Of a stretch of DNA of 42,379 nucleotides, positions 1 through 42,379 are shown piece after piece. The position numbers and the translations under genes were made by a program. How positions within the stretch are numbered: the stretch's first letter is position 1; each line of letters starts with the position of its first letter. The notes beneath the pieces were generated by a model that saw only the letters and a list, made by a program, of their open reading frames with translations, had not been told where the DNA came from and did no database searches. Source of the stretch: Acholeplasmatales bacterium DTU067 (GTDB lineage: Bacteria > Bacillota_I > Bacilli_A > ML615J-28 > CAG-698); the NCBI GenBank assembly GCA_001512995.1, contig LFRY01000037.1, positions 2,380 through 44,758 on the forward strand. The letters are read 5' to 3'.

Positions 1-540
1 GATGTCGCCCAGCCCCCCGCCGGCGACCGCTCCCGCCATTGCGGAATAGCCAATCAGATTGATGCCCGTGATCGCAAGCCCCCTGATCAAAGCCGGGGTC
101 GCTTCCGCCAGATACACTTTGAAAACGATCTGCGCGGGCGTCGCTCCCGAAACCAGCGCTTGCTCAATCACTCCCCGGTCCACTTCTTTCAATGCCGTCT
201 CCACCAGTCTGGCGACGAAGACCGTCGAAGCGAAAGTGAGGGGCACGAGCATGGCGGTTGAACCGATCGATGTCCCAACCACCAGGCGCGTGAAGGGAAT
301 CAGGAGCACAAGGAGAATCAAGAACGGGATCGAACGGAAGAGATTGATGATTGTTCCGAGCAATAAATTGAGAATGCGGTTGGGTTTGATGCCTTCCTTG
401 TCGGTCACGACGACCAGAACCCCGAGCGGGACGCCGATGAGGTAAGCGAAGAGCGTGGAGAAAAAAACCATGTAAAGGGTCTCAAGCGTCCCCTTAAACA
501 TCCCCGTTCTCGCAAATAATTCCCACAAATCCCTAAGCAT
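1..540 (-). CDS. metI: Methionine ABC transporter permease MetI (partial)
   Basis: Inner-membrane permease of a D/L-methionine ABC importer. From an ATG at 540 the frame stays open for 180 codons to the window edge, so the C-terminus is missing. The translation begins MLRDLWELFARTG and holds several hydrophobic segments. It carries the MetI-family stretch with FRSIPFLILL and the EAA-loop-like region VDRGVIEQALVSGATPAQI, which contacts the ATPase. The start overlaps the end of metN by 8 nt, indicating translational coupling in a metN-metI operon. A methionine T-box upstream of metN supports the substrate. The substrate-binding lipoprotein (MetQ) would be expected further left, outside the window. 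Family assignment is strong; methionine specificity rests on family resemblance plus the leader. Confidence 0.9.
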   Translation of the reverse strand, partial: MLRDLWELFARTGMFKGTLETLYMVFFSTLFAYLIGVPLGVLVVVTDKEGIKPNRILNLLLGTIINLFRSIPFLILLVLLIPFTRLVVGTSIGSTAMLVPLTFASTVFVARLVETALKEVDRGVIEQALVSGATPAQIVFKVYLAEATPALIRGLAITGINLIGYSAMAGAVAGGGLGDI

Positions 541-1282
541 CCAATCCCCCCTTTCCGAGCAGCATTCTCGTGATCTCACTCCTCGGGTTTTCCAAAACCT
601 CCTTTGCCCTCCCCCTTTCCACAACCCTACCGTAATCAAGCACCGCGACCTCGTCGCAGACGGAAGCCACGACGCCGATCTCATGCGTGATCAGAATCAT
701 CGTCACTTCAAATGTATCCTTGATTTCAAGCAAGAGTTTCAGGATCTGCTTCGTCGTTTTCGGATCGAGCGCGCTCGTAATCTCATCCAGCAACAAAAGC
801 TTGGGATTCAGGGCCAAAGCCCGCGCGATTGCAACTCTCTGCTTTTGGCCTCCGGAAAGTTGGGCTGGGTAGGCTTTTTCTTTCCCTTTGAGGCCGGTGA
901 CTTCAAGCAAATACTCGACCCGCGCTTTGATTCTTTTTTTATCCCAGCAGCTGATTTCCAACGGAAAGGCAATGTTCCTTTCCGCATTGCGCTGATAAAG
1001 GAGATTGTAGCCCTGGAACACGACGCCCACATTCTTTAAATAATTCCTCAATTCCGCGCCCCTGAGACTGGTGATTTCGACCCCGTCGACATAAATCCTT
1101 CCGCAGTCCACCTTTTCGAGGCCGACGAGAGCGCGGAGAAGCGTCGATTTGCCGGCGCCGCTCATGCCGATGATTCCGAAAATACTGTTCTTTTCGATTT
1201 CCAAGGAAACATCCACGAGCGCATGTAAATTTTCCCTGTCGGTCTGCACGAATGTTTTCGACACATTTTCAATTCTGACCAT
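533..1282 (-). CDS. metN: Methionine ABC transporter ATP-binding protein MetN, short form
   Basis: ATPase subunit energising methionine import at the cytoplasmic face. The ATG at 1282 is chosen because GGAGGTG lies just upstream; the longer open frame to 1396 runs through the T-box leader and is not coding. The 249-aa protein begins MVRIENVSKTF and has a Walker A motif (GMSGAGKSTLLRAL), the Q-loop (VFQGYNLL), the LSGGQKQRVAIARAL signature, Walker B (LLLLDEITSALD) and the switch His in ILITHE. It ends soon after the ABC domain (SEITRMLLGKGG), so the C-terminal NIL/ACT-like methionine-sensing domain of typical MetN (about 340 aa) is absent. It precedes metI with an 8-nt overlap. Regulation is probably by the T-box leader rather than by direct binding of methionine to MetN. 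Confidence 0.92.
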   Translation of the reverse strand: MVRIENVSKTFVQTDRENLHALVDVSLEIEKNSIFGIIGMSGAGKSTLLRALVGLEKVDCGRIYVDGVEITSLRGAELRNYLKNVGVVFQGYNLLYQRNAERNIAFPLEISCWDKKRIKARVEYLLEVTGLKGKEKAYPAQLSGGQKQRVAIARALALNPKLLLLDEITSALDPKTTKQILKLLLEIKDTFEVTMILITHEIGVVASVCDEVAVLDYGRVVERGRAKEVLENPRSEITRMLLGKGGLDA

Positions 1283-1562
1283 GTTCACCTCCGAAAACAA
1301 AAAAATCCCGCCCCTGCAAAAGGGCGAGACAATTTCCCGCGGTACCACCTTTTTTCGCCGCAACGTCGCCATTGCAACCTCTTCGAGTACGATCATACTC
1401 TAGCGCTGTAACGTGCGCACACGTCTTGATCTAACCATAGGCTCGACCAAGCGACTCCGAGGCCATCTTCACCAAATTAAGCATTGTTCCCTCTCACCTA
1501 ACGGAACTCTCTGTGAATGCATCCTTTGGCTACTCTTCTCTTCACAGTCTTTGTTCATATTT
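1283..1562 (-). promoter_or_regulatory. T-box leader (Met-specific) of metN-metI
   Basis: Untranslated leader that reads uncharged tRNA and controls termination. On the minus strand it carries the T-box core GGTGGTACCGCGG at about 1337-1350, whose UGGU bulge can pair with an ACCA tRNA end. Upstream lie the AGAGAG and GGTGAGAG blocks typical of stem I. The specifier region reads GAA-G-ATG-G-CCTCG-GAG; aligning its spacing to the glyQS leader as I remember it puts the specifier at 1464-1466 as AUG (Met), with the conserved purine after it. A terminator hairpin follows the T-box. The specifier call is by eye; a GAU reading one base upstream fits the spacing less well. Confidence 0.88.
1299..1333 (-). 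terminator. T-box terminator hairpin ahead of metN
   Basis: Minus-strand stem TCTCGCCC / GGGCGGGA with an 8-nt loop, followed by seven T residues, directly upstream of the metN ribosome site. Its left arm adjoins the T-box core, so the antiterminator and terminator are mutually exclusive, as in other T-box leaders. Confidence 0.85.
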
Positions 1563-1569
1563 ATGTTCT

Positions 1570-1597
1570 ATTATACAAATTATTCTTGCTTTTTCAA
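1570..1597 (-). promoter_or_regulatory. Promoter of metNI T-box transcript
   Basis: Minus-strand TTGAAA (1592-1597), 16-nt spacer, TATAAT (1570-1575). It places the transcript start near 1563, just before the T-box stem I, and abuts the stop codon of the preceding lipoprotein gene. Confidence 0.75.
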
Positions 1598-2332
1598 TTA
1601 CGCGTAATATAAAAATGTTTTCACTATTCCGAAGCCGCCATCAGCAGTGATTGTTACAACATAAGTTCCGGGAAAAAGCAGGGCGGAATTGTCCACAACC
1701 TCAACTGCGTTGCCCTCATCATCCTTTAAGGAAACAGTCAAATCCGATTCCGTTACGGTCACAATGAGTTTTCCGGAAGCGGTTCCGCCCAAGTTGATTA
1801 CTTTGAAAACAAATTCATGAGTCCCGATTTCTTGAAATTCATATGTTTCGGCGTCCAACTCAACTTCCGCCGATGGAGTCTTGACGCTCTTCCAAACCAA
1901 AGTGGGTGCGCTTTTTGACTCAATTTCAATCTCAACTTTTGACAAATCAATGGTGTCATGCAAGCGATGGACAAGATTCTGAGGAACGCTCTTTATTACC
2001 GGGGGTCTGTCAATCACAATGAGTTTGGCCGTGCCTTCAGCTTCTGCTTTGTCTTTCTTAGCTACGACAGTGACTGTCACTTCACCAAACTCTGTCGGCG
2101 TGAAAACGAAATCAACAACCTCATAATAGTTTCGCCGTCGACCCGATATTCTGCTCTAATTTCATAGCTCACCCCATCCTCTAGTACAAGATAAGCTCCG
2201 ACATCCAAGGGGGGTATCGAAAGCAATCTCTTTCGGCATGTCGGTTTTGAAAGATACGGAGAATTTCTGACCACATCCGACAATGCCAAACAGCAGCAAG
2301 AAAGTCAAAACTAAAAAGCATTTCTTTTTCAT
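1598..2332 (-). pseudogene. Surface lipoprotein gene with two frameshifts
   Basis: The start at 2332 has GGAGAAG upstream and encodes a lipoprotein signal, MKKKCFLVLTFLLLFGIVGC, with the lipobox Cys at residue 20. The frame breaks in a run of six C (minus strand, about 2207-2212); with five C the reading would continue ...AFDTPLDVGAYLVLEDG. It breaks back near 2125, after YRVDGE, into YYEVVDFVFTPTEFGEV. First and last parts share one reading frame, so the two indels compensate, but the uncorrected frame stops at 2162. Joined, the product would be about 245 aa: a lipoprotein with beta-rich, bacterial Ig-like character (EVTVTVVAKKDKAEAEGTA; KLIVTVTESDLTVSLKD). No specific family was recognised. 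It may be a decayed gene, a phase-variable gene or a sequencing error. Confidence 0.7.
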
Positions 2333-2420
2333 GCACTTCTCCTTTCGCATATAATTAAACGTTTTCGCATTAATGAAATAAAGTTTCATAAATATTTATA
2401 AAAGAATTTTTCGTAAAACA

Positions 2421-2570
2421 TTATATTATAGACAATGGACGACGATCTCCATCCTGTCCTGTAAGAGATTGGAAACGGCGCTGATGTCCACGTCCGGAAA
2501 AGTATGTGTGCAAGAGCGCCATGCCCCTGAGACCACAGCCAATCATTGCCAATCTAACCTTTCTTTCCAT
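2421..2570 (-). pseudogene. Stub of a Gfo/Idh/MocA-type oxidoreductase
   Basis: Directly after the galE stop, an ATG at 2570 opens a 49-codon frame beginning MERKVRLAMIGCGLRGMALL. This is a Rossmann-fold start with a GxGxxG-like glycine pattern, as in Gfo/Idh/MocA dehydrogenases. After about 28 codons the homologous reading seems to move to another frame (VDISAVSNLLQDRM, resembling the end of strand 2 of such enzymes), and every frame stops by 2421. Only the N-terminus of a protein that is usually 330-400 aa remains. It was probably the next gene in a galE operon. The family call rests on a short motif. Confidence 0.5.
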
Positions 2571-2571
2571 T

Positions 2572-3585
2572 TCAGCCTCCGTAACCCTGCGGATTCATGC
2601 TCTGCCATTTCCAGTGCGAAGCGCACATTTCGTCGATTCCCCGCTCCGCTTTCCAGCCTAGTTCCCTTTCCGCTTTGCTTGGATCGGCGTAGCAGGCACC
2701 GATGTCCCCGGGGCGCCTTTCGACGACTCTATAAGGCAGTTCCTTCCCGCAGGCTTTCTCAAAAGCGCGGATCATTTCCAACACGCTAAAACCACTGCCC
2801 GTGCCGAGATTATAAATCTTCACGCCCGGCTCCTTCGACCTCTCCAAGGCCTTAATGTGCCCCAAAGCCAAATCAACGACATGGATGTAATCGCGGACCC
2901 CGGTACCGTCAGGTGTGTCGAAATCGTCCCCAAAGACTCTGATTTCCGGAAGCTTTCCGACGGCAACCTGGGCGATGAAGGGAACCAAATTGTTGGGAAT
3001 CCCGTTCGGGTCTTCCCCGATCAGCCCGCTTTCATGGGCACCGACGGGATTGAAATATCTTAAAATGGTGACGTTCCATTCATTGTCAGAACGGTGGAGA
3101 TCTTTCAGAATGTTTTCGATTATCAGTTTCGTCGCGCCGTAGGGATTGGTTACAGAAAGCCGGCAATCTTCATCGAGCGGAAGCCTCTCAGGCTCGCCGT
3201 AGACGGTTGCGGAAGAGGAAAAGATGATGCTTTTCACGCCCGCGCGTCCCATTGCCCTGAGCAGCGCCAAAGTGCCGCCCACATTGTTGTGATAGTATTC
3301 AAGGGGCATGCTGACGCTTTCGCCCACCGCCTTCAAGCCCGCGAAATGGATCACGCTTTCGATTTCGTTATTCCCGAAGATTTCATCGAGGAGTTCCTCG
3401 TCGCGGAGATCGCCCACATAAAAAGCGATGCTTTTTCCGGAGATTTTCTCGACCCTCCGTAAACTCTCTTCCGAGGAATTGGAAAGATTGTCAAGGACGA
3501 CGACCTGATGGCCCCTTTCCAAAAGTTCCAAGACCGTGTGGGAGCCGATGTAACCAGCTCCTCCGGTGACCAAGATTTTCTTCAT
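2572..3585 (-). CDS. galE: UDP-glucose 4-epimerase
   Basis: Interconverts UDP-galactose and UDP-glucose in the Leloir pathway, using tightly bound NAD. The ATG at 3585 is chosen because AGAGGTG sits 5 nt upstream; a GTG two codons earlier lacks that spacing. The 337-aa product matches the family length. It opens with the NAD-binding GGAGYIGSH (residues 8-16), then has the SSSATVYG active-site strand and the YGATK catalytic Tyr-Lys pair near residue 150. It also has [14 protein letters not shown] and the C-terminal [19 protein letters not shown] typical of GalE. Its ATG overlaps the stop of a galT remnant (ATGA), which suggests a former galT-galE operon. A truncated oxidoreductase follows immediately downstream. 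No own promoter was identified. Confidence 0.96.
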
Positions 3586-4136
3586 TTGCACACCTCTTTC
3601 AATCCTATGCTTTCCAAAAAGCGCATGAATCCGCGCCTGCCTGTTTCCGTATCTTTGAAAACGGCGATGTTTTCCAATATTTTCTCACAGATCCGCGCAA
3701 CTTCTTTTTTGCCTCTTTGTCTGCCGTGACCAACATATTTCGAAACGGGCGAGGGAAGATGGCAGCGCCCGAAAGGCTTTCAAATCACCCTCGAAACCAG
3801 GATTTGCAATCTCGCCCGTGAGCACAGCTTCCACAAAGCCAAGTTGACGCTTCAGGCGCGGGGGCAGAACGAAAAAGCCGCTCGCTTCGATCAAACCGAT
3901 CCCTTCGCTTAAATGGTATTCCGAATGGGCATGGAAAATACCGTCGGGATATTCCGTGCTCGTCCGGTTATTTCTCAATACCAAATCGAGGATATATCCT
4001 TTTCTTTTCTCGCAAGCACGGAAAAACCGTTATGGGACTCATTCGTGTATGCGATTATTCCATTTTCGAAATCTTCATTTTTTTCCCAGGAGGAAATAAT
4101 CTCCGCCGCCAATGCTTCAATTTCTTCTATGTCCCC
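3582..4136 (-). pseudogene. 3' remnant of a class II galT
   Basis: Three minus-strand stretches resemble the C-terminal third of the intact GalT encoded at 13264-14733. One matches around EALAAEIISSWEKNEDFENG and SHNGFSVLARKEK; the next reads DLVLRNNRTSTEYPDG and GIGLIEASGFFVLPPRLK; the last reads [16 protein letters not shown] and ends [10 protein letters not shown]. The intact copy has LILRNNHTTEDRPDG, IGLIEAMGLGILPGRLK and DAGVFKMDEEGQQAF at the same positions. The frame changes near 4006, where one A seems missing, and again between about 3690 and 3770, returning to the first frame. The 5' two thirds are gone and the remnant abuts the stop codon of the CDF transporter. Its TGA (3582-3584) overlaps the galE ATG, which preserves an old operon junction. 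Confidence 0.8.
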
Positions 4137-5050
4137 TCCTTGCAACCTGACGATGCTAAAGAGCCGCAGAAAAGCGAAGCTTCCCGGCAATGATGCTCTG
4201 TTTCCAATTGGATTGTCGCATGTTTGATTCCAAACTTCCTGAGGGCATGGTTTATTCTTTTTAAAATTCCCCCTGCTTCCCGAAAATCCATCTCTTCCGA
4301 AACCACGGCGTGGCAGGTGAGTGCATGGAGTCCGCTCGTAATCGTCCAGAGATGGAAATCATGGACGGACTTGATTTTCTCTTCGCTCACTATCGCGGCG
4401 ACAATCTTCTCCCCCTCAAGGTTTTTGGGAGCGCCCTCCATCAACACATGAACCGCATCCCTGGAGAGACGGATGCCGCTTCGCAAAACCAAGAAAGCAA
4501 CGATGAGGCTGGCGGCGGGATCCGCCCAAGCCCAGCCGAAGAGCAGCATCAGAACCGCAGCCAGTATTGCTCCGATTGAGCCAAACATGTCGCTCAGAAC
4601 ATGGAGGAAAGCCCCCCGCATGTTGAGGTTTTCTTCCACATCTCCGCCTCTGTGCATGATGTATGCCACCAAAACATTCACCAAAAGCCCGATGATGCTG
4701 ATGGCAAGCATCCCGCCGATTTTGATTGCCGGCGGATTTTTTATTCTCTCAACAGCTTCAATGAAGATGTATCCGGCCAGACCGATGAGGAGGATTCCGT
4801 TGATGAGCGCCGCCAGTATTTCAAAGCGTTTGTTTCCGTAAGTTCTTTTCTTATTTGCTTCCCTGGCGCTTACGATAAATGCGAGCAAAGCGATTCCCAA
4901 GGAAAGGGAATCTGAAAGCATATGTGTCGCATCGGAAAGCAATGCGAGGCTGTTGGTTAGTATCCCCCCCACCGCTTCCACAACCATATATATCCCGATG
5001 ATCAGAAACGATATCAGCAATGTTTTCTTATTCGCATGGTGCCTATCCAT
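4127..5050 (-). CDS. Cation diffusion facilitator (Zn/Cd-type efflux)
   Basis: Membrane antiporter exporting divalent metal ions. The ATG at 5050 follows GGAGGAAGATT; a ten-codon upstream extension lacks a site. The 307-aa product has the six-helix CDF layout. Helix 2 carries H43 and D47 (DATHMLSDSLSLG) and helix 5 carries the second HxxxD (FLHVLSDMFG), which is the pattern of zinc/cadmium-type members. A cytoplasmic metal-binding domain follows (SVHDFHLWTITSG, HALTCHAVV). The gene lies 13 nt after an ArsR-family repressor in one operon. The last residues (SLASSGCKEGT) run into a galT remnant, so the tail may have been altered by the rearrangement that removed the front of that gene. The exact metal is not decided by sequence. 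Confidence 0.93.
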   Translation of the reverse strand: MDRHHANKKTLLISFLIIGIYMVVEAVGGILTNSLALLSDATHMLSDSLSLGIALLAFIVSAREANKKRTYGNKRFEILAALINGILLIGLAGYIFIEAVERIKNPPAIKIGGMLAISIIGLLVNVLVAYIMHRGGDVEENLNMRGAFLHVLSDMFGSIGAILAAVLMLLFGWAWADPAASLIVAFLVLRSGIRLSRDAVHVLMEGAPKNLEGEKIVAAIVSEEKIKSVHDFHLWTITSGLHALTCHAVVSEEMDFREAGGILKRINHALRKFGIKHATIQLETEHHCREASLFCGSLASSGCKEGT

Positions 5051-5063
5051 AATCTTCCTCCGT

Positions 5064-5366
5064 TCAATGATGCCTTGCATGCTCGATCGTCTGCATCAAC
5101 AAATTCACGACATGTTCGTCGTTGATCGAATAATGCAAGCTCGTTTTTTCTCTTCTGTATTTTACAAGCCTCAGGGTCTTCAATATCCTGAGTTGATGGG
5201 AGATGGCAGATTGCGTCAAACCCACTTCTTCCGAAATTTCGTTGACGGTGCGTTCCCCTTCGCAGAGCAACGAGAGAATCTTGATCCGCGTCGGATCCCC
5301 CAAGGCTTTGAAAATCTCCGAAACGGCAAACAGTGTTTCTTCGTCAAGGATCGAAACTTTTTTCAT
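5064..5366 (-). CDS. ArsR/SmtB-family metal-responsive repressor
   Basis: Winged-helix repressor of 100 aa, predicted to release DNA when metal binds. The ATG at 5366 (MKKVSILDEETLF) is preceded by AGAGGGATAG and is preferred to an upstream start inside the operator. The core shows the family pattern FKALGDPTRIKILSLL, the recognition helix TQSAISHQLRILK and the wing region VKYRREKTSLHYSI. C-terminal residues D and H of NDEHVVNLLMQTIEHARHH resemble the alpha-5 zinc site of CzrA/SmtB-type proteins (DxH and HxxH); this is a resemblance seen by eye. It is followed 13 nt later by the CDF exporter. An inverted repeat just upstream of the start is the likely autoregulatory operator. Confidence 0.93.
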   Translation of the reverse strand: MKKVSILDEETLFAVSEIFKALGDPTRIKILSLLCEGERTVNEISEEVGLTQSAISHQLRILKTLRLVKYRREKTSLHYSINDEHVVNLLMQTIEHARHH

Positions 5367-5382
5367 TCTATCCCTCTTTCTA

Positions 5383-5404
5383 TATATGAACAATTATTCA
5401 TATA
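5383..5404. promoter_or_regulatory. ArsR-family operator
   Basis: Perfect 8-bp inverted repeat TATATGAA-N6-TTCATATA between the promoter and the arsR start. This matches the form of CzrA/SmtB operators. It covers the predicted transcription start, so binding would block the arsR-CDF operon. Confidence 0.85.
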
Positions 5405-5408
5405 GTAT

Positions 5409-5437
5409 ATTATATGCCAATGTTGGTGGTTTGTCAA
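5409..5437 (-). promoter_or_regulatory. Promoter of arsR-CDF operon
   Basis: Minus-strand TTGACA (5432-5437), 17-nt spacer, TATAAT (5409-5414): a consensus vegetative promoter, with the operator immediately downstream. Confidence 0.88.
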
Positions 5438-5450
5438 AGGAAATGATTAG

Positions 5451-5474
5451 AAAAAAAGAGCAGAAGCTCTTTCA
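5451..5474 (-). terminator. Terminator after the DUF438 gene
   Basis: Minus-strand stem AAAGAGC / GCTCTTT with a TTCT loop and a run of T, overlapping the stop codon of the DUF438 gene. It closes the sugar-uptake operon before the arsR promoter. Confidence 0.75.
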
Positions 5475-6647
5475 TTCCCAATGTAAAAGTTTCCTTTCAC
5501 CCTCTAATTTTCTGATTTCCGTAACGTCCTGGCTCACTTCCAAAATTCCTTTGTATTCGCCTTTTTCGTTCCTCAGGGCATAATAATTTACGACCAGGAA
5601 GCGCCCCCGCGTCTCAAACCAAAACTTCGCCACATCCTTGTTTCCTTTTCTGAACTCAGATATGATTTCTTCTACAACATGCACGCTCTTTGGAGGATGG
5701 CAGTTTTTCACATCCCTACCGATGACCGCGGCCGTCCTCGGAAAAATCCTCTCAGGAGAATCATTGAAATATTTAACCCTATTGTTCTCATCCACAAATG
5801 TAATGTCTACTGGAAGGCGATTCAAAACCATAAGCAACTCAGCAAGCGTCATTCCCCCAGTTTTTGATGCGAATAATAAGTTCCCGTCTTCGCTTTTAAT
5901 ACTTGCTTCTGCTTTTTTTTCAGATTTTACTTCTAAAAATGAAAACCCAATTTCTGCTGCTTCATTATACAAATCCTTCCAATCGTCTTTATCCAATACC
6001 CGGGATGCGAGCGGAAGCACCAATAGTTCTTCTTTTTCCAAAATGCCATAAACCAGAAAGAAAAATTTTCCGATTTCTTGATTTAAATCAGGAGCATCGT
6101 TTTCAAATTTTTCTTGGAGAATGGTTAGTTTCGCTTTCGCATCATCATGAAGACTCCACATAATCTGCAAGGGTTTAGGATTAATGTTTTTCTTTTCTAG
6201 TTTTGGAAAAATGAGATACTGCATTTTTAAGAATCGCTTTTCCAACTCTTTAAATTTTAAAAGATATTTTACAAATTCTTCCTTTGGATACTTTTCTGGA
6301 TTCTTAATCAAATCTTTAAATTCCGAAAACTTATTTCTTATTGCCTCTCCTTCTTCCAATAAAAGCTTTATTAATGGCAAGGTTTTCCCTTTATCCCAAG
6401 GGTATAGTTTCAGGCTACGATGGAGGAGATTCATTAGTTTTCCGGCAATCTCTTTGATTCTTTCCGGCTCCAAATTAGCTTCTTCTTGAAGGAAAGAAAT
6501 CGAAAACACATCAAAAGGAGTGATGTTTTTAATAACCTCTTCGTTACCTAAGAAAAACTCTTTTAAGTTTTCTCCAGAAAGTAACCTTTTTACAAGTTCC
6601 GAAAGCACATCTTGTTTCAGTTTTTCGGTTTTTATTAATTCGCTCAT
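5472..6647 (-). CDS. DUF438 / hemerythrin-like / PAS domain protein
   Basis: Cytoplasmic 391-aa protein with no transmembrane segment. The first ~65 residues resemble the DUF438 domain. The all-helical middle (about residues 75-245) corresponds to the hemerythrin-like HHE region of this family, but few of its usual His ligands are visible (HRSLK, WSLHDDAK), so iron binding is doubtful. The C-terminus from about residue 270 is a PAS domain (LPVDITFVDENNRVKYFND, then RDVKNCHPPKSVHVVEEI and GILEVSQDVTEI). It starts 3 nt after the GH105 gene and ends at a terminator, so it is the last gene of the sugar operon. The role is probably sensing of a ligand or redox state. No output domain (kinase, GGDEF, HTH) is present. 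Confidence 0.8.
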   Translation of the reverse strand: MSELIKTEKLKQDVLSELVKRLLSGENLKEFFLGNEEVIKNITPFDVFSISFLQEEANLEPERIKEIAGKLMNLLHRSLKLYPWDKGKTLPLIKLLLEEGEAIRNKFSEFKDLIKNPEKYPKEEFVKYLLKFKELEKRFLKMQYLIFPKLEKKNINPKPLQIMWSLHDDAKAKLTILQEKFENDAPDLNQEIGKFFFLVYGILEKEELLVLPLASRVLDKDDWKDLYNEAAEIGFSFLEVKSEKKAEASIKSEDGNLLFASKTGGMTLAELLMVLNRLPVDITFVDENNRVKYFNDSPERIFPRTAAVIGRDVKNCHPPKSVHVVEEIISEFRKGNKDVAKFWFETRGRFLVVNYYALRNEKGEYKGILEVSQDVTEIRKLEGERKLLHWE

Positions 6648-6650
6648 ACT

Positions 6651-7715
6651 TTACACCAGCCAAGGTATTCTTTTTTCTTTTCCTATTTTTTCATAGGCAA
6701 TTGCAGCAAATATCAAAGCAGCAATACCATAACTCCAATTGTCATTCTTTGGTATTAATGTATAACCTAATTTCGGAAAAATATGAAGCGGTATGGTCGG
6801 AGCGCTGATATCCGTCAAAACTAACTTACCATTTTTATATTTAATTTTTGAAACTGCTGCTTCATAAGCTTTTATGCCAGCATCCAGGTATTTTTGATCC
6901 AAATAACCATGATTGACACCATGAATCAAACCGGCTGCAATTAGAGCAGTTCCAGAAGTCTCTTCATAAGAAGGCAGCATGAGCAAGGTCCTAAACATCC
7001 CATTCTCTTGTTGTGTCTTTACAATCGCTTCTGCGGTTCTTTGAAAACAAGAAAGAATTTCTTCTCTTTCTGGAGAGTCCCCAAGATAATCCAAAATTGA
7101 AGGGAGGGCAACCATTACCCATCCATTTCCACGCCCCCAAAATAAATTCTTCCGGGGATGGGGTTTACCTCTTTTTACCCAGTAAGAATGGTACCAAAGG
7201 CCGATTTCTTCATCAAATAAATATTTCTCATAGATATGGGGTTGCTTCCTTGCGATTTGCATCAGGGCATCATCCCCTTCAAGCCTCCCATATAAAGCCG
7301 GAAAGAGAGCAAACATCACTAAACTATCTACCCAAATTGATTTTGGATAGAACTTTCCAACGAAAGTATGCCCAAGATGGTTGACCGCATCTTCCAAAAT
7401 CCGTGGTTCATTCAATATATAATTTATTCCCTCATTAGTAAGTTCCAAATAGCGTTCAGTTCCCGCCATTTTATCAGTCAAATAAGTAATCAGAATTGGC
7501 GCAAGTCGATCCGCATGGTCTATTTTGGGACGGTTTTTTAAATAATATTCCGAATATTCCACCAGGAAGGGAAGGTTTTCTTTGGTTCCAAAAAATTCAT
7601 CAAGCATGAGCATCGCATAACCTAATAAGGCCTCTCCCCACATCCATTTCATTTTCGGGGAATTGTGTTCCCTATAATCTCTAACTAAATCCAGGACTTT
7701 TTTAAACTTATCCAT
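6651..7715 (-). CDS. GH105 family unsaturated glycosyl hydrolase
   Basis: Predicted to remove a 4,5-unsaturated uronic acid from the end of oligosaccharides made by polysaccharide lyases (YteR/YesR-like). The start at 7715 (MDKFKKVLDL) has GAGGGAG about 9 nt upstream; an ATG seven codons earlier has no well-placed site. The 354-aa product is a little shorter than typical YteR (about 370). Family landmarks are MKWMWGEALLGYAML, the active-site-like DHADRLAP region, WVDSLVMF, the tryptophan-rich WGRGNGWVM and SYEETSGTALIAAGL. No signal peptide is visible, so it should act in the cytoplasm on imported oligosaccharide. It overlaps the upstream 613-aa gene by 8 nt. The exact sugar is unknown. Confidence 0.87.
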   Translation of the reverse strand: MDKFKKVLDLVRDYREHNSPKMKWMWGEALLGYAMLMLDEFFGTKENLPFLVEYSEYYLKNRPKIDHADRLAPILITYLTDKMAGTERYLELTNEGINYILNEPRILEDAVNHLGHTFVGKFYPKSIWVDSLVMFALFPALYGRLEGDDALMQIARKQPHIYEKYLFDEEIGLWYHSYWVKRGKPHPRKNLFWGRGNGWVMVALPSILDYLGDSPEREEILSCFQRTAEAIVKTQQENGMFRTLLMLPSYEETSGTALIAAGLIHGVNHGYLDQKYLDAGIKAYEAAVSKIKYKNGKLVLTDISAPTIPLHIFPKLGYTLIPKNDNWSYGIAALIFAAIAYEKIGKEKRIPWLV

Positions 7716-9549
7716 ATTTTCTTGCTCCCTCATCATAATTCAAGAATAAATACTTATCTCCATATTTAAAATGATATTCCCCAGTCGTTGCTTCTGCTTG
7801 AACAAAGGGAAGTTCATAGCGTTTATAATTTGTATTTTCAACTTTGCCATCAACTATAAATATCTTCTTTTTAAACAGGATTTCTAAATCGTGTACCAAT
7901 TCATACTTTATGCTTTTTCTACCCAACTCAATTTTTGAATTTTGAATTGATTTATGAAAGAATTCAAAATTTGTTTCATCAGTACTCATAACAGTGATTG
8001 CCCAAGCTGTTTTCTTTCCTTCCTGAATCCATTCTTCTTCGTTAATCTTCTTTATTTTTTTCAGGCTCTTAATTCCGATCATACTTCTTCCTGAAATTCC
8101 GAACAAGTAATCCTCCCCGAAATACACCCTATCAAATTTTGCTTCCGGAAAATATAAATGCGTGAAATTGAGCCTTTTTCCTTCAAGAAAACCTTTCCTC
8201 GGTGTCAAATCATAGTAAAGCAATACTGTATTTTCATACTGGGCGGCATAGGGATTAATCCCATTTCCAACCCAATAGCTAGGGGAAAAATTCCGGGCAT
8301 TGTCGCTGAAGAAGGCTTTTCCGGGATGGGTTGTAAATACGGTGATTCCATCCCCCAGGGTTGCTTGACTGATGTGCTGTTGATCCCCAAATTCCCTGGG
8401 ATGATAGAGTTGCGCTGTTGATAAGAAATAATCTTTACTACGCAAGGTATAAGTGTTTGCTCTTTGGATGGCAATGCCCTGGGTAGCCGAATTTAGAATT
8501 TTTACCAAAAAGGGCAGGAGATTTAATTTTCTTAAGAAAGGTATGTCAACAATCTTTAAATCCTTCAGAAATATATTAGATTTTAGGTTCCAATTTCTAA
8601 ACATCTCCATCGTCATGGTAATTGATTGGGGGTTTGTAAAAGCTTCCATTGCCCAGTAATAAAGACCAACAGTTTCGATTTTATTTTCTGGATCTATTTT
8701 TTCTCTTACTTCTGATAAATCCAAACCGAGCGACTCTTTAAGAATAAATTTTTCTTTGCTTCTGGCAATATCAATTAAAACTTCTGGAACCCGGTATTTC
8801 TTATTCAAAACAAATTCCGCAGAAAGCCTTGTATAATCATATTCCCTTACCGGTCCAATCCCAAAAGCTTTCTTCATAATATCCAAAACATCCTGGCGAT
8901 TCGGGTCTTTTTTTTGTTCTTCGTAGCATCTTCCGCTTGTTGCAACAAAATACCCTTGATAATTATTGACGGCCATATCGAACAAAACCAAATCCATGAG
9001 CATTGATGCTTTAACCCTAATTTCTTCATCCTCTGAAAAATCAATCAAAAGGCTTAAAGGAGCAACATCTTCTTCATAATAGGTATTAGAATGCCATTCA
9101 ATAAAACCGTATTTATATCGATACTTAAACCAATCAAGGAGGCGTTTTTTCGCACGCTCCATTCTTTCTCTACCAGTAATGGGAAGGTTATAAAAAACTT
9201 TATCAGAGTAAAACTGACCTGCCAATAATTCGATGGTTCCGAAAATGAGTTGATGGTTTTCGCTCCAATAGCACATGCTATCTTCTCCGGGCTCGTCCAT
9301 CCAGTATTTAAAGCCCAGAACAGTTTTTTCGATTTCTTTTAATGTCGCTTCCGTCAACAAGGTAGAATATGCATAAAGCGTCCTCAGAATAGGGATCATC
9401 CGAAAATCTGCGCAGTCATATCTGTTATTAATATACTCCAATATTTCAATAATCTGGTTTTCTTCAATTTTCTTCCCCGAATCCAAGTCTTTAATTCCAG
9501 GAAAACATTTATAATTCATCTTAATTGACATTGGAATGTCCAAATTCAT
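7708..9549 (-). CDS. Unrecognised 613-aa protein, possible toroid-fold carbohydrate-active enzyme
   Basis: I do not recognise a named family. The product has no signal peptide and no membrane helix. The first ~330 residues are helical and rich in W, Y, E and H, with conserved-looking blocks: MCYWSENHQLIFGTIELLAGQ near residue 95, EWHSNTYYEEDVAPL, AVNNYQGYFVATSGRCY. The rest looks beta-rich (QQHISQATLGDGITVFTTHPG, then an NGINPYAAQYENTVLLYY block). A helical toroid followed by a beta-sandwich is the build of several lyases and hydrolases (heparinase II/III, alginate and chondroitin lyases), so a glycan-active enzyme is plausible. Its start shares one base with the GPH symporter stop (TGATG), with AAGGAG upstream, and its end overlaps the GH105 start. 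The position between importer and GH105 suggests it makes the unsaturated substrate. This is inference. Confidence 0.6.
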   Translation of the reverse strand: MNLDIPMSIKMNYKCFPGIKDLDSGKKIEENQIIEILEYINNRYDCADFRMIPILRTLYAYSTLLTEATLKEIEKTVLGFKYWMDEPGEDSMCYWSENHQLIFGTIELLAGQFYSDKVFYNLPITGRERMERAKKRLLDWFKYRYKYGFIEWHSNTYYEEDVAPLSLLIDFSEDEEIRVKASMLMDLVLFDMAVNNYQGYFVATSGRCYEEQKKDPNRQDVLDIMKKAFGIGPVREYDYTRLSAEFVLNKKYRVPEVLIDIARSKEKFILKESLGLDLSEVREKIDPENKIETVGLYYWAMEAFTNPQSITMTMEMFRNWNLKSNIFLKDLKIVDIPFLRKLNLLPFLVKILNSATQGIAIQRANTYTLRSKDYFLSTAQLYHPREFGDQQHISQATLGDGITVFTTHPGKAFFSDNARNFSPSYWVGNGINPYAAQYENTVLLYYDLTPRKGFLEGKRLNFTHLYFPEAKFDRVYFGEDYLFGISGRSMIGIKSLKKIKKINEEEWIQEGKKTAWAITVMSTDETNFEFFHKSIQNSKIELGRKSIKYELVHDLEILFKKKIFIVDGKVENTNYKRYELPFVQAEATTGEYHFKYGDKYLFLNYDEGARKYG

Positions 9550-10970
9550 CAGATGAACTCCTTCTTTATCTGTAAATATTTTTCCGCCTCTTCAACATCA
9601 AGTTCCATTCCTTCGTCCAATTTTTCATTTAGCCTTTTTATGTCATTACTTAAAGCTGGACTTAAGCGAAGGCGCTTTGAAATAAAGAAAGCCACAAGCA
9701 TCAATATGGAAAATCCAAAAAGCAGAATAAAACGAATCCCGAAGATAGCGGAAGCTGGTTGAGTTGGATTGGGATTGGCATCGGTTGGATTAATATAACC
9801 TGTAAACTGAAGTGCCAAACCTATGAGGAAAATAGCAAAAGCAGATGATGCCGTGCGAATGAAAGTCATAATCCCGGAACATGTCCCGGTTTTCCTTCCT
9901 TCTCGCGCCAAAGTCACAATGTCGACAACATCGGGGAACATCAACCAAGGTGTTGATTGTGCTCCGGCAAATCCCAATGCCGTTAATCCAGTAAAAATAT
10001 AAAGGGGTAATACGGGAGCGCCCTGTGGATAAAAAGCAATTCCAATTGCAGCAAGAATTGTAAGCGGTAAGCCAAATCGATATATTTTTGTTTTCGATTT
10101 CGTTTTTATCAGATGATAAATCGGTGCAAACATAATTAATTGTACACCTAAGAAGATACCTAAAAAGACTGTCGAAGAGATGTCAACCACATATTTTCTA
10201 TAATAAATAATTACCGCTGATGCAATATCCAAAGTTATGGCTTGACAAATATATAAATAAACCAATTTCCGAAATGATTTAACCTTCAGAGGAGAAACAA
10301 ATTCTTTTAAAGACAGTTTTTTCTTTTCCCCCTCCGCTTTCACCCTCTCTTTTACAAACAACCCAATTAAAATATGTGGAACCGCAAATACTATTCCAAA
10401 AACAAATACTAAAATGAAATAAAACGTTAGATAATCCAATTTGTTATCAGTAACCATTTCAAATAATAATGAAGGCACCAATGAACAAATAGCAGTAGAA
10501 ATCAATGAAAGAACCAACCGTAATGTGTTAATCTTATTTCTATCATGGAAATCAGTTGCAACTTCTGCGCTCATGGAGCTATATGGCACCATAATCAAAG
10601 TATTTACCGAGAAATAAAATAAATAAGTCAACAGAACATAAACTGTCTTCCAAAAATCACTTTCAGCATTGATGGGAAGCCAGAGAAGTGCCAAAGCAGG
10701 AAGGAGAAGAATACCACCAATTAAAATATATGGTCTTCTTCTGCCAATTCTTGTTCGTGTATTGTCAGAAATTGTCCCCATTAATGGGTCATTGATTGCA
10801 TCCCATGCTTTAGAAATAAAAATGACGGTCCCAGCAATAGCCGGATCAACTCCGATTATATCTGTCAAAAAGATCAGATATATAACCGAAATTATTGTCT
10901 GACCGCCCCCTCCATATAGATCTCCTAAAGCAAAAAACCAAGTTTCTTTTTTCGATAGTTTTGATTCCAT
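9549..10970 (-). CDS. GPH-family sugar:cation symporter
   Basis: Integral membrane importer of the glycoside-pentoside-hexuronide family (MelB/XynP/YicJ type), 473 aa with about 12 hydrophobic segments. Family landmarks are at the N-terminus: KKETWFFALGDLYGGGGQ and the helix 1-3 region KAWDAINDPLMGTISDNT, followed by RIGRRRPYILIGG. The DP pair and the cytoplasmic R(I)GRRRP loop are diagnostic. The C-terminal cytoplasmic tail is typical. The ATG at 10970 follows GGGGGAAG. It is the first gene of an operon with the 613-aa protein, GH105 hydrolase and DUF438 protein, so the cargo is probably an acidic oligosaccharide or disaccharide. A promoter with an overlapping cre-like site lies upstream. 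Confidence 0.93.
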   Translation of the reverse strand: MESKLSKKETWFFALGDLYGGGGQTIISVIYLIFLTDIIGVDPAIAGTVIFISKAWDAINDPLMGTISDNTRTRIGRRRPYILIGGILLLPALALLWLPINAESDFWKTVYVLLTYLFYFSVNTLIMVPYSSMSAEVATDFHDRNKINTLRLVLSLISTAICSLVPSLLFEMVTDNKLDYLTFYFILVFVFGIVFAVPHILIGLFVKERVKAEGEKKKLSLKEFVSPLKVKSFRKLVYLYICQAITLDIASAVIIYYRKYVVDISSTVFLGIFLGVQLIMFAPIYHLIKTKSKTKIYRFGLPLTILAAIGIAFYPQGAPVLPLYIFTGLTALGFAGAQSTPWLMFPDVVDIVTLAREGRKTGTCSGIMTFIRTASSAFAIFLIGLALQFTGYINPTDANPNPTQPASAIFGIRFILLFGFSILMLVAFFISKRLRLSPALSNDIKRLNEKLDEGMELDVEEAEKYLQIKKEFI

Positions 10971-11004
10971 TGTATGCTTCCCCCATAAATTTTTTAGTGA
11001 TTTT

Positions 11005-11033
11005 ATTATAACATATCATGGAAACGCATACAA
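11005..11033 (-). promoter_or_regulatory. Promoter of the GPH/GH105 operon with overlapping cre-like site
   Basis: Minus-strand TTGTAT (11028-11033), 17-nt spacer, TATAAT (11005-11010). Within it, 11019-11032 reads TGTATGCGTTTCCA, which agrees with the CcpA cre consensus TGWAANCGNTNWCA at all but two positions. Its overlap with the -35 box and spacer is the usual layout for carbon catabolite repression. Confidence 0.6.
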
Positions 11034-11061
11034 CAATAAGAAAAATGGCATTAATTTTTTA

Positions 11062-11111
11062 AGAAAAAGGCAGAACGTTCTAAACCCATAAAGGCCATTG
11101 CCTCCTGCCTT
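11062..11111 (-). other. Inverted repeats between tRNA-Lys terminator and GPH promoter
   Basis: A 7-bp inverted repeat (AAGGCAG 11067-11073 / CTGCCTT 11105-11111) is followed on the minus strand by TTTTTC, so it could be a second weak terminator. Its loop holds a perfect 10-bp palindrome, AGAACGTTCT (11072-11081). No gene of convincing length is present in 11034-11135. Confidence 0.4.
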
Positions 11112-11135
11112 AGTTTCCATGCAATAAGTTATCAA

Positions 11136-11172
11136 TAAAAAAGCAGAAGAGATTGTCAACCTCTTCTGCTTT
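11136..11172 (-). terminator. Terminator after tRNA-Lys
   Basis: A 12-bp stem AAAGCAGAAGAG / CTCTTCTGCTTT with a 9-nt loop and a T-run on the minus strand, 52 nt beyond the tRNA 3' end. Confidence 0.85.
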
Positions 11173-11223
11173 AATTATATAGGGAGGGGATGTTATTAGG
11201 GGAAATAAAAAAAGATTCTAAAA

Positions 11224-11299
11224 TGGTACACCCTTGGGGACTCGAACCCCAGACCCATTGATTAAGAGTCAATTGCTCTACCAACTGAGCTAAGGGTGC
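11224..11299 (-). tRNA. tRNA-Lys (CTT anticodon)
   Basis: Cloverleaf with acceptor GCACCCT / AGGGTGT, D-arm GCTCAGTTGGTAGAGC, anticodon arm ATTGA-CTCTTAA-TCAAT, T-arm TGGGG-TTCGAGT-CCCCA, and an encoded CCA end. Loop positions 34-36 are CTT, reading AAG. The first acceptor pair is G-U. Confidence 0.96.
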
Positions 11300-11315
11300 A
11301 TATCAGTGCTATATT

Positions 11316-11344
11316 ATTATACTAAAAATATTCGAAAAATGCAA
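11316..11344 (-). promoter_or_regulatory. Promoter of tRNA-Lys
   Basis: Minus-strand TTGCAT (11339-11344), 17-nt spacer, TATAAT (11316-11321), ending 16 nt before the mature tRNA 5' end. Confidence 0.78.
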
Positions 11345-11356
11345 GGAATTTTCTAA

Positions 11357-11380
11357 TAAAAAAAGCCCTAAATAGGGCAT
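11357..11380 (-). terminator. Terminator after the zinc-ribbon gene
   Basis: Minus-strand GCCCTATTTAGGGC hairpin followed by seven T, located 53 nt past the stop of the zinc-ribbon membrane protein. Confidence 0.85.
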
Positions 11381-11432
11381 TCTTGGTTCTTACAAGATGA
11401 ACTAAAAACAAATCGATTTGCAGGGAAACTGG

Positions 11433-11780
11433 TTAAAAAAAATAACTCAGTCTTCCGATGACCATTAATATGAGCCAAAATGCCAATGAGCCTATGGACA
11501 AACCCAATCCAATCTTGGAGCGTTCCTTGAATCTATTGGCGTCATCACTGAGTCCGATAATGCTCGTGACCAGGCCAACAATCGAGCCGATGATAATCAA
11601 AGGCCAAAAACCCAATGCCCCAAAAACCACGGAAATCGTAGACAATGCTTTTCCCTGGTTGCTCTGGCTCTGTGGTGTGTAATAGGTCGGGCTGACTTCC
11701 CTTACAAGTTTCCCGCAGGAGAGGCAAACATCCGAATCCTCCTGAAGCTCCCTTCCGCAATTAGAACAATATTTCCCCAT
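11433..11780 (-). CDS. Small zinc-ribbon membrane protein
   Basis: A 115-aa protein of unknown function. The ATG at 11780 (MGKYCSNCGREL) lies 8 nt after AAGGAGG; the ATG two codons before is too close to that site. The N-terminus is a rubredoxin-like zinc ribbon with two CxxC pairs (CSNCG, CLSCG; residues 5-23). A Ser/Gln-rich linker (SPTYYTPQSQSNQG) joins it to two hydrophobic segments (STISVVFGALGFWPLIIIGS and, after a charged DDANRFKERSK loop, LGLSIGSLAFWLILMVIG). This ribbon-plus-DUF4190-like layout is common in Firmicutes. It is a single-gene unit ended by a terminator. A second zinc-ribbon/two-helix protein with the domain order reversed is at 18953-19456. Confidence 0.85.
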   Translation of the reverse strand: MGKYCSNCGRELQEDSDVCLSCGKLVREVSPTYYTPQSQSNQGKALSTISVVFGALGFWPLIIIGSIVGLVTSIIGLSDDANRFKERSKIGLGLSIGSLAFWLILMVIGRLSYFF

Positions 11781-11861
11781 TCTCATTACCTCCTTTTTCT
11801 CTTTCTCCCATTTTAACAATCTCCCCGGCGATTGTCAATAAATTTTTACCCCGTTCCGGAA

Positions 11862-13250
11862 TTACTTTTGGTAAAAATCTTCGATGTATTCTATGAACAC
11901 GTTACGCATCAGTTCCCTGTCTTCGCGAATGGTGTTTCTGAAATAAGGTCGATATCTCGATCCGGTATAGACATAGTCAATCGTTGCAATCCGATAGGTT
12001 TTGTTGCTGTCGATTTCAAGGGAACTGAAAGCAGGATGGGCATAAAGATAGCCGCTCTGACTTGCCAATCCGGTGAGTTGGGAACCGGAAACTTCAGTGA
12101 GCACCACCCTGTTATCGAAGGGATAGACTTCGAAAACATCTTTAATTCTGATGGGTCCGGTTTTCAATGATTCCCGCACGCCGCCGGTGTTGATGAACGC
12201 GACATCAACGCCGTATTTTTCGTGCATGGCTTTCGCGGTTTCCCGTCCGATTCTTCCTTCCGATAAATATTCAGGAGTGTAGCCGATGCTTCTGTTTCCT
12301 TCTTCAATGTCAGCACGGTATTTATCTAAGAGGGCGGATATTCTTTTGTCTCCGTGGTAATCGGAGGGTCTTTCATGAATGATTTTTGCGTTGACGGGGT
12401 TTTTTGCCTCATCCATTTCGATGATGACGGCGCCGACGCTTTCGTTTTTATCATCACATTGGATGACGGGAACGGAGTAGCCGTCATCGCGCTCTTCTGC
12501 GTCCGCCACCAGCCGATGGGTGTGTCCCGTGATGATCGCGTCAATTCGGCTCTCATGGGGCAGGTTCGCGAAGTATCTGATTTCAAAATTCTGATAATCG
12601 TGCGCGGCGACCACGACCGCGTCACAGTTTTCTTCGTTTCTCAGTTCATATGCAAGTTCCTCAACGATCGGCTTCGTATCAAGGAATTCATAATCCGCGA
12701 CCATTGCGCTCGCAATCGAATTTTTCAAACCAGAACCGATGATGCCGATAATCCCCACCCGATAACCATTGTTTTCTATAATCGCGTAATCCTCGGTCCA
12801 GGGAATCCTTTCCCCTGTTTCCTTGTAAACTATGTTCGCAGCGAGGAAGGGAAAATTCGCTTCCCCATTGTCGGGATTTCCGTCCTTATACTGTGCGATT
12901 TTGTCAAGTCCCCAATCAAATTCGTGATTACCGATGACGAAACAATCAAATTCAAGCAAATTCAATGCCTCGACCAAGGGCAATCCGAAATGGATGTTGG
13001 AAACATAGGAGCCTTGAAAAATGTCCCCGTTTGCTATCTTTATGAATCTCCCGTAGTTTGTTTCCAGCTTTTTGATGACGGAAGCGACATTCTCCATGCC
13101 GGGGTAATCGTCGGAAACAAATGCTCCGTGGGTGTCGTTGATTGTAAAAAGGTTGACGGTGTTTGCGTCTTCCGGTATGGCATGCTCATCGCAGCCAAAG
13201 AAGAAAAAGAATCCTAGTAATATTAAGAGTATATTCAGTGCTTTTTTCAT
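11862..13250 (-). CDS. 5'-nucleotidase / 2',3'-cyclic phosphodiesterase family lipoprotein
   Basis: Extracellular, lipid-anchored metallophosphoesterase of the UshA/YfkN type that dephosphorylates nucleotides. The 462-aa product starts with a lipoprotein signal (MKKALNILLILLGFFFFFGC, lipid Cys at residue 20). The metal-binding N-domain shows all usual blocks: FTINDTHGAF, IANGDIFQGS, VIGNHEFDWG, AAHDYQN and ITGHTHR. The C-domain has the substrate-binding AFINTGGVRESL and VFEVYPFDNRVV. Length is close to single-module family members. It is the last gene of the galK-galT operon, 13 nt after galT, with a weak ribosome site. A role in recovering nucleosides from external UDP-sugars or nucleotides would fit this placement, but that is inference. 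Confidence 0.92.
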   Translation of the reverse strand: MKKALNILLILLGFFFFFGCDEHAIPEDANTVNLFTINDTHGAFVSDDYPGMENVASVIKKLETNYGRFIKIANGDIFQGSYVSNIHFGLPLVEALNLLEFDCFVIGNHEFDWGLDKIAQYKDGNPDNGEANFPFLAANIVYKETGERIPWTEDYAIIENNGYRVGIIGIIGSGLKNSIASAMVADYEFLDTKPIVEELAYELRNEENCDAVVVAAHDYQNFEIRYFANLPHESRIDAIITGHTHRLVADAEERDDGYSVPVIQCDDKNESVGAVIIEMDEAKNPVNAKIIHERPSDYHGDKRISALLDKYRADIEEGNRSIGYTPEYLSEGRIGRETAKAMHEKYGVDVAFINTGGVRESLKTGPIRIKDVFEVYPFDNRVVLTEVSGSQLTGLASQSGYLYAHPAFSSLEIDSNKTYRIATIDYVYTGSRYRPYFRNTIREDRELMRNVFIEYIEDFYQK

Positions 13251-13263
13251 AAGGTTTCCGTCC

Positions 13264-14733
13264 TCATAATGACTTCAAAAATTCTCTGAACGCTTGCTGT
13301 CCTTCCTCATCCATCTTAAAGACGCCGGCATCTTTCAAAACTTCGGAAAAGACCTTTCCCGCTTCTTCCAAGACAAAACCAGCGGCATCTGTTTCCGGAT
13401 TGTATCTGTCCTTTATTCTTTCAACCCAATGCCAGTGTTTTTTCAGCCTTTCATCCCGGCCCGCTTCCTCATCGCCCGAGAGGAATCTGCCAATCAAATC
13501 AAATTCGGTTTTCAACCGTCCGGGAAGAATTCCCAAACCCATCGCTTCGATCAAACCGATGTTTTCCTTCTTGATGTGGTGGAATGCCTGCCGGGGATGG
13601 AAAACGCCGTCAGGCCGGTCTTCGGTCGTGTGATTGTTTCTTAGGATCAGATCGAAAACATAGAATTCTTCTTCTTTACGGGAAATCGGAGTGATCGTGT
13701 TGTGAGGTTCCTCTTTTGAATTGACGATCAAAAGGTCCTTGTTTTCGTACTCCCTCCAGGCATCCAAGATGTGGGCGGCATAATCAATCAGGCTTTCCCT
13801 GTTCCTGGACTTAATCCGTACGGTGCTCAGGGGCCAGCGCAATGCGTAAACTTCGACGTCTCCGGCCTTCCTGAAGAATTCCGCTTCCGCATCCTCAATC
13901 GGGAAACGGTATCTTCCCGACTGGTAATGTTCGTGGTTCAGAATCGAACCGCCGACGATCGGCAGTTCGGCATTGGAGCCGACAAAATATTCCGGGAAAT
14001 AGTCGAGGAAATCCGCGAGCTTAATGAAAGTTCCGCGGTTGATGACCATCGGCACATGCTCTTTATTCAAAACGATGGAATGCTCTTCGAAATAAGAATA
14101 AGGGGAATATTGGAAAAACCAGGGTTCGCTGTTTAAGTTTAGGGGTATGATCCGGAGATTGCTTCTCCCGTCATAGCCGATGTGCCCGCGGTAACCCTCG
14201 TTTTCCAGGCAGAGATGGCATTTCGGATAACCCGATTTCTGTCCTTTTTGGAGCGCGATCAGGCGCGGATCCTTTTCCGGTTTGGAGAGATTGATGGTGA
14301 GATCAATCGTCCCGTATTCAGCCCCATGCTTCCATTTGATGTTCTGAGCGATTCTTTTTGTTTGGATGTAATTGACATCCTTGGAAAGCTTATACAGATA
14401 ATCCGTCGCCTTCCGCGGAGATTCTTTATAGAATGCATGGAATTTTCTGATGACTTCTTTGGGGCGATCCATCAATAAATCGATCGTTTTTGCTTTGAAA
14501 TTGTCCCTGGAGACGATGTCGTCTTCCCCAAGGATGCCGTTTTCCAAAGCATAGGCAGTCAGATCGTCCAGAATCGCGTCCAGGTCACGGGCTTTGATTT
14601 CTTCCTTCGTAAATCCTTTTTCTCCGAAGAAATCAATCAAGAGATTCGTTGCATAAGCATAATCCGCCTCTTCCAGAATCCCTTTTTCCAAAGCATAGGC
14701 GAGGAGTTCGTTGATCAAAGCATTGATTCTCAT
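13264..14733 (-). CDS. galT: UDP-glucose--hexose-1-phosphate uridylyltransferase, class II
   Basis: Transfers UMP from UDP-glucose to galactose-1-phosphate in the Leloir pathway. The 489-aa length and sequence match the Firmicutes class II GalT (GalT_N/GalT_C), not the shorter E. coli type. The first ~110 residues are the helical N-terminal part (INALINELLAYALEKGILEE). Landmarks include YPKCHLCLENEGYRG, the SILNHEHYQSGRYRFPIE active-site block with its His residues, and LRNNHTTEDRPDGVFHPR near the C-terminus. The ATG overlaps the galK stop (ATGA). A decayed copy of the same gene lies beside galE at 3582-4136, so this copy supplies the activity. Confidence 0.96.
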   Translation of the reverse strand: MRINALINELLAYALEKGILEEADYAYATNLLIDFFGEKGFTKEEIKARDLDAILDDLTAYALENGILGEDDIVSRDNFKAKTIDLLMDRPKEVIRKFHAFYKESPRKATDYLYKLSKDVNYIQTKRIAQNIKWKHGAEYGTIDLTINLSKPEKDPRLIALQKGQKSGYPKCHLCLENEGYRGHIGYDGRSNLRIIPLNLNSEPWFFQYSPYSYFEEHSIVLNKEHVPMVINRGTFIKLADFLDYFPEYFVGSNAELPIVGGSILNHEHYQSGRYRFPIEDAEAEFFRKAGDVEVYALRWPLSTVRIKSRNRESLIDYAAHILDAWREYENKDLLIVNSKEEPHNTITPISRKEEEFYVFDLILRNNHTTEDRPDGVFHPRQAFHHIKKENIGLIEAMGLGILPGRLKTEFDLIGRFLSGDEEAGRDERLKKHWHWVERIKDRYNPETDAAGFVLEEAGKVFSEVLKDAGVFKMDEEGQQAFREFLKSL

Positions 14734-15869
14734 AGCTCTCGCGCCCCGCTTCCGACACGAACGAGATAGAAATCGGCAGCAAGCCCGGTCCTTTCCTGGT
14801 ATTCGGGCCCCACCTTTTCAATCATCGTTTCCGCGGCATCCGCCTTCACAAGTGCGATCGCGCAGCCTCCGAAACCTGCTCCGGTCATGCGCGCCCCCAA
14901 TGCGCCGTGTTTCAGAAAGAGTTCCTGCATGCTGTCGAGTTCGTGTCCCGTCACTTCATAATCATCGCGGAGCGAAGCGTGCGAGGCATTGAGCAAAGCC
15001 CCGAACTCCCGCAGGTCGCCTTTTTCAAGCGCGCGGTAAGCCTCCTTCGTCCTTTCGTTTTCTGTGACTGCATGCCGCACGCGCCTAAAGAGAACTTCAT
15101 CCTGCAACAGGGCTTCGCATTCCGGAAGTTCTTTGCTTGTGAGGTCGCAGAGAGCATTGATCTTGAAACGTCCCTGGAGGATTTGCAAAGCCTTTTCGCA
15201 TTCCTCCCGCCTCTCGTTATATTTCGAGGATGCGAGTGTGCGTTTTTTGTTCGTATTGCCGATGAGGAGGATGTGTTCCCCCAAATCTATTTTTACAAAA
15301 TAATGCTCCAAATCGGAAGTGTTGAGGAGAATGCCGCTTTCTTCCCTGGCCATGCCGATGATGAATTGGTCCATGATTCCGCATTTGACGCCGATGAACT
15401 CATTTTCGGCCCTATGCGCGGCTTTCACGATTTCCAGCGCCGAAAAACCCAATCCGAACAAATTATTCACGACGACGCCGACCAACACCTCCAAGGAGGC
15501 GCTTGAAGAGAGCCCGGCGCCGTTAGGGATGTTCCCGCTGACATAGAGGTTAAAGCCCTGCTCCACCCCGAGTTCCTTGCACATCCCTTTTACAAAATTC
15601 GCCCAATCATCCTCGGCGCGGTATTTTAAGTCTAATAGGGAAAAATTGACGGTTCCGATTTCCGGAAAATTCTCTGAATAACAAGAAACGACATCATCTT
15701 CCCTTGCCTGGGCGACGCCATAAGTGCCGAGATCCAAAGCGCAGGGAAGGACATAACCGCCGTTATAATCGATGTGTTCTCCTATCAAATTAATGCGTCC
15801 CGGAGCGAAAAAAGAACGATGGCCGTCTCCGGGAAAAATTTTCTTGGCTTTTTCAATCAAATTTTCCAT
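14730..15869 (-). CDS. galK: Galactokinase
   Basis: Phosphorylates alpha-galactose with ATP to galactose-1-phosphate in the cytoplasm; GHMP kinase family, 379 aa, normal length. The N-terminal galactokinase signature is FFAPGRINLIGEHIDYNGGYVLP. The ATP-binding GHMP motif is PNGAGLSSSASLEV, followed by the catalytic-Asp region KCGIMDQFI. The C-terminal glycine-rich motif is RMTGAGFGGCAIALV. The ATG at 15869 follows GGAG by 7 nt. It is the first gene of galK-galT-nucleotidase, transcribed from a consensus promoter at 15895-15923 that is overlapped by a 7-bp inverted repeat. Confidence 0.97.
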   Translation of the reverse strand: MENLIEKAKKIFPGDGHRSFFAPGRINLIGEHIDYNGGYVLPCALDLGTYGVAQAREDDVVSCYSENFPEIGTVNFSLLDLKYRAEDDWANFVKGMCKELGVEQGFNLYVSGNIPNGAGLSSSASLEVLVGVVVNNLFGLGFSALEIVKAAHRAENEFIGVKCGIMDQFIIGMAREESGILLNTSDLEHYFVKIDLGEHILLIGNTNKKRTLASSKYNERREECEKALQILQGRFKINALCDLTSKELPECEALLQDEVLFRRVRHAVTENERTKEAYRALEKGDLREFGALLNASHASLRDDYEVTGHELDSMQELFLKHGALGARMTGAGFGGCAIALVKADAAETMIEKVGPEYQERTGLAADFYLVRVGSGAREL

Positions 15870-15894
15870 AATGCAACTCCGTTTCTAGAAATTT

Positions 15895-15923
15895 ATTATA
15901 CAATAAATTCGTTCTTTTTTCAA
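15895..15923 (-). promoter_or_regulatory. Promoter of galK-galT operon
   Basis: Minus-strand TTGAAA (15918-15923), 17-nt spacer, TATAAT (15895-15900). Confidence 0.85.
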
Positions 15924-15928
15924 GAACG
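15910..15928. promoter_or_regulatory. Inverted repeat overlapping the galK -35 box
   Basis: CGTTCTT-N5-AAGAACG, a perfect 7-bp inverted repeat that straddles the -35 element. Its position suits an operator for a repressor, but no gal regulator is encoded in this window to pair with it. Confidence 0.45.
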
Positions 15929-15935
15929 GTGGCCA

Positions 15936-15966
15936 AAAATAAAAAGCACGTTTTCAGTGCTTTTTT
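15936..15966 (-). terminator. Terminator after pduL
   Basis: A 9-bp stem AAAAAGCAC / GTGCTTTTT with a 7-nt loop, overlapping the pduL stop codon. A/T runs on both sides make it bidirectional in form. Confidence 0.8.
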
Positions 15967-16535
15967 ATGATCGTTCCGTAGGTTTCGGGACCGATGTTTC
16001 CGGCATTGGCCTCATCGGTATCAATGTGCATCGCCGCGGAAAAATCTTTGCGAACGCGCACGACGACATCATCAAAAACAAGCGAGCGCTCGGGAGTGTC
16101 GATTTTGACCATCACGGTTTCCCTGTCTTTAAGGCCGTATTCCTCGGCTTCCTGGAGATTCAGATGAATGTGCCTTTTGGCGACGATCACGCCTTCGCTG
16201 ATTTCGACTTCTCCTTTAGGGCCGACAATCTTGCATCCGGGCGTGCCCACGATGTCACCCGATTCGCGGATGACAGCAGGAATCCCCAGTGCCCGCGCGT
16301 CGGTAGCGGAAATTTCGACCTGGGTTCTTCCCCTGCAGGGTCCCAAAATCGAAACATTGGGTTGGCTCCTTCTTGGACCAACGAGCGTTACTTTTTCCTC
16401 GGCAGCAAACTGGCCGGGCTGGGAGAGCTCTTTTTTTACAGTCAGTTTTGCGTCTTCACCGAAAAGAATCCGCAAATGTTCCTCGCTGACATGAACATGC
16501 CTAGCGGACGTTTCTACAAGAATTTTGTCTTTCAT
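15954..16535 (-). CDS. PduL-type phosphate acyltransferase
   Basis: Interconverts acyl-CoA (acetyl- or propanoyl-CoA) and acyl phosphate. The ATG at 16535 follows AAAGGAAG. The 193-aa product has the two-barrel PduL layout with metal-binding His blocks: ETSARHVHVSEEHL near the N-terminus and GVIVAKRHIHLNLQEA in the second half, plus the GPCRGRTQVEIS segment between them. No microcompartment-targeting N-terminal extension is present and no shell genes are nearby, so this is probably the cytosolic phosphotransacetylase. It lies 14 nt after the 593-aa protein gene on the same strand. Acetyl-CoA from threonine cleavage (tdh-kbl elsewhere in the window) could feed it. Acyl-chain preference cannot be read from sequence. 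Confidence 0.9.
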   Translation of the reverse strand: MKDKILVETSARHVHVSEEHLRILFGEDAKLTVKKELSQPGQFAAEEKVTLVGPRRSQPNVSILGPCRGRTQVEISATDARALGIPAVIRESGDIVGTPGCKIVGPKGEVEISEGVIVAKRHIHLNLQEAEEYGLKDRETVMVKIDTPERSLVFDDVVVRVRKDFSAAMHIDTDEANAGNIGPETYGTIIKKH

Positions 16536-16549
16536 ATGCAACTTCCTTT

Positions 16550-18331
16550 CTAGTTTCCGAATAATAGTTTATATAAGTTTTCCAAATCGCTGGAGTTTGC
16601 GTTTTCCGAAATTTGGTCCAATAATATCTGCTGGTTTTCGTCCGACAAACCATTGACGATTGCGATCAAATTGTCGGTGGTTTCGCTGTCGAGTTCCGCT
16701 TCCGGATCGTTCAATGTTTCCGAAATCTCATTCAGACTGTCCAAGAGTTCCTGAACCAACTCTGCCTGCTCGGAATCGCTTGTGTCAAATTGGCTTTCGT
16801 CAACAAAATCCGTCTTCAGCAATTCCTCCACGTCTTTTCTAGCTTGGCTGATTTGGGAAGCAAGTTCGGGATCCGTATATTGCACATAAACTTCAATGCC
16901 ACCGGATGCTGCCTTGATTTTTTCGATTTCCAACGGTGTTTCGGGACCGCCGACTCCCATGAGTTCCTTGAAGGTTTCAACGTTGATCTTAAATTCCCCG
17001 GATTCGGAATCATAACCAATCGCGGCGATGTTCAGGCTACTCAATAACTCCAGAAGGAATTCCGACTTTGCATTGATTCCGCCGATGCTCATTTCTTCGT
17101 CCAAAGAGATTGTCAGTTCGCTTTCGCCTTCGTTGTTTTCGACGGCACCGCTCACTATAATCAAAACTTCCACCCCGTTGATTTCCACGACAAACTGAAA
17201 ATCGACCGCATCCTGCGAAAATTCAACAAACACCCCCGTCATCCGGAAATTGGGCTCTTCCCCCGGAAGCATGGAAAACTTAAACTCGGAGTAGCCGTTG
17301 GTTTGGCTGTAGATGATGCGGTTGAAATCCTGGTTCGTGAATGTGATTTTCTCGCTTCCCGCGGAGGCCAAGGAACCGATGAGGAAGGTCTGCGTCTTGT
17401 TCGTGACAAAACTATCCGCATCAAAACCCTTCGCGGCCTGGCTCCTTTTCGCGGCAAGCAATTCCGCTTGCTCGGGAGTGGTCTTCAATTCATTCAGGTC
17501 GATTTTAAATCCGAAATGGCTTTCGTCTTCCAAATCAAAGAAGCCCAAATCAAGCAGATCATTTTCGGAGGAACTTAAAATGGCAATCATTTCCCGGAAA
17601 AGCTTCGATTCCGGTTTGTTTTCCTCATTGACGAATTTCATGATGACATCTCCCAAAGCTTCTTTTTCAAAGCGAATGGAATAATCATCCATGGAAAATA
17701 CCAGGGGAAGATTTTGCTTTTCAAAGAATTGGTTGATACTTTCTTCGCTGAAGCCAATCCCCGATAGCAGGGGTTGGGCAATCTTTTTCCCCAAACCGCT
17801 CATGACATTCAGTTTTCCGAGCGCGAGGTTGTCGATCATAAAGACATAGGTTCCGTTTTCTTTTTCAAAATTAAACCCGATGTTCAGGCTGGTCTTCAAA
17901 AAAGGTACACTGGCCGTGAGGTGCACATCAAGCCTATCGGATCCCACTTCCGTGTAAAGATGGCGCAGGTGGACTTTTTTCCCGCTTATGAGCGGAACTT
18001 CTTCAGGAATTTCCTGACTGACGATGTACTTGCATTCATCGCTTCCGCAACCCGCATAATAGGAGGAATTGATGGAGCGGATGAAAGCGAAAGCAAGTTT
18101 ATCCAACTCTTCCTCAGAAAAGGTGAGGTAGAACGCTCCCTCCCGGTTTACGAGAAAGCGGGAAAATAATGAGTCGATTTCTCCTTGAAGCGTGATGTTC
18201 TCAGCATACAATTCGGTCGGAGCCTCATCTTTTGAATCCGAAATCATAAAATAGAGCGTGCCGATGGGGATCACTATTAACAAAACAAGCACAATCAAAA
18301 GTCTGATGATGACCTTCAGGATTGTTTTCAT
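16550..18331 (-). CDS. Unrecognised 593-aa anchored extracellular protein
   Basis: No family recognised. The N-terminus is a single strong transmembrane anchor (TILKVIIRLLIVLVLLIVIP, residues 2-21) without an obvious cleavage site. The rest is predicted outside the cell. It has short strand-rich blocks (KVHLRHLYTEVGSDRLDVHL, SLNIGFNFEKENGTYVFMID), a possible disulfide pair in YAGCGSDECK and a second similar-looking region after residue 300. The last ~130 residues are acidic and helical (DVEELLKTDFVDESQFDTSD, then many E, D, N, Q), possibly a coiled coil. The ATG at 18331 follows AGGAGG, and an extended -10 promoter (TGGTATAAT) lies at 18352-18360. The pduL gene follows by 14 nt. A cell-envelope role is inferred from topology only. 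Confidence 0.75.
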   Translation of the reverse strand: MKTILKVIIRLLIVLVLLIVIPIGTLYFMISDSKDEAPTELYAENITLQGEIDSLFSRFLVNREGAFYLTFSEEELDKLAFAFIRSINSSYYAGCGSDECKYIVSQEIPEEVPLISGKKVHLRHLYTEVGSDRLDVHLTASVPFLKTSLNIGFNFEKENGTYVFMIDNLALGKLNVMSGLGKKIAQPLLSGIGFSEESINQFFEKQNLPLVFSMDDYSIRFEKEALGDVIMKFVNEENKPESKLFREMIAILSSSENDLLDLGFFDLEDESHFGFKIDLNELKTTPEQAELLAAKRSQAAKGFDADSFVTNKTQTFLIGSLASAGSEKITFTNQDFNRIIYSQTNGYSEFKFSMLPGEEPNFRMTGVFVEFSQDAVDFQFVVEINGVEVLIIVSGAVENNEGESELTISLDEEMSIGGINAKSEFLLELLSSLNIAAIGYDSESGEFKINVETFKELMGVGGPETPLEIEKIKAASGGIEVYVQYTDPELASQISQARKDVEELLKTDFVDESQFDTSDSEQAELVQELLDSLNEISETLNDPEAELDSETTDNLIAIVNGLSDENQQILLDQISENANSSDLENLYKLLFGN

Positions 18332-18351
18332 TGGATTTTCCTCCTGAAATT

Positions 18352-18360
18352 ATTATACCA
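18352..18360 (-). promoter_or_regulatory. Extended -10 promoter of the 593-aa protein gene
   Basis: Minus-strand TGGTATAAT; no good -35 is visible 17 nt upstream, so the TGn extension would carry recognition. Confidence 0.5.
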
Positions 18361-18387
18361 CTCCCCGCGGGTTTTTCCTCATTTTTG

Positions 18388-18924
18388 CTATATTTTTTCT
18401 TGATGTTCGCGGTAGAGATTGTATACTTTCTCTGCAAGCGTCAATAAATCAACGCCTTCATTTCTGACGATGAAATCCAAGGGCAGTTGCTCGCTCCGAA
18501 AAATCGCATCGTCCTTTTCCAACCTGATTTTGATCAGTTCCGCGTCGTCGCCACGGCGGATCATCCTTAATCTCCGGACTTCCTTCGGAGCCTCCAAAAA
18601 TACGGAGGTGATTTTGCCTTTGAGTTTCTCCGCATAGCAAAGCAGTCCGTTCGGATCAAGAATCACCAGTTTGTCTCGGGTAATGTCCTTTTTTCTGCTT
18701 CCGTAATAGTTGCCGTTATAAAAGGTGGTCTCAACGAATTCCCCTTTTTCCGATAAATTAAGGAATTCTTCGACGGTGACGAAATGGTAATCCCTGCCGC
18801 CAATTTCGCCCGTCCTCATCTTCCTGGTCGTGTAGGTGACCAACCTTTGCATTCCATATTTGGAAATCAAAATCTTCGCGACTTCGGTTTTGCCGCTGGC
18901 ACTGGGGCCGATCAAAATTAGCAT
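18388..18924 (-). CDS. Guanylate kinase-family protein
   Basis: Phosphorylates GMP to GDP with ATP. The 178-aa product has the P-loop GPSASGKT (residues 6-13) and the GMP-binding block TTRKMRTGEIGGRDYHFV. FVETTFYNGNYYGSRKKDI corresponds to the family's E..xxGNxYGt segment, and the lid Arg residues appear in RRLRMIRRGDDAELI. It is shorter than typical Gmk (about 200 aa), starting almost at the P-loop strand, and the lid is divergent. A second, canonical gmk may therefore exist elsewhere. The ATG at 18924 follows AAGGAG. It sits 28 nt after a zinc-ribbon membrane protein gene, likely in the same transcript. Confidence 0.85.
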   Translation of the reverse strand: MLILIGPSASGKTEVAKILISKYGMQRLVTYTTRKMRTGEIGGRDYHFVTVEEFLNLSEKGEFVETTFYNGNYYGSRKKDITRDKLVILDPNGLLCYAEKLKGKITSVFLEAPKEVRRLRMIRRGDDAELIKIRLEKDDAIFRSEQLPLDFIVRNEGVDLLTLAEKVYNLYREHQEKI

Positions 18925-18952
18925 TTCGGAGCTCCTTATATAAAAACTGCGG

Positions 18953-19456
18953 TTAAAGCGTCTTTCCGCACTTTTTGCAATACCTGCTCCCGGCCTGGTT
19001 TTCCGTTCCGCAGTCGCAGGTCACTCTCAATTTTCTTCCGCAATAATCGCAATATATCGCATCGGGATCATTTTCATCTCCGCAGTAAGGACAATTGACA
19101 ATCGTTTGCCCTTTGATTTTATGAAACAGATCGGAAATCTCATCCTTGGTTCCGTCAATCAGATAATTGGCCGTATCTTTCTTAACAGGGGCGATTTCGC
19201 TCGCCGTATAGCGCGCAACCTTGCCCATATAGGCATAACTCAGGCAAGAAATGCCGACAAAAACCAGAGCAAAACCGAGGAAAATCCGAAAAACAAAGCC
19301 GAATCCGCCCTGGTGGTGCGGAAAAGCTTCAAATCTTCGAAAGGCATCAAAAATCCCCGATCCTGCCAAAATGACACCAAGGGGCAGGGCGATGAAGCCG
19401 ATTGTTTTTAAGACCCGTTTTGCTTTTTCATTTTCCTGAATATATTTTTTGCCCAT
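18953..19456 (-). CDS. Two-helix membrane protein with C-terminal zinc ribbons
   Basis: A 167-aa protein of unknown function. Two hydrophobic segments (IGFIALPLGVILAGSGIFDA; GFVFRIFLGFALVFVGIS) are followed by a cytoplasmic part of about 85 residues. This contains three tandem CxxC or CxC blocks: CPYCGDEND, CDYCGRKLRV and CDCGTENQAGSRYCKKCG, that is, two zinc-ribbon units. GAGGAGG precedes the ATG at 19456. Domain order is opposite to the small zinc-ribbon protein at 11433-11780. It is probably first in a transcript with the guanylate kinase gene. Similar anchored ribbons occur widely in Firmicutes without a defined role. Confidence 0.85.
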   Translation of the reverse strand: MGKKYIQENEKAKRVLKTIGFIALPLGVILAGSGIFDAFRRFEAFPHHQGGFGFVFRIFLGFALVFVGISCLSYAYMGKVARYTASEIAPVKKDTANYLIDGTKDEISDLFHKIKGQTIVNCPYCGDENDPDAIYCDYCGRKLRVTCDCGTENQAGSRYCKKCGKTL

Positions 19457-19474
19457 AAATGACCTCCTCTATTC

Positions 19475-19502
19475 ATTATAGCAAAATCTCCGATTAAAGC
19501 AA
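19475..19502 (-). promoter_or_regulatory. Promoter of zinc-ribbon/gmk transcript
   Basis: Minus-strand TTGCTT (19497-19502), 16-nt spacer, TATAAT (19475-19480). The rest of the divergent intergenic region up to the purB promoter (19503-19717) is AT-rich and shows no gene or clear riboswitch. Confidence 0.6.
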
Positions 19503-19717
19503 TTAATTTCTGTTTTGAAAATGATTTAATTCCCCCTCCAAACCAATTCCGCGTCAAGAAAACATATTATATACTCATTTTTCTTTGGATTCATAATGAT
19601 CAGCGAACAGTCACATTTCAGATGATTTCAGAAAAATCTCTTTTTCAATTATTCAGGCCTGCTTGTTTCGAAATTTTTAACGGAAATCATCTCCTCCTTT
19701 ATTAATTGACTAAATTC

Positions 19718-19726
19718 TGTTATAAT
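19718..19726 (+). promoter_or_regulatory. Extended -10 promoter of purB-purA
   Basis: TGTTATAAT on the plus strand (TGnTATAAT), 18 nt before the purB start. The -35 region is weak (TTTATT at 17 nt). Confidence 0.6.
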
Positions 19727-19744
19727 AAACAACGTGGTGATATA

Positions 19745-21040
19745 ATGATCGAACGCTATTCTACAAAAGAAATGAAAGCAATCTGGAACGACGAAAACAA
19801 ATACAAAACCTGGCTCCGGATCGAACTGGCGGTCCTCAAGGTCTGCGCCGAGAGGGGCCTGCTTCCGAAAGAGGATTACCTGGCCGTCAGGGAAAAGGCA
19901 AGAGTCGATTCCGAGAGAATCAGGGAGTTGGAAACCGTGACGCGGCATGACGTCATCGCCTTCACGAGGCAAATCAGCGAAACACTGGGTCCCGAAAAGA
20001 AATGGGTCCATTACGGGCTCACCTCGACCGACGTCGTCGACAGCGCCAATGCCTGCCTGCTCAAAGAAGCAAACGAAATCATCGAAAAGTCTTTGGTGGA
20101 ATTCATTGCCTGCCTGAAAGAAAAAGCCCTTGCATACAAACGCACCCCCTGCATCGGCAGAACGCACGGAATGCATGCGGAGGTGACGGCTTTCGGGCTG
20201 AAGTTGGCCTGCTTCTACGATGAGGGTAAAAGATGCCTGGAGAATTTCCGCAGGGCAAGGGAGATTATCGAGGTCGGAAAATTGAGCGGTGCCGTCGGAA
20301 ACTTTGCGAATCTGGATCCGGAAATTGAGGAGGAGGCCTGCAGGGAATTGGGCATCAGAAACGCTCCCATCTCCACCCAGGTCCTTTCGCGCGATCGGCA
20401 TGTCCATTATTTCCATGCCCTGGCTTTGATTGCTTCCCTGATCGAAAAAATCGCGACGGAAGTGCGGAGCCTTTCCCGGACGGAAATCGGGGAGGTCGAA
20501 GAGCATTTCGCCCCAACCCAAAAAGGCTCTTCCGCCATGCCCCACAAAAAAAACCCGATTGCGAGCGAAAACATGTGCGGGGTGAGCCGCATCGTCCGCG
20601 CCCTCGCTTCCGCAGCCTACGAAAACAACATTCTTTGGCACGAACGCGACATTTCCCACTCTTCCGCAGAAAGAATCATGTTCCAGGAGGCGACGACGCT
20701 CGTGCATTACATGCTTAAGCGCTACGCCGGCGTTCTGAAAAATTTAAAGGTGAACGAAAAACGCATGTTGGAAAACATCAATCTCACCGGAAAACTGATA
20801 TTTTCCGGAAGGGTCGTGAGCGCTCTGATCGGAAAGGGACTTTCCCGCGAAGACAGTTATGACATGGTTCAAAGGATCGCCTTCAAAGCCGCTTCCGAAA
20901 ACCTTGATTTCGAAGAACTTCTGAAAGCTAGCGAAGCGGCGCAGCATCTTACGGAAGAAGAGATCGCATCCTGTTTTTCCCTTGAACATTATTTAAGAAA
21001 TGTTGATAAAATATATGACAGATTGGATTTAGGAGATTAG
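19745..21040 (+). CDS. purB: Adenylosuccinate lyase
   Basis: Releases fumarate from SAICAR and from adenylosuccinate in purine synthesis. The ATG at 19745 (MIERYSTKEM) is chosen at the family's usual start; the open frame continues upstream through the promoter. The ribosome site GTGGTGATATA is modest. The 431-aa length is typical of the short PurB class. Landmarks: VTRHDVIAFTRQISE, HYGLTSTDVVDSANA, GRTHGMHAEVTAFGLKL, and the fumarase/aspartase signature GSSAMPHKKNPIASEN near residue 262. purA begins one base after the stop, so the two enzymes of IMP-to-AMP conversion are co-transcribed. This is the only long plus-strand operon in the window. Confidence 0.97.
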   Translation: MIERYSTKEMKAIWNDENKYKTWLRIELAVLKVCAERGLLPKEDYLAVREKARVDSERIRELETVTRHDVIAFTRQISETLGPEKKWVHYGLTSTDVVDSANACLLKEANEIIEKSLVEFIACLKEKALAYKRTPCIGRTHGMHAEVTAFGLKLACFYDEGKRCLENFRRAREIIEVGKLSGAVGNFANLDPEIEEEACRELGIRNAPISTQVLSRDRHVHYFHALALIASLIEKIATEVRSLSRTEIGEVEEHFAPTQKGSSAMPHKKNPIASENMCGVSRIVRALASAAYENNILWHERDISHSSAERIMFQEATTLVHYMLKRYAGVLKNLKVNEKRMLENINLTGKLIFSGRVVSALIGKGLSREDSYDMVQRIAFKAASENLDFEELLKASEAAQHLTEEEIASCFSLEHYLRNVDKIYDRLDLGD

Positions 21041-21041
21041 C

Positions 21042-22313
21042 ATGAACAAAACCCTCATCGTCCTCGGAACCCAATGGGGTGACGAAGGCAAAGGAAAAAT
21101 AACGCATTTCTTAAGCGACCGGGCGGATTATGTCGTTCGCTTCCAGGGCGGAGACAACGCCGGTCATACCATCCGTTTCCAAAACAAAACCCACAAACTC
21201 CACTTGCTTCCTTCGGGCGTCTTCAACCCGGAAACAAAAAACATTCTCGGGAACGGCATGGTCATCAATCCCAAAAAGTTTCTGGAGGAAATTGATTCTC
21301 TCAAAGAAGAGTACCATAACAACGTATTCATCAGCGACCGCGCCCACGTGCTCTTTGATTACCACCGCCTTCTTGACGGCCTGAACGAAGAAAAGTTGGG
21401 CGCAGGAAAGATCGGCACCACCAAAAGGGGAATCGGCCCCGCCTATGCGGACAAGGCCGCACGCACCGGGATTAGGTTTGCGGATTTCATTGCTCCCCAT
21501 TTCCCGAAACTCTTTTCAAAAACACTTTCGGAAGTCAGCCAAAGGCTCGCCAGCCACGGTTTGGAAATTGATGGCGCTGCACTCATGGAGGAATATTTGG
21601 GGGTCGCGGAAAGGATCAAACCCTTCGTCATTGATTCGGTGGGCGAACTCAACGAAGCGCTTGCCTCCGGAAAGAAAATTCTCTTCGAAGGCGCGCAGGG
21701 AACGCTCCTCGATATTGATTTCGGAACCTACCCCTATGTCACTTCTTCAAACTGCTCCGCGGGCGGTGCGGCAACCGGAAGCGGCATCGCTCCCAATAAA
21801 ATCAGCGAGGTGCTGGGGGTCGTTAAGGCGTACGGCACGCGCGTGGGAGAGGGTGCCTTCGTCACGGAAATCAAGGATGGGATTGCGGAATGCATCCGGG
21901 AAAAAGGCAATGAATACGGGACTTCCACCGGCAGACCGCGAAGAATCGGTTGGTTTGACGGCGTCGCCGTAAGCTACAGCCGCATGGTGAGCGGCCTCAC
22001 GGGCCTCGCGGTCACGCTCCTGGATGTCCTGAGCGGGCTGGAAACGGTGAAAATCTGCACGGCCTATGAACTCCGGGGCAAAATCATCCACACCATCCCT
22101 GCCTCGATCAGGGATTTTGAGGACTGCAAACCCCTTTATGAGGAACTCCCTGGCTGGATGGAAGACATCTCCCAGGCAAAAAGTTTTTCCGACTTGCCCG
22201 CAAATGCACAAAACTACATCGAAAGGATTGAAAAAATAACCGGCGTTCCCGTCGTCATGATTTCCGTCGGACCCGATCAAACACAAACCATCATGAGAAA
22301 AAATATCTTTTAG
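21042..22313 (+). CDS. purA: Adenylosuccinate synthetase
   Basis: Joins IMP and aspartate using GTP to form adenylosuccinate, the step before PurB. The 423-aa product is of family length. The N-terminal GTP-binding loop is GTQWGDEGKGKI, followed by RFQGGDNAGHTI with the catalytic His. Further signatures are GTTKRGIGPAYADKAART, the FEGAQGTLLDIDFGTYPYVT block and YGTSTGRPRRIGWFD (the aspartate/IMP loop). TAGGAG precedes the ATG, and purB ends one base upstream. A strong hairpin terminator overlaps the stop. Confidence 0.98.
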   Translation: MNKTLIVLGTQWGDEGKGKITHFLSDRADYVVRFQGGDNAGHTIRFQNKTHKLHLLPSGVFNPETKNILGNGMVINPKKFLEEIDSLKEEYHNNVFISDRAHVLFDYHRLLDGLNEEKLGAGKIGTTKRGIGPAYADKAARTGIRFADFIAPHFPKLFSKTLSEVSQRLASHGLEIDGAALMEEYLGVAERIKPFVIDSVGELNEALASGKKILFEGAQGTLLDIDFGTYPYVTSSNCSAGGAATGSGIAPNKISEVLGVVKAYGTRVGEGAFVTEIKDGIAECIREKGNEYGTSTGRPRRIGWFDGVAVSYSRMVSGLTGLAVTLLDVLSGLETVKICTAYELRGKIIHTIPASIRDFEDCKPLYEELPGWMEDISQAKSFSDLPANAQNYIERIEKITGVPVVMISVGPDQTQTIMRKNIF

Positions 22314-22332
22314 CGGCAAAGCCGCTTTTTTA
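22312..22332 (+). terminator. Terminator of purB-purA
   Basis: AGCGGC-AAA-GCCGCT stem followed by TTTTT, beginning within the purA stop codon. Confidence 0.9.
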
Positions 22333-22357
22333 TAAGAAAAGAGGCTTCATGCCTCTT
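22331..22357 (-). terminator. Terminator of nicotinate phosphoribosyltransferase gene
   Basis: Minus-strand AAGAGGC / GCCTCTT stem with a 5-nt loop followed by TTTTC, overlapping the stop codon. It faces the purA terminator convergently. Confidence 0.8.
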
Positions 22358-23801
22358 ATTCCGTTTTTATATGCTCCTCCAACAGATCATGTTTCAAATC
22401 CCAAAGTTTCTGGGAGAGGTCGACATAGTATTTATGCGGGTTTTCGAACCTCTTCACCTCGTCCCAGAGCGTTTCCAATTCTTCCCGGCAATACTCCCTG
22501 ATCTCTTCGATACCGGGAAGCCTGTAAACCAGTTTTCCGTCTTTGAAGATTGGAACCTGCAATTCCCTTGTCCTGAAATTTGTGATTGTCTTACGTTTCC
22601 ATGTCGCGTGCGGATCGAAGAGCTCGTAGGGTTTGTTTTCGTCGATCACTTCCTCGGGAAGCGCAAGCAAATCCGCTTCCGCCTTGCCGTTTTCTTTATT
22701 ATAAAAACGGTAGAGTTTTTTGAAGCCCGGGGTTGTGATCTTCGCAACGTTTTCGCTGATCTTTATCCTCGGAACAATCTTTCCGTCCTCTTCGACGGCG
22801 ATGAGCTTATACACCCCGTCGAACACGGGACTGCTCTTGGACGTAATCAATCTTTCGCCCACGCCGAAAGCATCTATTTCCGCGCCCTGGAGGATCAGAC
22901 CGCGGATCAGGTTCTCGTCAAGGGAATTGGAAGCAAAAATCAGGCAATCATGATAACCTGCTTCATCCAGCATCTCCCGCGCTTTTTTGGACTGGTAGGC
23001 GATGTCTCCGGAATCAAGGCGGATTCCGAGGGGTCTTTTCCCCAGGGGCTTCAAGACCTCATCAAAGGCCTTGATGGCGTTCGGAACCCCGCTCTTAATG
23101 ACATTATAGGTATCCACAAGCAACAGAGCGCTGTCGGGATAGCATTCGCAATATTTTCTGAAAGCTTCGTATTCGGAAGGGAACATCTGCACCCAGGAAT
23201 GGGCCATCGTTCCCACTGCCGGGGCTTTGTATAGGCGGTCAGTGAGCGTGTTCGAAGTTCCGTCAACCCCGGCGATGTAAGCCGCCCGAGCCCCGAGGGT
23301 CGCCGCTTCGGCGCCGTGGGCGCGCCTCGCCCCGAATTCGGAAACGGTCCTTCCCTGCGCCGCGCGCACCACCCTATTCGCTTTCGTCGCAATCAGGCTT
23401 TGGTGATTCATGGTCGCGAGCAGAAAGGTTTCGATGAACTGGGCTTCGATCGCCCTGGCGCGCACGGTCAAAATCGGCTCGTTCGGAAAAATGACCGTCC
23501 CTTCCGGAACCGCCCAGATGTCGCCGGTAAAACGGAAATCCCTCAATAAATCCAAAAACTCCGGCGCGAAGATCTTCTTGCTTTCCAGATACCGGATGTC
23601 TTCTTCCGTAAAATGCAAGTTTTGAATGTATTCCACAATCTGCTCCAAACCGCAGGAAATCGCAAACCCGCCGTTGTCGGGAACGGTTCTGAAGAAATAA
23701 TCATAGTAACAGATCTTATCCTTCAGCCCCTGAACCAAATAGCCATTGCACATGGTCAGTTCATAGAAATCGCACATCAGCGTGTAATTCGTTTTCTTCA
23801 T
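22356..23801 (-). CDS. pncB: Nicotinate phosphoribosyltransferase
   Basis: Converts nicotinate and PRPP to nicotinate mononucleotide in NAD salvage. The ATG at 23801 (MKKTNYTLMCDFYELTM) follows GGGTGAT; an ATG four codons earlier shares a base with the upstream stop and is an alternative. The 481-aa length suits the family. Landmarks: YELTMCNGYL at the N-terminus, VSEFGARRAHGAEAATLGAR, GVDGTSNT, GTMAHSWVQMFPSEYEAF with a conserved His, and the phosphate-binding GIRLDSGDI. The C-terminal part contains the usual cysteine-poor extension. It follows the PIG-L deacetylase in the same operon. Confidence 0.95.
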   Translation of the reverse strand: MKKTNYTLMCDFYELTMCNGYLVQGLKDKICYYDYFFRTVPDNGGFAISCGLEQIVEYIQNLHFTEEDIRYLESKKIFAPEFLDLLRDFRFTGDIWAVPEGTVIFPNEPILTVRARAIEAQFIETFLLATMNHQSLIATKANRVVRAAQGRTVSEFGARRAHGAEAATLGARAAYIAGVDGTSNTLTDRLYKAPAVGTMAHSWVQMFPSEYEAFRKYCECYPDSALLLVDTYNVIKSGVPNAIKAFDEVLKPLGKRPLGIRLDSGDIAYQSKKAREMLDEAGYHDCLIFASNSLDENLIRGLILQGAEIDAFGVGERLITSKSSPVFDGVYKLIAVEEDGKIVPRIKISENVAKITTPGFKKLYRFYNKENGKAEADLLALPEEVIDENKPYELFDPHATWKRKTITNFRTRELQVPIFKDGKLVYRLPGIEEIREYCREELETLWDEVKRFENPHKYYVDLSQKLWDLKHDLLEEHIKTE

Positions 23802-23812
23802 TGCATCACCCA

Positions 23813-24586
23813 TTATATTTTTTCCGGAAAGCAATGCTGGTGCAGGGGACCGAGCCCGTAAAAGGCTTCCCCGTGTTTTGCCCGCGCTTTCCATCCGTAA
23901 CTCTTCGATTTGAAATTAAGGTAGCGGAAAATGCCCTCAAAGCTTTCGTCGATTTGGCTTGCGTGCATTTTGATCGCGGCAATTTTCGCTTCCTGCTCCG
24001 CTTTCGTAAGCGGAATGTATATGTTCGGCCGCGCCGTATAGTAATAAAGAAGATTGATTCCCTGGGGTAGTTTGTCTCCTTCCTCAAGTTCTATGCCCCT
24101 TCTTTTCACGGCCAGGGGAAACTGAGCAAGGGGGATGGCCCGGCGCGCGGCCTCGGCTGTTTTCAAATGGTCGGGATGCGTTTCCGTGGGCAGCAGGGGA
24201 TCCGGGCAAAAGACGGCATCGGGTTTGATCCGCACAATCCTTTTTACAATCTCCGTCGTGAGCGCTTCGACGGAATAATCACCGCCATCCGGAAAAGCAA
24301 GCACTTCGGTTGCCTTCACTCCGAGAAAAGCTCCCGCCGCGAGCGCTTCCTTTTTTCTGATCGCGGCAAGTTTTTCGGAGGTCATTCCCGGATCAAGACT
24401 GCCCGCGCCGCCGTCGGAGGCTATCAAAAAATACACCTCCGCTCCCAGAAGAACGAGTTTCCTGGCGGTGCCTCCGGCTCCGATCTCAATGTCGTCGGGA
24501 TGCGGTCCGATGAACAAAACTCTCTTAAATTTCTTATAATCAGGCAGGGGCGCCGCTTTCAGCAGCAGCCTGAGCATCAAACCCAT
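23813..24586 (-). CDS. PIG-L family (LmbE-like) N-deacetylase
   Basis: Zinc-dependent deacetylase family acting on N-acetyl sugars or related conjugates (BshB, MshB, LmbE). The 257-aa product has the diagnostic zinc-binding GPHPDDIEIGAGGT near residue 28, the substrate-side SDGGAGSLDPG, and the second His site THPDHLKTAEAA. The ATG at 24586 follows AAGGAG. A promoter (TTGACG, 17-nt spacer, TAAAAT) lies just upstream. It shares one base with a possible pncB start (TAATG). A bacillithiol role (BshB) is possible but neither bshA nor bshC is in the window, so the substrate is left open. Confidence 0.88.
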   Translation of the reverse strand: MGLMLRLLLKAAPLPDYKKFKRVLFIGPHPDDIEIGAGGTARKLVLLGAEVYFLIASDGGAGSLDPGMTSEKLAAIRKKEALAAGAFLGVKATEVLAFPDGGDYSVEALTTEIVKRIVRIKPDAVFCPDPLLPTETHPDHLKTAEAARRAIPLAQFPLAVKRRGIELEEGDKLPQGINLLYYYTARPNIYIPLTKAEQEAKIAAIKMHASQIDESFEGIFRYLNFKSKSYGWKARAKHGEAFYGLGPLHQHCFPEKI

Positions 24587-24613
24587 ATTTGGCTCCTTTC
24601 CTGTTCTGATTCC

Positions 24614-24642
24614 ATTTTACTACTGCCCGGGCTTTTCGTCAA
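24614..24642 (-). promoter_or_regulatory. Promoter of PIG-L/pncB operon
   Basis: Minus-strand TTGACG (24637-24642), 17-nt spacer, TAAAAT (24614-24619). Confidence 0.7.
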
Positions 24643-24652
24643 CCGATTTTCA

Positions 24653-24681
24653 TATAAAAACGGACCGTTCGCGGTCCGTTC
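24653..24681 (-). terminator. Terminator of htpG
   Basis: Minus-strand AACGGACCG-CGAA-CGGTCCGTT stem followed by TTT, starting at the htpG stop codon. Confidence 0.85.
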
Positions 24682-26593
24682 ATTTCGCGGCTCTGAGAAT
24701 AAGTTTCGTCATTTTCTCGGAAAAGGCGACCGGATCTTCCAAGGGGAGCCCTTCGATGAGCAGGGCTTGGCTGTATAACAGTTCGGCATAATCCTTGAAG
24801 TTTTCGTCCCCTTCCCGATGAATGCCCTCCAGAGCCGCAAACAGCTCATGTTTCGGGTTGATTTCCAGAATCCGCTTCGCCTTCGCCTTTTCACCTCCCG
24901 GAAGATTTGAGATGTATTTCTCCATTTCAAAAGAGAGCCCGTCAGCGCTGACCAGGCAGACGGGGGAAGCGGAAAGCCGTTTGGAAAGCACGACGTCGGT
25001 CACTTCCGGAGCCAGCGCTTCTTTCAAAGCTTCAAGAAAATCTTTTTTCTCCTTCGCGAGTTCCTCGATTTCCTTTTCTTCATCTGCGGAAAGCAAATCC
25101 AATTCGCCCTGATTGATTGATTTGAATTTCTTCTTTCCGAAACTCTGCATGATCTGCATGACAAACTCATCGATTTCGTCGGAAAGAATCAAAACATCAT
25201 AATCCTTGGCCTTGATGAGATCCATCTGCGGGAGGGCAAGGATCTGTTCCTTGGTCTTTCCGGAAGCATAATAAATGCATTCCTGGTCTTCCGCCATCGT
25301 TTCCACATATTCCTTCAGAGTGATGTAGCCATCCTGCTTGATTGTCTTATAGATCAGCAAATCCGCAAGCAAAGCCTTCTTTTCCCCGAAATTGTCATAG
25401 ACTCCGTATTTGATGTGGACGCCGAAGTTCTCGAAGAATTCGATGTATTTCTCCCTTTCGTTTTTGAGCATTCCTTCCAGCCTGTTGATGATTCGCTTCT
25501 CGATGTTGGTCGCAATCTTCTGCAGTTCCTGCGTCTTCTGGAGAAACTCGCGGCTGATGTTGAGCGGCAGATCGGCAGAATCGACCAAACCCCTGATGAA
25601 GCGGAGATAATCGGGGACGAGTTCTTTACATTTGTCCATGATGAAGACGCCCTTGGAATAGAGTTGCAAGCCTTTCTCGTATTTGTCGGAATAGAGATTG
25701 AAGGGCGGTTTCTTCGGGATGAATACCAATGCCGTGTAATTCAGCGCTCCCTCGACATTGATGTGAATCGAAGTCAGAGGATCCAGATAATCATAGTATT
25801 TCTGTTTATAAAAGGAATTGAGTTCTTCTTCCGTAATTTCCTTTTTCTGCTTCTTCCAAAGCGGGATCATCGAATTCAGGGTTTCAAGTTCCCTGACTTC
25901 CTCATCCTCACCGGTTTCGTTCCCTTCCGCATCCTTCTTCGGAACCGATTTCGTAACCTCCATTTTGATCGGGTAACGAATGTAATCGGAATATTTCTTG
26001 ACGAGCCGCCTCAGAGCAAATTCATCCAAAAACTCGTCGTAACTTTCGTTTTTTGTGTTTTTCCTGAGTTTCAGGGTCACTTTCGTCCCTTCCGGAAAAT
26101 CATCTATCTCATCAATTTCATAGGTATCGATGCCCCTGGAACGGAAGAAATAGGCCTTTTCGGAAAAAGGCGATTTTGTTCTGACTTCGACCTCCTCAGC
26201 GACCATGAAGGCGGAATAGAAGCCGACTCCGAACTGGCCGATGATCTCCAGGGCCTCCGTGTCGGATTTATCCTTCAGTCCTTCCAAAAACTCGCTCGAA
26301 CCGCTCTTCGCAATCGTTCCCAGGCTTTCAATCAATTCCTCATAAGTCATCCCGATGCCGTTGTCGGTGACTGAAAGCTTTCTTCTCTTTTTGTCAGGTT
26401 CCAACAGGATTTGGTATTCCTCATCCCGCCGTAATTTCTCATCCGTCAGGGCGAGAAAGCGATGCTTGTCAATGGCGTCGGAAGCGTTCGAAATCAGTTC
26501 CCGCAAAAATATTTCTCTGTTTGTATAAATCGAGTGCACCATCAGCTCAAGCAATCTTTTCGATTCGGTTTTGAATTCTCTGGTTTCTGCCAT
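24680..26593 (-). CDS. htpG: Chaperone protein HtpG (Hsp90)
   Basis: Cytoplasmic ATP-dependent chaperone, 637 aa, typical length. The N-terminal GHKL ATPase domain holds FLRELISNASDAIDK, VTDNGIGMTYEELIESLGTI and GQFGVGFYSAFMV. The middle domain has NLPLNISREFLQ and the catalytic-Arg region; the C-terminal dimerisation domain follows from about residue 500. The ATG at 26593 comes after AAGGAGGTACT. The promoter is embedded in a CIRCE element, which implies HrcA repression and heat induction. It ends in its own terminator, so it is monocistronic. The chromate-transporter gene ends only 11 nt upstream of the CIRCE. Confidence 0.98.
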   Translation of the reverse strand: MAETREFKTESKRLLELMVHSIYTNREIFLRELISNASDAIDKHRFLALTDEKLRRDEEYQILLEPDKKRRKLSVTDNGIGMTYEELIESLGTIAKSGSSEFLEGLKDKSDTEALEIIGQFGVGFYSAFMVAEEVEVRTKSPFSEKAYFFRSRGIDTYEIDEIDDFPEGTKVTLKLRKNTKNESYDEFLDEFALRRLVKKYSDYIRYPIKMEVTKSVPKKDAEGNETGEDEEVRELETLNSMIPLWKKQKKEITEEELNSFYKQKYYDYLDPLTSIHINVEGALNYTALVFIPKKPPFNLYSDKYEKGLQLYSKGVFIMDKCKELVPDYLRFIRGLVDSADLPLNISREFLQKTQELQKIATNIEKRIINRLEGMLKNEREKYIEFFENFGVHIKYGVYDNFGEKKALLADLLIYKTIKQDGYITLKEYVETMAEDQECIYYASGKTKEQILALPQMDLIKAKDYDVLILSDEIDEFVMQIMQSFGKKKFKSINQGELDLLSADEEKEIEELAKEKKDFLEALKEALAPEVTDVVLSKRLSASPVCLVSADGLSFEMEKYISNLPGGEKAKAKRILEINPKHELFAALEGIHREGDENFKDYAELLYSQALLIEGLPLEDPVAFSEKMTKLILRAAK

Positions 26594-26626
26594 AGTACCT
26601 CCTTGAAACTTCTTTTCTCTTCACTT

Positions 26627-26669
26627 ATTATATACCCAATCCTTAGCACTGTCAAGTTTCAAGTGCTAA
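26627..26669 (-). promoter_or_regulatory. htpG promoter with CIRCE (HrcA operator)
   Basis: On the minus strand TTAGCACTT-N9-CAGTGCTAA (26643-26669) matches the CIRCE consensus TTAGCACTC-N9-GAGTGCTAA, with one change in each arm. The promoter TTGACA (26650-26655), 17-nt spacer, TATAAT (26627-26632) overlaps its right half. Confidence 0.92.
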
Positions 26670-26679
26670 ATATTGGCTT

Positions 26680-27240
26680 TCAGAGAGGAAATATTCCGTA
26701 AAATATCAAACCCAAAATTCCGGAAATGATTATGATTTTGATGGCGCTGAGCTTTTTAAAAACAAGCTTCAGAAAGAAAACGGAAACCATGATTCCGAAA
26801 GCAACAAAATCAAAGCTCTTCAGATCAAATCCGTCACCGAAAACATTTTTCAAGATCAATTCCAGCACAACCGCGAAAATCAAACCTACGACAATCACCT
26901 TCACGGTTTCAAAGCCTGTGCGAATGCTTTTGTATTCAAGGAAATTATAAATGAAACGGGCAATGATCAAAATGATGATGAACGAAGGCAGGACCACGCC
27001 GATTGTCGCGACTGCGGAACCGAGAACGCCGCCCAAATCATATCCCACAAAGGTCGCTGTATTGACGGCAAAGGGACCGGGGGTTGATTCCGAAATCGCA
27101 AAAACGTTAAGCAAATCCTCCGCTTCCAGCCAGCCGCGCCCGACGATTTGTTCTTGAAGCATCGGAATCATCGCATAGCCGCCGCCGATTGTGAAGAGAC
27201 CGACGAGGAAGAAAACGAGGAAGAGTTCCAAATAAATCAT
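26680..27240 (-). CDS. Chromate transporter family (CHR) subunit, second half
   Basis: Membrane protein of 186 aa, one CHR domain. Landmarks: GLFTIGGGYAMIPMLQEQIV and GWLEAEDLLNVFAISESTPGP, then NTATFVGYDLGG and several helices. It overlaps the preceding CHR gene by four bases (ATGA), so the two short CHR proteins probably work as a heterodimer, as reported for other paired short-chain ChrA proteins. Members export chromate or other oxyanions, but many have unknown cargo. The stop lies 11 nt before the htpG CIRCE, and no separate terminator is seen. Confidence 0.9.
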   Translation of the reverse strand: MIYLELFLVFFLVGLFTIGGGYAMIPMLQEQIVGRGWLEAEDLLNVFAISESTPGPFAVNTATFVGYDLGGVLGSAVATIGVVLPSFIIILIIARFIYNFLEYKSIRTGFETVKVIVVGLIFAVVLELILKNVFGDGFDLKSFDFVAFGIMVSVFFLKLVFKKLSAIKIIIISGILGLIFYGIFPL

Positions 27241-27794
27241 TCCCGCTCCTCCCTTCCGGTTTTCAATAACTGCCCGATAAGGCCGAAAACAAAACCGAAA
27301 ACAAGCAGGCAGAGCGAAAGAAACCTGAATTCAAGAAACACGCTCAGCCCGAATGCGAGAGCTATCAAAAAATAATTGACCGCCGTTTTCGGGATTTGTT
27401 TGAAAAAGCGCAAGCCCGCATTGAAGATCAAAACCGTCACCCCGGCCCGGATTCCTCGGAAAATGTCGGCAATGACTTTGATCTTCAGGAAATCCTCAAA
27501 AAACAAGGCAACCAATATAATGACAAAAAATGAGGGGAGGACGACGCCCAAAGAGGCAGCGAAACTCCCCCAAAAACCGCCGATTTTATGGCCGACGAAG
27601 GTTGCGGAATTGACGGCAATCACGCCCGGAGTCGCCTCCGCAATCGCCAGCATGTCCAACATTTCGTCGTTATTTATCCAACCTTTTTTGTCGACGAGCT
27701 CTTCCCTAATCAGGGGCACCATTGCGTAGCCGCCCCCGAAGGTGAAGGCGCCGATTTTAAAAAATGTGAGAAAAAGTTCGAGTTTTTTATTCAT
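27237..27794 (-). CDS. Chromate transporter family (CHR) subunit, first half
   Basis: Membrane protein of 185 aa. The ATG at 27794 (MNKKLELFLTFFKIG) overlaps the SDR stop by 8 nt; the longer open frame reads through the SDR end and is not used. CHR landmarks: GAFTFGGGYAMVPLIREELV, GWINNDEMLDMLAIAEATPG and NSATFVGHKIGGFWGS. It is similar in layout to the following gene, which it overlaps by ATGA. The pair sits behind an SDR gene in one transcript. Confidence 0.9.
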   Translation of the reverse strand: MNKKLELFLTFFKIGAFTFGGGYAMVPLIREELVDKKGWINNDEMLDMLAIAEATPGVIAVNSATFVGHKIGGFWGSFAASLGVVLPSFFVIILVALFFEDFLKIKVIADIFRGIRAGVTVLIFNAGLRFFKQIPKTAVNYFLIALAFGLSVFLEFRFLSLCLLVFGFVFGLIGQLLKTGREERE

Positions 27795-28572
27795 CGCCGC
27801 CACCGTAGAGTTTGTAGAGTACATGGTTTAAAAAGCGATAGGGAACGAGTCTTTTCAAAAAGACCAGGACCTTGTATCCGAAACCGACCGTGATGCGGAT
27901 CGGCGGATTTTTCTTTTTCAAAACCTTATGGATTACCTTCGCGACCGCAGTCGGGGGCATGCCGCGCATTTCATCCCTTTCCATTTTCTCAAGGGATTTT
28001 CTGATTCTTTTGCCGTAAATCCCGTCTTCCAAGATTCCTTTCTTCCGGTTGGCGGTGAAAGAAGTCTGCGTATCCCCCGGAAGCACGAGCACCGAACGCA
28101 CCCCGAAAGGACGCGTTTCGATGTTGAGGGCTTCCGAGAAGATCCCGAGCCCCGCTTTCGTGAGCGAATAAAAGGCCTGGAAGGGGATTGCCATGTCCCC
28201 GGCGACGCTTCCGATGTTAATGATTCTGCCCTTGGTTTTTCTTAAATAAGGGAGCGCGACCTGCACGACGTTCACCACGCCCAATAAATTGACGTCGATG
28301 ATTTGTTGTACATCTTCGATGGGAGTATATTCTATGGAGCCGCCGACGCCGATGCCGGCATTGTTGATCACGGCATCGATGTCCTCGGGTATCATCGCAA
28401 ATGCTTCTTCGACTTGGCGTCTCTCCGTCACATCGCAGGGAAGATAGGTGATGAGTTCGCTTTCTCCCTTCCTGCGCGATAGCCCGTAGACCTTATAACC
28501 CTTCCTTGCCAGATATTCACCGGTTGCAAGACCGATTCCGGAAGACGCTCCGGTAATGACTACTGTTTTCAT
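27787..28572 (-). CDS. Short-chain dehydrogenase/reductase
   Basis: Classical SDR of 261 aa that uses NAD(P)H; the substrate is unknown. Visible motifs: TGASSGIGLA (residues 6-15, cofactor binding), NNAGIGVGGS, the catalytic Ser in NIGSVAG and YSLTKAG with the Tyr-Lys pair. The C-terminal ~60 residues are basic and include RITVGFGYKVLVFLKRLVPY, a hydrophobic tail often seen in membrane-associated SDRs of Firmicutes. GGTGAG precedes the ATG. It is the first gene of the SDR-chrA-chrA transcript. Physiological coupling to the transporter is not evident. Confidence 0.9.
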   Translation of the reverse strand: MKTVVITGASSGIGLATGEYLARKGYKVYGLSRRKGESELITYLPCDVTERRQVEEAFAMIPEDIDAVINNAGIGVGGSIEYTPIEDVQQIIDVNLLGVVNVVQVALPYLRKTKGRIINIGSVAGDMAIPFQAFYSLTKAGLGIFSEALNIETRPFGVRSVLVLPGDTQTSFTANRKKGILEDGIYGKRIRKSLEKMERDEMRGMPPTAVAKVIHKVLKKKNPPIRITVGFGYKVLVFLKRLVPYRFLNHVLYKLYGGGDE

Positions 28573-28600
28573 AAACTCACCTTTCCAAAGATTTACTATT

Positions 28601-28629
28601 ATTATATAGAAGGTTGGCGATAATTACAA
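28601..28629 (-). promoter_or_regulatory. Promoter of SDR-chrA operon
   Basis: Minus-strand TTGTAA (28624-28629), 17-nt spacer, TATAAT (28601-28606). Confidence 0.75.
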
Positions 28630-28715
28630 GAAGGAGGCGAACAAATAAGCGCTTCTATGCTTTTCCCGTTTACAGGCGAAGTTTATTCACATAATCTATA
28701 GCGGTAGGTGATGCG

Positions 28716-28805
28716 ATGTTCTTTGATCCCTTCTTCTGTTGTTGCTGTTGCTGTTTTCGCAGATTCAGAAGAAGAAGATGTTTCTTCGACCCCTTCTTCT
28801 TCTAA
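28716..28805 (+). CDS. Candidate 29-aa poly-cysteine microprotein
   Basis: Short plus-strand ORF in an otherwise empty 248-nt gap. It starts ATG at 28716 with GGTAGGTGAT upstream and ends TAA at 28803-28805. The product begins MFFDPFF, continues with six consecutive Cys, then FRRFRRRRC, and ends FFDPFFF. It is therefore a Cys6 run and an Arg cluster between two FFDPFF copies. A weak promoter-like pair (TTTACA near 28670, CATAAT near 28690) and the terminator at 28809-28852 bracket it. Overlapping frames exist: a 37-codon plus frame (MRCSLIPSS...), and an Glu/Ser/Thr-rich minus frame in phase with mscL after its stop. Low-complexity GAA/TTC repeats make any ORF here uncertain. Possible roles (metal or thiol binding, membrane association) are speculative. 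Confidence 0.4.
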   Translation: MFFDPFFCCCCCCFRRFRRRRCFFDPFFF

Positions 28806-28807
28806 GC

Positions 28808-28852
28808 AAAAAACGGCCCGTTAGATTTCTTCTTTCGGGTCGTTTTCTTTTT
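28808..28852. terminator. Bidirectional terminator after mscL / poly-Cys ORF
   Basis: A 10-bp stem AAACGGCCCG / CGGGTCGTTT (one G-U) with a 15-nt loop, flanked by A/T runs on both sides. It overlaps the last codons of mscL and stands directly after the plus-strand microprotein ORF. Confidence 0.8.
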
Positions 28853-29279
28853 TCAATAAATCCCTGATTTCCATGAGCAATTCCTCGGCTTTCGGTCCCG
28901 GCTCCTCTTCTTTCTTTTCTTCTTCTTTTTTTCTGAAAGCATCAATCCGTTTCCGGAAAGAAATCGCGGTTTTGATGATGAGGAAGATTGTCAGAGCGAC
29001 GATCAGAAAGTCGATGATCGACTGCAGGAAAGCCCCGTAATTCAAAGTCACAGCACTTTCCAGAATCTCTCCTTCCGCATTCGTCACCGCCGGAACCAAA
29101 ACCAGCGTCGCTTCAGAAATGTTCCTGCCCCCGAGTAAACCGATCAGGGGCATCAGGATGTCGTTCACCAAACTGGTTACGATTTTATTGAATGCTCCGC
29201 CGATGATGATGCCCGTGGCCAGATCCAAAACATTCCCGCGCTGAATAAAATCGCGGAATTCGCGGAAAAATTTATGCAT
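28821..29279 (-). CDS. mscL: Large-conductance mechanosensitive channel
   Basis: Membrane pore that opens under osmotic downshock. The ATG at 29279 (MHKFFREFRDFIQRG) follows GAGGTGAGC. The 152-aa product has the N-terminal amphipathic helix, TM1 with GNVLDLATGIIIGGAFNKIV and SLVNDILMP, a periplasmic-type loop (GGRNISEATLVLVPAVTNAE), TM2 (SIIDFLIVALTIFLIIKT) and a long charged C-terminal tail (RKKEEEKKEEEPGPKAEELL). The start overlaps the birA stop by 8 nt, placing it last in the pckA-oad-birA operon. This is an odd neighbour for a biotin-enzyme operon and probably only shares the transcript. Confidence 0.95.
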   Translation of the reverse strand: MHKFFREFRDFIQRGNVLDLATGIIIGGAFNKIVTSLVNDILMPLIGLLGGRNISEATLVLVPAVTNAEGEILESAVTLNYGAFLQSIIDFLIVALTIFLIIKTAISFRKRIDAFRKKEEEKKEEEPGPKAEELLMEIRDLLKKENDPKEEI

Positions 29280-30009
29280 GCTCACCTCGATAAATTTCCT
29301 TCAGGGTGATTTCCCCCGAGGAGTATTCTCTTCTTTCTTCTCCGATTTCCAATAAAATGTTCCCGTTGCCGAGGATGTCGAGCACTTTCGCCCGTCTGCG
29401 CGTTTTGAAATCATCGAAAATTACTTCTTTTCCGATTAGCGAAGAATGCGCGTGCGCAATTTCGATGAACTCGTTTCCTCCTTCCAAGAAATCCCGGAAA
29501 TAATGATCGAGGTTTTCCAGGAGGGCTTGCTTCAGGGAATCAATATCTTGGCGTTTTCCCGTCGCAAGCGCCAAGGAAGTCGCTTTTTCCGTAAGCTCTG
29601 CCGGAAATTCGAGCGTGTTCACATTGATTCCGAAGCCGATGATGAGCGCAACTAGTTTTTGCGAATCAATGACCGTTTCGCTTAAAATTCCGGCAATTTT
29701 CTTATCACCGTTCACGATGTCGTTTGGCCATTTGATGGCAACCGGAAGGAGGGGATGGATGGTTTTCCAGGCCGCTGCCGCCGCGACGAGCGCCGTCTTG
29801 GGGAGTTCGTCCAAGGGAAGCGCATCTTTGATCAGAACGGAAAGCGCCAAATCATCTCCGGAAAACCATTTCCTGCCCAACCTTCCCCTGCCCGCCGTCT
29901 GTTCTTTCGCATGAACCACGGCATAGTTGGGCAAACTTTTAAAATTTTCTTTTAGAAATAAATTTGTTGAGGGAAGGGAAGCAAAAACCAACTCATGTGC
30001 GAAGCGCAT
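29272..30009 (-). CDS. birA: Biotin--protein ligase (monofunctional BirA)
   Basis: Attaches biotin through biotinyl-5'-AMP to the lysine of biotin carrier proteins. The 245-aa product lacks the N-terminal HTH of the repressor-type BirA, so it should be an enzyme only. Landmarks: FASLPSTNLFLKEN, the adenylate-binding KEQTAGRGRLGRKWFSG, the IKWPNDIVNGDKKIAGILSE block and the small C-terminal SH3-like domain. Its ATG shares one base with the stop of the biotin carrier gene (TGATG), so enzyme and substrate are translationally coupled. Confidence 0.95.
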   Translation of the reverse strand: MRFAHELVFASLPSTNLFLKENFKSLPNYAVVHAKEQTAGRGRLGRKWFSGDDLALSVLIKDALPLDELPKTALVAAAAAWKTIHPLLPVAIKWPNDIVNGDKKIAGILSETVIDSQKLVALIIGFGINVNTLEFPAELTEKATSLALATGKRQDIDSLKQALLENLDHYFRDFLEGGNEFIEIAHAHSSLIGKEVIFDDFKTRRRAKVLDILGNGNILLEIGEERREYSSGEITLKEIYRGEHA

Positions 30010-30350
30010 CAGCCGATGATGACCAGGGGGGCCTGGTTGTCGACATTCTGGCCCTTTTCGACAAGAACTTCTTTCACCGTCCCCGAGGCGGTGCTCACGA
30101 TGTCGTTTTCCAGTTTCATCGCTTCCAAAACGACCACGACGTCACCCCGCTTCACCACATCCCCCACCCTGACTTTCACATCAATGATCGTTCCCTGCAT
30201 CGGGGCCTTTACGACAGCACCCTCCCCAGCGGTTGGTTTCGGGGGAGCCGGAGCCGCTTGCGGAGTAGGCGCGGAAGCTGGCGCTTCTTCAACGCTCTCA
30301 ACTTCCACAACATACACTTTCCCGTTCACTTTCAGTCTATAAATTTTCAT
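30009..30350 (-). CDS. Biotin carboxyl carrier protein of the decarboxylase complex
   Basis: A 113-aa carrier that shuttles CO2 on biotin. An N-terminal strand region (MKIYRLKVNGKVYVVEVE) is followed by a Pro/Ala-rich flexible linker (residues ~23-42) and a C-terminal biotinyl domain with the attachment motif EAMKLEN; Lys79 is the predicted site. The ATG follows AGGAGGGTCAA. It overlaps oadG by 14 nt and birA by one base. Its separate gene, next to oadA and oadG, corresponds to the carrier domain that many OadA proteins carry at their own C-terminus. Confidence 0.94.
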   Translation of the reverse strand: MKIYRLKVNGKVYVVEVESVEEAPASAPTPQAAPAPPKPTAGEGAVVKAPMQGTIIDVKVRVGDVVKRGDVVVVLEAMKLENDIVSTASGTVKEVLVEKGQNVDNQAPLVIIG

Positions 30351-30660
30351 TTGACCCTCCTTGAATTTCTCTTATCGAAAGCAGCCGGACATCTTTTTTT
30401 GTCTCTTCAGCATAATCAATCGCCGCGACCAGAGCTGCCACCATCATGTCTTCGTCGGTGATGTCCGCAAGCGAAAAAGCGGCTTTCGGCTGCAAAACAG
30501 TCCTTTCGGTAGGTACAACGGTCTCGCTTTCTTCTTTGGTTGTTTCAAAGGTTTTTCCGGAAGCGAGACGGTAGAAAGTGAGCGCGAAAACGAAGATGAT
30601 CAAGAAGGAGAGAAACAAAGCCGCGCTCAAAATGTATTCAAGCGGTGTCGCGAGTATCAT
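30337..30660 (-). CDS. OadG-like gamma subunit
   Basis: Small membrane subunit of sodium-pumping decarboxylases that joins the alpha and beta subunits. The ATG at 30660 is chosen because AGGTG lies 6 nt upstream; an ATG three codons earlier directly touches the site. The 107-aa product has one N-terminal transmembrane helix (EYILSAALFLSFLIIFVFAL), a hydrophilic middle, and the OadG-type block DEDMMVAALVAAIDYA. It lies between the carboxyltransferase alpha gene and the biotin carrier gene. The presence of a gamma-like subunit points to a membrane-bound complex. Confidence 0.82.
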   Translation of the reverse strand: MILATPLEYILSAALFLSFLIIFVFALTFYRLASGKTFETTKEESETVVPTERTVLQPKAAFSLADITDEDMMVAALVAAIDYAEETKKDVRLLSIREIQGGSNENL

Positions 30661-30665
30661 GCCAT

Positions 30666-32045
30666 TCACCTGCCAATGTAGAGATTGAATTCCACAACCT
30701 CGAGTTGCGGTTGTTTTTTATTTTGCAGGAATTTCACGGCGACGTTTTCGAAGAGGGCAATGGAAAGCACGTCTTCGTCAGTCTCCGCCAAATCCCGGTA
30801 TTTTTCCTTTAATTTTTCAAACTGCGGTTCCAAATCATCGGCCGGCCGATAATCGATGGTCGGCTCGGACCCGATGATTTTCGCCTTCACTTCCGGATCG
30901 ACCGGAGCAGGGCTTGTGCCGTAGTAACCGCGCAGGTATTCTTTGACCTCGCCCGGGACAAGTTTGTATCTTTCCCCGGAAAGCACGTTCATCACCGCCT
31001 GCGTGCCCACCATCTGCGACAGGGGCGTGACCAGGGGCGGATAACCAAGATCCCTTCTCACATTCGGCACCTCCCGTAGCACTTCTTCGAGCCTGGGGAG
31101 CGCGCCCTGGTTTTTCAGCTGGTTCAGCAGATTCGAAAGCATCCCGCCGGGAATCTGATATTTCAGAATGTCGGGGTTTGTGAAGAGGGCGCGAGGGTTT
31201 AGGAGACCGTTTTCCAGGTATTTGTCCTGAACTTTTCGCATTTTCTCCGCAGCCCGTTCCAGCATCCCCACATCCATGCCCGGATCATGCTCCGTTCCCA
31301 TAAGGGCGTAAACGAAGGATTCGGTCGCGGGCTGGCTCGTTCCCCCGGAGATGGGCGAGAGGGCGGTGTCGATGATGTCCACGCCCGCTTCGATCGCTTT
31401 CAGATAAGTCATCTCCGCGATCCCTCCCGTGCAATGGGAATGGAGTTCCAAGGGAAGCTCCGTGTTTTCCTTCAGGCGGGTGATGAGTTCGTAAGCTGCG
31501 CCCGGCAAGAGCACGCCCGCCATGTCCTTGATGCAGAGGGAATCCGCGCCCATGGATTTAGCCTTTTTCGCCAGTTCCACATAATAATCCACAGTATGCA
31601 CGGGGCTGGTCGTGTAGCTCATTGCGATCTGGCAATGCCCACCGTATTTTTTTATTGCCTTGACGGCGCATTCCAAATTTCTTAAATCGTTCAAAGCGTC
31701 AAAGACGCGGATGATGTCGATGCCGTTCGCGAGCGATTTTTCTACAAATTTCTCGACGATATCGTCGGAATAATGCTTGTATCCGAGCAGGTTCTGGCCG
31801 CGGAGAAGCATCTGCAGTTTCGTGTTTTTGCAGACAGCGCGGACCTGCCGGAGCCTTTCCCATGGATCCTCGTTCAAAAACCGCAGACAGGCATCGAAAG
31901 TTGCCCCGCCCCAGACTTCGAGAGCATGGTAGCCCGCTTTATCTATTTCCTCCAGGGCAAGGAGCACGTCCTCGGTGGTCATGCGGGTTGCGAAGAGAGA
32001 TTGGTGACCGTCCCGAAGACTCGTTTCCACAAACTTCACGCCCAT
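30666..32045 (-). CDS. oadA: Oxaloacetate decarboxylase alpha / pyruvate carboxylase subunit B, without carrier domain
   Basis: Carboxyltransferase that moves CO2 between oxaloacetate and carrier-bound biotin, giving pyruvate. Landmarks of the DRE-TIM/HMGL-like fold: ETSLRDGHQSLFATRM (metal/catalytic Asp, residues 7-22), LLRGQNLLGYKHY, RVFDALND, the active-site Lys in SLCIKDMAGVL, and metal ligands in LELHSHCTGG. The conserved C-terminal region includes NPDILKYQIPGGMLSNL and TPLSQMVGTQAVMNVL. At 459 aa it stops before a biotinyl domain, which is supplied by the separate carrier gene. AGGAGG precedes the ATG, three nt after pckA. Without a beta subunit nearby, either Oad or split pyruvate carboxylase is possible; the gamma subunit favours Oad. 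Confidence 0.92.
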   Translation of the reverse strand: MGVKFVETSLRDGHQSLFATRMTTEDVLLALEEIDKAGYHALEVWGGATFDACLRFLNEDPWERLRQVRAVCKNTKLQMLLRGQNLLGYKHYSDDIVEKFVEKSLANGIDIIRVFDALNDLRNLECAVKAIKKYGGHCQIAMSYTTSPVHTVDYYVELAKKAKSMGADSLCIKDMAGVLLPGAAYELITRLKENTELPLELHSHCTGGIAEMTYLKAIEAGVDIIDTALSPISGGTSQPATESFVYALMGTEHDPGMDVGMLERAAEKMRKVQDKYLENGLLNPRALFTNPDILKYQIPGGMLSNLLNQLKNQGALPRLEEVLREVPNVRRDLGYPPLVTPLSQMVGTQAVMNVLSGERYKLVPGEVKEYLRGYYGTSPAPVDPEVKAKIIGSEPTIDYRPADDLEPQFEKLKEKYRDLAETDEDVLSIALFENVAVKFLQNKKQPQLEVVEFNLYIGR

Positions 32046-32047
32046 TT

Positions 32048-33685
32048 TTACCTCCTAATTGATTTTGCTGCTTTCTCTATTGCTTCCAAGGCTTCATCCG
32101 GTAATTTATTGAATTCATCGAGTCCGGAGACATACTCCAGCCTGTCCAGGAGGCGTCTTTCAACCATTTCCAGATAGTTTCTGTCCGAAAAATCAGGCAG
32201 GAATCCTTCAAGCGGATAGTATTCCAAATCAGCAAACGGACCAAAGGGTTGGAATTCCGCCCTATCCGTGACGATGTCCTCGATCAGACCGAGGGTTGTC
32301 TGCGGGCCGATTTTTTTGGTTAAGAAATGGCCGGTGTTGATGATGTAACAAGCCACATTCCTTTCAGAAAAAAGTTTCTTGAATTTCAGATAATCCTTTT
32401 TTAAGGGATAGAGCCTGAAAGGATTGGCATAGGGAACGATGACGAGTTTGTTCGGGTCCTCCCCGGGAACATATTCCGCCGTGGTCCTTTTCGTGGCGAG
32501 GGTTGCGCCCATGGCGGAAGCGAGTTCGGGGCGCGTCACTTTCAGAACGGGAGGCAGACTGTCATCCTTCATGATCCAGAAAATGGCGTCGCAGGGCTCT
32601 TCGAATCGGTATTCGCGGTTCGGCGTCGCGAATCGTGATTTCACGGCCCGCCCGTTCCCGCTTTGGATGTCCTCCGTGACGGGAACGATTCTTCCTTCGG
32701 AATCCAGGGTCGCGCCGCAGTTTTGGATGGTGAGAAAATACTTGGTCTGCGGTTCCGTCAATGGATAGTCCTGGGTTTTGTCGAAATAGGATTGTTCAAG
32801 GGAAATTGAGTATGCGTCCTTGTCGGAAATGATGAAAGCATCGTCGTGGAGAACGGTCGTCGAAAATTTCTCGCCGTGGTCCGAGAGCGTGATCGTCGAT
32901 TTCCCGGAACCGGAAAGCCCGAAGACGCCGATCACCTTCTGATTTCCGGAAGGAAGATTGAAGCGCTTCTGTCCGCCGTGGCAGGGTGTGTAACCGTTCC
33001 TCTCCGCAATCGTCCAAGCGAGCGTCAGCGTGCCCTTTTTGAATTCCCCGAAATAACGCATTCCGAGAATTGCCGCACAGTTGTGTTCGGCATCGAACAG
33101 GGCCAAACCATCGGGATGTTCCTCAGGATAGTAATCGGGATTGGCGAAGATGAAGATGTCCCCCTCGTCCAATACCAGCGAATCTTTATACATTTCCGTA
33201 TATTCTTCATTCGCAATTTGAAAGTTCAATAACCAGGAATAAAGCGTGTTCTCATACCCTTCCGGAACCAAGAGATGCGCTTTGAGCATGAAATCCTTGT
33301 CAAGCCCGACATACGCTTCCGCATGATACATCTTCCTGTTCCGCGATAAAAAGACAGCTTCCCGCAGCAGATCCGCGAATTTATTCCTGTTTTCGCCATT
33401 TACGAGTCTGCGCAACCGCGCCTGGCGTCCGGTGATTTTTCCGTCATTGAACAGCAAAACTTTTGCGTCCCTCGGCAGCCCCAGCGCTTCCGGATTGTGC
33501 ACATCGAGACCGGTAATGATCGTTCCCGGAGCTCTTTTAGCCAGCTCATACGCCTCACTCAAGCTTCTCACATGGTGCACGTTGTTCCAATAAAAGGGCG
33601 TTTCGATGATCGTTCTGATGCGGTTAAAGAGTTTCGGATTCCGGGTTCCGATATCTTGAACCGGAAGCTTGCTTTTTGTTGCCAT
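32048..33685 (-). CDS. pckA: Phosphoenolpyruvate carboxykinase (ATP), divergent
   Basis: Interconverts oxaloacetate plus ATP with PEP, CO2 and ADP. The ATG at 33685 (MATKSKLPVQD) follows AGGAGGTATC. The 545-aa product shows the kinase-1a-type P-loop as GLSGSGKST near residue 260 (usual form GLSGTGKTT). Upstream are the GMRYFGEFKKGTLTLAWTIA substrate/metal region and the HGGQKRFNLPSG block; later come VLHDDAFIIS and ATKRTTAEYVPG. The N-terminus is diverged from the E. coli and Bacillus enzymes. It leads the oadA-oadG-carrier-birA-mscL operon, so PEP, oxaloacetate and pyruvate are handled together. A cluster of palindromes upstream suggests specific control. Confidence 0.92.
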   Translation of the reverse strand: MATKSKLPVQDIGTRNPKLFNRIRTIIETPFYWNNVHHVRSLSEAYELAKRAPGTIITGLDVHNPEALGLPRDAKVLLFNDGKITGRQARLRRLVNGENRNKFADLLREAVFLSRNRKMYHAEAYVGLDKDFMLKAHLLVPEGYENTLYSWLLNFQIANEEYTEMYKDSLVLDEGDIFIFANPDYYPEEHPDGLALFDAEHNCAAILGMRYFGEFKKGTLTLAWTIAERNGYTPCHGGQKRFNLPSGNQKVIGVFGLSGSGKSTITLSDHGEKFSTTVLHDDAFIISDKDAYSISLEQSYFDKTQDYPLTEPQTKYFLTIQNCGATLDSEGRIVPVTEDIQSGNGRAVKSRFATPNREYRFEEPCDAIFWIMKDDSLPPVLKVTRPELASAMGATLATKRTTAEYVPGEDPNKLVIVPYANPFRLYPLKKDYLKFKKLFSERNVACYIINTGHFLTKKIGPQTTLGLIEDIVTDRAEFQPFGPFADLEYYPLEGFLPDFSDRNYLEMVERRLLDRLEYVSGLDEFNKLPDEALEAIEKAAKSIRR

Positions 33686-33713
33686 GATACCTCCTAGCAA
33701 GATTTATAAAAAA

Positions 33714-33772
33714 GCAAATATACCCAGTATATTTGCGGATACTAAAGTATTCAATTAATATACCGGCATATT
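33714..33772. promoter_or_regulatory. Three evenly spaced palindromes upstream of pckA
   Basis: Site 1 is GCAAATATAC-CCA-GTATATTTGC (33714-33736, perfect 10-bp arms); on the minus strand it is followed by six T, so it also looks like a terminator or attenuator 29 nt before the pckA start. Site 2 is ATACT-AA-AGTAT (33739-33750). Site 3 is AATATACCGGCATATT (33757-33772, one mismatched pair). Their centres lie 19.5 and 20 nt apart. Sites 1 and 2 share ATAC...GTAT half-sites, and site 3 has one such half. Candidate promoters are TTGGAA/TATATT, overlapping site 3, and TTGAAT (17 nt) TAATAT further upstream. Confidence 0.6.
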
Positions 33773-33883
33773 GCTTTCAATTCCAAAAAAATCTAAGCCA
33801 ATATTAACACATTTCCCAGGAAAATTCAATCAGAAGACTTCTCTACTAGTATTATTTTTTTCAAGAAAAATTATTCCAGTAAA

Positions 33884-34627
33884 TCATTCAAAAAGATAAC
33901 TCAGGAAATTTTTGATTTCCACTTCCCAGAAATCCCAATCATGGTAGCCATCCCTGTAAACAAACTTCCCTTTCACATTCCTTTCCCGCGCCCTTTCCTC
34001 AAAGATTTTTGTCGCGGGCAAGAGATAATCCTGAAGCCCGCAGGAAACATACAATTTTACATCCTTCTCCGGCGAGAGCAAATTGGGCGGATTGTTTTCC
34101 GAAGCAAGGAGCGACGGAAAGTCCTCAGTCATGAAGGGAAATTCCTTTTCAAATTCAGAAATGTCACTGTGAGCAAAAATCTCAAAGGCAAGAACGCCCG
34201 AAAAACTTCCGCAGGCAAAATAGCGGTCGGGATGGGTCAGGGCCGCCTTCACCGCCCCGTAGCCCCCCATCGAAAGGCCGGCAATGAAATTGTCTTCTTT
34301 CTTTCTGGAAAGGGCAAAGACCTTTTCTAAGTATTCAGGAAGCTCTTCGGTCAGATAGGTAAAATAATTCATGCCGTTCACATTATCGAAATAAAAACTG
34401 CGGTCGCACGATGGCATGATGACGACAATGCCATAGCGCTGGGCATAGTTTTCAACCCTGGTCCATCTGAGCCAGGCGGTGGCGTTATCGGAAAGACCGT
34501 GCAAAAGCCAGAGCACCTTCCGCTCGGAAAGGGGTTTGTCCATGTTTGACGAATCAGGGATGATTGCCGTCAAAAGCGTGTTCATCTTAAGTTCCCGCGA
34601 ATGGGTGGTGAGAGTCAAAACTGCCAT
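33884..34627 (-). CDS. Esterase (S-formylglutathione hydrolase / tributyrin esterase-like)
   Basis: Cytosolic alpha/beta-hydrolase of the esterase D family, 247 aa. The N-terminal region shows VLWLLHGLSDNATAWLR (oxyanion-hole area) and VVIMPSCDRSFYFD. The nucleophile elbow is GLSMGGYGAVKAA, with Ser as nucleophile; the C-terminal DGYHDWDFW carries the catalytic His. This profile matches the EstA/tributyrin esterases of lactic acid bacteria and S-formylglutathione hydrolases. AAGGAGGAAG precedes the ATG. It stands alone between the pckA leader and the divergent M32 peptidase. The natural substrate (short-chain or acetylated-carbohydrate esters) is unknown. Confidence 0.88.
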   Translation of the reverse strand: MAVLTLTTHSRELKMNTLLTAIIPDSSNMDKPLSERKVLWLLHGLSDNATAWLRWTRVENYAQRYGIVVIMPSCDRSFYFDNVNGMNYFTYLTEELPEYLEKVFALSRKKEDNFIAGLSMGGYGAVKAALTHPDRYFACGSFSGVLAFEIFAHSDISEFEKEFPFMTEDFPSLLASENNPPNLLSPEKDVKLYVSCGLQDYLLPATKIFEERARERNVKGKFVYRDGYHDWDFWEVEIKNFLSYLFE

Positions 34628-34744
34628 AACTTCCTCCTTCTTTTATATGATATCATAAATTGCCGAGGAATTTAAGATTTATTGGCAGTTTCTCTCATAA
34701 AATTCTTTCGTTTACGAAAAATAAATTTTACATTTCCAAAAAAA

Positions 34745-34753
34745 TGTTATAAT
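34745..34753 (+). promoter_or_regulatory. Extended -10 promoter of the M32 peptidase gene
   Basis: TGTTATAAT on the plus strand, with TTTACA 15 nt before the TATAAT, 22 nt upstream of the ATG. Confidence 0.6.
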
Positions 34754-34775
34754 AATAATAAAATGAGGTGAAAAA

Positions 34776-36275
34776 ATGGAAAAAACAATCAAACAATACG
34801 AAGCCATCCGCAAAAAAAGCTTGCCTACCGCTTTGCGAACTATGTCATCAACTGGGATTCAATTACCGAAGCTCCGGAAGGCTGTTTTCCTCTCCGTTCC
34901 CAGCAGGTGGGCATCTTAAGTGAAGAAGCATATAAACTGCAGACTTCGCCGGAGACGCTCAGAATCATCGACGAGCTCTATCTTGAAAGGGACAAGCTTG
35001 ACGAAGTTTTGGCATGAAATCCAAGAAACCAAGGAAGGCCTGGACAAACTCAAAAAAGTGCCGATGCAGGAATACATTGAATACATGAGTTTGCTGGAGG
35101 AAAGCGAAAACATTTGGAGAAAGGCGAAACAGAAAAACGATTACGAGATCTTCCGCCCGACATTGGAAAAAATCGTCGCTTTCAACAGAAAATATGTGAA
35201 GTATGTGGAAACGGAAAAACTCAAAGGCTACGACGTGCTCCTTGATGAATATGAAAAGGGCATGACGATGAAAGATTATGACGAGTTCTTTTCCAAAATC
35301 AAAACCGAACTCGTTCCCTTTGTAAAGAAGGTTTTGGACAAAAAACTGGAATTAGACGATTCCTTTAATAAACTCTCCTATCCCAAAGAACAGCAAAGAG
35401 AGTTTTTTAAGTATCTGGCAGAAACATTGGGCTTTAATTTCAATAAGGGCGTTCTGAAAGAAAGCGAACATCCCTTCACATCGGGATTCGGCACCACCGA
35501 TGTCAGAGTCACCAACCACTATTACGAAAATGATTTCACTTCTTCGATTTTCTCCGGAATTCATGAACTTGGCCACGCCCTCTACGAACAGCAGATCAAT
35601 CCCGAATTGGACCACACCCTTTCCGGTGGCGGGGGCTCGATGGCCCTGCACGAATCCCAGTCGCGTTTTTATGAAAACATCATCGGCAGGAGCCTGGATT
35701 TCTGGAAAATCCATTTTCCAAAACTGAAAAGCGTTTTTAAAAAGCAACTGCGGGGCGTGAAACTCAAGGATTTCCATAAACTGATTAACAGAGCCGAAGC
35801 AAGTTTGATCCGCACAGAAGCCGACGAACTCACCTATCCGATCCACATCATGATTCGCTATGACATTGAAAAAGCTTTGTTTGCAGGCGAAATTGAAGTG
35901 AAAGACCTGCCCAGGATTTGGAACGACAAATACCAAGAATACCTGGGTCTGGAGGTTCCGAGCGACAGGGAAGGAATCCTCCAGGACATTCATTGGGCCG
36001 GAGGTTCCTTCGGCTACTTCCCCACCTACGCCCTCGGCTCCGCCTATGCCGCACAAATCTACAAAGTCATGAACAGGGATTTCAAGGTCCTGAAATCACT
36101 GCAATCCGGCGACACGAAGGAAATCAATGCTTGGCTGAAAGAACGTTTGCATAAATATGGTTCCACAAAACCCCCGAAAGAACTCTTCCGGATCTGCGTC
36201 GGCGGCAAATTCAACCCAAAGCATTACATCGATTATCTGATAAAAAAATATACCAAAATCTACGAACTCAAATAA
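34776..36275 (+). pseudogene. M32 family metallocarboxypeptidase with two frameshifts near its start
   Basis: Zinc carboxypeptidase of the Taq/Bsu type. The natural ATG is at 34776 (MEKTIKQYEAIRKK) after GAGGTG; joined, the protein is 499-500 aa, the family length. The frame breaks in a run of seven A (near 34815); eight A would restore KLAYRFANYVINWDS. It breaks back near 35008 (GTTTTGGCATG; one G less would fit), returning to the first frame before HEIQETKEGLDKLKK. The uncorrected frame stops at 34917-34919. Everything downstream is intact: the catalytic HELGH with ALYEQQINPELD, HESQSRFYEN (third zinc ligand), and the RTEADELTYPIHIMIRYDIE block. As written, only an N-truncated ~450-aa product from an internal start is possible. 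It may be an assembly error or recent decay. Confidence 0.85.
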
Positions 36276-36299
36276 AAAAGGAGGATTTCCTCCTTTTTT
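36274..36299. terminator. Bidirectional terminator between M32 peptidase and GDPD genes
   Basis: A perfect 12-bp stem AAAAAAGGAGGA-TT-TCCTCCTTTTTT between the two convergent stop codons, with T-runs in both directions. Confidence 0.88.
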
Positions 36300-37014
36300 A
36301 TCTTTTCAGATATTTCAAAACCCTGTCCGGGTAATCCGTGACCACATTATCGACCTTGTTTCGGAAAAGGACTTTTTTGATCAGCTTTTCGTCGTTCACC
36401 GTCCAAACCGAAACCGAACACTTCCGCAAATTCATTCTTGTTACAAAAAAGAACTTAAGCAAACGGTAATGGGGCGAAACGAAATCCGCTTTCGTTCTTC
36501 TTAAACGCCTGCCGGGAAAGAATTCCGAGAGCCTGGTCCGGATTGGTTTTTCCGGTTTGTCTCTGCCGAGCAGGAGCGCGGTCGTAATCTTCGGATCGAT
36601 TTCTTTGACCTGAACCAAGACTTGATCTTCAAAAGAACGGATGAAGAATTCATCGTGGCTCAGATATTTCCGGATGATGTCGACGGCTTCGCGCACATAA
36701 CCGTCTTCCTTAAACTCAATGTCAATCAAAATCTTCCCCTTGACATAGGCCAAACCTTCTTCCAAAGTGGGTACTTGGAAACTTTTTTTGGAAGCCTCGG
36801 CCCGCAATTCTTCAAAAGTGATTTCATTCACTTTCTTGCCGTTGATTTTTTCGTCATGGAAGAGCACGATGATGCCATCCTTGGTTCTCCTGATGTCTGT
36901 TTCGATGCAGTCGGCCCCCATGTCAATCGCCTTCTGAAAAGCCAATAATGTGTTTTCGGGCGCATGGCCTGAGGCGCCCCGGTGGGCAACGACCATTGTT
37001 TTCTTAAACTTCAT
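36298..37014 (-). CDS. Glycerophosphodiester phosphodiesterase
   Basis: Cleaves glycerophosphodiesters to glycerol-3-phosphate and an alcohol. The 238-aa cytosolic-type product (no signal peptide) has the family start VVAHRGASGHAPENTLLAF, the metal pair in CIETDIRRTKDG (E and D) and VLFHDEKING with the second catalytic His. It also has ILIDIEFKED and the C-terminal VSVWTVND / NVVTDYPD block. AAGGAG precedes the ATG. It lies 12 nt after kbl, so it is the third gene of the tdh-kbl operon; a functional link to threonine breakdown is not obvious. Confidence 0.94.
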   Translation of the reverse strand: MKFKKTMVVAHRGASGHAPENTLLAFQKAIDMGADCIETDIRRTKDGIIVLFHDEKINGKKVNEITFEELRAEASKKSFQVPTLEEGLAYVKGKILIDIEFKEDGYVREAVDIIRKYLSHDEFFIRSFEDQVLVQVKEIDPKITTALLLGRDKPEKPIRTRLSEFFPGRRLRRTKADFVSPHYRLLKFFFVTRMNLRKCSVSVWTVNDEKLIKKVLFRNKVDNVVTDYPDRVLKYLKR

Positions 37015-37026
37015 CTCTCGCTCCTT

Positions 37027-38205
37027 TCAGATTATTCCCAAATTTTTTCCGACCTTTTCAAAAGCCCTGAGCGCAAAATCCAAATCTTCCTTGGTATGGC
37101 TTGCGCTGAGCATGACCCGGCAACGCCCCGTTCCCTTGGGCACCGTCGGATAAACGATACCCGATACGAAAACACCTTCTTCCAGCAATTCTCGGGAAAA
37201 TTCCATCGTTTTTGCTTCTTCGCCAATCATCACCGGCGTAATCGGGGTTTCGCTTTTGCCGATGTCAAAGCCGTGACTTTTCAACCCCTCTTTGAAATAC
37301 CGTGCGTTCTCCCAGAGTTTCTCCGTGTATTCTTCGCTTTCCATCAGGATTTTCACCGCTTCAATCGTGGCTGCGGTCGCCGCCGGCGGGAGCGCCGTCG
37401 AAAAGAGCAGGGGCCGTGCCCGATGCAACAACCATTCCTTGACGATTTTTTTGGAAGCGACATAACCGCCCACGACGCCGATGGCTTTGCTCAGGGTGCC
37501 GATGATGAAATCAATCTGGCCGTTCAAACCGAAATGGTCGACCGTTCCGCGGCCACCCCGTCCCAAAACGCCGCTTCCGTGGGCATCGTCAACATAGGTC
37601 AGGCAGTCATATTTTTTCGCCAACTCCACGATTTCCGGAAGTTTTGCAAGGTCGCCGTCCATCGAAAACACGCCGTCGGTGATGATGAGTACATTTCTGT
37701 AGGCAGCGCGTTTTTCCTGAAGGATGCGTTCCAAATCCTCCATGTCATTGTGCCGATAAATGGCTTTGTCTGCGCGGGAAAGCCTGATTCCGTCAATGAT
37801 CGAAGCATGGTTCAGCTCGTCGCTCACGATCAAATCATCTTTGGAGACAACTGCCTGGATCGTGCCGATATTGCAGTTCAGTCCCGACTGAAAACAGGTG
37901 ACAGCCTCCTCTTCCTTGAATTCCGCAAGTATCTTCTCCAACTCTTCCAGCAAATTTTGATTTCCGACGATCGTCCTGACGCTTCCCGCCCCGACGCCGT
38001 AGTGTTCGGTCGCCCTTTTGGCGGCATCAATCAAGCGCGGATGGTTGGCAAGGCCGAGATAATTGTTGCTGGAAAGATTCACGACTCTCCTGCCGTTCAA
38101 GTTGATGACATTGGCGCAGGGCCCATGATTGACGGGCAGTTTCCTGTAAGTCCCCTCCGCCTTCAGCATTTCCACATTTTCTCTGAGATAATCCAATTTA
38201 CCCAT
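37027..38205 (-). CDS. kbl: Glycine C-acetyltransferase (2-amino-3-ketobutyrate CoA ligase)
   Basis: PLP enzyme that splits 2-amino-3-oxobutyrate with CoA into glycine and acetyl-CoA. The ATG at 38205 follows GGAGGAAATTG. The 392-aa length fits. Landmarks: [28 protein letters not shown] (Kbl usually has SVRFICGT at this place), [16 protein letters not shown] and the PLP-lysine motif [13 protein letters not shown]. Since 7-keto-8-aminopelargonate synthase (BioF) and ALA synthase share the fold, the neighbouring tdh decides the call. It overlaps tdh by 8 nt. The acetyl-CoA formed could be converted by the PduL enzyme. Confidence 0.93.
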
Positions 38206-39274
38206 CAATTTCCTCCGGAATCAATACAATTTTTCCGCAATTCCCGCTGCCCATGATTTCGCCCGCGCGGTTGATTTCGCGGAGGGGCAGCTCATGCGTG
38301 ATGATTTTATCCAAATGCAGTTTCCCGCTTTCAACAAGCTCCTTCACCTGATGCCAGGAGTCATAGATCCTCCTTCCCGTGACTCCGTAAATGCTGATGC
38401 CCTTGTGGACCACATATTTTGAAAAGTCTAGCTCTATTTTTTCACTCGGGAGCCCCAGCATGCTGATGCCCCCGCCCGGCTTCAGATATCTGAAAGCTTC
38501 TTCAATCGCGCCCTTATTGCCGGTGAATTCGCCGATGACATCCGCGCCCTTGCCCCCCGTTTCCTCAAACACGCGCTCAGTCACATTTTCCCGTGTCGGA
38601 TTGATGACGACGTCCGCCCCGATTTCCCAAGCGAGCGTCTCCCGATAGGGCTTGATTTCAACCGCGATCACCTTCCGGGCTCCGTAAGCTTTGGCCACGT
38701 CTATCGCCATCAGCCCGATCGGGCCGCAGCCCAACACCACGACATCCTTACCCTTGACCGGAAAATGGGCCATGGTATGCACCGCATTCCCCAAGGGCTC
38801 CTGGATGGAGAGAAATAGCGGATTGATGTCCTTGCTGTTGATGAAACAATTCGCCGCGGGGATTTTTACATAGTTGGCGAAACAACCGTCTATGTCGAGC
38901 CCAATCACCTTCGTTTCCGCACAGATATGGCCTTCGCTGCGCTCGCAAAACTCACATTCCCAGCAAATGATGTGGGTTTCAGCGCTGACCAAATCCCCCA
39001 CCTTGACATTCTGCACATCCGAGCCGATTTTAATAATTTCACCGCTGAACTCATGGCCGACGATGAGCGGAAGCTTGATCCTCTCCCTTGCATAATCATC
39101 GTAGAGATAAAGGTGATAATCCGTCCCGCAAAAAGAAGCGCGGAAGACTTTGACCAAAACCTCATCCGGTTTTAAATCCGTACTAATCGTGACTTTCTTT
39201 AAGGAAAAGCCTTTTTCCGGCCTATCCTTAACTACAGCAAACATCTCCAATGTTTTCACATCATCAGATAACAT
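38198..39274 (-). CDS. tdh: Threonine 3-dehydrogenase-type zinc alcohol dehydrogenase
   Basis: Predicted to oxidise L-threonine to 2-amino-3-oxobutyrate with NAD. The ATG at 39274 ([11 protein letters not shown]) follows AAGGAGAAGGTA; a TTG-started extension is not needed. The 358-aa medium-chain dehydrogenase has the catalytic-zinc Cys in [22 protein letters not shown] with its His-Glu, and structural-zinc cysteines in [17 protein letters not shown]. The cofactor site is [14 protein letters not shown], with acidic E at the strand end (VIAVEIKP) suggesting NAD. It is directly upstream of kbl, which makes the threonine-to-glycine route the best reading. Its promoter lies at 39376-39404 and leaves a leader of roughly 95 nt with no recognised riboswitch. 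Confidence 0.9.
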
Positions 39275-39375
39275 TACCTTCTCCTTTATATCTTTCAATT
39301 CATTGCTTTTTCCAGGCCCCCATCAAGCCAAAAACAGAAAAGACTGCCCTTCCTTGTTAAGCATACCGCATTTAA

Positions 39376-39404
39376 ATTATACCAAATTTTCGTCACAAAT
39401 ACAA
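39376..39404 (-). promoter_or_regulatory. Promoter of tdh-kbl operon
   Basis: Minus-strand TTGTAT (39399-39404), 17-nt spacer, TATAAT (39376-39381) with a TGG extension. Confidence 0.78.
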
Positions 39405-39427
39405 TTTCAGAAACAGGCTTTTTGAAT

Positions 39428-39459
39428 AAAAAAACCAAAATAAACTATGTTTATTTTGG
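39428..39459 (-). terminator. Terminator of galM
   Basis: An 11-bp perfect stem CCAAAATAAAC / GTTTATTTTGG with a 3-nt loop and seven T on the minus strand, 10 nt after the galM stop. Confidence 0.88.
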
Positions 39460-39468
39460 CTTGAACAG

Positions 39469-40446
39469 TCAATTATCGGCAAGTTTCCAGACGGTCTTTG
39501 GGGTGTATTTTTCATTCGGTCCGTAAAGATTGCGGTCCGCAAATTCCGGAATGTTGGGAGAATTGGGCACGCCCTGCGTTTCCAGGCAGAGTGCCATGTT
39601 CTTATAACCCCTGATTCCTCCGGCAATCCGATAATCCTCATTAATCATGTTTCCGGCATAAAAGACAACCACATCCTCGGTCGAATGCACTTCCAAACTT
39701 AAACCGGTGAGCGGAGAACGGAGCGTCGCCACATGGCTCATCTCCCCGGCTCTGTTGACCAGGTAGGGATGGTCAAAACCGCCCGCAATTTTCAGTTGCT
39801 CAAAATTAGCATTAATGTCCTGACCGATCGGTTTCATCTTTCGGAAATCAAGGGGTGTGTTTTCGACCAAAGCCGCGCCGTAGGGAATGAAATTCTCATC
39901 GAGCATGAGATAACGGTCGGCATTCAAAAAAAGCTCATGGTTCAATATTGATTTTTCCGGATCCCCGTTCAGGTTGAAATAGGCATGGTTGGTGAGGCTC
40001 AGGATTGTTTTTTTGGTCGGCTCCGCTTCATAAAGCAAATGCAATTCCCTTCCCCGTAGTCTGTAGGTGACGGAAAAAGCAACCGCCCCAGGGAAACCTT
40101 CTTCGCCGTCCTCCGCGGAAGCGCTGAATTTGATCCAATCCTCTCCCACCTCCACGGAATATTCCTTCGCATTGAATCCTTTGAACCCTCCATGCAATTG
40201 GTAGATGCCGTTGATGTTCTTCGCAACCTCATGTCTCTTGCCGTCAAGATAAAAATCCGTGATCCGTCCGGAATGACGACCGATGATGGCATTCATGTAC
40301 CCGGGATTGTTTTTCCGGTAAGTCTCCATGTCTTCGTGACCGACAATGATGTTGATTCCCGTCTTCAAATCAATGAGTTTCACGATGCAGGCCCCAAAGC
40401 TAATAAAATGCGCTTCAAGATGTTCATTTTTTAGTATGTATGTCAT
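39469..40446 (-). CDS. galM: Aldose 1-epimerase (galactose mutarotase)
   Basis: Interconverts beta- and alpha-aldoses, providing alpha-galactose to galactokinase. The ATG at 40446 (MTYILKNEHLEAHFIS) follows AAGGAGAGATAG; the upstream open frame is not used. The 325-aa product has the GalM pattern: FGACIVKLIDL, the substrate Arg in NAIIGRHSGRI, the QLHGGFKGFNAKEY block, SLTNHAYFNLNG with the catalytic His, GFDHPYLV, and the catalytic Glu in CLETQGVPNSPN. It stands alone with its own terminator, away from galK-galT and galE, so the Leloir genes are at three loci. Confidence 0.95.
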   Translation of the reverse strand: MTYILKNEHLEAHFISFGACIVKLIDLKTGINIIVGHEDMETYRKNNPGYMNAIIGRHSGRITDFYLDGKRHEVAKNINGIYQLHGGFKGFNAKEYSVEVGEDWIKFSASAEDGEEGFPGAVAFSVTYRLRGRELHLLYEAEPTKKTILSLTNHAYFNLNGDPEKSILNHELFLNADRYLMLDENFIPYGAALVENTPLDFRKMKPIGQDINANFEQLKIAGGFDHPYLVNRAGEMSHVATLRSPLTGLSLEVHSTEDVVVFYAGNMINEDYRIAGGIRGYKNMALCLETQGVPNSPNIPEFADRNLYGPNEKYTPKTVWKLADN

Positions 40447-40497
40447 TCTATCTCTCCTTAACCTGTAATATCTTAACACATTTTCCTGAAAAATAAA

Positions 40498-40525
40498 AGA
40501 AAAACCGCACTACAAAAAGTGCGGT
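40498..40525 (-). terminator. Terminator of the tRNA-Pro/tRNA-Gly transcript
   Basis: Minus-strand ACCGCAC / GTGCGGT stem with an 8-nt loop followed by five T, 12 nt past the tRNA-Gly 3' end. Confidence 0.85.
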
Positions 40526-40536
40526 CAAATTTCAAT

Positions 40537-40610
40537 TGGAGCAGGTAACGAGAATCGAACTCGCACATTCAGCTTGGAAGGCTGATGTTCTACCATTAAA
40601 CTATACCTGC
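40537..40610 (-). tRNA. tRNA-Gly (TCC anticodon)
   Basis: A 74-nt cloverleaf: acceptor GCAGGTA / TACCTGC, anticodon arm CAGC-CTTCCAA-GCTG giving TCC, T-arm with GTTCGATTC, encoded CCA. It lies 3 nt after tRNA-Pro in the same transcript. Confidence 0.96.
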
Positions 40611-40613
40611 AAA

Positions 40614-40690
40614 TGGTCGGGAAAACAGGATTTGAACCCGCGACTTCTTGGCCCCAAACCAAGCGCTCTACCAAGCTGAGCTATTTCCCG
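40614..40690 (-). tRNA. tRNA-Pro (TGG anticodon)
   Basis: A 77-nt cloverleaf: acceptor CGGGAAA / TTTCCCG with the bacterial Pro C1-G72 pair, anticodon arm CTTGG-TTTGGGG-CCAAG giving TGG, T-arm GGGTTCAAATCC, encoded CCA. First gene of the tRNA-Pro-tRNA-Gly unit. A 14-bp palindrome, ATTCATTAATGAAT, lies in the short leader. Confidence 0.96.
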
Positions 40691-40718
40691 GATTCATTAA
40701 TGAATTCTTTGCTAGTAT

Positions 40719-40747
40719 ATTATACTACAATCAACCTTCCTTGTCAA
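40719..40747 (-). promoter_or_regulatory. Promoter of tRNA-Pro/tRNA-Gly
   Basis: Consensus TTGACA (40742-40747), 17-nt spacer, TATAAT (40719-40724) on the minus strand. Confidence 0.92.
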
Positions 40748-40752
40748 CCGCA

Positions 40753-40796
40753 AAATAAAAAAGCGGATGCCGAAAAACCTAATTTTTCGCCGCCGC
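40753..40796 (-). terminator. Terminator after the signal peptidase gene
   Basis: Minus-strand hairpin GCGG...CGAAAAA / TTTTTCG...CCGC with an internal bulge, followed by six T, overlapping the stop codon. Confidence 0.75.
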
Positions 40797-41366
40797 TCCC
40801 TCAGCATTCTTTTTCGGTTCTTTGAGAATCACCGCCAACAAAATTATCAGAAGCCCGTCCAGAGCCAATAGCAGAAGCATCATCGGATCACGGAACGTTT
40901 CCACAAAATACCCCAAACGGGGAATTCTGAAAGCGACTTTACCGAGGATGTCTTCGGGATTGATTCTTTCGGTCCTCATCCCCTCCTCATCGTACCAAAG
41001 ATCAAAACTGCCTTCTTCCTTCCGGCTGTGGCTCTGCGTTTTATAATAAGCCCCGTCCTCGCCCACATAACCCAAATAATGGACGACATTGATTTCTTCG
41101 ATTTCGCCCGCCTTGTTTTTGACGCGGGCGCGGAAATTGATGATGTCGCCTTCTTTTAGGTTGTCCTTGCGGACGCGGACGATGAAAATGCCGTCCCTGA
41201 CTTTGATTTTTGGTTCCATCGAACCTGTTTGCACAATCGAAAGCGAGTATCCGAAAACGGTTATTTTTTTATCCGGAAAAAACACCGAAACAAAGAAATA
41301 AGCGCCAAAATACAGGATGATGAGCAGGGGAATCAAGGTTTTGAGCGCCTTCAAAACTTTCTTCAA
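40779..41366 (-). CDS. SipW/ER-type signal peptidase I
   Basis: Membrane serine protease of family S26, 195 aa, of the type with a Ser/His rather than a Ser/Lys dyad (SipW, archaeal and eukaryotic SPC). An N-terminal helix (LIPLLIILYFGAYFFVSVFF) is followed by the nucleophile motif VQTGSMEPKIKVRDG. NVVHYLGYV, where the general-base residue is expected, has His in place of Lys. A C-terminal helix (MMLLLLALDGLLIILLAVIL) completes the two-anchor SipW layout. The start is TTG at 41366, directly after the upstream stop, with GGGAGG 8 nt before it. It is co-transcribed with a secreted protein whose signal peptide resembles SipW substrates. Confidence 0.88.
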   Translation of the reverse strand: MKKVLKALKTLIPLLIILYFGAYFFVSVFFPDKKITVFGYSLSIVQTGSMEPKIKVRDGIFIVRVRKDNLKEGDIINFRARVKNKAGEIEEINVVHYLGYVGEDGAYYKTQSHSRKEEGSFDLWYDEEGMRTERINPEDILGKVAFRIPRLGYFVETFRDPMMLLLLALDGLLIILLAVILKEPKKNAEGAAAKN

Positions 41367-42317
41367 TTAGATTTCCTCCCAATATTCTTTGTTGATCACT
41401 TCTTCACCGTTTTCGATGCGAAAGGGAACAACCCCGACAGAGGGCCTTTTCGCCCGAAAATAACGGTAACGGCGGGAGTTAAGCATGCCGTAAATGACCA
41501 CTTCGCCCGAAGAATAATGGTTGTGTCCGAGCCAAAAATTGACGATTTCCTCTCTGATCGGAGAAACCGAGCCGTTTTTTATCTCTTGGAAATACCCTTC
41601 CCCCGCTGTCTCCTCTGAAGGTGCAACCTCGCAATCCCGCAAAGCTTTCCAAAAGCGAATCTCTCCGTTTTCGTCAAAGCTGTAGACGGTTTCCCCTTCT
41701 TCAGCACTCTCCCGCCATTCCGGAATCTCATCCCAAGCCCAAGCGTAAACTCCCGGCGTGTGGCCCGGGTTGACATATTGCCTGGCAACCCAATAACGAG
41801 GATTCCCCTCGGAATCAAATCCATGCTTCACAATGTAGCCTTTCAGATAAACATTCCCAGGCAAAAACCATTCGCTGATCTCAAACCAGGAATAATGGTT
41901 GCCGGGCACCTGGTTGGTGGAGCCTGAATGGAGCGCGAGATAATATAATCCGTCCTTTTTTATCGGCATGGACCTTTGATCGTAGTAATTGGTCGAAACC
42001 CAATCTTCGCTCAGGACATTGACCCCGCTCCAACGATTGTTCCATCCCCACCATTTCTCATCATCGGGAATGCTTTCGTCCAAATCCCAAATCACGACAT
42101 ACAGGCAGTCCTTATATAGGAATTCCAATCCCGCTTTCGGATCGTCAATCCTTCCCACTTCTTCAAGGACAATGTAAATTTTCCAATTGCCTATCTTTAC
42201 ATAGGAACTACAAACAGCCTCAGAAGGAAGCGGGCTTGTCCAATAGGCTTGGGTTTTCGGTAAAGCTAAGAGGGCAAAAACTAGATTAACCAACATGATC
42301 AGCCAATACTTTTTCAT
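41367..42317 (-). CDS. Secreted Trp/Tyr-rich protein, likely SipW-type substrate
   Basis: A 316-aa exported protein of unknown function. The signal peptide is MKKYWLIMLVNLVFALLALP followed by KTQAYWTSPLP. The AYWT segment resembles the AYF(S/T) site that SipW-type peptidases cut in TasA/camelysin-like proteins. The next part (CSSYVKIGNWKIYIVLEE) has the IGNW feature seen after such sites. The mature part is unusually rich in W and Y (DEKWWGWNNRWSG, YAWAWDEIPEW) with apparent beta-sandwich character. AAGGAGG precedes the ATG. The peptidase gene follows with no gap, and an upstream gene end overlaps its ATG, so at least three genes form the operon. Cell-surface or matrix function is inferred. 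Confidence 0.75.
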   Translation of the reverse strand: MKKYWLIMLVNLVFALLALPKTQAYWTSPLPSEAVCSSYVKIGNWKIYIVLEEVGRIDDPKAGLEFLYKDCLYVVIWDLDESIPDDEKWWGWNNRWSGVNVLSEDWVSTNYYDQRSMPIKKDGLYYLALHSGSTNQVPGNHYSWFEISEWFLPGNVYLKGYIVKHGFDSEGNPRYWVARQYVNPGHTPGVYAWAWDEIPEWRESAEEGETVYSFDENGEIRFWKALRDCEVAPSEETAGEGYFQEIKNGSVSPIREEIVNFWLGHNHYSSGEVVIYGMLNSRRYRYFRAKRPSVGVVPFRIENGEEVINKEYWEEI

Positions 42318-42379
42318 GAACCCGCCTCCTTCCTAAGTTGCTTCCTATTCAAAATAATCAATTTAAACAACTTCCACGC
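42314..42379 (-). CDS. C-terminal end of an upstream gene (partial)
   Basis: An open frame enters from the right edge and ends in TGA at 42314-42316, overlapping the next ATG as ATGA. The 21 visible residues include WKLFKLIILNRKQLRKEAGS, a short hydrophobic stretch with a basic tail, as at the end of a membrane protein. The ATGA junction is the main support. Too little is present to name it. Confidence 0.4.
   Translation of the reverse strand, partial: AWKLFKLIILNRKQLRKEAGS

Follow-up and report, generated by a model that had tools for sequence, protein, structure and literature searches.

A predicted cytoplasmic oligosaccharide lyase of toroid and beta-sandwich fold, encoded between a sugar symporter and a GH105 hydrolase in an Acholeplasmatales bacterium

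The operon and its surroundings

The stretch of DNA analysed here (the window, 42,379 nucleotides) comes from Acholeplasmatales bacterium DTU067 (GCA_001512995.1, LFRY01000037.1, positions 2,380 to 44,758, forward strand). Its minus strand carries a tightly packed operon of four genes, in the order GPH symporter, a 613-aa protein, GH105 and a PAS/hemerythrin-like protein (Table 1). The operon is closed by a terminator-like hairpin, and another such hairpin lies behind the upstream tRNA-Lys gene, with a TATAAT box between it and the GPH start; all of these signals were recognized by consensus only.

The preliminary description of this DNA had placed the 613-aa protein between a GPH importer and a GH105 hydrolase, and both neighbours were confirmed. 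The GPH gene matched MFS_2 (PF13347) in Pfam with E=1.6e-62, above its cut-off, and TIGR00792 with E=4.1e-57 but 193.8 bits, i.e., under the curated cut-off of 231. The GH105 gene matched Glyco_hydro_88 (Pfam, E=1.4e-55) as well as PDB entries that bear the name GH105, and when set against solved GH105 chains it keeps the catalytic residues, the Asp of IWVDSL and the His of LWYHSY. We left aside an NCBIfam label for the same gene, BglB beta-galactosidase (E=2.7e-38, 132 bits vs a cut-off of 420). The PAS + hemerythrin-like gene is kept at the operon end only within the genus (L002, L041).

The GC3 of the four operon genes (5472-10970) is 0.31-0.37, as against 0.53-0.67 in sampled neighbouring genes, and congeners with uniformly low GC3 have this operon too, next to the CDF transporter gene that adjoins it here; the cassette may thus have arrived as a unit from a low-GC relative. 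Probable Leloir genes galE, galT and galK flank the operon by a few kb (2572-3591, 13264-15869), with a GC like that of the surroundings and unlike that of the operon; galK was recognized by Pfam and the others by eye.

Table 1. Features of the operon and of related clusters discussed in the text
Feature	Position	Strand	Basis
GPH-family (MFS_2) sugar:cation symporter, proposed oligosaccharide importer	9549..10970	(-)	Pfam, NCBIfam
613-aa predicted cytoplasmic oligosaccharide lyase	7708..9549	(-)	ORF, AF2 models, Foldseek
WSENHQ, residues 95-100; N98-H99 proposed carboxylate neutraliser	9250..9267	(-)	conservation, analogy with PL17/PL15/PL40
EWHSNTYYEED, residues 151-161; Y157 proposed catalytic acid/base	9067..9099	(-)	conservation, Asn-Tyr spacing 59
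ATSGRCY, residues 203-209; R207 and Y209 proposed active-site residues	8923..8943	(-)	conservation
GDQQHISQATL, residues 388-398; first beta-sandwich strands; H392 candidate second base	8356..8388	(-)	conservation
GH105 unsaturated-uronyl hydrolase	6651..7736	(-)	Pfam, PDB sequences, catalytic residues
PAS + hemerythrin-like protein, final operon gene	5472..6647	(-)	Pfam
Terminator-like hairpin closing the operon	5454..5473	(-)	consensus scan only
Terminator-like hairpin behind the upstream tRNA-Lys gene	11140..11172	(-)	consensus only
Membrane-anchored paralogs	L005 1875-4070, L006 3609-5780, L039 8110-10284, L040 6556-8742, L045 3103-5064		
Xylose-isomerase-like/sugar isomerase genes	L039 10287-11045, L007 3042-3902, L045 7717-8481, L034 11836-12726		

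The 613-aa gene

The coordinates given earlier for the 613-aa reading frame were exact, and to them we add its strand, which had been omitted: the ATG is at 9549 and the stop ends at 7708 on the minus strand. The start shares 1 base with the GPH stop and is preceded by AAGGAG; at the other end of the gene, 29 bases are shared with the start of GH105. Compared with a congeneric genome at 76% identity, the gene shows 110/67/290 changes at codon positions 1/2/3, and compared with a second one at 71% identity 132/87/325, i.e., it is under coding constraint. A chance ORF was dismissed because of the gene overlaps, the AAGGAG and this codon-position divergence.

The preliminary description had also remarked on the absence of a signal peptide, and a signal peptide is indeed not apparent: the first ~50 residues contain no hydrophobic segment, the best Kyte-Doolittle 17-mer having a mean of 0.35, versus 2.1-3.2 in secreted or anchored relatives.

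Sequence searches and predicted fold

Nothing significant was found for the 613-aa protein in Pfam, NCBIfam or the PDB sequences, and a profile built from 14 relatives returned nothing from the PDB sequences at E up to 10. No significant Pfam model was found when each of these 14 members was scanned; the absent models include PF07940 (Hepar_II_III, PL12/PL21), which was likewise missing from the 613-aa protein, and neither PF05426 (Alginate_lyase, PL5/PL17 N-domain) nor the PL8 models (Lyase_8) matched the family. The alignment by hhalign of the family profile with a small set of eight PF07940 (heparinase II/III) proteins gave a probability near 0, and the window's genome yielded no match to PF07940 or PF05426. 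Three stray matches, PRK04452 (NCBIfam, E=0.17), Lpg0393_VPS9 (Pfam, E=0.021) for a single member and CLIPR-59 (phmmer, E=1.8), were dismissed, the first two as chance. A confident match to a non-carbohydrate family, which would have spoken against the earlier reading, was therefore found neither in the three libraries nor in the profile searches.

Two AF2 models of the protein were computed, one from a 14-sequence alignment (pLDDT 81.9, pTM 0.87) and one from a 17-sequence alignment (pLDDT 86.4, pTM 0.91). Both predict a helical domain at about residues 19-355 followed by an antiparallel beta-sandwich at about 364-613, with lower confidence at residues 300-360 and 410-424, and so bear out the helical and beta-sandwich build that had been guessed from the sequence. 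In a Foldseek search of the PDB with the first model, the top 13 matches were all toroid polysaccharide lyases (PL12, 15, 8, 35, 39, 17); with the second, the top 24 were such lyases, PL21 and PL33 included, bar one entry of dermatan sulfate epimerase 1. The matches comprised heparinase III (PL12), GAGase II/VII (PL35), heparinase II (PL21), Atu3025 (PL15), BtPL33, chondroitin AC/ABC lyases (PL8), Alg17c (PL17), Dp0100 (PL39) and the epimerase. The best E-values were 1.5e-5 and 7.3e-6 for the two models (prob 1.00), whereas TM-scores against individual lyases did not exceed 0.38 and identities were about 10%. Since E-values of this order (best 7e-6) are modest and the TM-scores low, the protein can be assigned to the superfamily and has no close match within it. 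A lack of the toroid fold, which would have undone the preliminary reading, is thus not what the models predict; the relation to the heparinases rests on the predicted structure only, because sequence, profile and hhalign comparisons gave nothing.

Conserved residues and a candidate active site

The blocks WSENHQ, EWHSNTYYEED and ATSGRCY, singled out beforehand as strongly patterned, could each be located in the protein (Table 1). E97, N98, H99, E151, Y157, D161, R207 and Y209 are identical in all members covering them (26/26), archaeal and proteobacterial ones included, D186 is likewise invariant, and Q390 and H464 are kept in 27/27 members. In the AF2 model E97, N98 and H99 sit at the N-terminus of helix 97-113; N98 and Y157 each begin a helix, with one long helix between them.

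In the toroid lyases the neutraliser is an Asn, often followed by a His, and the acid or base is a Tyr, the residues being N240/Y294 in PL12, N336-H337/Y390 in the PL15 exoheparinase, N201-H202/Y258 in PL17, N192/Y246 in PL35, N183/Y242 in PL8 and N245/Y305 in PL40 (PMC12088678, PMC12915356, PMC4765187, PMC11921355). The published spacings from Asn to Tyr are 54 (PL12, PL15 exoheparinase, PL35), 57 (PL17), 59 (PL8) and 60 (PL40) residues (PMC12088678 Table 4, PMC12915356). The invariant pair N98 and Y157 lies 59 residues apart, which fits this range of 54-60, and by analogy N98, H99 and Y157 are proposed as the catalytic set. The second base is uncertain, for H392, which would correspond naturally to the sandwich His of other lyases, occurs in most members but not in all: in the anchored paralogs it is displaced by one position, and L038 lacks it. 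Residue 148, nine before the Tyr and the site of the catalytic His in PL8, is Gly in all members. In the L038 member, on a Subdoligranulum plasmid (8942-11491), QEN replaces Q-x-H and the position of Y158 is occupied by Leu; this protein may be inactive or of different specificity.

The family and its gene clusters

Relatives with 29-76% identity were found in 13 genome contigs, from Acholeplasmataceae, other Tenericutes, Clostridiales, Spirochaetes, Anaerolineales, Caldilineaceae and Propionibacterium. Matches occurred in 10/296 genomes of the class, the window's own counted, and on 199 plasmid records, mostly of Rhizobium but also of Haladaptatus, Catenovulum and Photobacterium; the members in those annotated plasmid records that were checked are labelled hypothetical protein. 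The family is thus conserved across Acholeplasmatales, Clostridia, Spirochaetes, Chloroflexi, Actinobacteria, Proteobacteria and haloarchaea.

A GH105 gene belongs to the cluster in the window and at all 17 other distinct close-relative loci with enough sequence, directly adjacent to the family gene save in L045, where it is about 3 kb off and beside an anchored paralog; a GPH gene is present in the same cluster at 17/17 of these other loci. A GH88/105 gene is also found near the Rhizobium, Catenovulum, Photobacterium and Subdoligranulum relatives, and the neighbours in Rhizobium include GH28 and a sugar ABC transporter. In L008 (1729-4653) a single ORF of 974 aa joins the family protein to GH105, on one MAG contig, so that this fusion is possibly an assembly artefact. 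GH105 is not next to the family gene at L013 (a secreted form), L014 (a long form, which adjoins a GH4 gene) and L034 (archaeal).

Some clusters contain genes of the pathway for the GH105 product, i.e., KduI, KduD, KDG kinase and KDPG aldolase. L045 has KduI (E=1.9e-136) and KduD (E=8e-123). KDG kinase and KDPG aldolase are present in both L004 and L007, in L004 together with KduD and a KdgR-like regulator and in L007 together with a KduI-family protein; across the three clusters the dehydrogenase is KduD or a KduD-like SDR. In the window's genome KduI (NF002091, E=4.4e-134) lies beside KDPG aldolase. No KduD at the curated cut-off was found in this genome, which is 90% complete; the best candidate is a sub-threshold SDR nearer to gluconate 5-dehydrogenase than to KduD. 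The same genome has a separate pectin cluster (G000 contig C35, 7081-13029; L058) with a second GH105, a GH28 polygalacturonase, an SDR and a pectin-esterase-like gene. No alginate genes were seen near family members.

A second, N-terminally anchored paralog of 650-730 aa is present in clusters of Acholeplasmatales and of G068, and probably acts outside the cell as partner of the cytoplasmic enzyme. A xylose-isomerase-like TIM barrel (AP_endonuc_2) or sugar isomerase/epimerase recurs in the clusters, bacterial and haloarchaeal.

Proposed function

The interpretation that we consider very probable is that the 613-aa protein is a cytoplasmic poly- or oligosaccharide lyase of the (alpha/alpha) toroid and beta-sandwich superfamily, and the founder of a family absent from the Pfam, NCBIfam and PDB libraries. 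The preliminary description had seen in it an intracellular lyase acting on imported oligosaccharides and feeding GH105; the fold, the adjacency and the fusion to GH105, and the KduI/KduD/KDG pathway all support this, and the lyase activity, with its product as the substrate of GH105, is what these analogies suggest.

The GPH symporter would import an oligosaccharide containing uronic acid, which the lyase would hold between its two domains. By analogy with known enzymes, N98 with H99 would neutralise the carboxylate at +1, the C5 proton would pass to H99, to Y157 itself or to the sandwich residue H392 as base, and Y157 would protonate the leaving oxygen; this beta-elimination would leave a 4,5-unsaturated uronyl residue at the new non-reducing end. 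The unsaturated uronyl residue freed by a GH105 opens to DKI. In the proposed scheme the co-encoded GH105 would carry out this removal, and KduI, a KduD-like dehydrogenase, KDG kinase and KDPG aldolase would then lead to pyruvate and triose phosphate. Repeated cycles of lyase and GH105 could shorten the chain inside the cell, and in several relatives the membrane-anchored paralog may make the first cuts outside. The substrate is probably a pectic or other uronate glycan, a pectic oligosaccharide being favoured because of the GH28 and KdgR-like neighbours and the pectin genes of the host; it would be of plant origin, with glucuronan or arabinogalactan side chains as alternatives.

The protein might instead belong, as a strongly divergent member, to one of the existing toroid families (PL12/15/17/21/8/33/35/39/40, or another CAZy family or PL0 entry), whose fold and Asn-His...Tyr arrangement it shares. 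This we regard as improbable, given that the 14 members scanned have no Pfam model bar the chance match at E=0.02, that the profile search of the PDB sequences was empty to E 10, and that hhalign against the eight PF07940 proteins gave a probability of about 0. The rank of dermatan sulfate epimerase 1, fifth in the second Foldseek search, would agree with a uronate C5-epimerase or other proton-abstracting enzyme of this fold which would modify the oligosaccharide before GH105, or a lyase elsewhere, acts on it. But the 4,5-unsaturated uronyl end on which GH105 acts would then have no source in the operon, which would lack a lyase, while KduI/KduD in related clusters and the direct fusion to GH105 indicate lyase products, which makes this the least probable of the readings considered.

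Scarcely more probable is that the protein hydrolyses glycosides, or that it binds sugar as a non-catalytic partner of GH105, and has a helical and beta-sandwich fold by coincidence. The toroid families GH95, GH127/146 and GH63 do appear in the fold search, and one relative adjoins the GH4 gene mentioned above, yet the hydrolases rank much lower, with E >= 0.02 and mostly about 200-300 residues aligned, whereas the lyases align from end to end; among the invariant residues are the Asn-His and Tyr of the lyases, though E97, E151, D161 and D186 are invariant as well.

If the lyase reading is true, one more lyase family is gained that accounts for GH105 genes without a visible lyase partner, and small-genome relatives of the mycoplasmas acquire a complete intracellular route for acidic glycans. 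The proposal itself already supplies a function that can be tested for a family widespread from Acholeplasmatales to rhizobia and haloarchaea. To the fuller proposal, a new PL family, mainly cytoplasmic and oligosaccharide-specific, that cycles with GH105, in one lineage fused to it, in bacteria and haloarchaea on a glycan without a described intracellular lyase step, we give even chances.

Comparison with known systems

The best fold match is the PL12 heparinase III (4FNV, 4MMH), with its Asn...Tyr pair 54 residues apart and its sandwich His; it is exported and acts on heparan sulfate, whereas the 613-aa protein is predicted to be cytoplasmic, is encoded beside GH105 and has no detectable sequence relation to it. 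The PL17/PL15 oligo-alginate lyases (Alg17C, Atu3025) resemble it in fold, in the Asn-His or His with the Tyr 54-57 residues later, and in having oligosaccharides as substrates, but they release monomers that need no GH105 and give no sequence match with the family. The ulvan lyase Uly1040 (PL40) likewise combines toroid and sandwich, with Asn245, Tyr305 (spacing 60) and the sandwich His485, and its Trp246, which follows Asn245, is His in some homologues; what sets it apart is its size of 97 kDa, its endolytic action, its marine bacterial source and a Mn-linked His-x-His, where the 613-aa protein has Q390-x-H392. The PL8 chondroitin/hyaluronate lyases share the fold and exactly the spacing of 59, but their catalytic His, nine before the Tyr, is replaced here by Gly148. 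Dermatan sulfate epimerase 1, similar in overall fold and among the Foldseek matches, is a human C5-epimerase without a GH105 partner. The PL22 oligogalacturonate lyase is also cytoplasmic and works on imported oligosaccharides, but it has a beta-propeller fold and yields DKI directly without GH105.

Enzymes of PL15, PL17 and PL22 are known cytoplasmic oligosaccharide lyases. Of the new activity or family that the preliminary description had foreseen, the family therefore stands as new against the libraries searched, whereas a cytoplasmic oligosaccharide lyase is a kind already known; the novelty lies in this family and in the way it is coupled to GH105. The novelty of the family was judged against Pfam, NCBIfam and the PDB, and it possibly coincides with an unclassified or recent PL entry in CAZy. 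In the open-access literature neither an intracellular lyase paired with GH105 nor a recently named PL family that would fit was found, and the pairing of GH105 with a cytoplasmic lyase, up to their fusion, appears to be new.

Follow-up and report, generated by a model that had tools for sequence, protein, structure and literature searches.

A conserved SipW-type peptidase-substrate cassette joined to CBM5/12-like arrays in an Acholeplasmatales lineage

A gene for a SipW-like signal peptidase and a gene for a secreted protein lie directly side by side in Acholeplasmatales bacterium DTU067, where they form a real, conserved peptidase-substrate cassette of the SipW/TasA kind that is joined to CBM5/12-like arrays. 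The DNA analyzed, a stretch of 42,379 nucleotides referred to as the window, covers most of contig C91 of an assembly of 1.47 Mb in 91 contigs (89.99% complete), and its right end is the exact contig end. At this end the minus strand carries gene B (42317-41367, 316 amino acids) and then gene C (41366-40779, 195 amino acids), which encodes the peptidase. With an upstream gene A, the two are best read as a cassette in which C frees the N termini of A and B, A polymerizes, and B binds polysaccharide, a reading to which we assign a probability of about 0.6.

Gene C encodes an ER-type signal peptidase

The TTG start codon of C, with GGGAGG upstream of it, stands where both orthologues have their ATG in the alignment. 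The protein carries Ser-49 (in GSMEP, codon 41220-41222 on the minus strand), His-96 (in VVHYLG, codon 41079-41081, minus strand), and Asp-122 (in FDLW, codon 41001-41003, minus strand) in catalytic-type positions, and these residues are kept in three of three congeneric copies. Because the aligned catalytic positions hold Ser and His, not Lys, C is classified as an ER-type peptidase. The open reading frames and residues thus confirm the Ser/His peptidase, read from a TTG directly after a secreted protein, that was described in the earlier note, and the Ser/Lys processing enzyme that would have spoken against that description is not what C encodes.

Profile scores were low throughout. C reached 39.7 bits with the SipW equivalog NF046067 (cut-off 190; orthologues 39.5 and 39.1) and 37.2 bits with TIGR02228 (sigpep_I_arch; cut-off 51.85; orthologues 47.7 and 51.4), and the two G099 relatives scored above the TIGR02228 cut-off with 54.4 and 70 bits. 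The canonical profile TIGR02227 gave 31.4 bits, which is below its cut-off and below the scores with the other two profiles. In Pfam, C matched CBM39 with 18.2 bits (cut-off 25) and Peptidase_S26 with 17.2 bits (cut-off 22.9). An assignment to CBM39 was rejected, since that score, like the one for Peptidase_S26, is below the cut-off and, of these two families, the orthologues match Peptidase_S26 alone. A profile search of the Protein Data Bank with C returned Ika8 as best match (E 0.00024), followed by SEC11C (E 0.0097) and SEC11A (E 0.091).

Two canonical signal peptidases above the TIGR02227 cut-off are encoded on other contigs of the same genome (C12 and C33 of G000), so C is an extra enzyme. 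A peptidase that adjoins substrates with aromatic starts, in a genome that also encodes canonical signal peptidases, is the arrangement of the dedicated peptidases of SipW/TasA-type export.

Cassette organization and conservation

No base separates the TAA of B from the TTG of C; in the congeneric loci the two genes overlap by 4 nt (L035) or are separated by 6 nt (L036). The B-C pair recurs in both of the other genus genomes searched, and the pairing is therefore more than chance. The whole cassette A-B-C is present in these two genomes, and the window holds B-C and a fitting end of A. B was found in DUTX01000135.1, an Acholeplasmataceae metagenome-assembled genome (54% identity), and in CALEGD010000024.1, an Acholeplasmatales one (50% identity). 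When 100 genomes were searched, B matched three, all of the genus. A contig search with B alone found no relative, and a three-row alignment of B found two loci, both congeneric. Adjacency, an AYW-type cleavage region, and a conserved operon all support the pairing of a SipW-like peptidase with a SipW-type substrate, as the earlier note had proposed, and the upstream neighborhood is not an unrelated one, the neighbor in both congeneric genomes being a secreted AYW protein.

Downstream of C lie two tRNA genes and then further genes, in an order that is the same in L035 and differs in L036; going by sequence, we take the genes beyond the tRNAs to be epimerase-, threonine dehydrogenase-, and KBL-like. 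A promoter scan of 40400-42379 gave one promoter-like site (2.3 in shuffles), a sigma-70-type match (12/12) at 40719-40747 on the minus strand just 5' of the tRNA-Pro and tRNA-Gly genes. Six terminator-like sites were found in the same region (2.9 in shuffles, SD 1.8). The longest, on the minus strand at 40526-40503, lies just 3' of tRNA-Gly, and the interval from the end of C to the tRNA genes has none on that strand.

The upstream gene

A third gene had been described as overlapping B upstream. That overlap is not borne out: the open frame in question comprises only 20 codons plus the overlap at the contig end, where the window stops, and was rejected, and the orthologous loci have a non-overlapping gene A. 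In both congeneric loci A ends 41 nt before the ATG of B. The window contains a frame, VEVV followed by a stop codon, that ends 45 nt before B in the place matching the end of A, and the last 62 bases of the window fit the end of A. The gene upstream of B is therefore most likely A, non-overlapping and lost beyond the contig end; its likely last codons and stop, placed by position in the two orthologous loci, are at 42363-42377 (minus strand). A was not found elsewhere in the assembly, other contig ends included.

In the two congeneric relatives A is a small secreted protein of 178 residues (71% identical), in which TFA precedes and YWAN follows the signal cleavage site, with VE(I/V)GTG after that. 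It had no Pfam match at E 0.001, no match to TasA by sequence, and one non-significant sequence match in the Protein Data Bank. A structural model of A (pLDDT 58) gave no Foldseek match at E 0.001. VIA aligned this weak model with TasA (5of2) at Z 6.0 over 115 residues with an rmsd of 4.1, which is below the trustworthy level, and TasA stood at rank 11 of 50 rows, tied with unrelated beta-sandwiches.

Gene B and its proposed modules

Gene B (41367-42317, minus strand) starts with ATG and encodes a Trp/Tyr-rich secreted protein with 18 Trp and 23 Tyr residues, the two making up 12.8% of the mature part. Its N terminus reads MKKYWLIMLVNLVFALLALPKTQAYWTS, followed by KIGNW. The SipW-type signal peptide (42246-42317, minus strand) is expected to be cut after Ala-24, between KTQA and YWT; Ala-24, Trp-26, and Thr-27 are invariant in the three copies, and position 25 is Tyr or Phe. 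The SipW-type signal profile TIGR04088 (cut-off 19 bits) did not match A or B of the genus even at E 10, and three class relatives scored 14.5-15.4 bits, below the cut-off.

Behind the signal, about five CBM5/12-like modules are proposed, all on the minus strand, with borders drawn by eye and a count that rests partly on reading by eye. Module 1 would comprise residues ~60-92 (42042-42140), with a weak profile match at 67-84, and module 2 residues ~106-147 (41877-42002), with the best profile match, at 122-144. Module 3 (residues ~150-198; 41724-41870) has a profile match at 174-193. Module 4 (residues ~201-246; 41580-41717) has its strands in the better part of the structural model (VIA range 198-249), and the window copy gave no match to the module profile here. 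Module 5 would span residues ~262-316 (41370-41534), with a profile match at 265-276.

B of the window matched nothing in Pfam or NCBIfam at E 1, its orthologues had no PF02839 match at E 10, and B thus falls short of the at least 26.2 bits that PF02839 takes. No sequence match in the Protein Data Bank was found at E 5. The earlier statement that the substrate has no likeness to TasA past its start is supported. The structural model of B has a mean pLDDT of 50, and with such a low-pLDDT model a Foldseek search of the Protein Data Bank returned 390 matches up to E 10 and none at E 0.001, a list that does not bear interpretation. With the same poor model VIA gave the chitin deacetylases 3wx7 and 4nyy at Z 5.7 and 5.1 (83 residues, rmsd ~6), and a T4 capsid protein stood above both at 6.8. 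The matched parts of the two deacetylases are presumably their CBM12 domains.

CBM5/12-like arrays in the class

In other families of the class, operons were found in which small AYW proteins come first, another AYW protein follows that combines an IGxW-like stretch with at least one module, and a SipW-like peptidase comes next. The modules follow the pattern Y..GD.V.Y.G..Y.A....PG....W, their number per array protein is 1 to 11 by profile count, and three of the four array proteins scanned score above the cut-off of Pfam CBM_5_12. A Protein Data Bank search with a two-row array alignment returned only All3316 (E 0.021) and chitinase C (E 0.086). Two array proteins used as queries found matches in 23 of 395 class genomes. 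In 12 of these 23 a peptidase gene on the same strand follows the module protein at a distance of 6-106 nt; the other 11 have no peptidase just after it, in loci with ~1.5 kb or less of downstream DNA.

These pairings bear on whether C is a general second signal peptidase that came to stand beside B by the chance of operon shuffling. ER-type peptidases are indeed common, and C matches 43 of 100 genomes (its own included). Against this, B and C are in contact or nearly so in all three genus loci, the genome already has two canonical enzymes, and module protein and peptidase are paired in the 12 distant genomes, which together make such an origin highly improbable.

B occupies the same operon slot, with the same start type, as the proteins that score above the CBM_5_12 cut-off. 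A profile of 89 modules was built from 18 proteins of the 23 genomes; G305, G119, and G373 were left out because they lack a SipW-type start or are cut at a contig end, as were G219 and G141, in which the profile found no module. Mature B of the window scored 15.1 bits with this profile and the L050 copy 14.1 bits, each with none of 5000 shuffles as good, and the L049 copy scored 6.2 bits (29 of 5000). The first, narrower module profile gave 0 (window), 0 (L050), and 217 (L049) of 2000 shuffles, and single-module profile scores of B were low. BLASTP of B against the 18 proteins found G225 with 25% identity over 214 residues at an E of 6e-8 that applies to this small set, part of the alignment lying in the signal. 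Mature B was also compared by hhalign with nine of the 18 proteins: seven exceeded all 60 shuffles, with G225 best (38.4; control maximum, 20.3), and the comparisons with G092 (2 of 60) and G099 (6 of 60) failed. The similarity of B to the CBM5/12 proteins above cut-off thus exceeds that of shuffles, with the L049 copy weaker.

Operon slot and start, profile scores against shuffles, BLASTP, hhalign, and the VIA matches suggest, as their best explanation, that B is a divergent array of the CBM5/12-like kind, with about five modules, and not an orphan. Alternatively, B could be an independent beta-repeat protein that resembles CBM5/12 only through its Trp/Tyr/Gly-rich composition and has a role unrelated to carbohydrate, as the missing Pfam match at E 1, the poor model, and the weak profile score of the L049 copy would allow. 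We consider this improbable, given that the shuffles, which keep composition, never reached the scores of the window and L050 copies, that seven of nine hhalign comparisons lay above every shuffle, and that slot and start are common to B and the recognized CBM_5_12 proteins. As to the new surface system that the earlier note envisaged beyond the window, the operon does continue with AYW protein A in both congeneric genomes, but B appears to be a divergent member of the array family rather than an unrelated new protein.

Peptidase variants in related operons

Several related operons contain unusual peptidases. The peptidase encoded immediately downstream of the CBM array no longer has Ser, His, and Asp at the aligned positions in four genomes, G092, G158, G194, and G073 (L040:9885-10469, L063:685-1395, L065:825-1391, and L048:7337-7912). 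A second peptidase two genes on retains Ser and His in G092 and G073, and the two enzymes could possibly form a pair of active and inactive signal peptidases. A gene of ~200 codons that follows the first peptidase (L040:10493-11128, L065:187-825, L066:2617-3219, and L067:212-814) has a weak peptidase-profile match (E 1.5e-6 to 2e-8) without the paired Ser and His, and may represent one more, degenerate member of the family. The operon is of another kind in two members of the family, G005 and G007 (L046:2002-19001 and L047:1496-11048), where two or three SipW-like peptidases are accompanied by several secreted proteins that start with YAW or FAW and by an open reading frame of very large size that continues past the end of the locus.

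Proposed mechanism

We propose that A-B-C is a SipW-type secretion cassette of three genes. A and B would be exported with signals that place two aromatic residues right after the cut. Ordinary Ser/Lys signal peptidases would process such signals badly, and the dedicated Ser/His enzyme C would remove them. LepB is hindered by an aromatic residue at P2', and SipW processes TasA, which has Phe in this position (PMC10269814). With Tyr or Phe and then Trp after the expected cut in A and B, the canonical enzymes should do poorly on both, and C should be needed.

Once cleaved, A is likely to be the polymer-forming subunit, in the manner of TasA, and B most likely a minor subunit that ties the A polymer to polysaccharide and so would anchor the matrix. 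Ahead of its modules B has a short N-terminal segment (YWT...IGNW) that appears to resemble the mature N terminus of A. Subunits of TasA are joined through a donor strand formed by the residues that directly follow the cleavage site, and TapA has this strand in common with TasA (PMC9674648). The mature N termini of A and B were compared in 12 pairs, with the first two residues left out, and in eight of these at most 100 of 2000 shuffles did as well; the likeness in the two genus pairs is modest (88 and 82 of 2000 shuffles). The pairs came from G001, G002, and 10 of the 12 genomes in which a peptidase gene closely follows the module protein; G065 (A not picked by the ORF caller) and G344 (no AYW open reading frame upstream in the locus) were left out. 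Cleavage by C, polymerization of A, and binding by B are steps we infer, and a fibre with an anchor is a plausible reading of the cassette.

B could instead be an adhesin in its own right, directed at chitin or some other polysaccharide outside the cell, needing C and joining no polymer of A, with A a separate secreted protein that shares C by chance. The CBM5/12 family, which the modules of B resemble, is best known for chitin binding. The three-module protein of G344 has its peptidase 6 nt on and no AYW open reading frame seen upstream in the locus, and GH18 proteins are present in all three genus genomes. However, six distant class genomes among 100 relatives searched with A have both an A match and a module protein, and in six of six the A match lies less than 100 nt upstream of the module protein, the order also found in the genus. 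In addition, four of ten cassette-bearing genomes have no GH18 match, although GH18 matches say little either way. An adhesin independent of A is therefore rated as somewhat unlikely, and a B that anchors the A polymer is preferred.

Ligand of B

GH18 proteins were found in six of the ten cassette-bearing genomes examined, those of the genus included, and no GH18 match was obtained in the other four, all of which have a module protein beside the peptidase. Chitin feeding is thus not a general explanation, with the reservation that GH18 also matches in control genomes for other reasons and so carries little weight. The genus genomes have PF00905 transpeptidases, and eight of ten class genomes with module proteins that were examined gave no PF00905 match. 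The nearly complete genomes with AYW/CBM-module proteins and no such match are G065, G073, G084, G087, G092, G100, G147, and G158. Multiple losses of peptidoglycan in the class have been reported from 2650 genomes (PMC10868615, available part). The cells' own peptidoglycan is therefore unlikely to be the general ligand of the module proteins. A matrix polysaccharide of the cell's own is the favored target of B, by elimination only.

A more far-reaching version is that B is a carbohydrate-binding counterpart of TapA, whose N-terminal YW...IGxW, freed by C, inserts into A as a donor strand, giving A fibres with a CBM array at the base or tip. In relatives without penicillin-binding transpeptidases, the cassette would then be a polysaccharide-tethered protein coat that replaces the wall, processed in some by a signal peptidase beside catalytically dead partners. 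This proposal is speculative and, taken as a whole, unlikely.

Comparison with known systems

Work on SipW systems in Bacillus and Clostridium treats them as producers of matrix fibres. The conserved gene order ties the SipW type to CBM-like arrays in lineages around Acholeplasmatales, including genomes in which no penicillin-binding transpeptidase was found. It also gives a TasA-like protein a possible partner that binds sugars and places a Trp/Tyr-rich orphan in a family, and the cassette suggests a surface layer that grips polysaccharides, a testable idea for the surface of such uncultured cells. A literature search of titles and the starts of abstracts, with most subscription papers outside its reach, returned no description of a SipW peptidase with CBM arrays.

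The module pattern is that of CBM family 5/12 (PF02839), and class relatives of B score above its cut-off. Unlike typical members, the arrays stand behind a SipW-type signal and are not attached to enzymes, and B itself is below Pfam detection.

In Clostridium perfringens, the accessible text of PMC7395162 describes an operon, sipW-bsaABCRSD, that likewise combines a SipW-like peptidase with further secreted proteins, and there the peptidase is needed for export of a polymer former that is not TasA. The operon differs from A-B-C in having the peptidase first, a two-component system within it, and a sortase gene adjacent, and CBM arrays are not mentioned in that portion of the article.

The closest parallels are with tapA-sipW-tasA of Bacillus subtilis, in which, as far as the available parts of PMC9674648 and PMC10269814 go, an ER-type peptidase also stands beside secreted proteins with an aromatic P2' residue and the second substrate has an N-terminal segment in common with the main one. 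The weak model of A gives TasA at Z 6.0 in VIA, a score too low to trust. A-B-C differs from tapA-sipW-tasA in that the SipW equivalog score of C falls far short of the cut-off, no Pfam family matches A at E 0.001, the peptidase comes last in the order, and the place of TapA would be taken by a CBM5/12-like array.
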